Shown one piece after another: positions 1 to 37,303 of a stretch of 37,303 nucleotides of DNA; position 1 is the stretch's first letter, and every line of letters begins with the position of its first letter. Both the position numbers and the translations under genes were made by a program. The DNA lies in assembly GCA_027035575.1 (NCBI GenBank), contig JALVUQ010000060.1:1-37303 (forward strand), written 5' to 3'. The notes beneath the pieces were generated by a model. That model searched no databases. It was not told the origin of the DNA and saw only the letters and a program-made list of their open reading frames with translations. The DNA comes from Desulfurellales bacterium (GTDB lineage: Bacteria; Campylobacterota_A; Desulfurellia; Desulfurellales; Hippeaceae).

Positions 1-2389
<2,389 letters not shown>

Positions 2390-2393
<4 letters not shown>

Positions 2394-3055
2394 ATCCTAT
2401 TCAATCGCTGCCTGCTTTTTATGAGTTTAATCATCAGGAAACCGAATATAAATCCGCCGATATGCGCAAACCATGCGACACCTCCCATATAGTGAGAAGA
2501 AATCGAGAAGATGCCGTTGAAATATTGAATAAAAAACCAAAAAACTATAAATAACCAGGCAGGAATCCACAAAAATGTAATAAAGATAAATATTGGAACC
2601 AAAGAAAGTATCTTTGCGTGCGGAAACAGTACGAAATATGCACCCACAACCGCAGATATTGCACCGCTTGCACCTATCATAGGAATTGTCGAAAAAGGTG
2701 ACGCAATACCTTGGACAAAAGCAGCTACAAATCCTCCGGCAAGATAGAAAAGAAGGTAGTTTGTGTGACCGAGCTCATCTTCGACATTATCACCGAAAAT
2801 CCATAAAAACCACATATTTCCGAGAATGTGCAAAAATCCTCCGTGCAGAAACATAGAAAAAAACATTCTGATTATTGAGTGAAAAATATCGTGATATTGA
2901 AAAAGCATTGCGGGAATAAAGGCGTTGTTGTATATGAAAGCTCTAAAATCCGGCACGTTCAATTCGTATATAAACACAAGTACATTGACGATAATTAAAG
3001 AAATATTAACAATCGGTTGACTGTAAGACGGAACATCATCCTTCAGCGGAAACAT
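2390..3055 (-). CDS. rhomboid family intramembrane serine protease
   Basis: Polytopic membrane protease of 221 residues that cleaves transmembrane substrates within the bilayer. Six hydrophobic segments are visible. The catalytic serine is S130 in GASG and the partner histidine is H198 in AHIGG; H71, H76 and N80 in HGGFLHILGN form the oxyanion-side motif of the family. No extra cytoplasmic domain is present, so it is a minimal bacterial rhomboid. The start has a strong Shine-Dalgarno AAGGAGG close upstream, located inside the end of the DUF2062 gene, which it overlaps by 20 bases. Substrate unknown. Confidence 0.92.
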
Positions 3056-3494
3056 TCTTCCTCCTTCGATAGACAGTTATTAGATACTTTAGCAAAAAAT
3101 ATGAGATAATACCAAAGAATACACCCTCAACGACACTACCTATAAAAATAGATATAAAAACATCCGGTCCGCTTTTTAGATAGTGCTCCATAGTAAAGGG
3201 TTTAATAGTAAAATGAATATCTTTATTTAAAAAAAACTCTCCTATTCTGTACTCGGAATAATAAACAAAAGGCATTGTCCAGGGAAGGTTAGCCCAAGAG
3301 CCTGCAAGTGCCGAGACTTTATTCAATCCGAATATAATAGAGATAACTATAATCAAAATAGTATGAATACCAAGAAAAGGTGAAACCGACACATAAACGC
3401 CTACAGCAAAAGAAAGGGCTAATTTATGGGGTGTATCGTCAAGTGCCACTATGGTTTTTAAAACTTCTTTGAAGGATGTAATGTTAAATTTCAA
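3036..3494 (-). CDS. DUF2062 domain membrane protein
   Basis: A 152-residue integral membrane protein with the DUF2062 signature: DTPHKLALSFAVGV, then SPFLGIHT, then an N-L-P-W-T motif before the last helices. Three or four hydrophobic stretches are visible. The family is widespread in proteobacteria and often encoded beside envelope or glycosyltransferase genes, but its biochemical function is not established. The likely start is a TTG at 3494 preceded by AAGG seven bases away; no ATG in frame keeps the conserved N-terminal region. It lies 3 bases after the J-domain gene and overlaps the rhomboid gene. Confidence 0.83.
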   Translation of the reverse strand: MKFNITSFKEVLKTIVALDDTPHKLALSFAVGVYVSVSPFLGIHTILIIVISIIFGLNKVSALAGSWANLPWTMPFVYYSEYRIGEFFLNKDIHFTIKPFTMEHYLKSGPDVFISIFIGSVVEGVFFGIISYFLLKYLITVYRRRKNVSAEG

Positions 3495-3497
3495 TAC

Positions 3498-4109
3498 TCA
3501 ACCTTTTTTAAATAAATCACCTATGGAAAAGCCACTCCTTTTATTAAGTTTTGAAAGCCTGTCCAGCGCTCCCTGATTTGAGCCATCCATAGAAAGAATC
3601 TCTTCGTAAAGCTTTTTTGCAGTATTTTTTAAACCAATCTCTTCATAAATATTAGCCATTTTAAATTTGGCTTTCATATCCCAGGGTCTGTTATCCGAAA
3701 CAATTTTAAAGTGTTTCAAGGCTTCATGGTAGCGTTTTTTTCTAAAATACGCCTCTCCCAAAAGCATCACAGCATCAAAATAAGCCTTGCCCTCAATACC
3801 TCTCAAAATCTTAATGGCTGCATTGTAGTCTTTTTTTGCTATCATACTCTTAGCCTTGTTTATTATGACATAATTATAATCATCACTTCCTTTTTCAACA
3901 ACTTTTGCACCGCTTGTTTTGCCCTGTTTTAATCTTTTTATCTCATTATAGGCTTCCGTTACAGCCATAAATTTTTCTTGTCTTGTCTTTCTTTCTGTTT
4001 CGTCCAAAGACATATCGGGGTGGTATTTCTTTGCAAGATTACGAAAAACCCTTGCAATGTCCTCTATGGAATCATGCTCGTTAACGCCTAAGATTTCATA
4101 GGGGTTCAT
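3498..4109 (-). CDS. J-domain protein with C-terminal TPR repeats
   Basis: 203-residue protein with an N-terminal J domain (residues 1-60, HPD motif in KKYHPDMS) that would stimulate a DnaK-type chaperone. A linker follows, then TPR-like helical repeats from about residue 85 to 185 (AKKDYNAAIKIL, KRYHEALKHFK, KNTAKKLYEEIL). There is no G/F region, zinc finger or DnaJ C-terminal domain, so it is not a general DnaJ but a specialised co-chaperone whose TPRs probably bind a partner. It follows the sigma-factor gene by 5 bases. No clear Shine-Dalgarno precedes the ATG, which suggests translation coupled to the gene upstream. Confidence 0.85.
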   Translation of the reverse strand: MNPYEILGVNEHDSIEDIARVFRNLAKKYHPDMSLDETERKTRQEKFMAVTEAYNEIKRLKQGKTSGAKVVEKGSDDYNYVIINKAKSMIAKKDYNAAIKILRGIEGKAYFDAVMLLGEAYFRKKRYHEALKHFKIVSDNRPWDMKAKFKMANIYEEIGLKNTAKKLYEEILSMDGSNQGALDRLSKLNKRSGFSIGDLFKKG

Positions 4110-4114
4110 ATATG

Positions 4115-4948
4115 TTATTTGTAGTTCTTAAATTTTCTTCTCAGCTTAGACATTATATTTGCCTCCAACTGCCTCACCCTTTCTTTGCTGATGTTGTATT
4201 TTTCGCCGATTTCTCTTAGGGTATGAGGCTTCCCGTCATACAAACCGTATCTTAACCTTATTATGTCCTGTTCTCTTTCCGGCAGCGATTCAAGATAGGT
4301 ATTTATATCCTCTATCAAGGATTCTTGTATTTGCCTGTCTTCCAATGAGTCATCAGACTCACTGATAAAATCAAGAAGTGTCGCATCCCTGTCATCTCCG
4401 ACGAACTGGTCTAAAGAATCAAAAGACAGTTTGGCAAATTCGGCGTTTTTAAGCTCCTTTTCACTTAAACCGCTCACTTCCATAATTTCTTCTTTATTGG
4501 GGTCTTGGTTGTGTTCTGCTTTAAGTGTCTTTTTTATTTCGTCTATCTTCCTGTTTCTGCTTTTTGCCTTTATAGGGATTTTTATCGGGGTGCTCTGTTC
4601 CGTTAAAAACTTTATAATCGACTGCTTAACCCACCATGAGGCATACGATATGAATTTTATGTCTTTATCAGGGTCGAACTTTTTAGCAGCCCTGATTAGC
4701 CCCAAGTTTCCTTCATTAATCAAATCCAAAAAGGGCACTCCGAAATTCTTATATTTTTTTGCAATACTGACAACGAACCTCAAATTATGCTTAATCAGCT
4801 TTTTTAAAGCTTCCTTATCACCGTTTTTTATCTTTTTACCGAGCTGCCTTTCTTCTTCAACTGACAATACCGGGATGTCGGATATCTCTTTCAAATAGGA
4901 GGTTAAAGCATCCGATGACTCGACAGAGACTAACTCTTTATTTTCCAT
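4115..4948 (-). CDS. sigma-70 family RNA polymerase sigma factor (group 2-like, 277 aa)
   Basis: Directs RNA polymerase to promoters. Region 1.2 (SYLKEISDIPVLS), region 2 (NLRFVVSIAKKY, DLINEGNLGLIRAAKKFD, ISYASWWVKQSI), region 3 and region 4 with the -35-binding helix-turn-helix (LREIGEKYNISKERVRQLE) are all present. There is no region 1.1 and no RpoH box after region 2.4, so it looks like a group-2 (RpoS/RpoD-like) alternative factor rather than the primary sigma factor or classical sigma-32. It overlaps cysS by 19 bases and is followed at once by a J-domain gene, so it lies within a housekeeping/envelope operon, an unusual home for an alternative sigma factor. Confidence 0.88.
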   Translation of the reverse strand: MENKELVSVESSDALTSYLKEISDIPVLSVEEERQLGKKIKNGDKEALKKLIKHNLRFVVSIAKKYKNFGVPFLDLINEGNLGLIRAAKKFDPDKDIKFISYASWWVKQSIIKFLTEQSTPIKIPIKAKSRNRKIDEIKKTLKAEHNQDPNKEEIMEVSGLSEKELKNAEFAKLSFDSLDQFVGDDRDATLLDFISESDDSLEDRQIQESLIEDINTYLESLPEREQDIIRLRYGLYDGKPHTLREIGEKYNISKERVRQLEANIMSKLRRKFKNYK

Positions 4949-6360
4949 TTGGTTGTCCCTGCTGTGTCTTCAAGTATGACACCCATCTTTAAAAGTTCGT
5001 CTCTTATGGCATCGGCTTTTTTAAAATCCCTCTCTTTTCTTGCCCTGTTTCTTTCTTCTATTTTTTGCTCAATATAATTTACATCAATTCCGTCTTTAAA
5101 AAACCAATCTTTTGAAGTTGTTTTAAAAACTCCCAAAACATCTGAAATTTTACCCATAGAAGACAAAAATGTATCCTTTATATAGAAAGATGGTTTAATC
5201 TGTTTTCTTTCACACTCATCAAGATACACATTCAGGCTTTTCAATACCTTAAATACCTCTCCTATGGCTTTGGGTGTATTGAAATCATCGTCCATCGCCT
5301 CTTCAAACCTGTTAATCAAATTGTCCAAATCGTCTTTAATTGTCCCTAAATCCAAATCTTTTTCATCAGAAAATTCCGTTTCTTCTAAGCGTTTGATAAA
5401 ATTATAATATCTGTTTAACGCCTCCTTGGCGCTGTTTAAGCCATCAAACGAAAAATCTATCGGGCTCCTGTAGTGGGTTAACAGCAGAAAATATCTGAGA
5501 GTTTCGCCTCTAAACTGCTTTAAAATATCTTTAATGGTAAAAAAATTGCCCAAAGATTTGCTCATCTTCTCTTTGTTTATTTTTACAAAGGCGTTGTGCA
5601 TCCAATATTTAACAAACTCTTTTCCGCTTGCCGCCTCACTTTGGGCTATCTCGTTTTCGTGGTGCGGGAATATTAAGTCCTCACCGCCACCGTGAATATC
5701 AAACGTTTCACCGAGATACTTCATACTCATAGCAGAACACTCAATGTGCCAACCGGGTCTTCCCAACCCCCAAGGAGATTCCCAAAAAGGCTCACCCTCT
5801 TTTGACTTTTTCCATAATGCAAAGTCCAATGGGTTCTCTTTTTTATCGTTAATATCGATTCGAGCACCGCTTTTTAGCTCATCAATATTTTTGTGAGAAA
5901 GCTTGCCGTAATCTTTAAACTTTTCAACCCTATAGTAAACATCCCCATCAATCTCGTATGCATATCCTTTATCTACAAGGGTTTTAACCAGTTGTATTAT
6001 CTCCTTGATATGTTGAGTTGCTTTGGGTTCATACACGGGCTTTCTTATTCCTATGGCATCCATATCTTTGTAGTACTCTTGAATATACTTTGTCGAAACT
6101 TCCTCGCAAGAGACGTTTTCTTCATTCGCCTTTTTTATGATTTTATCATCAACATCGGTAAAGTTTTTAACAAACACCACATCATAACCCTTGTACTGCA
6201 AATACCTGAAAATAATATCAAAGTTAACGGCACTTCTTGCGTGTCCTATGTGACAGTTGTCATAAACGGTAACCCCGCAGACATACATTCCCACTCTGTT
6301 TTTTGAGATGGGTTTAAATTCAACAATATCCCTTTTTGCAGTATCAAAAATTTTCAGCAT
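4930..6360 (-). CDS. cysS: cysteinyl-tRNA synthetase
   Basis: Class I aminoacyl-tRNA synthetase that charges tRNA-Cys. The signature motifs are HIGH at residues 37-40 and KMSKS near residue 268. Zinc-binding residues that discriminate cysteine are visible: C28 in YVCGVT, the Cys in ECSAMS and the His/Glu in HHENE. The length of 476 residues is normal and the C-terminal anticodon-binding domain is complete. GAGGT about seven bases before the ATG supports the start, and lies in the last codons of the LysM gene 4 bases away. It is an essential gene inside the nine-gene minus-strand block. Confidence 0.97.
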   Translation of the reverse strand: MLKIFDTAKRDIVEFKPISKNRVGMYVCGVTVYDNCHIGHARSAVNFDIIFRYLQYKGYDVVFVKNFTDVDDKIIKKANEENVSCEEVSTKYIQEYYKDMDAIGIRKPVYEPKATQHIKEIIQLVKTLVDKGYAYEIDGDVYYRVEKFKDYGKLSHKNIDELKSGARIDINDKKENPLDFALWKKSKEGEPFWESPWGLGRPGWHIECSAMSMKYLGETFDIHGGGEDLIFPHHENEIAQSEAASGKEFVKYWMHNAFVKINKEKMSKSLGNFFTIKDILKQFRGETLRYFLLLTHYRSPIDFSFDGLNSAKEALNRYYNFIKRLEETEFSDEKDLDLGTIKDDLDNLINRFEEAMDDDFNTPKAIGEVFKVLKSLNVYLDECERKQIKPSFYIKDTFLSSMGKISDVLGVFKTTSKDWFFKDGIDVNYIEQKIEERNRARKERDFKKADAIRDELLKMGVILEDTAGTTKWKIKS

Positions 6361-6364
6361 ACAA

Positions 6365-7339
6365 CTACCTCAAAACATAATTTTGTGTCTCATCCGGAAT
6401 CTCTTTTAAGCCGCTGTTGTAGGTGTCAAAAAAGACAGAAAAATAATTTTTATATTGGCTTACCACAACACCCTCTCCAACAGATGTATTTACGGGTAAA
6501 TTCGAATCAACTCTATCGAGATAGACCTTTTTGCCGACTATATCTGAGTCTATATTATGCTTATTTTTAACTTTCAAAAAAATATAATATCCTATATGAG
6601 GCGTCAAACTGAAATCGTATATAGATATTAAATTAACAGGAATATTTCCAAGCTTAACAAATTTTGCACTCTTTTTAATCTCTTTATACGGATAGATTAA
6701 GTTGACCATATCCTTAGAGCTTATTTCGGCATAAGCTTTTTCAATAACACACTTAAATACCTTAGGTTTAACCATTGAGATTACTTTAAGTTCGCCAATG
6801 GGAACATAAACGCTAACAGACTTTATATTTAGATTGGAGTAATCTTTAAACTTTCTATAAATATAGAATTTCTTAACGTTAATGTTCTTCTTTGCATAGA
6901 CAAAAACCGTTTCTCCCTGCTTTGCCTCTAAGGTATTATACCTGTCATATCTTAGTTTGCCGATTGACAAATCGTTCTTGTGCCACATACAAAAGCCGTC
7001 TCCGCAATCCGAATAATAGTTCTCACCGTCGAAAAAGATAGAGGCATCATATTTAACCAACTGCGGCGCAGTTGGTTTTTGCTTCTTATTTTTTGCCTTT
7101 TTATATATTGCTATACCGTATTTTGTATATTCTATCACCTCACCCGGAAATATCAAATTAGGGTCATTTAGGTAGGTATTATTCATCCATATTTTACCCC
7201 ACAAAAACGGGTCTTTATAGTGGGCTTTGGATAAATCCCAGAGAGTATCCCCCGGCTGAACAACGTGCAGCTTGTTGGAAGCATTTGCACTAAAAGTTAT
7301 AAAAACCGCTATTAAAATAAACAGTACAACCTTTTTCAT
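6365..7339 (-). CDS. secreted LysM-domain protein
   Basis: 324-residue exported protein. The N-terminus is a classical Sec signal peptide (MKK, hydrophobic core, ANA-type cleavage near residue 20) followed directly by a LysM domain (about residues 24-72: VQPGDTLWDLS, DPNLIFPGEVI) that binds peptidoglycan. The remaining 250 residues are beta-rich and carry no catalytic motif I recognise. Proteins of this shape are common in Gram-negative bacteria and are often annotated only as LysM peptidoglycan-binding proteins. GGGAGG precedes the ATG, overlapping the end of the CpoB-like gene one base upstream; the pair probably works together in the periplasm. Confidence 0.88.
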   Translation of the reverse strand: MKKVVLFILIAVFITFSANASNKLHVVQPGDTLWDLSKAHYKDPFLWGKIWMNNTYLNDPNLIFPGEVIEYTKYGIAIYKKAKNKKQKPTAPQLVKYDASIFFDGENYYSDCGDGFCMWHKNDLSIGKLRYDRYNTLEAKQGETVFVYAKKNINVKKFYIYRKFKDYSNLNIKSVSVYVPIGELKVISMVKPKVFKCVIEKAYAEISSKDMVNLIYPYKEIKKSAKFVKLGNIPVNLISIYDFSLTPHIGYYIFLKVKNKHNIDSDIVGKKVYLDRVDSNLPVNTSVGEGVVVSQYKNYFSVFFDTYNSGLKEIPDETQNYVLR

Positions 7340-7340
7340 T

Positions 7341-8147
7341 TCATCCTCCCTTTATTTTTTCAACTATTTTTGCGTATCTGCTTGCAGGAAATCTCTTTAA
7401 TAAAATATCTTTATAATATTCAGCCTTTTTTTTATCGTATGAATACAGCTTAACCAAATCGTACAAAGCGGCATCTGTTTTGCCTCCGCTTATTACAGAA
7501 CCGAAAGGGTACTTCTTTAACAAAATTTTTAAGGTCTCAACGGCTTTGTTTGTTTGACCCATATGGAGGTAGCAGTGTGCAAGCCAAAACAGAGCATTGT
7601 CATCCAAATCGTTATTTTTGTAGCTCTTTACAAAGTTTTGAAACATATTCAAAGCCAGTTGAAAATTTTTCTTACGGTAGGCGTTAAGCGCTCTTTTGTA
7701 ATACTCCGTATAATTTATGTCTGTCAGGATAACGGTATTATTATCTGTTGGAGCGTCTTTTACAGAAGCGACCTTTTGCTTTTCTGATTTTATCTTAGGC
7801 ACCTTTACGCCTGTAACCTCTTTTTTTTCAATTTTTGTTCTATTATCAACAGCCTTAACAATGCTATTGTTGTCGCTGCCTCCTAAAATAGCGGAAACAG
7901 GAGGTATTTTATCGGAGAAATTATCCTGCTGCCTCTCTTTCTTTAATCTCTCTTTAATTTTAAGCAGCTTTCTTTCTATGTCACCTATTCTTAAAGAGTT
8001 GTTTTTTATATTTACGCTATTGGTCTGAATTTGATTTTCAAGCGTATCAATACGTATTTTTAAAGCGTTATACTCCTTGCTATGACCGCCAAATGTGCTG
8101 CAACCATATAAAGATAATAATAAAAAGATAATAACTGCCTTTTTCAA
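7341..8147 (-). CDS. ybgF: CpoB/YbgF-like periplasmic TPR lipoprotein
   Basis: The probable start is a TTG at 8147 with GGAGG five bases upstream; a GTG at 8153 overlaps that site and is less likely. The product (268 aa) begins with a lipoprotein signal ending in LSLYGC, so Cys15 would be lipidated. A coiled coil follows (about 25-75, heptads such as IDTLENQIQTNSVNIKNN), then a linker and C-terminal TPR repeats (YYKRALNAYRKKNFQLALNMFQ onward). This is the layout of YbgF/CpoB, which coordinates peptidoglycan synthesis with Tol-Pal constriction; the canonical protein is soluble, so the lipobox is a variation. No tol or pal gene is nearby. It is the first gene of the long minus-strand operon. 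Confidence 0.82.
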   Translation of the reverse strand: MKKAVIIFLLLSLYGCSTFGGHSKEYNALKIRIDTLENQIQTNSVNIKNNSLRIGDIERKLLKIKERLKKERQQDNFSDKIPPVSAILGGSDNNSIVKAVDNRTKIEKKEVTGVKVPKIKSEKQKVASVKDAPTDNNTVILTDINYTEYYKRALNAYRKKNFQLALNMFQNFVKSYKNNDLDDNALFWLAHCYLHMGQTNKAVETLKILLKKYPFGSVISGGKTDAALYDLVKLYSYDKKKAEYYKDILLKRFPASRYAKIVEKIKGG

Positions 8148-8167
8148 CTGCACCTCCAGGTTGAAGA

Positions 8168-8196
8168 ATTCTAAATTAAAGCTTACTGTTTGTCAA
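8168..8196 (-). promoter_or_regulatory. sigma-70 promoter of the ybgF-to-ligA operon
   Basis: On the minus strand TTGACA (8196-8191), a 17-base spacer, then TAGAAT (8173-8168), just upstream of the ybgF-like gene. It is the only good promoter seen ahead of the nine tightly spaced genes. Confidence 0.75.
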
Positions 8197-8219
8197 CTTT
8201 TGATAATTTTTATCGCTGC

Positions 8220-10235
8220 TTACACATTAAAACTCTTTGTTAAATAGTAGGCTTGAGAGTCAACCCTCCTCAAACCAGCAGCTTTTACCTTTTTATATTT
8301 ATCGCCGTTAAGCTGCCAGGCATTTACATTATCGTTAAAATGCAGCTTTAACAACTTAAACAGTCTCTTCTTTAAAACTGGTTCGTCTATCTCAATCATA
8401 CTCTCCACGCGCCTGTCCATATTCCTTTCCATAAAATCGGCAGACGATATAAACACCCTCTCATTGCCGTTGTTATAAAAATAGAATACGCGGGGGTGCT
8501 CCAAAAATCGTCCTACGATACTGACAACCCTGATATTTTCGCTTACTCCCTTTATATCCGTTTTCAGACCGCAAACACCCCTGACTATCAAATCCACCTT
8601 TACTCCGGCTTGCGAGGCTTCATACAGCTTTTCAATAAGTTTCTCGTCTATCAGAGAATTAACCTTAATTATTATGTGCCCTTTTGCTTTGGATTTAGCC
8701 GTCATTATTTCATCATCAATAAGCTTTATCAGCTTTTTCCTTAAATAGTTGGGTGCTAAGGTTATCTTCTTCCATTTTTCATAATCCGTATATCCCATCA
8801 GGTAGTTGAAGATGTTTGCATTATCAATTCCTATCTCTTCCTTAGCTGTTATATAATCCAAATCGGTATATATTTTTGCCGTTTCTTCATTATAATTGCC
8901 GGTTGCAATATGGCTGTACTCCACAATCCTTCCATTCTCATTTCTTGTTATCAAAATATTTTTTGTGTGCACTTTCAAACCAGGAATACCGTATGTGACT
9001 ATACACCCGGCATCTTCAAGCTCTTTAGCCCACTCAACATTCATCTGCTCGTCAAAACGGGCTTTAAGCTCTATAACAACGCAAACCGATTTGCCGTTTT
9101 CTGCGGCTTTTATAAGGTTTTTCACAATACTTGAGTCTCTGTTTACTCTATAGATGGTCATCTTTATGGATAGCGTCATTTCATCGTTAGCTGCTATTTC
9201 AACCAATTTGGAGATAAAAGAGAAGTCGTTATAAGGTCTGTAGAGTAAAATATCGTTGTTTTTTATATACTCAAATATTGAAGAGTCAGGCTTTACTCTA
9301 TAAGGATAGTAACTTTTAAAAGGTTTAAAATACAATTTGTCGTTTTCAACTCTCAAGTTAAAAAAGGAGGTCAAATCTATAAAATCAAATGTTTCGTATA
9401 TATATTTTTTTTCAATTTTCAGGTTATCCATAAGCAGTTTTTCTATCTTCTCAGACGGCTTTTTATTTATCTCAACTCTGACGATTTGCCCTTTCCTTCT
9501 TTTGTCAAGCTCCTGCTCCACCAAAAGCAGCAAATCCTCAGAGCCCTCCTCTTCAATTGTCAAATCGGCATCTCTTGTTACTCTGATAATGTAGTAATCC
9601 TTAATTTTGTAGTTTCTGAACAACTCGTTAAGTTTATTTGCAACTATATGCTCAAGTGTAAAAACATAACGTTCGCTACCCACATCCCTGACATAAATTT
9701 TCTTTAATTTATCAGGAATGATTACAACGGAGACATACTCTCTTCCTTCCTTTTCCATTTCAACTACAAATGCACTTCTTTTGTTATATATAAAAGGAAA
9801 CGGATTGGATGCGCTTAATGTTACCGGAGAAATGGCAGGTAAAATCGTCTGTTCAAACACTAGCTCGCAGAACTCAAAAACACACTCGTTAAATTTATCT
9901 TCAATAAATACGGAGTGCTTCTCCAATTGAGATTTTATCGAAAGAAAGTATTTTTCCTGCTTTTTTAAAAGCCGCTCCACTTTCTTTCTTATATGATGCA
10001 GTACCTCCTTTGGTGTTAATCCCGCCCTATCCTTCTTGTCGTATCCGAGTTCTATCTGGTCTATGACGCCGGCTACCCTTATCATAAAAAATTCATCGAG
10101 ATTGTTCGAAAATATCGATATAAATTTTAGACGCTCCATCAACGGAAAACGTCTCTCTCTCGACAGCTCCAAAACACGCTCGTTAAAATCGAGCCAACTG
10201 AGTTCCCTGTTTATAAAAGGAAATTTTTCACTCAA
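8220..10235 (-). CDS. ppk: polyphosphate kinase PPK1
   Basis: Makes inorganic polyphosphate from ATP, reversibly, at the inner membrane. The 671-residue protein has the PPK N-terminal domain (FINRELSWLDFNERVLE), the middle domain and the two PLD-like catalytic domains. The autophosphorylated histidine is in KVHTKNILIT at about residue 423, and the second catalytic histidine is in LEHPRVFYFYNN; the DFMERNMDRR motif is intact. The likely start is a TTG at 10235 with GGAG seven bases upstream, overlapping the end of the preceding Ppx/GppA-like gene by 8 bases. Two Ppx/GppA-family genes lie directly upstream, so synthesis and degradation or regulation of polyphosphate are co-transcribed. Confidence 0.95.
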   Translation of the reverse strand: MSEKFPFINRELSWLDFNERVLELSRERRFPLMERLKFISIFSNNLDEFFMIRVAGVIDQIELGYDKKDRAGLTPKEVLHHIRKKVERLLKKQEKYFLSIKSQLEKHSVFIEDKFNECVFEFCELVFEQTILPAISPVTLSASNPFPFIYNKRSAFVVEMEKEGREYVSVVIIPDKLKKIYVRDVGSERYVFTLEHIVANKLNELFRNYKIKDYYIIRVTRDADLTIEEEGSEDLLLLVEQELDKRRKGQIVRVEINKKPSEKIEKLLMDNLKIEKKYIYETFDFIDLTSFFNLRVENDKLYFKPFKSYYPYRVKPDSSIFEYIKNNDILLYRPYNDFSFISKLVEIAANDEMTLSIKMTIYRVNRDSSIVKNLIKAAENGKSVCVVIELKARFDEQMNVEWAKELEDAGCIVTYGIPGLKVHTKNILITRNENGRIVEYSHIATGNYNEETAKIYTDLDYITAKEEIGIDNANIFNYLMGYTDYEKWKKITLAPNYLRKKLIKLIDDEIMTAKSKAKGHIIIKVNSLIDEKLIEKLYEASQAGVKVDLIVRGVCGLKTDIKGVSENIRVVSIVGRFLEHPRVFYFYNNGNERVFISSADFMERNMDRRVESMIEIDEPVLKKRLFKLLKLHFNDNVNAWQLNGDKYKKVKAAGLRRVDSQAYYLTKSFNV

Positions 10236-11736
10236 TCTCCTGCTCCGTTTCTATTTTTATTCCGAAAAGCTCCTCAAACAATCTTGCCTTTTTCTTTAAA
10301 GAAACCATCTCGAAAAATATAAAATTATCGCTGATTAACTTGATTTTTATGCTGTTTTTATCAAGCTTTATCTTGAATTCTTTAATTAGCTGCTTGTGGC
10401 TTGCATCCAAGGCATCTGCAATCCTAAGCAAAGAAACAAGCTTTTTAAGCATAAATGTATCCTCTTGGCTTAAATAGTTGTAGAGCCTTAAATACACATC
10501 TTTCTCTTTTTCCTTATGCAGTAGGGCAATAAGAGCTATTATTCTGCTGTCCTTTTCTCCGATTTGCGGAAGATGAAGGGAGTTTATTATGTAGTACGAA
10601 TGCTCTTCGTGATTTTCCTCATTGACATAATATCCTACATCGTGCAAAAGAGCAACTATCTCAAGCAGTTGTCTGTGTTTTTTGTCAAGCAGATGGTGGT
10701 TTTGAAGCATATCAAACAATTTTAGAGCACAATCTCTGACATACAAGGCGTGTTTTTTATCGAAATTATACTTTTCTCCTATATTCAATATTGTCTTTTC
10801 AAGGTACTCTTTGAGATTTTTTTGTTTGTAGCTTTTTGAATAGTACATCAAAAGCTTTCTTGGAAATGTGGTCTTGCTGAAATAAAACAAATCCGTTTCA
10901 AAAAGTTTCAAAACATTCAAATAGACACAAACCATTGGCTTTAATACTTCCGCTTCGTTACGCCTGATAGAAAATCTGTCTCTAATAAAATCAACGTTCT
11001 CTTTTTTAATTTCATCAAAAAGAAACTCTATATCTTTTTGAGCAAGAAAGTTATTTGAAGGTGAGAAGATTCCCCTTAATATGTTAATGGAGCTTCCCGA
11101 AAACACAACATTTTTAATCTTAAACGAAGATATGACATATTCAACCCCTGAAATCATACTCTCAATGTATCTGTTGTACGCATAAACCTTATTTTTTTCA
11201 TCCAATTCTTTAAATATTTCATTCAGCCTCAGGCTTCCGAAGCGAAGGGAATCTGCATAGAGTATCGTCTTGCCTTTTACAACGGCTATGGAAACATTAC
11301 CGCTTGAAACGTTAACAAGTACAACCCCGTTCTTTTCCAGTCTGTTAAATCTTTCAAATTCGTTTTTAATTCCTATATACCTGATATAGAGCTCTTCATA
11401 CGGAGTTAAAACCCTAATCTTCATTCCGAGTTTTTTATCCATAAAGTCCAAGAAGAAATCTCTGTTTTTTGCCTCTCTCACACCGCTTGTAGCGATGACT
11501 TCAAATTTTTTTCCAATCCTGTACTCGTTCATTTTTTCTTTGAATTTACTTAAAATATCGTATGCCTCGTGTATGCTCGCAGAGGATATAAGACCGTTAG
11601 AGAACGTATCTTTTCCCAAAGACAGCGACTTAACCAGATACTCTATCTGTTTGTATTTTCCGTTTAAAAAAGAGCCTATCTCCATTCTGAAAGCGCTGGT
11701 TCCGATATTTATCACGGCAAAAAGACCGTTTTTCAT
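10228..11736 (-). CDS. degenerate Ppx/GppA-family protein with HD domain (likely non-catalytic)
   Basis: 502-residue paralog of the next gene upstream, with an ASKHA-fold phosphatase part (about 1-300) and an HD-type C-terminal domain (HDVGYYV, EEHSYYI). The key residues have changed. The first phosphate loop reads NIGTSAFRM instead of DIGSNSVRM. The second loop, normally DIGGGSxE, reads VSSGNVSI, which replaces the conserved Asp by Val143 and the Glu by Ile150. A Glu-Glu pair at 114-115 remains at the catalytic-base position. Length and fold are otherwise conserved and the frame is intact, so it is probably a retained pseudo-enzyme, perhaps sensing (p)ppGpp or regulating its active neighbour or PPK, rather than a decaying gene. 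Starts in an ATGA overlap. Confidence 0.82.
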   Translation of the reverse strand: MKNGLFAVINIGTSAFRMEIGSFLNGKYKQIEYLVKSLSLGKDTFSNGLISSASIHEAYDILSKFKEKMNEYRIGKKFEVIATSGVREAKNRDFFLDFMDKKLGMKIRVLTPYEELYIRYIGIKNEFERFNRLEKNGVVLVNVSSGNVSIAVVKGKTILYADSLRFGSLRLNEIFKELDEKNKVYAYNRYIESMISGVEYVISSFKIKNVVFSGSSINILRGIFSPSNNFLAQKDIEFLFDEIKKENVDFIRDRFSIRRNEAEVLKPMVCVYLNVLKLFETDLFYFSKTTFPRKLLMYYSKSYKQKNLKEYLEKTILNIGEKYNFDKKHALYVRDCALKLFDMLQNHHLLDKKHRQLLEIVALLHDVGYYVNEENHEEHSYYIINSLHLPQIGEKDSRIIALIALLHKEKEKDVYLRLYNYLSQEDTFMLKKLVSLLRIADALDASHKQLIKEFKIKLDKNSIKIKLISDNFIFFEMVSLKKKARLFEELFGIKIETEQEIE

Positions 11737-13229
11737 CTTGCCACCGCCTTAACATTGAAGACCTCTTCAAACAAATTCTTTTTACTCTCAAATGCGTTAA
11801 TTTCCAGCAGAAACTCTTTTTTGGATGTAAATTGAAAAAAAACAACGGTGTTTTGAACTTCAACATCAACGCAGGAAACCCTTGCATCGTGGGTCCTGTC
11901 AACTGCATCCGCAATTCTTAAAATTGCGGAAAGGGCTCTTACAATATATTTTTCTTCATCGTTTAGAGCGTTAAAGTTTTGATGAGTGCTTTTCGGCGGG
12001 CTCTTTCTGTGGTATCTTGCCACATTGGCAATTAATTCCACATCTTTGGAAGAATACCCTATAAAATCTGAGTTCTTTATCAGGTAGTAGCTGTGTTTGT
12101 GGTGTTTGGAATAAGATATATAGTTTCCGCAGTCGTGTAAAATCGCTGCTGCTTCAAGTATATTTTTCTCTCTGTCTTGAAGTTTGTGCAATTTTTTTGT
12201 CTTATCGAATATCGACAAAGCCAATTTTTTAACCTGCATTGCATGGGCTTTCTCAAAGTTAAACTTTTTGCCAATCTGAATTATCCTTGCCAGTCTCAAA
12301 CTATGGTGCTTTTTTTGAAAATCCAAAACAATACCGGCTTTATTTATCGTATCTATCGTTAAACCCGTTCTCAAACCGCCGCTTAGGGTGTAAAATCCGC
12401 TTTTTTGAGCCTTATACAGGATTTTGTCTATTAACAGAGCCGCAGGCAATACTATATCGGCTCTTTTTGGCTCAAGATACTTAATATTTGTTCTTTCTTC
12501 TATGTTCTTTCCGATAATCTCTCTTAGAAACCCTTTCAAAAACTTTCTGTCAACATACTTTACCCTATCGCTATTTCCTTTACCTGCAATATAGGATATA
12601 TTGTTCAATGTCCCGCCGAGACACACTATGTGCTCTATTTTATCATCAATGGGCAGGGCGGAAATCTCTTTATCCATATCTTCTTTAAATCGAATTACTT
12701 CGGATTCTTTGACGGGGTCGCTTTTAAAATACCTGTGCAAAAGTTTATTGCAGCCAAAAGGCGTTGATTTTGAAAAAACAGGTTTTTCATTGTCAACCAC
12801 CATAAACTCGGCACTTCCGCCTCCTATATCCGTTATCAAAACCCTTGAATCTTTCAGCTCGAAATTCGCACTGACACCCAAAAAACCAAGATAGGCTTCG
12901 TTTTGACCGTCAATAATTTCTATCGAGATACCGGTTGATTGTTTTATTTTATCAATTACATAATCGGCATTTGAAGCCTCTCTGAAAGAGGCGGTAGCTA
13001 TTGCCCTAACGGTGTTTACAGATTTTGAAAGATAAAGCTCCTTCATCTCGTTTAATGTTGTAATGAGTTTTTCTATTGTGGTTTCCTTGATTAGTCCATC
13101 CAAAAATACATCGTCCCCCAACCTCAACATCCTTTTATACTCTTCTACAACATCATACATACCGTCTTGTACTCTCGATATCTGCATTCTAACCGAATTG
13201 CTTCCTATATCAATAACCGCAATATTCAT
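11733..13229 (-). CDS. ppx: Ppx/GppA exopolyphosphatase/pppGpp phosphatase with HD domain
   Basis: Hydrolyses terminal phosphates of polyphosphate and/or pppGpp. All expected sites are present: D7 in DIGSNS, the catalytic Glu E111 in GQNEAYLG, D134 and the glycine loop DIGGGSAE (134-141). The C-terminal HD-like domain (LHDCGNYIS and following histidines) makes a 498-residue, long-form Ppx. Sequence alone does not separate polyphosphate from pppGpp specificity, but the neighbouring ppk favours polyphosphate. GGAAGG precedes the ATG by about six bases. First gene of the ppx - degenerate paralog - ppk operon. Confidence 0.92.
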   Translation of the reverse strand: MNIAVIDIGSNSVRMQISRVQDGMYDVVEEYKRMLRLGDDVFLDGLIKETTIEKLITTLNEMKELYLSKSVNTVRAIATASFREASNADYVIDKIKQSTGISIEIIDGQNEAYLGFLGVSANFELKDSRVLITDIGGGSAEFMVVDNEKPVFSKSTPFGCNKLLHRYFKSDPVKESEVIRFKEDMDKEISALPIDDKIEHIVCLGGTLNNISYIAGKGNSDRVKYVDRKFLKGFLREIIGKNIEERTNIKYLEPKRADIVLPAALLIDKILYKAQKSGFYTLSGGLRTGLTIDTINKAGIVLDFQKKHHSLRLARIIQIGKKFNFEKAHAMQVKKLALSIFDKTKKLHKLQDREKNILEAAAILHDCGNYISYSKHHKHSYYLIKNSDFIGYSSKDVELIANVARYHRKSPPKSTHQNFNALNDEEKYIVRALSAILRIADAVDRTHDARVSCVDVEVQNTVVFFQFTSKKEFLLEINAFESKKNLFEEVFNVKAVAR

Positions 13230-13268
13230 AAATACCTTCCAAAAACGATATCAAACGCATCAAAAACA

Positions 13269-13277
13269 ATTATACCA
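13269..13277 (-). promoter_or_regulatory. extended -10 promoter for the ppx-ppk operon
   Basis: On the minus strand TGG-TATAAT forms an extended -10 element about 40 bases before the ppx start. No good -35 box lies 16-18 bases upstream, which is typical of extended -10 promoters. Confidence 0.55.
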
Positions 13278-13327
13278 CATAATTTTTCAATAATAATTTT
13301 TGCATTTAAAACTTAAAAAATCAACAA

Positions 13328-13362
13328 CAAAAAAGCCCGCTGCCTTTTTAAAGACAACGGGC
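13328..13362 (-). terminator. rho-independent terminator after the ferritin-like gene
   Basis: Read on the minus strand, GCCCGTTG at 13362-13355 pairs with CAGCGGGC at 13342-13335 (8 bp with one G-U), followed by six T. It ends the peroxiredoxin-ferritin transcript before the ppx promoter region. Confidence 0.8.
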
Positions 13363-13383
13363 GGTTAACTGCACAAAATAATT

Positions 13384-13878
13384 CTATTTATTCAACATTA
13401 CCGATACATCTTCCAATAACGACTGCAAATCCTCTTCGTGTTCGACCTCATCTTCAAGTATTTGCAAAGCGAGATTGTAGGTCACGTGGTCTTTTTGAGA
13501 AACCTCTTTTATTATATCGTTATAAACATTGATGGCGCACTGCTCACCCTTTATGTTCTGCTCCAGGATTTTTTTAACGAAGTAATCGCTCGGTTGGTCA
13601 TAGCCGCAGTTGGTAAAATCAAACCACTTCTTGGGAGACATGACAGGCTCACCGCCAAGCTGTATGATTCTGTTTGCAACCATATCGGCGTGCCTTAACT
13701 CGTCGTTGGCGTGTTCAATCAATTCCGCAATAGCAGCTTCCTTCATAGGACCTGCAACAACCTTTGCACCGAGCCAATATTGATAATAAGCAAGCCACTC
13801 ATCCGCAAAAGCCCTGTTTAACAGTTCCAACACCCTGTTGACATCCATATTGACAATTTCAATTCCTCTTGTCCCCAT
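13384..13878 (-). CDS. Dps-like ferritin (DPSL/thioferritin type)
   Basis: A 164-residue four-helix ferritin that would oxidise and store iron while consuming peroxide. Diiron ligands fit E27, E60-x-x-H63, E112 and E144-x-x-H147. Two cysteines, C91 (TNCGYD) and C114 (GEQCAI), match the paired cysteines beside the metal site of Dps-like (DPSL) proteins of archaea and anaerobic bacteria, which separates it from ordinary Dps and bacterioferritin. AGGAGGTG with good spacing supports the ATG at 13878. It is 15 bases downstream of the peroxiredoxin gene, so the two probably form a peroxide-defence operon. Confidence 0.85.
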   Translation of the reverse strand: MGTRGIEIVNMDVNRVLELLNRAFADEWLAYYQYWLGAKVVAGPMKEAAIAELIEHANDELRHADMVANRIIQLGGEPVMSPKKWFDFTNCGYDQPSDYFVKKILEQNIKGEQCAINVYNDIIKEVSQKDHVTYNLALQILEDEVEHEEDLQSLLEDVSVMLNK

Positions 13879-13893
13879 AAAAACACCTCCTGT

Positions 13894-14556
13894 CTATTTT
13901 AATTTTTTGTGGCACAGCCACCAGTCAAGACATTTAAACTCGCCGTTATTGGCTTTTTCCATACGCTTTTTTGCCGTCTGCTCGTCTGTAGCAGGCGGAA
14001 TGATAACACCATCCCCGAATTCCTCGTTATTAGGCCAGTTTGCAGGCATCGCTACACCGTTTTTATCCGATATCTGCATAGCCTTCACAACCCTTACTAT
14101 CTCGTCTATATTCCTTCCAAGCTCTTGCGGGTAATACAGTATTATTCTTATTTTGTGCTTGTCGTCAACTATAAAAACGGCTCTGACCGTATTTGTACCT
14201 TTGCCCGGATGAATAAGACCCAGTTGATTTGCAACCTGCCCGGTATCCGCAATTATCGGAAACTCAATTTCAACATTGAAATTGTCTTTAATCCATTCAA
14301 CCCATTTTATATGAGAAAAAACCTGGTCAACACTCAAACCTATCAAATCACAGTTAAGTTTCTTAAAATCCTCGTAGCGTTTCCGGAAAGCTACAAACTC
14401 GGTTGTACACACAGGCGTAAAATCGCCCGGATGACTAAACAAAACGAACCACCTCCCCTTAAAATGTTCCGGGATTGACAAAACACCCCGACTTGTCTGC
14501 ACCTTTAGCGAGGGAAACTCATCTCCCAATAACGGCATTGCATTTCTTTCTTCCAT
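13894..14556 (-). CDS. Prx6-family peroxiredoxin with C-terminal cysteine pair
   Basis: Thiol peroxidase reducing H2O2 and organic peroxides. The peroxidatic cysteine is C50 in HPGDFTPVC. Unlike 1-Cys Prx6 of eukaryotes, the C-terminus has two further cysteines, C209 and C215 (KCLDWWLC), almost the same positions as C207/C213 of Aeropyrum pernix thioredoxin peroxidase, so a resolving disulfide is expected. The family typically forms decamers. GGAGG about eight bases before the ATG supports the start; a second in-frame ATG at codon 7 is less well spaced. First gene of the pair with the Dps-like ferritin, under a strong promoter. Confidence 0.94.
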
Positions 14557-14610
14557 CTTAAAACCTCCAAAAAATAGTTTAAAATCAATCCCGAATGCAA
14601 AGAAACCATA

Positions 14611-14625
14611 GAATAATTACTATTC
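14611..14625. promoter_or_regulatory. PerR-box-like palindrome downstream of the prx promoter
   Basis: GAATAATTACTATTC has 5-base inverted arms (GAATA/TATTC) and agrees with the PerR consensus TTATAATNATTATAA at 9 of 14 defined positions. It lies about 20 bases after the -10 box, a place where a bound repressor would block transcription. No Fur/PerR gene is in the window. Confidence 0.4.
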
Positions 14626-14643
14626 AGGATTAATTCTTAAAAC

Positions 14644-14672
14644 ACTATACGGCACTCAAAACCAAAAGTCAA
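14644..14672 (-). promoter_or_regulatory. sigma-70 promoter of the peroxiredoxin-ferritin operon
   Basis: On the minus strand TTGACT (14672-14667), 17 bases, TATAGT (14649-14644). The predicted start leaves a 5' leader of about 80 bases that contains the PerR-like palindrome. Confidence 0.75.
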
Positions 14673-14788
14673 GAAAAAATATTATATAATATCAATTATT
14701 ATTAATGTAGGAAGTCTTTAATTACGATTTATTGTTCTTATATGTTATTTGTTTTAAGCCTTTGACAACTCCTTAAATATGGTTCTCC

Positions 14789-14816
14789 TTGATTGATTTG
14801 AAAAATATTGTATAAT
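14789..14816 (+). promoter_or_regulatory. sigma-70 promoter of proC
   Basis: TTGATT at 14789-14794, 16 bases, TATAAT at 14811-14816, 32 bases before the proC ATG. Confidence 0.65.
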
Positions 14817-14848
14817 TTTTTGGTAAAAATACCACTTGGAGGCAAAGG

Positions 14849-15649
14849 ATGTTAAAAAACAAAATCATAGGAGTAATCGGTGCAGGAAAGATGGGGAGCG
14901 CATTGATTTCAGGTATGTTAAAAAAAGGCTTGGAATCGAAGAATATTATTGTTTCAGACAAATTTGCGGCGCAAGAGGCAAAAAGAAAGTTTGGCATAGA
15001 AATAAAAAACAATCCCGAATTGGCAAAAGATTCCGATATAATCATCCTTGCGGTTCAACCTGCCGATATATACGAATGTTTGCAGGATATATACCCGTTT
15101 ATAGACAACAGTAAACTAATTATTTCAATAGCTGCCGGTATCAAGGTTGAAATTATGCGCTCCGTTTTAAAAAAGGGCAGATTCATCAGGGTTATGCCTA
15201 ACGTTGCAGCACTGGTAAAAGAGGCAGTCTCGGCGGTGTATTGCGGTCCTCGAACAACCAAAGACGACGAAGAAACGGCTATTGCCATACTTGGTCTTGT
15301 GGGCGAGGTCGTAGTAATCCAAAATGAAAAATATATGGATGCGGTCACGGGACTTTCAGGCTCAGGACCGGCTTACATATTTGAAGTAATTGAAGCGCTT
15401 GCGGACGGCGGAGTTAAAGTGGGTCTAAGAAGAGCGGATGCGCTAAAACTGGCTGCTCAAACGGTAAAAGGAGCCGCAGAGCTTGTTCTTAAAACCAAAA
15501 AGCATCCTGCCGAGTTGAAGGATATGGTTGCATCACCAGGCGGAACAACAATATACGGACTCGCCGAGATGGAGAGAAACGGCATAAGAGGTGCTTTGAT
15601 AGACGCCGTCGCAGCAGCAACAAAGCGTTCCGAAGAACTGGGACAGTAG
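14849..15649 (+). CDS. proC: pyrroline-5-carboxylate reductase
   Basis: Last step of proline synthesis: reduces pyrroline-5-carboxylate with NAD(P)H. The N-terminal Rossmann motif GAGKMGSAL is at about residues 11-19 and the family signature runs through GLSGSGPAYIFEVIEALADGG and SPGGTT. The 266-residue length is normal. GGAGG lies eight bases before the ATG. It is transcribed alone; its stop is only 3 bases from the stop of the convergent hspR gene and no terminator hairpin separates them. Confidence 0.97.
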   Translation: MLKNKIIGVIGAGKMGSALISGMLKKGLESKNIIVSDKFAAQEAKRKFGIEIKNNPELAKDSDIIILAVQPADIYECLQDIYPFIDNSKLIISIAAGIKVEIMRSVLKKGRFIRVMPNVAALVKEAVSAVYCGPRTTKDDEETAIAILGLVGEVVVIQNEKYMDAVTGLSGSGPAYIFEVIEALADGGVKVGLRRADALKLAAQTVKGAAELVLKTKKHPAELKDMVASPGGTTIYGLAEMERNGIRGALIDAVAAATKRSEELGQ

Positions 15650-15652
15650 GCT

Positions 15653-16030
15653 TTACTCCTTTTCGATTTTTATACTGACTATATTTGTCGGTTTTTTGAC
15701 TGATAAACTTCCCTTTCTTTGATACTCCTCTTCTATCCTTTTCCTCAATGTTTTCTCAAGATTTTCTATTATTCCGTGCAGCTCTTCTATCTGCCTTTTC
15801 ATTCTCATTATTATATCAACACCTGCCAAATTCACACCCAATCCCTGAGTCATCTCTCTGATGAACTTAACATCCTCCAAATCACTTTCGGAATAAAGCC
15901 TGATATTCCCCGACGTTCTGCTTGGTTTTATCAAACCCTCCCGTTCATACTCCCTCAACGTGTGAGGATGGATATTCAAAATCTCGGCAACCATTCCTAT
16001 TGTATAAAAACCCTCTTTTTTTACACTCAT
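15653..16030 (-). CDS. hspR: HspR-type MerR-family heat-shock repressor
   Basis: 125-residue DNA-binding protein with an N-terminal MerR helix-turn-helix (FYTIGMVAEILNIHPHTLREYEREGLIKP, about 7-35), the wing (SGNIRLYSESDLEDVKFI) and a C-terminal coiled coil (RMKRQIEELHGIIENLEKTL). HspR represses chaperone genes by binding HAIR elements and is released on heat shock, often with DnaK as co-repressor. It sits 4 bases after cbpA, the arrangement known in Helicobacter and Campylobacter, so it autoregulates through the cbpA promoter. HAIR-like elements occur in both divergent promoters upstream (16914-16934 and 17003-17023). Confidence 0.9.
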   Translation of the reverse strand: MSVKKEGFYTIGMVAEILNIHPHTLREYEREGLIKPSRTSGNIRLYSESDLEDVKFIREMTQGLGVNLAGVDIIMRMKRQIEELHGIIENLEKTLRKRIEEEYQRKGSLSVKKPTNIVSIKIEKE

Positions 16031-16034
16031 AACC

Positions 16035-16868
16035 TTAACCCTCTAACAATTTCTTTAAGTTTTCATCTTCTTTTACATTTTTCGGAATTATAACGTTAAC
16101 CCTTGCATAAAGCGGGTCGTTTCCTATGCCTTTTTGCTTTACCTTAAACACCTGGTTACACTGCGTTCCTTTGGGCACTTTGATAATTACGCTCCCCTCC
16201 GGAGTGTTTATACGAGCTTTTCCGCCAAACAACGCCGTTGACAGCGGAATATCAAATGTTGTGTATAGCTTGCCGTCTTTTATCTCAAAATCCGGGTTTG
16301 GCTCTATATTTACAACAAGATACAAATCTCCTCTGCCCCCCGGACCCTGCTGCCCTTTACCTTTGACCTTCAGTTTCGCTTTGTTTTGAATGCCGGGCGG
16401 TATCTTGACCTTAATATTTTCTCCGTTTAGATTAAGATTCACAACCTTCCCTTTAATAGCATCTTTGAATCCCAGATTTATATTGTAGTAAACATCGGCG
16501 CCTTTCGGTTCATAAGCACTTCTAAACCCGCCTCTTGCTCCCCCGAAGAGATTCTCAAACAAATCTCCTATGTCGAATTCTGCCGAAGATGAGCCCCTGA
16601 AGCCTCCGAAATCCCTGAAGTTAAAGTCGCCGTAACCTCCCTGTTCGTTGTTAAATCCTGCAAATCCGAACTTGTCGTACTGCTCTTTCTTCTCCTTATC
16701 GGAGAGTATGGAGTACGCCTCGTTAATCTCCTTAAACCTTTTTTCAGCTTCTTTATTGTTCGGATTCAAATCCGGGTGATATTTCCTGGCGAGCTTTCTG
16801 TATGCTTTTTTTATCTCCTCGTCAGTTGCGTTTTTATCTAATCCCAATACAGTATAAGGGTCATTCAT
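16035..16868 (-). CDS. cbpA: CbpA-type (class II) DnaJ co-chaperone
   Basis: 277-residue Hsp40 that stimulates DnaK and delivers unfolded proteins. J domain at 1-68 with HPD in KYHPDLN, a Gly/Phe-rich linker at about 75-120 ([16 protein letters not shown]), then the two-lobed C-terminal substrate domain ([34 protein letters not shown]). The CxxCxGxG zinc repeats are absent, so it is class II rather than DnaJ proper. AGGTGGAG precedes the ATG. It is co-transcribed with hspR from the promoter at 16906-16933, divergently from hsp20-clpB. Confidence 0.93.
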
Positions 16869-16905
16869 AGCTCCACCTCTCTCTTTAAAGTAATTTCACA
16901 TCCAT

Positions 16906-16933
16906 AATATAACCCTTATATTGATATTGTCAA
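16906..16933 (-). promoter_or_regulatory. sigma-70 promoter of cbpA-hspR
   Basis: On the minus strand TTGACA (16933-16928), 16 bases, TATATT (16911-16906), overlapped by a HAIR-like element. The AGGGTTATATT segment is shared with the divergent hsp20 promoter. Confidence 0.75.
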
Positions 16934-16934
16934 G
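16914..16934 (-). promoter_or_regulatory. HAIR-like HspR operator, cbpA side
   Basis: Minus strand CTTGA-N11-TAAGG, against the HAIR consensus CTTGA(GT-N7-AC)TCAAG. The left half-site is exact and the right half-site has two changes. It spans the -35 box and spacer. Confidence 0.6.
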
Positions 16935-17002
16935 TTTATTTATAATCATAAAATGCTATTATAATAGGAAATACAAAAAAATTATTTTTTTTAATTTTAA
17001 CA

Positions 17003-17023
17003 CTTGACAATATTACTATCAGG
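17003..17023 (+). promoter_or_regulatory. HAIR-like HspR operator, hsp20-clpB side
   Basis: Plus strand CTTGA-N11-TCAGG, one change from the CTTGA-N11-TCAAG outline of the HAIR element. It spans the -35 box and spacer exactly as the cbpA copy does. Confidence 0.65.
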
Positions 17024-17031
17024 GTTATATT
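17004..17031 (+). promoter_or_regulatory. sigma-70 promoter of hsp20-clpB
   Basis: TTGACA at 17004-17009, 16 bases, TATATT at 17026-17031. Nearly identical in layout to the divergent cbpA promoter. Confidence 0.75.
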
Positions 17032-17070
17032 TAGTCACGAGAAAAAAAATGGAAAATGGAGGTGGTTGCT

Positions 17071-17514
17071 ATGTTAAGCAGATTGGAACCTTTTAGAGAG
17101 TTAACAACTCTTCAGGACAGATTAAACAAAGTATTCGAGGGACTGCTGCCCGCTCCTACATCAATGAGAGAAGGCAGTGAATGGATTCCTGCGGTTGATG
17201 TTTATGAGGATAAAGATGCTGTCGTCATTGAAATTGAAGCACCGGGAATGAAAGAGGAGGATTTGAAGGTTAATCTTGAGAACAACACCTTGACAATCTC
17301 CGGCGAGAGAAAATTTGAAAAGGAAGAGAAAGAGAAAAACTACTACAGAATGGAAAGAAGCTACGGCTCTTTCACAAGGAGTTTCCTGCTTCCCGACAAT
17401 GTTGACGTGAACAAGATTAAAGCCAAGTATAAAGACGGCGTATTGAAACTTACTCTGCCCAAAAAAGCGGAGTCAAAACCGCAAAACATTCCTATAGAAA
17501 AGGAAGAAAAATAG
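17071..17514 (+). CDS. hsp20: small heat-shock protein, Hsp20/alpha-crystallin family
   Basis: ATP-independent holdase of 147 residues. The alpha-crystallin domain runs from about residue 38 (WIPAVDVYEDKDAVVIEIEA) to the conserved GVLKLTLPK near 132, followed by a short tail with the IPI oligomer-docking motif (NIPIEKEE). An in-frame ATG 15 bases upstream (17056) overlaps the strong GGAGGTGG, so the ATG at 17071, seven bases beyond it, is chosen. It is first in an operon with clpB, 73 bases away: small Hsp-bound aggregates are the natural substrates of ClpB, so the pair is functionally coherent. Confidence 0.94.
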   Translation: MLSRLEPFRELTTLQDRLNKVFEGLLPAPTSMREGSEWIPAVDVYEDKDAVVIEIEAPGMKEEDLKVNLENNTLTISGERKFEKEEKEKNYYRMERSYGSFTRSFLLPDNVDVNKIKAKYKDGVLKLTLPKKAESKPQNIPIEKEEK

Positions 17515-17528
17515 GAGTGATGTTAGTG

Positions 17529-17557
17529 CCGTGGAGGGTTTATAAAGCCCTCTATGG
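17529..17557 (+). other. hairpin in the hsp20-clpB intergenic region
   Basis: CCGTGGAGGG pairs with CCCTCTATGG (10 bp with two G-U pairs) around an AT loop. No T-run follows, so it is unlikely to be a full terminator. It may stabilise the hsp20 3' end or set the hsp20:clpB ratio. Confidence 0.5.
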
Positions 17558-17587
17558 TTCTAAAATCAAAAAATAGGAGGTTAAAAA

Positions 17588-20194
17588 ATGGACATCAATA
17601 AGTTGACAATAAAATCACAAGAGGCACTGCAAAGTGCAAAATCGATAGCAGAGTCTCACAAGAATCAGGAGATAAGCTCGCTCCATCTGTTAAGGGCTAT
17701 AATATCCGACAAAGAGAGTGTAGCCATATCTATCTTGAAAAAATCGGGCATAGACATCGACAGTTTCGCAAGCTATACCGATTCTTTGATTAGCAAAATA
17801 CCGCAGGTCGAAACCACATCATCAACTTCTACCCAATTTTACATTACAAAAGAGCTTGACGATGTATTCAAACGAGCCGAAGAACAGATGAAATTGATGG
17901 AAGATGAGTATATCAGTATAGAGCATTTCCTGATTGCTATGACTCAAAAATGTGATGCCGCTCAAGTATTTTCTCAATTCGGCATTAAAAAGGACGACAT
18001 ACTCAAATCGTTGATAGATATTAGAGGTTCAACGAGAGTAACAGACCAAAACCCGGAAGAGAAATACGAGGCTCTTAAAAAATACGGAAGGGACATAACA
18101 GAGCTTGCAAGAAGCGGAAAGTTAGACCCGGTAATAGGCAGAGATGAGGAGATAAGAAGGTCGATACAGATACTTTCAAGAAGAACAAAGAACAATCCCG
18201 TGCTGATAGGAGAGCCCGGCGTCGGTAAGACGGCAATTGTAGAAGGCTTGGCGCAAAGGATAGTTGCCAGGGATGTTCCCGAAAGTCTTAAAGACAAAAC
18301 CGTTATTTCACTCGATTTGGGAGCGTTGGTGGCAGGAGCAAAATTCAGAGGAGAGTTCGAAGAGAGACTAAAGGCTGTATTAAACGAGGTCAAACGCTCG
18401 GAAGGCAGGATAATACTGTTCATTGACGAGCTCCACACGGTTGTCGGAGCCGGTGCAGCGGAAGGCTCTATGGACGCTTCGAATATGCTAAAGCCTATGC
18501 TTGCAAGAGGAGAACTGAGGTGTATAGGAGCAACAACCCTTAAAGAATACAGAAAATACATAGAAAAAGACGCAGCGTTGCAGAGGAGATTTCAACCGGT
18601 ATTTGTTAAGGAGCCGAGTGTTGAGGATACCATATCCATCTTGAGAGGGTTGAAAGAAAAATACGAGATACATCACGGCGTAAAAATCAAAGATTCCGCC
18701 ATAGTTGCAGCGGCAACGCTGAGTCACAGATATATAACGGACAGATTTTTACCTGATAAGGCAATTGACTTGATAGACGAAGCGGCGGCAAGCCTCAAAA
18801 CCCAATTGGAAAGTGAAATAGAGCCTGTTGATAATCTCAAAAGGAAGATAGCACAGCTTGAGATAGAAAAACAGGCACTAAAAAAAGAGAACGACAAAGA
18901 CTCAAAAAAGAGGCTTGAGAACATAGAAAAAGAGCTCTCCCAACTTAAAGAGGAGCTGAACAGAATAAAAGCCAAGTGGGATTACGAAAGAGGTATAATC
19001 TCCGAAATTCACGACATAAAAGAGAAAATTGATAAAATCAAGACACAGGTAGAGTTAGCCGAAAGAAACGGAGACTTTGAAAAGGCAAGCGTTCTAAAAT
19101 ACGGTGATTTGCCGAAGCTTATGCAGGAGCTTGAAGAGAAAAACAAAAAGTTAAACGCCATAGAAAACAGGCTTTTAAAGGAAGAGGTGACCGAAGAGGA
19201 AGTAGCTGCCGTCGTATCGAAATGGACGGGCATTCCTGTTTCAAAAATGCTTGAAAGTGAAAGAGAAAAACTGCTTAAGATGGAAGATATACTTAAAAAA
19301 AGAGTGGTCGGTCAGGATTATGCGGTTAAATCCGTAAGCGAGGCTATCTTGAGGTCAAGAGCCGGTTTGGCTGACAAAAACAGACCGATAGCTTCGTTCA
19401 TATTCTTAGGACCGACCGGAGTGGGTAAGACCGAACTTTCAAAAGCGTTGGCTGAATACCTCTTTGATGATGAGCGTGCCATTGTCAGAATAGATATGAG
19501 CGAATATATGGAGAAGTTCTCCGTATCGAGACTTGTCGGAGCACCTCCCGGCTATGTGGGATACGAAGAAGGCGGTCAGCTGACCGAGGCTGTAAGAAGA
19601 AGACCTTATTCGGTTGTACTGCTTGATGAGATAGAAAAAGCACACCCGGATGTATTCAATATACTCTTGCAGGTATTGGATGACGGACGTTTAACGGATT
19701 CAAAAGGTGTAACCGTTGATTTCAGAAATACAATTATCATTATGACCTCTAATATAGGTAGCGAATACTTGACCAGAATCAAAGGCGAACCGGGAACCGA
19801 AGGTTATAAAATAGAGTTTGACAAAGCCGTTTTGGCAGTAAACGAAGAGATGAAAAGGGTGTTCAAACCCGAATTTCTAAACAGAGTTGACGAAATAATA
19901 GTATTTAATCCTCTCGGCAAAAAGGAAATCAGACAGATTGTGAGACTACTGCTTGAGAAAACGAGAAAGAAGGTTGAAGAAAAAGGTTACTTCGTAGAAT
20001 TCAGCGACAAACTGATAGACAGAATTGCCGATGAAGGTTTTGACCCGGTTTACGGAGCAAGACCGTTAAGAAGATACATACAAAACAAGGTTGAAACGGC
20101 ACTTGCAAAAGAAATACTTGCCGGCAATATCACTCAAAACGAACACGTCCTGGCTGACATCGAAAACTCACAGATAGTATTCAAAAAAAGATAA
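17588..20194 (+). CDS. clpB: ATP-dependent disaggregase ClpB
   Basis: Hexameric AAA+ chaperone that extracts proteins from aggregates with DnaK. Order of domains in 868 residues: N-terminal Clp repeat domain (1-150), NBD1 with Walker A GEPGVGKT near residue 208 and Walker B ILFIDELH, the long coiled-coil middle domain (about 400-530) that defines ClpB against ClpA/C, then NBD2 with Walker A GPTGVGKT near 607, [11 protein letters not shown] and the C-terminal small domain. There is no IGF/L ClpP-binding loop. AGGAGG precedes the ATG by about seven bases. Second gene of the HspR-controlled operon. Confidence 0.97.
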
Positions 20195-20206
20195 TCGGAC
20201 ATCTTC

Positions 20207-20250
20207 AAGGGCTAACCTTTAAATTGAAGGTTAGCCCTTTTCTTTTTTTT
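20207..20250 (+). terminator. rho-independent terminator after clpB
   Basis: Perfect 13-bp stem: AAGGGCTAACCTT at 20207-20219 pairs with AAGGTTAGCCCTT at 20227-20239 across a 7-base loop, followed by a T-rich tail to 20250. Confidence 0.93.
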
Positions 20251-20308
20251 AAAGACAATTATTTTAAATTTGATACACTAATGAGAATTTTTAAAAAAAG
20301 GAGAGGTT

Positions 20309-21094
20309 ATGTCCGAAGAGTTTGACAAACTTGTAGGTATAATTAAACGATTAAGGGCTCCCGGCGGATGCCCCTGGGATAGAAAACAGACACTATACTC
20401 CTTAAAACAAAACGTTATAGAAGAGGTTTTCGAGTTTATAGACGCACTCGACAGAAAAGATATTGATAACATAAAAGAAGAGCTCGGCGATATGCTGCTG
20501 CACATAGTTTTTCACTCGGTTATTGCGGAAGAGGACGGCCTTTTTGAGTTAAAAGATGTCATAAACGGCGTATCCGAAAAACTTATAAGACGGCACCCTC
20601 ACGTCTTTAAGGGATTGAAGGTCAACGGAGTTGAGGATGTTTTGAAAAATTGGGATGAGATTAAACAAGCAGAAAAGCATAAAGAAAAAACACACTATCT
20701 TGATGATGTGCCCGGGTCTCTTCCTTCGATTGAAAGGGCTTTGAAGCTTCAACAAAAGGCAAAAAAGGTCGGTTTTGACTGGGAAAACGAACAGGAGTGC
20801 TTTGAAAAGGTTAAAGAGGAGTTTGGCGAACTTCAAGAAGCTCTCGACAGCAAAGACAAAAACAGCACAGAAAGCGAGATTGGGGATTTGATTTTTGCTC
20901 TTATAAATCTGTCGAGATTTTTTAACATTAACCCGTCTGAAGCTTTAAGGAAAACATCTTTGAGATTTGAAAACAGGTTTAACTGCATAGAAGACAGCCT
21001 GAAGCAGGAAAACAAAACCTTAAAACAGACTGATTTGGAAGATATGGAAAGAAGGTGGCAAAAGTGCAAAGAGTCAGAAAGCAAGAACCATTAA
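20309..21094 (+). CDS. mazG: nucleoside triphosphate pyrophosphohydrolase MazG
   Basis: 261-residue all-alpha NTP pyrophosphatase that converts NTPs and dNTPs to monophosphates, a housekeeping and starvation-modulating enzyme. It carries two MazG domains. In the first, WDRKQTLYSLKQNVIEEVFE and the following EELGD give the ExxE/ExxD magnesium site. The second domain (about 140-250) has VKEEFGELQEAL and ESEIGDLIFALINL. The length equals the E. coli protein (263). AAAGGAGAG precedes the ATG. It follows the clpB terminator and converges on the ybaK-like gene, with only 7 bases between the stops. Confidence 0.95.
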   Translation: MSEEFDKLVGIIKRLRAPGGCPWDRKQTLYSLKQNVIEEVFEFIDALDRKDIDNIKEELGDMLLHIVFHSVIAEEDGLFELKDVINGVSEKLIRRHPHVFKGLKVNGVEDVLKNWDEIKQAEKHKEKTHYLDDVPGSLPSIERALKLQQKAKKVGFDWENEQECFEKVKEEFGELQEALDSKDKNSTESEIGDLIFALINLSRFFNINPSEALRKTSLRFENRFNCIEDSLKQENKTLKQTDLEDMERRWQKCKESESKNH

Positions 21095-21101
21095 AAAGCA
21101 G

Positions 21102-21581
21102 TTATGTCAAATCTATCCACTCCCCGCCTGTCAGCTCTTCCAATTCTTCAGGATTTAACTCAAATACGGCAAACGGCGTTCCCGCAGCAGCACAAATGGA
21201 GTCGTATTTTTTTAAATCTTTATCGAGATAGGTTTTTATGGGTTTTATGTGTCCTGCAGGCGGTATGCCCCCAATGGAAAAACCGGTTTGCTTTTTTACA
21301 AAGTCAGCATCAGCTTTTTTGATTTTCAAGCCCGTTACAAGCTCAAATTTTTTTAAATCTACCCTGTTTATACCGGATGCAACTATTAAAACGGCTTCCT
21401 TTGTATCAACACCTTCAAAAACAAGGGATTTTGCAATCTGTGCAACGCTGCATCCGATTGAATCTGCCGCCTCTTTTGCAGTTCTTGTCGAAGAAGGCAG
21501 TTCCACAACATTAAATGAAAAACCTTCTTTATCAAGAAAATCTTTAACCTTTGCAGCGCTTGCACTGAGTTTTGATGTCAT
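21102..21581 (-). CDS. YbaK/EbsC-family aminoacyl-tRNA deacylase
   Basis: 159-residue protein of the YbaK/ProX fold, which removes wrongly attached amino acids from tRNA (for example Cys-tRNA-Pro). The conserved lysine K51 in AQIAKSLVF and the GxxPP motif (FSIGGIPPAGH) are present. It resembles the bacterial YbaK/EbsC group more than the INS domain of ProRS; the exact substrate cannot be told. AAGG six bases before the ATG supports the start. It is a short transcription unit on the minus strand, convergent with mazG. The 90 bases upstream, to the SIMPL gene, are AT-rich without a clear terminator. Confidence 0.87.
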   Translation of the reverse strand: MTSKLSASAAKVKDFLDKEGFSFNVVELPSSTRTAKEAADSIGCSVAQIAKSLVFEGVDTKEAVLIVASGINRVDLKKFELVTGLKIKKADADFVKKQTGFSIGGIPPAGHIKPIKTYLDKDLKKYDSICAAAGTPFAVFELNPEELEELTGGEWIDLT

Positions 21582-21671
21582 AATACGCCTTCTTTATCAC
21601 TAAAATTCACTATAAAATTCGCAATTTTAAGCAGCACCTTTTCAATCTTCAGGTTTAAATATTTTACTTTT

Positions 21672-22379
21672 TTATTTCAGATAATAGACTACGTTTGTAA
21701 CTACTCTGACCTTCTTAATATAGGGCGTATTGCTGTCTCTGTTTGTAATTGAAAAATAACCCTGTTTTGCACTTTTTATGCCGTTTAACTGTGAATTTGA
21801 GTCCATAGCAAACTTCATCGCTGCTCTTTTTGCACTTCTGGTTGCCTCTTCAATCATCTGAGGCTTTATCGAATTCAGCTTGGTATAAATATAGCTTGTT
21901 TGAAATTTCAGATTGCTCGCCATAACGCCTTTTTCATTTAGTTTGAACAGTTTTTTGCCAAGGTTTATCGTTTTGTCAACCTGTTTGGTGTATAACGTTA
22001 TAACAACTCTTCCGACATACCTGAAACGGGCGTTGGAGTTGTACCCTTGAGCGAAATTATCGGTTATCTGTGGAGATGATATAAATATCTCGTTATCTTC
22101 AAAGCCTTGGTTTTTCAAAAAATCTACAACTATATCTTTGTCGCTGCTTATTTTTTTATAAAGCTGTATCGGATTGTTGTCCGCAACCGAAAATTCTATA
22201 GGGTAAATGGCTATATCGGCTTTAACCTGGCGCTCCGCAAGTCCTTTAACGGAAACGGTTCTGTCCATATTTTTAATTTTTACAGCTGTTGTTGAAATAA
22301 GATATCCGAATCCCACCAAGCCCACAGCAATTAACAAACCTAAAAGAAAATCTCCGAATGCAGAGCCTTCCCTTCTCAT
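21672..22379 (-). CDS. SIMPL (DUF541) domain protein, membrane-anchored
   Basis: About 235 residues beginning MRREGSAF, with one N-terminal transmembrane or uncleaved signal segment (LLGLLIAVGLVGFGYLIS) and a SIMPL domain (MDRTVSVKGLAERQVKADIA onward) facing the periplasm. Family members have been linked to oxidative-stress tolerance and envelope functions, but the mechanism is unknown. An in-frame ATG 27 bases upstream would start inside ogt; AAGGAGGTGA sits correctly before the ATG at 22379, so that start is chosen. It lies 4 bases after ogt, in the secA-ogt operon. Confidence 0.85.
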   Translation of the reverse strand: MRREGSAFGDFLLGLLIAVGLVGFGYLISTTAVKIKNMDRTVSVKGLAERQVKADIAIYPIEFSVADNNPIQLYKKISSDKDIVVDFLKNQGFEDNEIFISSPQITDNFAQGYNSNARFRYVGRVVITLYTKQVDKTINLGKKLFKLNEKGVMASNLKFQTSYIYTKLNSIKPQMIEEATRSAKRAAMKFAMDSNSQLNGIKSAKQGYFSITNRDSNTPYIKKVRVVTNVVYYLK

Positions 22380-22383
22380 AGAT

Positions 22384-22845
22384 TCACCTCCTTGGCAATT
22401 CAGCACCCTCCCAGTGCAAAATTTTTAATTTGAGTTTAACGCCTTCGGCATAACCGCCTATTCCGTTTTTTGCAACTATTCTGTGACAGGGAACAAGAAA
22501 TGTAAACGGATTTGCATTAAGCATCTTTGCAACGGCTCTTGCGTATCTAACATCACCGAAAACAATTTTGCCTGTTTGAGAGTATGAATGCGTCTCTCCG
22601 GTCTTTGTGCTTATTAAAAATTTGTAAAGTGCATAGGATTTTCTTGTTTTGTCGAAATTTATCAAAGAGTAATCGAACAATGACAGGTCACGCTTATCAA
22701 AAACATCCTCAAGCAGGTTTTTCAAACTGCCGCCTAAAGCAGCACCGCTTTTTAAGTGAGAAAAAACTATTTTGTTTATCAACTCTCCTTTTATCTCAAA
22801 TATGAGAAAATTGTCAAACGGAGTTTCAATAAAATAACTACTCAA
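22384..22845 (-). CDS. ogt: methylated-DNA--protein-cysteine methyltransferase
   Basis: Suicide repair protein of 153 residues that transfers the methyl group from O6-methylguanine to its own cysteine. The active site is PCHR at 119-122 (C120), followed by the helix-capping GIGGYAEG. A short, divergent N-terminal domain precedes the Ada/Ogt C-terminal domain. It starts at a TTG with AAGGA six bases upstream, inside the 3' end of secA (8-base overlap). Confidence 0.94.
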   Translation of the reverse strand: MSSYFIETPFDNFLIFEIKGELINKIVFSHLKSGAALGGSLKNLLEDVFDKRDLSLFDYSLINFDKTRKSYALYKFLISTKTGETHSYSQTGKIVFGDVRYARAVAKMLNANPFTFLVPCHRIVAKNGIGGYAEGVKLKLKILHWEGAELPRR

Positions 22846-25246
22846 ACACTATCCTTATGTGATAAATGGAGCTTACAACATCCTCTTGCAGTTTCTTTAC
22901 CATATTCTCAAACTCTTCAAAAGAGACCTTCTTATATTCAACAAGCGGGTCTTTCTGCCCGTATCCCCTCAAGCCGACGGCATCCCTCAGATAATCCATA
23001 TTCCTCAAGTGTTCACGCCACAACGTATCGACAATCTGAAGCGTAATTTGCCTTTCTAAGTTTCGCATCTCCTCTTCGCCGATAATTTCTTCCTTTTGGT
23101 TGTATTCGTCTATCAGCTCCTTGATTATATTTTCCAGAAGTTTATCTCTTCTTTTTGTTTTTGAAAGCTCCTGAGTATCAATGTCAAACGTTTTATTAAA
23201 TATTCTCTTCATCTCTTTGTTGAAGTGCTCAACATCCCAGTTTGTAGGGTCTGCGTTTTGCGGCAGATATGTATAAGCAACATCATAAACAATGGATTCA
23301 ACATAACTCAAAATATCGTCTTTAAGATTTTCTCCTTTCAATATGCTGTGTCTTTGCTCGTATATAACGCTTCTTTGCTTGTTCATAACATCGTCGTATT
23401 CAAGAAGGTTCTTTCTGATGTCAAAGTTATACGCCTCAACCTTCTTCTGGGCATTTTCTATCGCTTTTGTAATCATCTTATTTTCTATCGCTTCGCCCTC
23501 TTCCACTCCGAGCTTGTCCATAATAAATTGTATTTTCTCAGAACCGAAAATCCTTAATAAATCGTCCTCCAAAGATAAGAAAAATCTCGACTCGCCCGGG
23601 TCGCCCTGTCTTCCAGACCTACCTCTTAGCTGATTATCAACCCTTCTTGATTCGTGGCGCTCCGTGCCGAGAATAAACAGTCCACCCAAATTTTTTGTTT
23701 CATCGGTCAATTTAATATCAACACCCCTACCAGCCATATTTGTTGCTATTGTTATTCTCCCACGCTCTCCGGCGTGAGCGATTATCTCAGCCTCTTTTTC
23801 GTGATGTTTGGCATTTAAAACGGTGTGCGGTATTCTCTTTTTCATTAAATATTTATGGAGCTCTTCCGATTTCTCGACACTTGTCGTGCCGACCAAAACC
23901 GGCTGCCCTTTCTTGTATCGCTCCTCCAACTCCTTAATTATTGCATTAACCTTCTCTTTGTGCGTTTTGAACACAAGGTCGTTATAATCCTTTCTCTGTA
24001 AGGGTTTGTTTGTCGGTATTTCAACAACTTCAAGGTTGTATATTTCGTGAAACTCTCTCGCCTCAGTTACAGCTGTTCCTGTCATTCCTGCCAACTTCTC
24101 ATACATTCTGAAGTAGTTCTGAAATGTGATGGAAGCAAGCGTTTGGGATTCTTTTTGAATCCTCAAATGCTCTTTTGCCTCGATTGCCTGATGCAGCCCG
24201 TCTGAATATCTTCTGTCGGGCATAAGCCTTCCCGTAAACTCATCGACAATAATAGCTTTACCGTCTTTTACTATGTAATCTTTATCTCTAACATACGCCG
24301 TGTGGGCTTTTAAAGCCTGGTTTATCATCTGAAGAATTTCTATATTCTCCGCATCGTAGAGGTTATCCAACTTCAAAATTTTCTGTAATTTCTCTATTCC
24401 GCTGTCGGTTAAGGTTGCATTTTTGGTTTTTTCGTCAACTTCATAGTCTTTTTCGTTTAACTGTCTGACAGCTTTATCCAATTTATAGTATAAAGAAGAA
24501 GGTCTGTCGGCAGCACCGGATATAATCAATGGCGTTCTCGCCTCGTCTATCAATATCGAGTCAACCTCGTCAACTATTGCATAATAAAAATTCCTCTGAA
24601 CGTATTCATCCAAAGAAAAACTCATATTGTCTCTCAAATAATCAAATCCGAATTCGCTGTTTGTTCCGTAGGTCACATCGGCTTTATAGGCTTCCTGTCT
24701 TGTGCAGGCGGAAAGTTTGACCGTGTATTTTTTCTCATCGTCCCACTCCACCAAGAAAGAGTTGTTCTGCTGCTGAATTACCCCGACGCTAAAACCCAAA
24801 AACTTAAAAATGGGCGCCATCCACAAAGCATCTCTTTTTGCCAAGTAATCGTTTACCGTAACAAGGTGCACACCCTTTTTTGTAATTGCATTAAGAATAA
24901 GCGGCAGTGTGGCAACGAGTGTTTTTCCTTCGCCCGTTTTCATCTCTGCAACCATTCCTTTATGAAGTATGTATCCGCCTATAAGTTGAACATCAAAATG
25001 TCTCATATTCAGCGTTCTTTTGGCAACCTCTCTTGTTATGGCAAACGAATCAACGAGAATTTTATCCAAGTCGCCCTTCTCTTCGTATATGCTTCTCAAA
25101 TCATCCATTCTTTGTTTCAACTGCTCGTTTGAAAGCGAGCTAATCTCGTTTTCCTTATCGTTAATTTTATTAACATAGGGTTTTACGGATTTTAATATTC
25201 TGTCGTTTTGCGTTCCGAAAACTTTTTTTAACACACTGCCAATCAT
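22838..25246 (-). CDS. secA: preprotein translocase ATPase SecA
   Basis: Motor of Sec-dependent export, cycling between cytosol and SecYEG. Walker A is MKTGEGKT (AEMKTGEGKTLVATLP), the DEAD-like box is DEVDSILIDEARTPLI, the preprotein cross-linking region follows, and motifs ATNMAGRGVDIKL and RGRSGRQGDPG mark NBD2. The ATG at 25246 (MIGSVLKKVFG...) gives 802 residues; GGAGG is 13 bases upstream. An in-frame TTG at 25258 is only about 1 base from the Shine-Dalgarno and would add four residues. The C-terminus stops after the helical scaffold and lacks the CxCxSGxxxxxC(C/H) zinc motif that binds SecB. Confidence 0.97.
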   Translation of the reverse strand: MIGSVLKKVFGTQNDRILKSVKPYVNKINDKENEISSLSNEQLKQRMDDLRSIYEEKGDLDKILVDSFAITREVAKRTLNMRHFDVQLIGGYILHKGMVAEMKTGEGKTLVATLPLILNAITKKGVHLVTVNDYLAKRDALWMAPIFKFLGFSVGVIQQQNNSFLVEWDDEKKYTVKLSACTRQEAYKADVTYGTNSEFGFDYLRDNMSFSLDEYVQRNFYYAIVDEVDSILIDEARTPLIISGAADRPSSLYYKLDKAVRQLNEKDYEVDEKTKNATLTDSGIEKLQKILKLDNLYDAENIEILQMINQALKAHTAYVRDKDYIVKDGKAIIVDEFTGRLMPDRRYSDGLHQAIEAKEHLRIQKESQTLASITFQNYFRMYEKLAGMTGTAVTEAREFHEIYNLEVVEIPTNKPLQRKDYNDLVFKTHKEKVNAIIKELEERYKKGQPVLVGTTSVEKSEELHKYLMKKRIPHTVLNAKHHEKEAEIIAHAGERGRITIATNMAGRGVDIKLTDETKNLGGLFILGTERHESRRVDNQLRGRSGRQGDPGESRFFLSLEDDLLRIFGSEKIQFIMDKLGVEEGEAIENKMITKAIENAQKKVEAYNFDIRKNLLEYDDVMNKQRSVIYEQRHSILKGENLKDDILSYVESIVYDVAYTYLPQNADPTNWDVEHFNKEMKRIFNKTFDIDTQELSKTKRRDKLLENIIKELIDEYNQKEEIIGEEEMRNLERQITLQIVDTLWREHLRNMDYLRDAVGLRGYGQKDPLVEYKKVSFEEFENMVKKLQEDVVSSIYHIRIVFE

Positions 25247-25283
25247 AAATTTTTTCAAACCTCCACAATGTTAGTGATACTGT

Positions 25284-25311
25284 ATTGTATGTAAAAGCTT
25301 AACCGTGTCAA
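25284..25311 (-). promoter_or_regulatory. sigma-70 promoter of secA-ogt-SIMPL
   Basis: On the minus strand TTGACA (25311-25306), 16 bases, TACAAT (25289-25284), about 38 bases before the secA ATG. Confidence 0.75.
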
Positions 25312-25403
25312 TAAAAAATGGAAATTAAAGCCAAAAGCCTCATAATCAAACGCTCAAAAAAGTTCATAACATCGGCTTTATCAACCAGGTACGTCTAAAT
25401 CTT

Positions 25404-25431
25404 TTGCCAAAACCGCCATTATGTGTAAAAT
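25404..25431 (+). promoter_or_regulatory. sigma-70 promoter of prmA-purL
   Basis: TTGCCA at 25404-25409, 16 bases, TAAAAT at 25426-25431. The -10 lies downstream of an in-frame ATG at 25421, which argues that the real prmA start is further in (25457). Confidence 0.55.
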
Positions 25432-25456
25432 ACCTGAAAAATTAAGGGGAATGCTG

Positions 25457-26047
25457 ATGAGTTGGAGATGGAAAAACGAGAATAAATCCTTTGAAATCGG
25501 AAAAAATTTTATTATTGCACCGCCGTGGGTTGAAACCGAAAAAGAAAAGATAACCTTTGTTGAGGGTGAATCCTTCGGAACCGGTGTACACGAAACAACT
25601 ATAAGCTGTATTGAGATTCTGGAGGATATGGATTTAAAAGGAAAAAGCGTTCTCGATATAGGTGCGGGAAGCGGTATTCTATCCATTGCGGCATTGAAAC
25701 TCGGCGCAAAAAAGGCTGTCGGGTTTGATATAGACAAAAAGGCGGTTTTGGAGTGCAAGGAGAATGCAAAACTAAACAACGTTAGGGGTTTGGATTGTTT
25801 TAGAGCCGACAGCGCAAAAAATATAAACGGCAAGTTCGACCTCGTATTTGCAAACATTTTTTTCGACATTATACTCTCAATGAAGGACGATATAGACAGA
25901 TTAACCGAAAAAGGGAGCTATATCCTGCTTTCGGGGATAGTCTGGGAGGAGAATTTTACGGTCAAATCGGCTTTTGAAAAGCTCGGCTTCGGTGTTGTTA
26001 AAAATCTGTTTCTTAAAGACTATACAACCATTTTGCTCAAAAAATAG
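25457..26047 (+). CDS. prmA: ribosomal protein L11 methyltransferase PrmA, short form
   Basis: SAM-dependent methyltransferase of 196 residues. PrmA-type motifs are clear: [11 protein letters not shown] before the fold, motif [18 protein letters not shown] and the post-I/IV motif FANIFFDI. Bacterial PrmA is usually 250-300 residues with an N-terminal L11-binding domain; here only about 30 residues precede the catalytic fold. A stop codon lies in frame about 90 bases upstream of the start, so the domain is not hidden. AAGGGG seven bases before the ATG at 25457 supports this start over the ATGs at 25421 and 25451. L11 may be bound differently, or another protein is methylated. purL follows by 10 bases. 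Confidence 0.8.
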
Positions 26048-26057
26048 GGGTGTTTTT

Positions 26058-28241
26058 ATGAATTTGAAAGATGAGTTGGAAATAAGAGGCTTAAAAATAG
26101 AGGAGTATGAACTGCTGAAAAAGAAATTAAACAGAGAGCCTACGTATATTGAGCTTGATATAGCAGGCGCTATGTGGAGCGAGCACTGCAGCTATAAATC
26201 ATCAAAAATTCACCTGAAAAAATTCCCGACAACCGGCGAATATGTCGTTATAGGACCGGGTGAAAATGCCGGTGTTGTGGACGTAGGAGACGGGTTTGTT
26301 GCGGCATTTAAGATGGAGTCGCACAACCACCCCTCGTTTATTGAGCCATACCAGGGGGCTGCAACAGGTGTCGGAGGAATATTGAGAGATGTGTTTACAA
26401 TGGGTGCAAGACCCGTTTTAAACCTCGATGCCCTGTTTTTCGGACATCCCAACTATGAAAAAACCAAATTCCTCGTTGACGGTGTTGTCAGGGGTGTCGG
26501 TGATTACGGAAATTGCGTCGGAGTGCCTACAATCGGCGGTCAGACAACCTTTGATGAGTGCTACAACACAAATAATCTCGTTAATGCCTTTACGCTTGGA
26601 ATCGGCAAAAAAAACAACATATTTTTGGGCGTTGCCAAAGGAGTAGGCAATCCTGTATTTTATGTCGGCTCAAAGACAGGAAGAGACGGAATACACGGAG
26701 CAACAATGGCATCTGCATCGTTTGATGAAAACTACGAAGAAGAAAGACCTGCTGTTCAGGTAGGCGACCCGTTTACAGAAAAACTTTTGCTTGAAGCCTG
26801 TCTTGAATTGATGGAAAAAGACATAATAGAGGGCATTCAAGATATGGGTGCAGCGGGTTTAACATCAAGCTCATTTGAGATGGCTGAAAGAGGAAAGGTA
26901 GGGCTGAATCTTTATCTTGACAGAGTCCCCGTCAGAGAAAAAATGACACCCAATGAGATAATGCTCTCCGAATCCCAAGAAAGAATGCTGATTATTGCAA
27001 AAAAAGGCAAAGAGGAAGAGGTTAAGAAAATTTTTGATAAGTGGAGTCTGGATGCCGAAGTAATCGGAGAGGTCATTGAGGATAAAAGCATAAAACTGTT
27101 TTGGGATAATAAGCTCATTGCCGATATAGACGTTTCTTTAATGGTCGATAATGCACCGGTTTACAACAGGCCGACAAAAGAGCCCGAATATATCAAAGAG
27201 ATAGAAAATTTCGATTTTGAAACCTTGAAAGAGCCAAATGATTATAACGATGTGCTGCTAAAACTGCTGTCATCACCCGATTTGAGCAATAAACATCTTT
27301 TGTATGAGCAGTACGACTCAACCGTGCAAACAAACACAATTTTAAAACCAGGAAGCGATGCTGCCGTTATCAGAATAAAAGAAACCGGTAAAGGGATAAG
27401 TGCTGCAACCGATGTCAACCCGAGATATGTTTACATAAATCCATACGAAGGCGCTCGTCTTGCGTTTATAGAAGCATACAGGAATCTTATTACTGTTGGT
27501 TCAAAACCGATAGCAATAACCGACTGCTTGAATTTCGGCAATCCCGAAAACCCTGAAATTATGTGGCAGTTTGCAAAAGCAACAGACGGTTTGGCTGATA
27601 TTTGCAGAAGTATGGATGTTCCTGTTGTAAGCGGAAATGTCAGCTTTTACAATGAAACCGCAGGTTCAAATATCTATCCCACACCGACAGTCGGAATGGT
27701 GGGTATAATGAATAAATCGTTGAATGCGCCGAGCATTGCGTTCAAAAAAGAGGGCAGTTTTGTCTATCTTGCAGGGGTTATAAACGAGGGCGAACTGGGC
27801 GGTTCTGCCTATCTTAAATGGATATTCAACAAAGTTTGCGGTAAGTTACCGAGCATAAACGAAGAACTGCACAGGAAACTTGCGCTGTTTATGAATGCCT
27901 GTGTTGAAGACAGTCTGATAAGTGCCGCACACGACATATCAGACGGCGGCATTGCCACAAGTCTCTCTGAGATGTGCATAAGTTCAAATTTAGGTGTTGA
28001 GGTCGATTTACCGACAGGAAAAAGAGCCGATTTTTATCTGTTTTCAGAATCTCAAGGCGCTGTTGTTATAGAAACTTCAGATGCAGACAAACTGCAAAAA
28101 AACGCCGATAAATTCAATGTTCCTTTGCTTAAAATAGGCATCGTAAAAGGAAACCGTTTAAAGATAAACGATGTTATAAATATTGAGGTTGAAAAACTAA
28201 AAGAAGAAAACGATAGACTGTTTGGGAAGTTGTTTGAGTGA
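26058..28241 (+). CDS. purL: phosphoribosylformylglycinamidine synthase subunit PurL
   Basis: Fourth step of purine synthesis: makes FGAM from FGAR with ATP, taking ammonia from PurQ. At 727 residues it is the small PurL that needs PurS and PurQ, unlike the ~1300-residue proteobacterial fusion. Motifs: [12 protein letters not shown] near the N-terminus, ESHNHPS and the catalytic/metal-binding repeats in both halves ([17 protein letters not shown]-type [13 protein letters not shown]). The ATG at 26058 follows AGGGGTG by six bases. Neither purS nor purQ is in the window. It is the last housekeeping gene before the accessory island. Confidence 0.97.
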
Positions 28242-28328
28242 TTAGGGAAGATTTGATTTATTTTATATTGCACTACCCGCATTCTTTTATATATTCATAT
28301 ATGTACAGGATAAAGCGATTGCAAACTT

Positions 28329-28368
28329 CAATCATTTGACAGATATGGCTTTTGAGTGTATAAAAATT
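28329..28368 (+). repeat. 40-bp direct repeat, copy 1
   Basis: Identical over 40 bases to 32025-32064, in the same orientation, 3,696 bases apart. Weaker similarity continues for about 50 bases after it. Both copies translate to NHLTDMAFECIKI, so they look like tails of a duplicated or split gene. Confidence 0.9.
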
Positions 28369-28464
28369 GTGAGAAGAAAATAAGAAGCTGGGTTGTTAAG
28401 GAATTGGAAGTTTATGAAGGGTAGTTTTGAGGCATAAGGAGATGGTAAAAGAAAAATATAAACA

Positions 28465-28503
28465 ATTGTTCTTATCCCTCCAATTTGGCGGTATAAGAAC
28501 AAT
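28465..28503. other. imperfect hairpin upstream of the HNH gene
   Basis: 17-base arms with two mismatches (ATTGTTCTTATcCCtCC / GGcGGtATAAGAACAAT) around AATTT, 15 bases before a GTTG junction. No T-run on the plus side. Could be part of a recombination site or a terminator-like structure for upstream transcription. Confidence 0.55.
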
Positions 28504-28541
28504 AACTATACACAATCGTTGTAGCCAATTGATGAAAGATA

Positions 28542-28570
28542 TTGAAATATGATAGAAAAATATTTAATAA
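28542..28570 (+). promoter_or_regulatory. possible promoter of the ABC-3C operon
   Basis: TTGAAA at 28542-28547, 17 bases, TAATAA at 28565-28570. Very AT-rich context lowers its value, but it lies inside the proposed cassette, 19 bases before the HNH gene. Confidence 0.35.
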
Positions 28571-28588
28571 AAAAGGTAAATTTGCAAT

Positions 28589-29395
28589 ATGGGAAATAAA
28601 GCAAGAGAATATACACGAACAACATTAAAACGTCTGTTTTTATTATCTTGCAATCAATGTGCCGCTCCTGATTGCAAAAAGTCTCTTGAAGCTCGTGATG
28701 AAAAAACAATCATTGCAAAAATATGCCATATTGAAGCTGCAAGTCCTGATGGACCAAGATTCAATCCTAACATGACCGATGATCAGAGAAGGGATTTTGA
28801 TAATCTTATTTTATTATGTGATGAATGCCATAGTATTATTGATAACAAGGATAATGAAAGTAAATATACAGTCGATTTATTAAAAAAGTGGAAGAGAGAC
28901 CACGAGAATAAATGTCGGATTGGCAAATTATTGAATAACCCAACACTTTTAAATCAAGCAATAAATGCTATCTCAACAATTGAACTTGAAGAAGGCTTTA
29001 ATAATACTTCACCAAATCCTTTTGATATAGAGAAAAAAATAGAATATAACTCAATTAAAGAGTATAGGTATATAATTGAAGAATATAGTAAATATTATGG
29101 AAAATTAAATGTCCTTTATGGTGAGTTAGAAAAGCAAGGTTCTTTTAAAAAAGAAAAATTATTGAGAATTATTCAGAATTTATATTTAAAAACTAAGGGC
29201 AAGTTTGTAAATGGACAAACAAACGAATTAGAAATAGTCCAAAATAATGCAGATAAGATTATTAATGATATAGAAAATGAACTTCTTGAATTAATTGATA
29301 AGCAACAATCGAACAATGACGATATATATATTGCATTACCAATAATTTTAACGGATGCTTTTATGAGATGTAAAATATTGGAGAAACCAAATTAA
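28589..29395 (+). CDS. HNH endonuclease effector of an ABC-three-component system
   Basis: 268-residue protein with a zinc-supported HNH nuclease at about 18-105. C21/C24 and C77/C80 form the structural zinc site; H47 (CHIEAAS), N72 (DNLILLC) and H81 (CHSIID) are the HNH residues. The C-terminal half (about 130-268; FDIEKKIEYNSIKEYRYIIEE, YGELEKQGSFKKEK, AFMRCKILEKP) matches my memory of the C-terminal domain of ABC-3C proteins, which tethers an effector to the small middle component and ATPase. Such systems were predicted by comparative genomics to defend against invading DNA. The nuclease would cut DNA once released or activated. Only weak AAAAGG precedes the ATG. AT-richer than flanking genes. 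Confidence 0.83.
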   Translation: MGNKAREYTRTTLKRLFLLSCNQCAAPDCKKSLEARDEKTIIAKICHIEAASPDGPRFNPNMTDDQRRDFDNLILLCDECHSIIDNKDNESKYTVDLLKKWKRDHENKCRIGKLLNNPTLLNQAINAISTIELEEGFNNTSPNPFDIEKKIEYNSIKEYRYIIEEYSKYYGKLNVLYGELEKQGSFKKEKLLRIIQNLYLKTKGKFVNGQTNELEIVQNNADKIINDIENELLELIDKQQSNNDDIYIALPIILTDAFMRCKILEKPN

Positions 29396-29397
29396 TT

Positions 29398-29631
29398 ATG
29401 ATTTTAGGAAAAGATATAAACCCCAAAAAACAAATATATTATATCAGTGCATTAGTTTTGAATGAATTGAAAAGTTTTGACAGTTCTGAATTTGATTTTT
29501 TTGATGTTTTCAACTCTTTAAAAACAAAAGAAAAAGATCTAACAGTCAACTTATATTCATTATCTTTGGATTGGTTGTACTTATTGGGTGCTATAAAAAA
29601 GCATAAAAATAGGCTTATAAAATGTTTTTAA
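29398..29631 (+). CDS. ABC-three-component system middle component (77 aa)
   Basis: Small protein resembling the MC6-like middle components: starts MILGKDINPKKQI, has two predicted helices and ends with the SLDWLYLLGAIKKHKNRLIKCF pattern (LDWLYLLG-I). No catalytic residue is expected; the family is thought to link the effector C-terminal domain to the ATPase. It starts 2 bases after the HNH stop and overlaps the ATPase by 10 bases, so stoichiometry is probably set by coupled translation. Assignment rests on size, order and the short C-terminal motif. Confidence 0.72.
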   Translation: MILGKDINPKKQIYYISALVLNELKSFDSSEFDFFDVFNSLKTKEKDLTVNLYSLSLDWLYLLGAIKKHKNRLIKCF

Positions 29632-31322
29632 AAAAATTATATATTCATAATGATGATACATTAATAAGAGAAATTAAATTCCATAAAGGAATCAATTTGA
29701 TTATTGATGAAACAAAAACATCAGATAGAAAAGAATCTGGCAATAATGTAGGCAAAACAACAGTATTGCGTTTAGTAGATTTTTGTTTAGGAGGAAAAGG
29801 CGAAAATATTTATAAAGACCCAGAGTTCAAAGAAAAAGGAAGCAATACAACTATTGAAAACTTTTTAAAAAGCAATAATATCATAATCACATTGGTATTA
29901 AAAGAAGATTTAGAATTAGAAACATCAAACGAAATCATTATTCGCAGAAATTTTTTGTCTCGTAAAAATAAGATTCAAGAAATAAATAGAGAATATTACA
30001 ACAATACTGAATTCCCAAAGAAATTAAAAGAACTCATTTTTAAGTCCCGAACTCCAAAGCCTACTTTTCGTCAAATCATAGCAAAAAATATTCGTGATGA
30101 AAAAGCAAGACTTATAAATACAATAAAAGTTTTACATCCCAATACTACCCGTGAAGAGTATGAGGCATTATATTTTTTCTGGTTAGGAATCCCCTTAGAT
30201 GATGCAGAACGAAAGCAACAATTACATTCATTAATTAAAATAGAGGAAGACTTACAACGAAGATTAAGAAAAGAATATACGCTTTCCAAAATTGAACAAT
30301 CATTGATTATCATCAACCGGAATATCGAACAATTAGAAAAGAAAAAGGCGCAGTTTAATTTAAACGAAGATTACGAATCTGATTTAGAAAAACTAAACCA
30401 AATTAAATCAAAAATTAATAGACTTTCTACACATATCAGTCAATTAGAATTACGTAAAGAATTGATTGTAGAAAGCAAAGAAGAATTAGAGAATGAAATA
30501 GCAAATATAAATGTGGATCAAATAAAATATTTATATAATGAGGCAAGTATCTTAATCCCTGAATTACAAAAGTCTTTTGAAGATACTTTAAGATTTCACA
30601 ATGAAATGTTAATTGAAAAAAAGAATTATATAACAAAAGAACTGCCTGAAATTGAAAAAAAAATTAAAATTTTAAATCAAGATATTAGAAATTTAATTTC
30701 AGAAGAGAAAGAGTTAAGTAAATTATTACAGAAATCCGGTGCTCTGGAAGAATTGGAAAAAATCGTTTTAGAATTAAATAAATATTACGAGCAAAAAGGA
30801 AATCTTGAAGAACAAAAACGACTCTGGAATCAGACGATTAGCAATATTAAAAAATATAAAGAAGAATTAGATAGAATTGATAAAAACATTACTTCAAAAG
30901 AAGATTTATTAAACGAAAGAATAACTATTTTCAATAAGTATTTTTCTTCAATTTCTCAGAAATTGTATGGAGAGCAATTTGTTTTAAGTTATGATAAAAA
31001 TGAGAAAGGGTTTGAATTGAATATATCAACTGTTAGTGGCAACCCTGGAACTGGAAAGAAAAAGGGACAAATTGCAGCTTTTGATTTGGCATATATTCAA
31101 TTTGCTGACGAGCTAGGGATAAATTGTCTGCACTTTATATTGCACGACCAGATTGAAAATGTTCACGACAATCAAATTACCAGTCTTTTAAATGAAATTG
31201 TTTCAAATATTAATTGCCAATACGTATTGCCAGTATTAAGAGATAAATTGCCAGAAGATGTTGATGTCGAAAAATATAAAATATTATCTCTTTCGCAAGA
31301 AGAAAAACTCTTTAAAATATAA
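29622..31322 (+). CDS. SMC/Rad50-like ABC ATPase of the ABC-3C system (DUF2326-like)
   Basis: 566 residues. Walker A is GNNVGKTT at 40-47, followed by RLVDFCLGGKG. A long coiled coil from about 190 to 450 carries the arms. The C-terminal ATPase half has an ABC-signature-like segment SGNPGTGKKKGQIAAFDLAY (about 472-491) and a Walker B-like strand LHFILHDQIEN with D509-Q510, where most ABC ATPases have Asp-Glu. DUF2326 proteins, as I recall them, also depart from Asp-Glu there. Presumed job: sense or load on DNA or protein complexes and release the HNH effector. No zinc hook (CxxC) is present in the coil. Last gene of the three-gene operon. Confidence 0.82.
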   Translation: MFLKKLYIHNDDTLIREIKFHKGINLIIDETKTSDRKESGNNVGKTTVLRLVDFCLGGKGENIYKDPEFKEKGSNTTIENFLKSNNIIITLVLKEDLELETSNEIIIRRNFLSRKNKIQEINREYYNNTEFPKKLKELIFKSRTPKPTFRQIIAKNIRDEKARLINTIKVLHPNTTREEYEALYFFWLGIPLDDAERKQQLHSLIKIEEDLQRRLRKEYTLSKIEQSLIIINRNIEQLEKKKAQFNLNEDYESDLEKLNQIKSKINRLSTHISQLELRKELIVESKEELENEIANINVDQIKYLYNEASILIPELQKSFEDTLRFHNEMLIEKKNYITKELPEIEKKIKILNQDIRNLISEEKELSKLLQKSGALEELEKIVLELNKYYEQKGNLEEQKRLWNQTISNIKKYKEELDRIDKNITSKEDLLNERITIFNKYFSSISQKLYGEQFVLSYDKNEKGFELNISTVSGNPGTGKKKGQIAAFDLAYIQFADELGINCLHFILHDQIENVHDNQITSLLNEIVSNINCQYVLPVLRDKLPEDVDVEKYKILSLSQEEKLFKI

Positions 31323-31331
31323 AACAACTGG

Positions 31332-31457
31332 CTACAACAAAAGCTATACGTAATGCGGGATTTACGGCAAATTGAAAGTTTCTGCACGTAAATAAATTCG
31401 TAGTAACTTGGAAAGTTATTTATTCGGAAACCCGCACTACGCATAGCCAAACCGTTG
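31332..31457. other. attC-like long imperfect hairpin after the ABC-3C operon
   Basis: Arms 31343-31363 and 31427-31447 pair over about 20 bases with three mismatches (GCTATaCGTAaTGCGGG / CCCGCAcTACGcATAGC). Inside is a second nested stem (AATAAAT/ATTTATT and AACTT/AAGTT with a bulge). CTACAAC (31332-31338) lies outside the left arm and CCGTTG (31452-31457) outside the right. Length (~125 bases), nested fold, bulges and AAC...GTT ends resemble integron attC sites, though the simple-site consensus RYYYAAC/GTTRRRY is met only in part. It starts 9 bases after the ATPase stop. Confidence 0.5.
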
Positions 31458-31466
31458 CCACTCAAC

Positions 31467-31964
31467 TGAGCCTTTTGTCAAGACAAATTTCTCTTTCTTT
31501 TAAGTGGATGTCTTTTATCATGCTGCCAGCCCTTCGGTCTCTTTCTTAAAGGCTGAGTTATACATTTCATCCGGTGTTTTATATTCAAGCGACTGATGAA
31601 ATCTCTCTGTGTTGTAGAACTTGAAATACCTTTTTATCCCGTCTTTCAATTCATTCATCGTTTCATAATTATTTAAGTATATGTCTTCATATTTTACACT
31701 CCTCCATAGTCTTTCTATGTATATGTTATCAAGAGCTCTTCCTTTTGAATCCATACTGATTCTTATCTTGTGTTTTTTTAATACTGCTGTGAATTTATCT
31801 GATGTAAACTCACTGCCCTGGTCTGTATTGAATACGGCAGGGATGCCGTATTTATGTATAGCCTCCTGTAAGGCAGATACACAGAATTCGGCATCGTGTG
31901 TATTGGATATCCTAAAACTCAGTACCTTTCTGCTGTATAAATCCCTTATTGCCTCAGTTTTTTA
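31467..31964 (-). mobile_element. IS3-family insertion sequence remnant
   Basis: Contains the 3' part of an IS3/IS150-type transposase (31518-31961) and a probable terminal end starting TGAG at 31467. The other end, orfA and the 5' part of orfB are missing. The right limit is set by where the coding frame hits a stop at 31962-31964; the true breakpoint may be some bases away. It lies a few bases from the attC-like site. Confidence 0.75.
31518..31961 (-). pseudogene. truncated IS3-family transposase OrfB (rve integrase)
   Basis: In frame without a start codon for about 147 residues: TEAIRDLYSRKVLSFRISNT, then NTDQGSEFTS with the second catalytic Asp, then GRALDNIYIERLWRSVKYED with the catalytic Glu, and the C-terminal RYFKFYNTERFHQSLEYKTP. 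The N-terminal part holding the first catalytic Asp is lost. An internal ATG at 31754 opens the last 78 residues but would not give an active transposase. Not functional. Confidence 0.9.
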
Positions 31965-32024
31965 AACAACTCAAGCCGAGTGTTATAATGCAATAAATGG
32001 GTTTTTGAGAAACTGAGAAACCTC

Positions 32025-32064
32025 CAATCATTTGACAGATATGGCTTTTGAGTGTATAAAAATT
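32025..32064 (+). repeat. 40-bp direct repeat, copy 2
   Basis: Identical to 28329-28368. Here the frame continues after NHLTDMAFECIKI for about 30 more residues to a stop near 32153, but a stop lies just upstream of the repeat, so it is also only a gene tail. Confidence 0.9.
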
Positions 32065-32191
32065 ATGAAAAGAGAACAAGAAACAGAGCACTTCGAGGAA
32101 TTGAAAAACGGAACGGCGAATAAACAACGGTATTTTAATAAGCATAAGAAATAAATATGCACAAATTTTTTAAATTTGCTTTACAATTTCA

Positions 32192-32716
32192 ATGGAGGCA
32201 ATGAAAGAATATGGAATTTTGGGATATAGATACAGAAAAGAAATTTTGATTATAATTCTTTGGAACAAAGCAGCAAGCTCAAGTCCGTCAACCGCCTGGG
32301 GCAGTTGGATGTCTGCCTCCAACCCAATATTAAGAGACGTACACGAGTATATATTGGTTTTTTCAAAAGGAGACTACAAAAGAGAAATAAAAACAAGTGA
32401 AAAAGACAACAAGCAGAGCACTATCACAAAAGAAAATTTTGTGGAATGGACTAAGTCCGTTTGGACATTTAATGCTGAATCGGCAAAAAGAGTGGGGCAT
32501 CCTGCACCATTTCCAATAGATTTACCTTATAGATTAATTCAACTTTACTCATTTACTACGGATATTGTGCTTGACCCGTTTATGGGAAGCGGCACAACAG
32601 CGATTGCAGCTTTAAAAAGTAATAGAAATTACGTAGGGTTTGAAATAAACAAAGAATATATTGAATTGGCAAAAAGACGGATAACCCCTTATGAAAATAT
32701 GATAAAATTTGACTAA
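32192..32716 (+). pseudogene. 5'-truncated beta-class DNA methyltransferase
   Basis: 174 residues equal to the C-terminal half of an N6-adenine or N4-cytosine methyltransferase. Present: WNKAASSSPSTAWGSWMSASNP with RDVHEYILVFSK, then SVWTFNAE, HPAPFPIDLPYRLI and the SAM-binding motif I DPFMGSGTTAIAAL, with NYVGFEINKEY. In beta-class enzymes the catalytic motif IV (DPPY/SPPY) comes before motif I, and no such motif is encoded upstream, so the protein could not methylate. The upstream region (31965-32190) holds the direct repeat instead. Probably the remains of a restriction-modification system; no partner nuclease is adjacent. Confidence 0.85.
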
Positions 32717-32717
32717 A

Positions 32718-32899
32718 GAGGTAAAATCATATTTAAAAAACACCGCTCAATTCATACGCGGTGCCAAACAGATATTCAGAGATTCTCCAAACAGGCTGAA
32801 ATACGGATTTTTTGCCGCAGACAGAAACTATTTATCGGCAAGATGGCCGGGGGTATTTACAGCTTTACCTTTGAATTTATAACAATGCTCAATGAGTAA
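32718..32899 (+). pseudogene. frameshifted C-terminal fragment of a PfpI-like protein
   Basis: One frame reads RGAKQIFRDSPNRLKYGFF then DRNYLSARWPG; after a one-frame shift the text continues GIYSFTFEFITMLNE and stops. D-x-N-Y-x-S-A-R-W-P-G followed by an F-x-x-x-F-x-x-M-L helix resembles the C-terminus of DJ-1/PfpI amidotransferase-like proteins as I remember them. It lies about 130 bases before an intact DJ-1/PfpI gene, so it may be the tail of a lost paralog. No start codon or N-terminal part is found. Confidence 0.42.
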
Positions 32900-32970
32900 C
32901 GAACGATTATCAAATAATGCGCATAAATTCGCAATAACAACCCAATCACAAACTTTTATTGCTGCTTTGC

Positions 32971-33001
32971 TTGACAATGAGACTCTTTAACCTAATATAT
33001 A
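32971..33001 (+). promoter_or_regulatory. probable promoter of the DJ-1/PfpI gene
   Basis: TTGACA at 32971-32976; a TAATATATA stretch at 32993-33001 supplies the -10 with a 16-19 base spacer. About 30 bases before the ATG. Confidence 0.5.
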
Positions 33002-33031
33002 GGTAAGAATCTATAAGAAAGAGGTGGTAAA

Positions 33032-33619
33032 ATGAGCGAAAAAAAGATTTTGATGCTGGTGGGTGATTTTGTTGAAGATTACGAGGCAATGGTTCCGTTT
33101 CAAATCCTAAGCACTCTGGGTTATACGGTACATAGCGTATGTCCCGGCAAAAAAGCAGGAGAAACAGTTAGAACAGCCGTTCACGATTTTGAAGGCGACC
33201 AGACATATTCCGAAAAAAGAGGGCATAACTTTGCCATAACCTACGATTTTGACGATGTTAAGGTAGAGGATTACGAAGGCGTTGTCATACCCGGCGGAAG
33301 AGCACCGGAATATATCAGATTAAACGAAAGGGTTATTGAAATAGTAAAGGAATTTAACAAACAAAACAAACCTATCGCAGCCATATGTCACGGACCTCAA
33401 ATACTTGTTGCGGCAAATATAGTAAAGAATAGAAAATGTATGGCGTATCCGGCGATTAAACCGGATATTGAGGTTGCCAGCGGTCAATGGTGTGAGGTAA
33501 ACGAGACATTCACAAACGCCTGCGTTGACGGAAATTTTGTAACCGCATCGGCTTGGCCTGCTCACCCGGAATGGATGAAAGAATTCATAAAACTCTTGGG
33601 TGCAAAAATAGAAATTTGA
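33032..33619 (+). CDS. DJ-1/PfpI family protein
   Basis: 195-residue class-I glutamine-amidotransferase-like protein. The nucleophile elbow is AAICHGPQ with C119 and H120, and E15 near the N-terminus is the usual third residue. Members act as intracellular peptidases, chaperone-like proteins or glyoxal/methylglyoxal detoxifying enzymes; sequence does not decide which. The clade with a long internal TYSEKRGHNFAITYDF segment is usually annotated only as DJ-1/PfpI protein. AGAGGTGG precedes the ATG. It stands alone at the right edge of the accessory island, convergent with the GntR gene. Confidence 0.9.
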   Translation: MSEKKILMLVGDFVEDYEAMVPFQILSTLGYTVHSVCPGKKAGETVRTAVHDFEGDQTYSEKRGHNFAITYDFDDVKVEDYEGVVIPGGRAPEYIRLNERVIEIVKEFNKQNKPIAAICHGPQILVAANIVKNRKCMAYPAIKPDIEVASGQWCEVNETFTNACVDGNFVTASAWPAHPEWMKEFIKLLGAKIEI

Positions 33620-33633
33620 TAACTCTCTGGGGG

Positions 33634-33665
33634 GGGCTTTATGCCCTCTATTTCTAACTTTTGTG
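33634..33665 (+). terminator. possible weak terminator after the DJ-1/PfpI gene
   Basis: GGGC (33634-33637) pairs with GCCC (33643-33646) across TTTAT, preceded by a run of eight G and followed by a T-rich stretch. Short stem, so weak. Confidence 0.3.
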
Positions 33666-33718
33666 CATAAATAAAGAAAGTGAAAGAAGTCTATTAACTA
33701 AAATAATCTTAAAAAAAG

Positions 33719-34453
33719 TTACGTTTGCCGACGTTTGTTGTAAACCTCGTAGAGATAATTTTTGAAATGCTCGTCTATGTAACTGAGATGCTTTTTCATT
33801 TTTTCATATGCCAGATTAGGGTCTCTTTTTAATATCGCTTCAAACACAGCTTTATGTTCATCCAACAACTCTTTTCTCGATAACCCTCTAATATCAAACT
33901 CATAAGAACGTCCCATATTTGTTGCTTCTTTTAATAATTTAAAAATTGAACTCATCATATGCATTAAAACCGTATTTTTTGTAGCCCTTATTATACTGTA
34001 ATGAAACTCAGCATCACTCTGTTCTTCGTTTCTGTTATATTTAAAATCCTCGTAAAGTTCATTAAATGCGTCCTTTAGCAACTCAAGGTCGTTTTCATCA
34101 GCAGTAAAACAAGCTTTTTTCACAGCCCAAAATTCAATGTTCTTTCTTATCTCCATTAGCTCCCATATTAGTGAAGGGTCGTCCTTGATAAATGTTTTTA
34201 AATCTTTTTCTAAAATATGGTCAGTTAATGGTCTGACAAATGTACCGTCACCTTGAGAGCTTACTATTAAACCTTTCGCCTGCAGTATATTCAAAGCTTC
34301 CCTTACAGATGTTCTGCTTACCTCAAACATTTTCGCAAGCTCTCTTTCCGAAGGCAGCTTGTTGTTGGGCAATAACTCACCTTTTCTTATGGAATCTTCT
34401 ATCTGTTCAACAATATAGTCAACAATCCTTTTAGGCTTAATTGCTCTAAACAT
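33719..34453 (-). CDS. GntR/FadR-family transcriptional regulator
   Basis: 244 residues from the ATG at 34453 (MFRAIKPKRIVDYIVEQIED). N-terminal winged helix at about 8-75 (LPSERELAKMFEVSRTSVREALNIL, SSQGDGTFVRP), then an all-helical FCD ligand domain with polar and histidine positions typical of metal-assisted carboxylate binding (EFHYSIIRAT, LLDEHKAVFEAI). FCD regulators usually sense small organic acids. It is divergent from the TRAP operon and probably represses it; the inverted repeat at 34545-34569 is the likely site. A TTG 36 bases further upstream also opens the frame but overlaps the -35 box of the gene's own promoter, so it is rejected. Confidence 0.9.
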   Translation of the reverse strand: MFRAIKPKRIVDYIVEQIEDSIRKGELLPNNKLPSERELAKMFEVSRTSVREALNILQAKGLIVSSQGDGTFVRPLTDHILEKDLKTFIKDDPSLIWELMEIRKNIEFWAVKKACFTADENDLELLKDAFNELYEDFKYNRNEEQSDAEFHYSIIRATKNTVLMHMMSSIFKLLKEATNMGRSYEFDIRGLSRKELLDEHKAVFEAILKRDPNLAYEKMKKHLSYIDEHFKNYLYEVYNKRRQT

Positions 34454-34460
34454 CTTGTAA

Positions 34461-34489
34461 AGTATATATAATGAATTCGATAAAATCAA
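34461..34489 (-). promoter_or_regulatory. promoter of the GntR gene (leaderless mRNA predicted)
   Basis: On the minus strand TTGATT (34489-34484), 17 bases, TATACT (34466-34461). The ATG begins 8 bases after the -10 box, so transcription would start at or within a base or two of the start codon, and no Shine-Dalgarno exists. Confidence 0.65.
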
Positions 34490-34515
34490 TTAAATAAATA
34501 ATACCTTTTTTACCC

Positions 34516-34544
34516 TTGACAATTCTATAAAATATCTGTACATT
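34516..34544 (+). promoter_or_regulatory. sigma-70 promoter of the TRAP operon
   Basis: TTGACA at 34516-34521, 17 bases, TACATT at 34539-34544. An alternative -10 TATAAT sits inside the operator-like repeat but lacks a good -35. Confidence 0.6.
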
Positions 34545-34569
34545 TATTGGTAAGGTTATAATACCAATA
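34545..34569. promoter_or_regulatory. inverted-repeat operator at the TRAP promoter
   Basis: Perfect 8-base arms TATTGGTA (34545-34552) and TACCAATA (34562-34569) with 9 bases between, directly after the -10 box and covering the predicted start. The TGGT/ACCA core is like FadR-subfamily half-sites, though their usual spacing is shorter. Confidence 0.6.
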
Positions 34570-34655
34570 GGAGAAAACACAAACAATGGTTGTTCAACTG
34601 AAATTTTTAATTGCTATTTATTCGTTTTATATTAATTTAATATAGGAGGAGACAG

Positions 34656-35759
34656 ATGAAAAGAAGAGATTTTTTCAAGAAAGCTGCTCTAACGACAGCA
34701 GTGGCAGGGACGGCATCAGCCATTGCCGCTCCAAGTGTAATCGCAAAAAAAACTTACAAATGGAGACTGGTGACCACATGGCCCACAGGCATTCCGTGGC
34801 ATCAAACCGTTTTGCATTTTGCCAAAAAGGTCAATGAGCTCTCCAACGGTGAATTACAGATAAAAGTTTTCCCCGCAGGTTCAATTGTTCCTGCTTTTCA
34901 GGTATTCGATGCCGTAAGAAACGGAGTAGCTGAAATGGGACACGATTGGGCGGGTTACTGGAAAGGTAAGAACCAAGCATTTGTAGCTTTTGCATCTGTG
35001 CCTTTTGGTATGAATGATGTGGAATATTCCATATGGTTAATGCAGGGCGAAGGTATGAAATTGGCTAATGAATTATACGGTAATTATGGAATTATCCCGT
35101 TAATAGGCGGAAATTCCGGTCAAGAAATGGGGTTCTTTACAAAAAAACCCATAACTGACATAGACCAAATGAAGGGAATGAAAGTTAGAACCGTAGGCTG
35201 GGCTGCCGATATATTAAAAAATATGGGCGTGTCTGTTGTGCCTTTGCCCGGTGGTGAAATATACCTGGCATTGGAAAGAGGTGTTATTGATTCAGCGGAA
35301 TTCTCAACTCCGTACATAACATATCCTATGGGATTTCAAGAAATATGCAAAAATATTATGGTTCCGGGATGGCATCAAACGGCTGTTCAACTGATGTTTG
35401 ATGTAAACAAAAAAGCATACGACAAATTACCAGCTCATTTACAAAAGATATTACATATAGCTTCAGAGCAAACCCAACTATGGGATATGACAAGAAGTGA
35501 ATATTACAACGGCGTTTATGTTGAAAAATATAAAAAAGACGGGGCTAAATTTAATAAACTAACCGACAAATCCCTTGATAAATTAAGAAAAACAACAAAG
35601 GAATACTTGGATGGATTGAGGTCAAAACATAAATTCTTAAATAAAGTTCTCGAGTCTCAGGATTCTTTTATTAAACAATATGCCAACTGGAAAGTGCTAA
35701 GAAGCGGAGTATCTGACTATCCGTACAAAATGTATATGTCAGGCTATCATTATGAATAA
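34656..35759 (+). CDS. dctP: TRAP transporter substrate-binding protein DctP (TakP-like, Tat-exported)
   Basis: Periplasmic receptor of 367 residues that captures a carboxylate and hands it to DctQM for sodium-driven uptake. The N-terminus is a twin-arginine signal (MKRRDFFKKAA, then a short hydrophobic run, cleavage near residue 30), implying export after folding, perhaps with a bound metal. The body matches the TakP/lactate-receptor branch: TTWPTGIPWHQ, KVRTVGWAADIL, the invariant carboxylate-binding Arg in that motif, SAEFSTPYI and MVPGWHQ. Relatives bind 2-oxo acids or lactate as metal complexes, so such a substrate is the best guess. AGGAGG precedes the ATG. dctQ follows by 15 bases. Confidence 0.92.
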   Translation: MKRRDFFKKAALTTAVAGTASAIAAPSVIAKKTYKWRLVTTWPTGIPWHQTVLHFAKKVNELSNGELQIKVFPAGSIVPAFQVFDAVRNGVAEMGHDWAGYWKGKNQAFVAFASVPFGMNDVEYSIWLMQGEGMKLANELYGNYGIIPLIGGNSGQEMGFFTKKPITDIDQMKGMKVRTVGWAADILKNMGVSVVPLPGGEIYLALERGVIDSAEFSTPYITYPMGFQEICKNIMVPGWHQTAVQLMFDVNKKAYDKLPAHLQKILHIASEQTQLWDMTRSEYYNGVYVEKYKKDGAKFNKLTDKSLDKLRKTTKEYLDGLRSKHKFLNKVLESQDSFIKQYANWKVLRSGVSDYPYKMYMSGYHYE

Positions 35760-35774
35760 CAACGGGATTAGCTT

Positions 35775-36284
35775 ATGTTAAAGATAATTAAGATAGTTGA
35801 CACCATTAACGAATGGGCAGGTAGAATTTCAAGTGCTTTAGGATATGCTTTGTTCATAGTTGTGGTTGTTGGTGTCATAGCAAGAAAAGTGTTCAATCAT
35901 CCGTTTATTTGGAATTTTGAAGCCAGTTATATGCTGTATGCTGCTATGTTTCTGTTAGGCTTTGGCTACACTCTTAAACATAAAATGCATGTAACAATTG
36001 ATGTATTTTACTCTATGCTGGGCCCAAGAGCCCAGCTTCTTTTTGATATCATAGGGTTTATATTGTTTTTTATTCCCTTTGCCTATGTCTCTTTAAAATC
36101 ATCAACAATCTTTACCATACAATCGTGGCAGATGATGGAACATAGCCAATCTACCTGGGCACCACCTATATATCCGTTTAAAACTCTTATGCCTATAGCA
36201 TTTGTTTTGTTGGCTTTACAAGCCATTGTAGAAATAATCAAGTCCGTATATATTAAAGGAAAAGGATGGGAAATAGATGAGTAA
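35775..36284 (+). CDS. dctQ: TRAP transporter small membrane subunit DctQ
   Basis: 169-residue membrane protein with four hydrophobic helices (around 20-40, 55-75, 90-115 and 135-155), the usual DctQ layout, including RKVFNHPFIWNFEASYMLY and the helix-2 KHKMHVTIDVFY segment. It pairs with DctM and helps dock the receptor. The Shine-Dalgarno is weak (GGGATT). Its stop overlaps the dctM start by 8 bases. Confidence 0.9.
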   Translation: MLKIIKIVDTINEWAGRISSALGYALFIVVVVGVIARKVFNHPFIWNFEASYMLYAAMFLLGFGYTLKHKMHVTIDVFYSMLGPRAQLLFDIIGFILFFIPFAYVSLKSSTIFTIQSWQMMEHSQSTWAPPIYPFKTLMPIAFVLLALQAIVEIIKSVYIKGKGWEIDE

Positions 36285-37303
36285 CGATATACTTTCTTTT
36301 GCAATGTTTTTATCTCTTCTTGTGGCTGTTTTTTTTGGTTATCCTCTCGGTATAACGCTTGGTGGGCTTGCTGCTATTTTTGGTATGTTAGCCTATGGTC
36401 CGGGAGCTTTATTTATCTTTGCAAACAAAACATACGGTTTAATGACAAATTACGTACTTGTTGCCATTCCTCTATTTATCCTTATGGCTCAATTTCTGGA
36501 CAAATCGGGCATTGCCGATAAACTCTATGATACTATGTACATAGTTTTCGGTCCCATAAGAGGTGGATTGGCTTTGGCAACGATAGTTGTTTCCACGGTT
36601 TTGGCTGCAACAACCGGAATAATAGGGGCTAGTGTTGTCGCTATGGGGCTATTGGCTGCTCCAGCTATGATTAGAAAAGGATACCAAAAAGAGTTAACCG
36701 CAGGAGTAATTACGGCAGGCGGAACGCTTGGAATACTGATACCTCCGTCTATTATGCTTGTAGTGTATGGCGGATTAATAGATATGTCTGTCGGAAAACT
36801 GTTTATGGCTGCATTTTTACCAGGCTTGTTATTATCAACTTTGTACCTTCTCTACACGTTTATATATTGCAATTTCATAAATAAAAAAGCAGGTCCGGCT
36901 ATCCCTAAAGAAGAAAGAATTCACTCGGCAAAAGAAAAAATAGTAATGGTACTTAAAAGTATGCTGCCGCCTTTGATTCTAATATTTGCAGTTTTAGGAA
37001 GTATAGTTGCAGGAATTGCAACACCGACTGAAGCTGCCGGTCTTGGCAGCGCAGGAGCGTTACTTATAGCTGCCTTTAACAAAAAGGTTACTATGAAAAT
37101 GCTAATAGACGCCGGTTATGGTACGGTAAAAATAACAAGTATGGTAATGTTAATATTCGTTGGAGCAAACTTCTTCACATCCATATTTATGGGAATAGGC
37201 GGAGGAGAAGCATTCACAGGACTTCTATTTTCCATAAGCTCCAATAAGTGGATTATACTTGCTATGATGATGTTCATACTTTTCATACTTGGTATGTTTG
37301 TTG
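36277..37303 (+). CDS. dctM: TRAP transporter large membrane subunit DctM (3' end beyond window)
   Basis: The visible 342 residues begin MSNDILSFAMFLSLLVAVFF at the ATG at 36277, inside the end of dctQ, and continue open to the window edge. About eight hydrophobic helices are visible, with family motifs VAIPLFILMAQFLDKSG, AATTGIIGAS, TAGGTLGILIPPSIMLVVYG and TPTEAAGLGSAGAL. DctM is the Na+-coupled transport channel and is normally about 430 residues, so roughly 90 are missing. The long cytoplasmic loop (KEERIHSAKEK) separates the two halves. Confidence 0.95.
   Translation, partial: MSNDILSFAMFLSLLVAVFFGYPLGITLGGLAAIFGMLAYGPGALFIFANKTYGLMTNYVLVAIPLFILMAQFLDKSGIADKLYDTMYIVFGPIRGGLALATIVVSTVLAATTGIIGASVVAMGLLAAPAMIRKGYQKELTAGVITAGGTLGILIPPSIMLVVYGGLIDMSVGKLFMAAFLPGLLLSTLYLLYTFIYCNFINKKAGPAIPKEERIHSAKEKIVMVLKSMLPPLILIFAVLGSIVAGIATPTEAAGLGSAGALLIAAFNKKVTMKMLIDAGYGTVKITSMVMLIFVGANFFTSIFMGIGGGEAFTGLLFSISSNKWIILAMMMFILFILGMFV

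Follow-up and report, generated by a model that had tools for sequence, protein, structure and literature searches.

A pseudoenzyme branch of the Ppx/GppA family, here named ppxD, is real and conserved, and four phylum-level groups share its fixed place between ppx and ppk1. Polyphosphate (polyP) is a phosphate polymer made by polyphosphate kinase (PPK) and broken down by exopolyphosphatase; to our knowledge, the control of bacterial PPK1 is poorly understood. The window, by which we mean the whole 37,303-nucleotide stretch of Desulfurellales DNA analyzed here, carries ppx, ppxD, and then ppk1 on its minus strand, with overlapping genes (Table 1). An earlier note, made from the letters of this DNA, had described two tandem Ppx/GppA-HD genes of equal length, the downstream one between ppx and ppk, which agrees with our annotation: the products of 498 and 502 aa are 27% identical over their length, and the overlaps measure 4 and 8 bp. 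The ATGA overlap is predicted to couple translation of ppx and ppxD, so that ppxD would sit coupled between ppx and ppk1. The window ppxD, a full-length Ppx/GppA-HD protein, matched PF02541 with 62.4 bits (cutoff, 27) and PF21447 with 81.3 bits (cutoff, 27.3); both families were also matched by all 11 ppxD proteins checked and, above the curated cutoffs, by the window ppx. Family libraries match ppxD proteins only as Ppx/GppA phosphatases. The full catalytic set is present in the window ppx (D7, R83, E111, D134, and E141), as are both catalytic histidines, His423 and His580, in PPK1. The same genome (G000) has a third, short Ppx/GppA gene (contig C86, L042, 1979-2902, plus strand; 307 aa), which is devoid of the HD domain and has an intact DLGGGSTE loop.

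Table 1. Features of the ppx-ppxD-ppk1 operon in the window
Feature	Coordinates	Strand	Basis or remark
ppk1, polyphosphate kinase 1; TTG start within the 3' end of ppxD	8220..10235	(-)	ORF; TIGR03705, 769 bits
ppxD, Ppx/GppA plus domain III (HD) pseudoenzyme, 502 aa	10228..11736	(-)	ORF; PF02541 and PF21447
ppx, canonical exopolyphosphatase, 498 aa	11733..13229	(-)	ORF; PF02541, 181 bits; catalytic residues
Overlap of ppxD end and ppk1 TTG start, 8 bp	10228..10235	(-)	
Overlap of ppx stop and ppxD start, 4 bp, ATGA	11733..11736	(-)	
His365-Asp366 codons of ppxD, intact HD pair	10639..10644	(-)	Alignment
Pro292 codon of ppxD, replacing the REG-motif Arg	10861..10863	(-)	Alignment
Degenerate phosphate-2 loop of ppxD, Asn142-Val-Ser-Ser-Gly-Asn-Val-Ser149	11290..11313	(-)	Canonical loop D-I-G-G-G-S-A-E
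Glu115 codon of ppxD, the kept E114/E121 equivalent	11392..11394	(-)	Alignment
Asn10 codon of ppxD, replacing Mg-binding Asp7 of the phosphate-1 loop	11707..11709	(-)	Alignment
Terminator-like hairpin between the operon and the upstream 164-aa gene (13384-13878)	13335..13362	(-)	Pattern match only

The active site of ppxD is best read against that of Deinococcus radiodurans PPX (DrPPX), and correspondences are given below as DrPPX numbers followed by window ppxD numbers. In DrPPX, a water molecule is contacted by E114, D136, and E143, while D7 binds Mg2+; alanine mutants of these residues have lowered or abolished activity. The pairing of E114 with R86 orders a helix, and H14, K35, R37, R271, and R302 touch or attract polyP (PMC11234463). 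In Mycobacterium tuberculosis Ppx, the D136/E143 equivalents are predicted metal ligands and the R86/E114 equivalents are implicated in hydrolysis (PMC3411833). E. coli PPX mutants in E121, D143, and E150 are cited in PMC5417653 as having residual activity only. Alignment revealed that all three metal and water acids are gone from the window ppxD (Asp7 to Asn10, Asp136 to Asn142, and Glu143 to Ser149) and that the phosphate-2 loop has changed from DIGGGSAE to NVSSGNVS, leaving one of three glycines. Basic residues of the polyP path are likewise absent (K35 to Val35, R271 to Glu261, and the REG Arg to Pro292). Glu115 preserves the catalytic Glu (E114 of DrPPX and E121 of E. coli), the E114/R86 pair is likewise present, and the HD ligands are complete (H329, H365-D366, H376, H407, and D441). 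Given the residue roles in DrPPX, what remains in ppxD is the structural pair, and what is missing are the metal and water acids; from this loss we infer that it is likely nonhydrolytic. The loss of the phosphate-2 Asp and Glu and of all but one glycine had been noticed before. However, the replacing residues had been given as Val143 and Ile150, one position off from the actual Asn142 and Ser149, and the note had missed Asn10 (D7), Pro292 (the REG Arg), and the retained Glu115.

To follow the gene across genomes, we searched the window's phylum, three further phylum-level groups, and a domain-wide sample; ppxD was found in 60 genomes, and 51 operons from four phylum-level groups were read. The order ppx-ppxD-ppk is present in 50 of the 51, mostly with the short overlaps, the exception being G708, in which ppxD-ppk stands without ppx on the same contig. 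Equivalents of both D136 and E143 are found in 0/51 ppxD proteins, whereas 49/49 partner ppx proteins keep them along with D7 and E114; because of this difference, chance is excluded as the cause of the loss. The D136 site holds Asn in 43 ppxD copies, Thr in 4, Tyr in 3, and Val in 1, and no copy has Glu at the E143 site (0/51). Among the 45 copies that cover the first loop, the D7 site is Asn in 37 and Asp in 8; the loop is absent from the alignment in the other 6, with an N terminus that is shorter or a start that was called late. Glu115 is present in 51/51 copies, S145-G146 is invariant, and Arg87, the R86 equivalent, is found in 47/51, with Lys in 4. The polyP-path changes recur as well: K35 is replaced by Val or Ile, R271 by Glu in 30/48, and the REG Arg by Pro or Ser.

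ppxD is under purifying selection. The median pairwise dN/dS (Nei-Gojobori, own script, 17 to 19 usable pairs per gene out of 21) was 0.071 for ppxD, 0.094 for ppx, and 0.077 for ppk, and all 51 ppxD reading frames are open. Thus, the earlier guess that the gene is conserved proved true in 51 operons: an ortholog alignment with a dN/dS check found the substitutions shared across phyla at a median close to the neighbors' values, and a search for random decay or frameshifts found none in 51 copies. The proposal of selection for a nonenzymatic role is accordingly well supported by shared substitutions, low dN/dS, and the lack of frame decay.

Judged from mean column entropies, the HD site is under less of this selection than the altered cleft and the domain that contains it: in the N-terminal domain, ppxD shows no less conservation than ppx (1.58 versus 1.70), whereas in domain III it shows less (1.87 versus 1.55). 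Conserved cleft positions of ppxD are R17, T83, R87, N91, E115, and S145-G146-N147. HD ligands are gone from ppxD in families f313 and f314 and in parts of f167. The claim that frame and HD region stay intact thus applies to the window protein and fails for the HD region in several ppxD lineages, and the HD domain was ruled out as the general conserved function of ppxD on the same ground. Domain III varies in other ways. Most HD ligands are gone from ppxD and kept by the partner ppx at L221-L232 (G707-G719). Six operons (L127 5864-8907, L207-L210, and L212; G565, G703, G705, G702, G696, and G697) have a canonical ppx without the HD ligands H329, H365, and D441, and their ppxD is without H365 as well. 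In three others (L242-L244; G729, G732, and G733), domain III of ppxD carries an insertion of about 80 to 90 residues. A scan of genome contigs returned one relative only, and the nearest named record is a Desulfurellaceae MAG.

A tree of 72 Ppx sequences recovered ppx as one clade and ppxD as another, both with full support, and this separation was repeated with the catalytic columns masked. The operon's ppx grouped with canonical Ppx, and ppxD was placed on the side of single-copy Ppx-like genes that lie directly before ppk in spirochaetes and others. By these sequence comparisons, ppxD is one ancient clade and no recent copy of its neighbor. The earlier picture of a paralog gone dead beside its copy is not supported, since ppx and ppxD come from separate clades, both old; a recent tandem duplication was ruled out by the fully supported separate clades and the 27% identity. 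Cross-phylum groupings, such as G692 with G005 and G016 with G478, recur in both the ppx and ppxD trees, suggesting that the whole operon moves together.

Outside these operons, the strict set D7-R86-E114-D136-E143 is found in 2 of 36 ppk-adjacent Ppx genes and in 7 of 11 Ppx genes not seen adjoining ppk. Many of the 36 carry D to E changes, which may be harmless, and in 21 the R271 site is acidic (Glu or Asp), which is also the case in ppxD. For the dead state of ppxD and of degenerate spirochaete Ppx, the AU test did not separate one origin from two (P = 0.43). In those spirochaetes (L072-L078), each genome has a single full-length Ppx match, which sits directly before ppk, with D136 changed to His or Ser and E143 to Arg, Gln, or Leu. 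Four further HD-Ppx proteins (L129-L131, from G527, G590, and G454, and L143, from G066), three of which adjoin ppk, keep the acidic D136/E143 positions and have lost the catalytic Glu, with E114 replaced by Ile, Val, or Gln; this is possibly another route to inactivity. At L134 (G431), ppk is flanked by one Ppx-HD gene on each side, and the one before ppk has E143 changed to Ser.

Compared with known HD-like Ppx/GppA proteins (E. coli PPX, 1u6z; D. radiodurans PPX, 8jgo; H. pylori PPX/GppA, 6pc0), ppxD has the same domains throughout its length and keeps the E114 and R86 equivalents; it differs in lacking D7, D136, E143, the polyP-path Lys/Arg, and the REG motif and in forming a separate monophyletic clade. 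Proteins of this kind are also the best fold matches of an AlphaFold2 model of ppxD built from three sequences (mean pLDDT 68, pTM 0.46). Foldseek returned Ppx/GppA entries as best matches (best E value, 5.7e-23), with TM-scores of about 0.4 to 0.5 to full-length entries. The model supports a Ppx/GppA fold and is too weak for detail of cleft, dimer, or interface. Single-copy ppk-adjacent Ppx-like proteins (for example, L072-L095, L129, L130, L142, and L143) share with ppxD its side of the tree, the place directly before ppk, and in most cases Glu or Asp at the R271 site, and some also lack D136 and E143. Unlike ppxD, they have no tandem canonical ppx, belong to another clade, and are mostly acidic at D136/E143 (often D to E). 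M. tuberculosis PPX1 and PPX2 (Rv0496 and Rv1026) are an earlier example of paired Ppx/GppA paralogues that differ in activity, although neither has lost its catalytic residues and their alignment to E. coli PPX is confined to its N-terminal region (PMC3411833). A search of the open-access literature, with subscription papers outside its scope, found no description of an inactive Ppx paralogue or of a Ppx-like PPK regulator.

To ask which neighbor ppxD serves, we compared its distribution with those of ppk and ppx. ppxD and ppk occur together in 60 genomes (7 + 37 + 15 + 1), ppxD alone in none, ppk alone in 4, and neither in 43. Three of the four genomes with ppk and without ppxD belong to family f307 and have a short Ppx, which lies behind a divergent ppk in the one of the three whose position was checked; the fourth is 57% complete. 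In at least five genera (g3, g303, g463, g464, and g473), genomes differ in whether they carry ppk, and ppxD follows the same pattern. In genus g469, represented here by two incomplete genomes, G708 has ppxD-ppk on one contig and ppx elsewhere (L255, 820-2337) with an in-frame TAA, and G709 has an intact lone ppx (L249, 1907-3427). Across 46 genomes, the partial correlation of evolutionary distances was 0.69 for ppxD-ppk given ppx (0.64 to 0.74 in 70% subsamples) and 0.25 for ppxD-ppx given ppk (0.17 to 0.33), and a second, simpler distance gave 0.63 and 0.33; these correlations are crude, and a noisier ppx tree could produce the difference. Because of the co-occurrence, the g469 split, and the distance correlations, linkage and covariation lean toward PPK1 rather than Ppx as the partner. 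The earlier note had left the role open among a Ppx dimer partner, a ppGpp sensor, and a PPK regulator. The evidence leans toward the last, since ppxD remains beside ppk where ppx has disappeared or been relocated and covaries more with ppk than with ppx, and since its nearest single-copy relatives adjoin ppk, often with no second full-length Ppx found in the genome.

We tentatively favor ppxD as a nonhydrolytic Ppx-like partner acting with PPK1. The N-terminal ASKHA domain keeps a strongly conserved cleft and would have lost polyP cutting, having neither the three acids for Mg2+ and the attacking water nor the basic polyP path, now neutral or acidic. Made in step with PPK1, ppxD would most likely serve as its regulatory or scaffolding partner; polyP synthesis might be tuned through a small phosphorylated ligand in the altered cleft, and hydrolysis would be left to the canonical ppx, the first gene of the operon. 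Against this, the f307 genomes indicate that PPK1 does not always need ppxD, co-loss within an operon can be a single deletion, and the ATGA coupling of ppxD to ppx is as tight as its coupling to ppk. The last point fits a different arrangement, in which ppxD would pair, as the inactive half of a heterodimer, with the active Ppx encoded just upstream and would regulate that enzyme or position polyP for it. Ppx proteins of solved structure form dimers, and the dimer interface affects activity (PMC11234463); the two genes are of equal length with the ATGA overlap in most operons, they are found together in one phylum after another and their trees are alike, and all but one intact HD-ppx read in these groups has ppxD in the same genome. 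The heterodimer nevertheless seems unlikely to us, given the weaker distance correlation with ppx, the g469 case, in which ppxD stays with ppk while a lone ppx persists in G709, and the related degenerate spirochaete Ppx, which adjoin ppk in genomes where a second full-length Ppx match was not found.

A conserved cleft (T83, R87, N91, E115, S145-G146-N147, and R17) in a protein that should have lost catalysis could also mean that ppxD is a free sensor of (p)ppGpp, Pi, PPi, or a nucleotide and signals to other proteins, like yeast Rtg2p. H. pylori PPX/GppA E143A was crystallized with ppGpp (6pc1), and Rtg2p, a signaling protein of the Ppx/GppA fold, has Gln for E150 and functionally needs its E121 equivalent (PMC5417653). 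The resemblance to Rtg2p lies in the kind of sequence change only (PMC5417653): Rtg2p is eukaryotic and keeps its D143 equivalent, whereas ppxD lacks that residue and is tied to ppk. This strict tie, like the operon structure, speaks for a role specific to polyP, making a free sensor quite improbable. No likelier is a ppxD that is still an enzyme, through an HD domain that hydrolyzes a nucleotide or a cleft that uses other residues; the intact HD ligands of the window protein and the invariant Glu115 would allow it, but H365, D366, H376, H407, or D441 is gone in several lineages that keep the N-terminal cleft, domain III is the less conserved part, and all three acids, the Mg ligand included, are gone together in most copies. 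That ppxD is a decaying duplicate, as the lost catalytic residues alone might suggest, has a negligible chance of being right: 51 open frames and the low dN/dS of 0.071 rule it out, as does the single ancient clade across four phylum-level groups.

The preferred PPK1 partnership can be extended to the relatives of ppxD. ppxD would then be the clearest member of an unrecognized lineage of Ppx-like proteins that are encoded beside ppk1 in several phyla, whose exopolyphosphatase chemistry has been abandoned or has become weaker, and that act as regulatory subunits devoted to PPK1; we regard this wider proposal as conceivable and rather doubtful. Counting ppx genes would overstate the polyP-degrading capacity of the groups with ppxD and of some spirochaetes. 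Flanked by ppx and ppk in each of the four phylum-level groups, the conserved ppxD is a concrete candidate regulator of PPK1 or Ppx.
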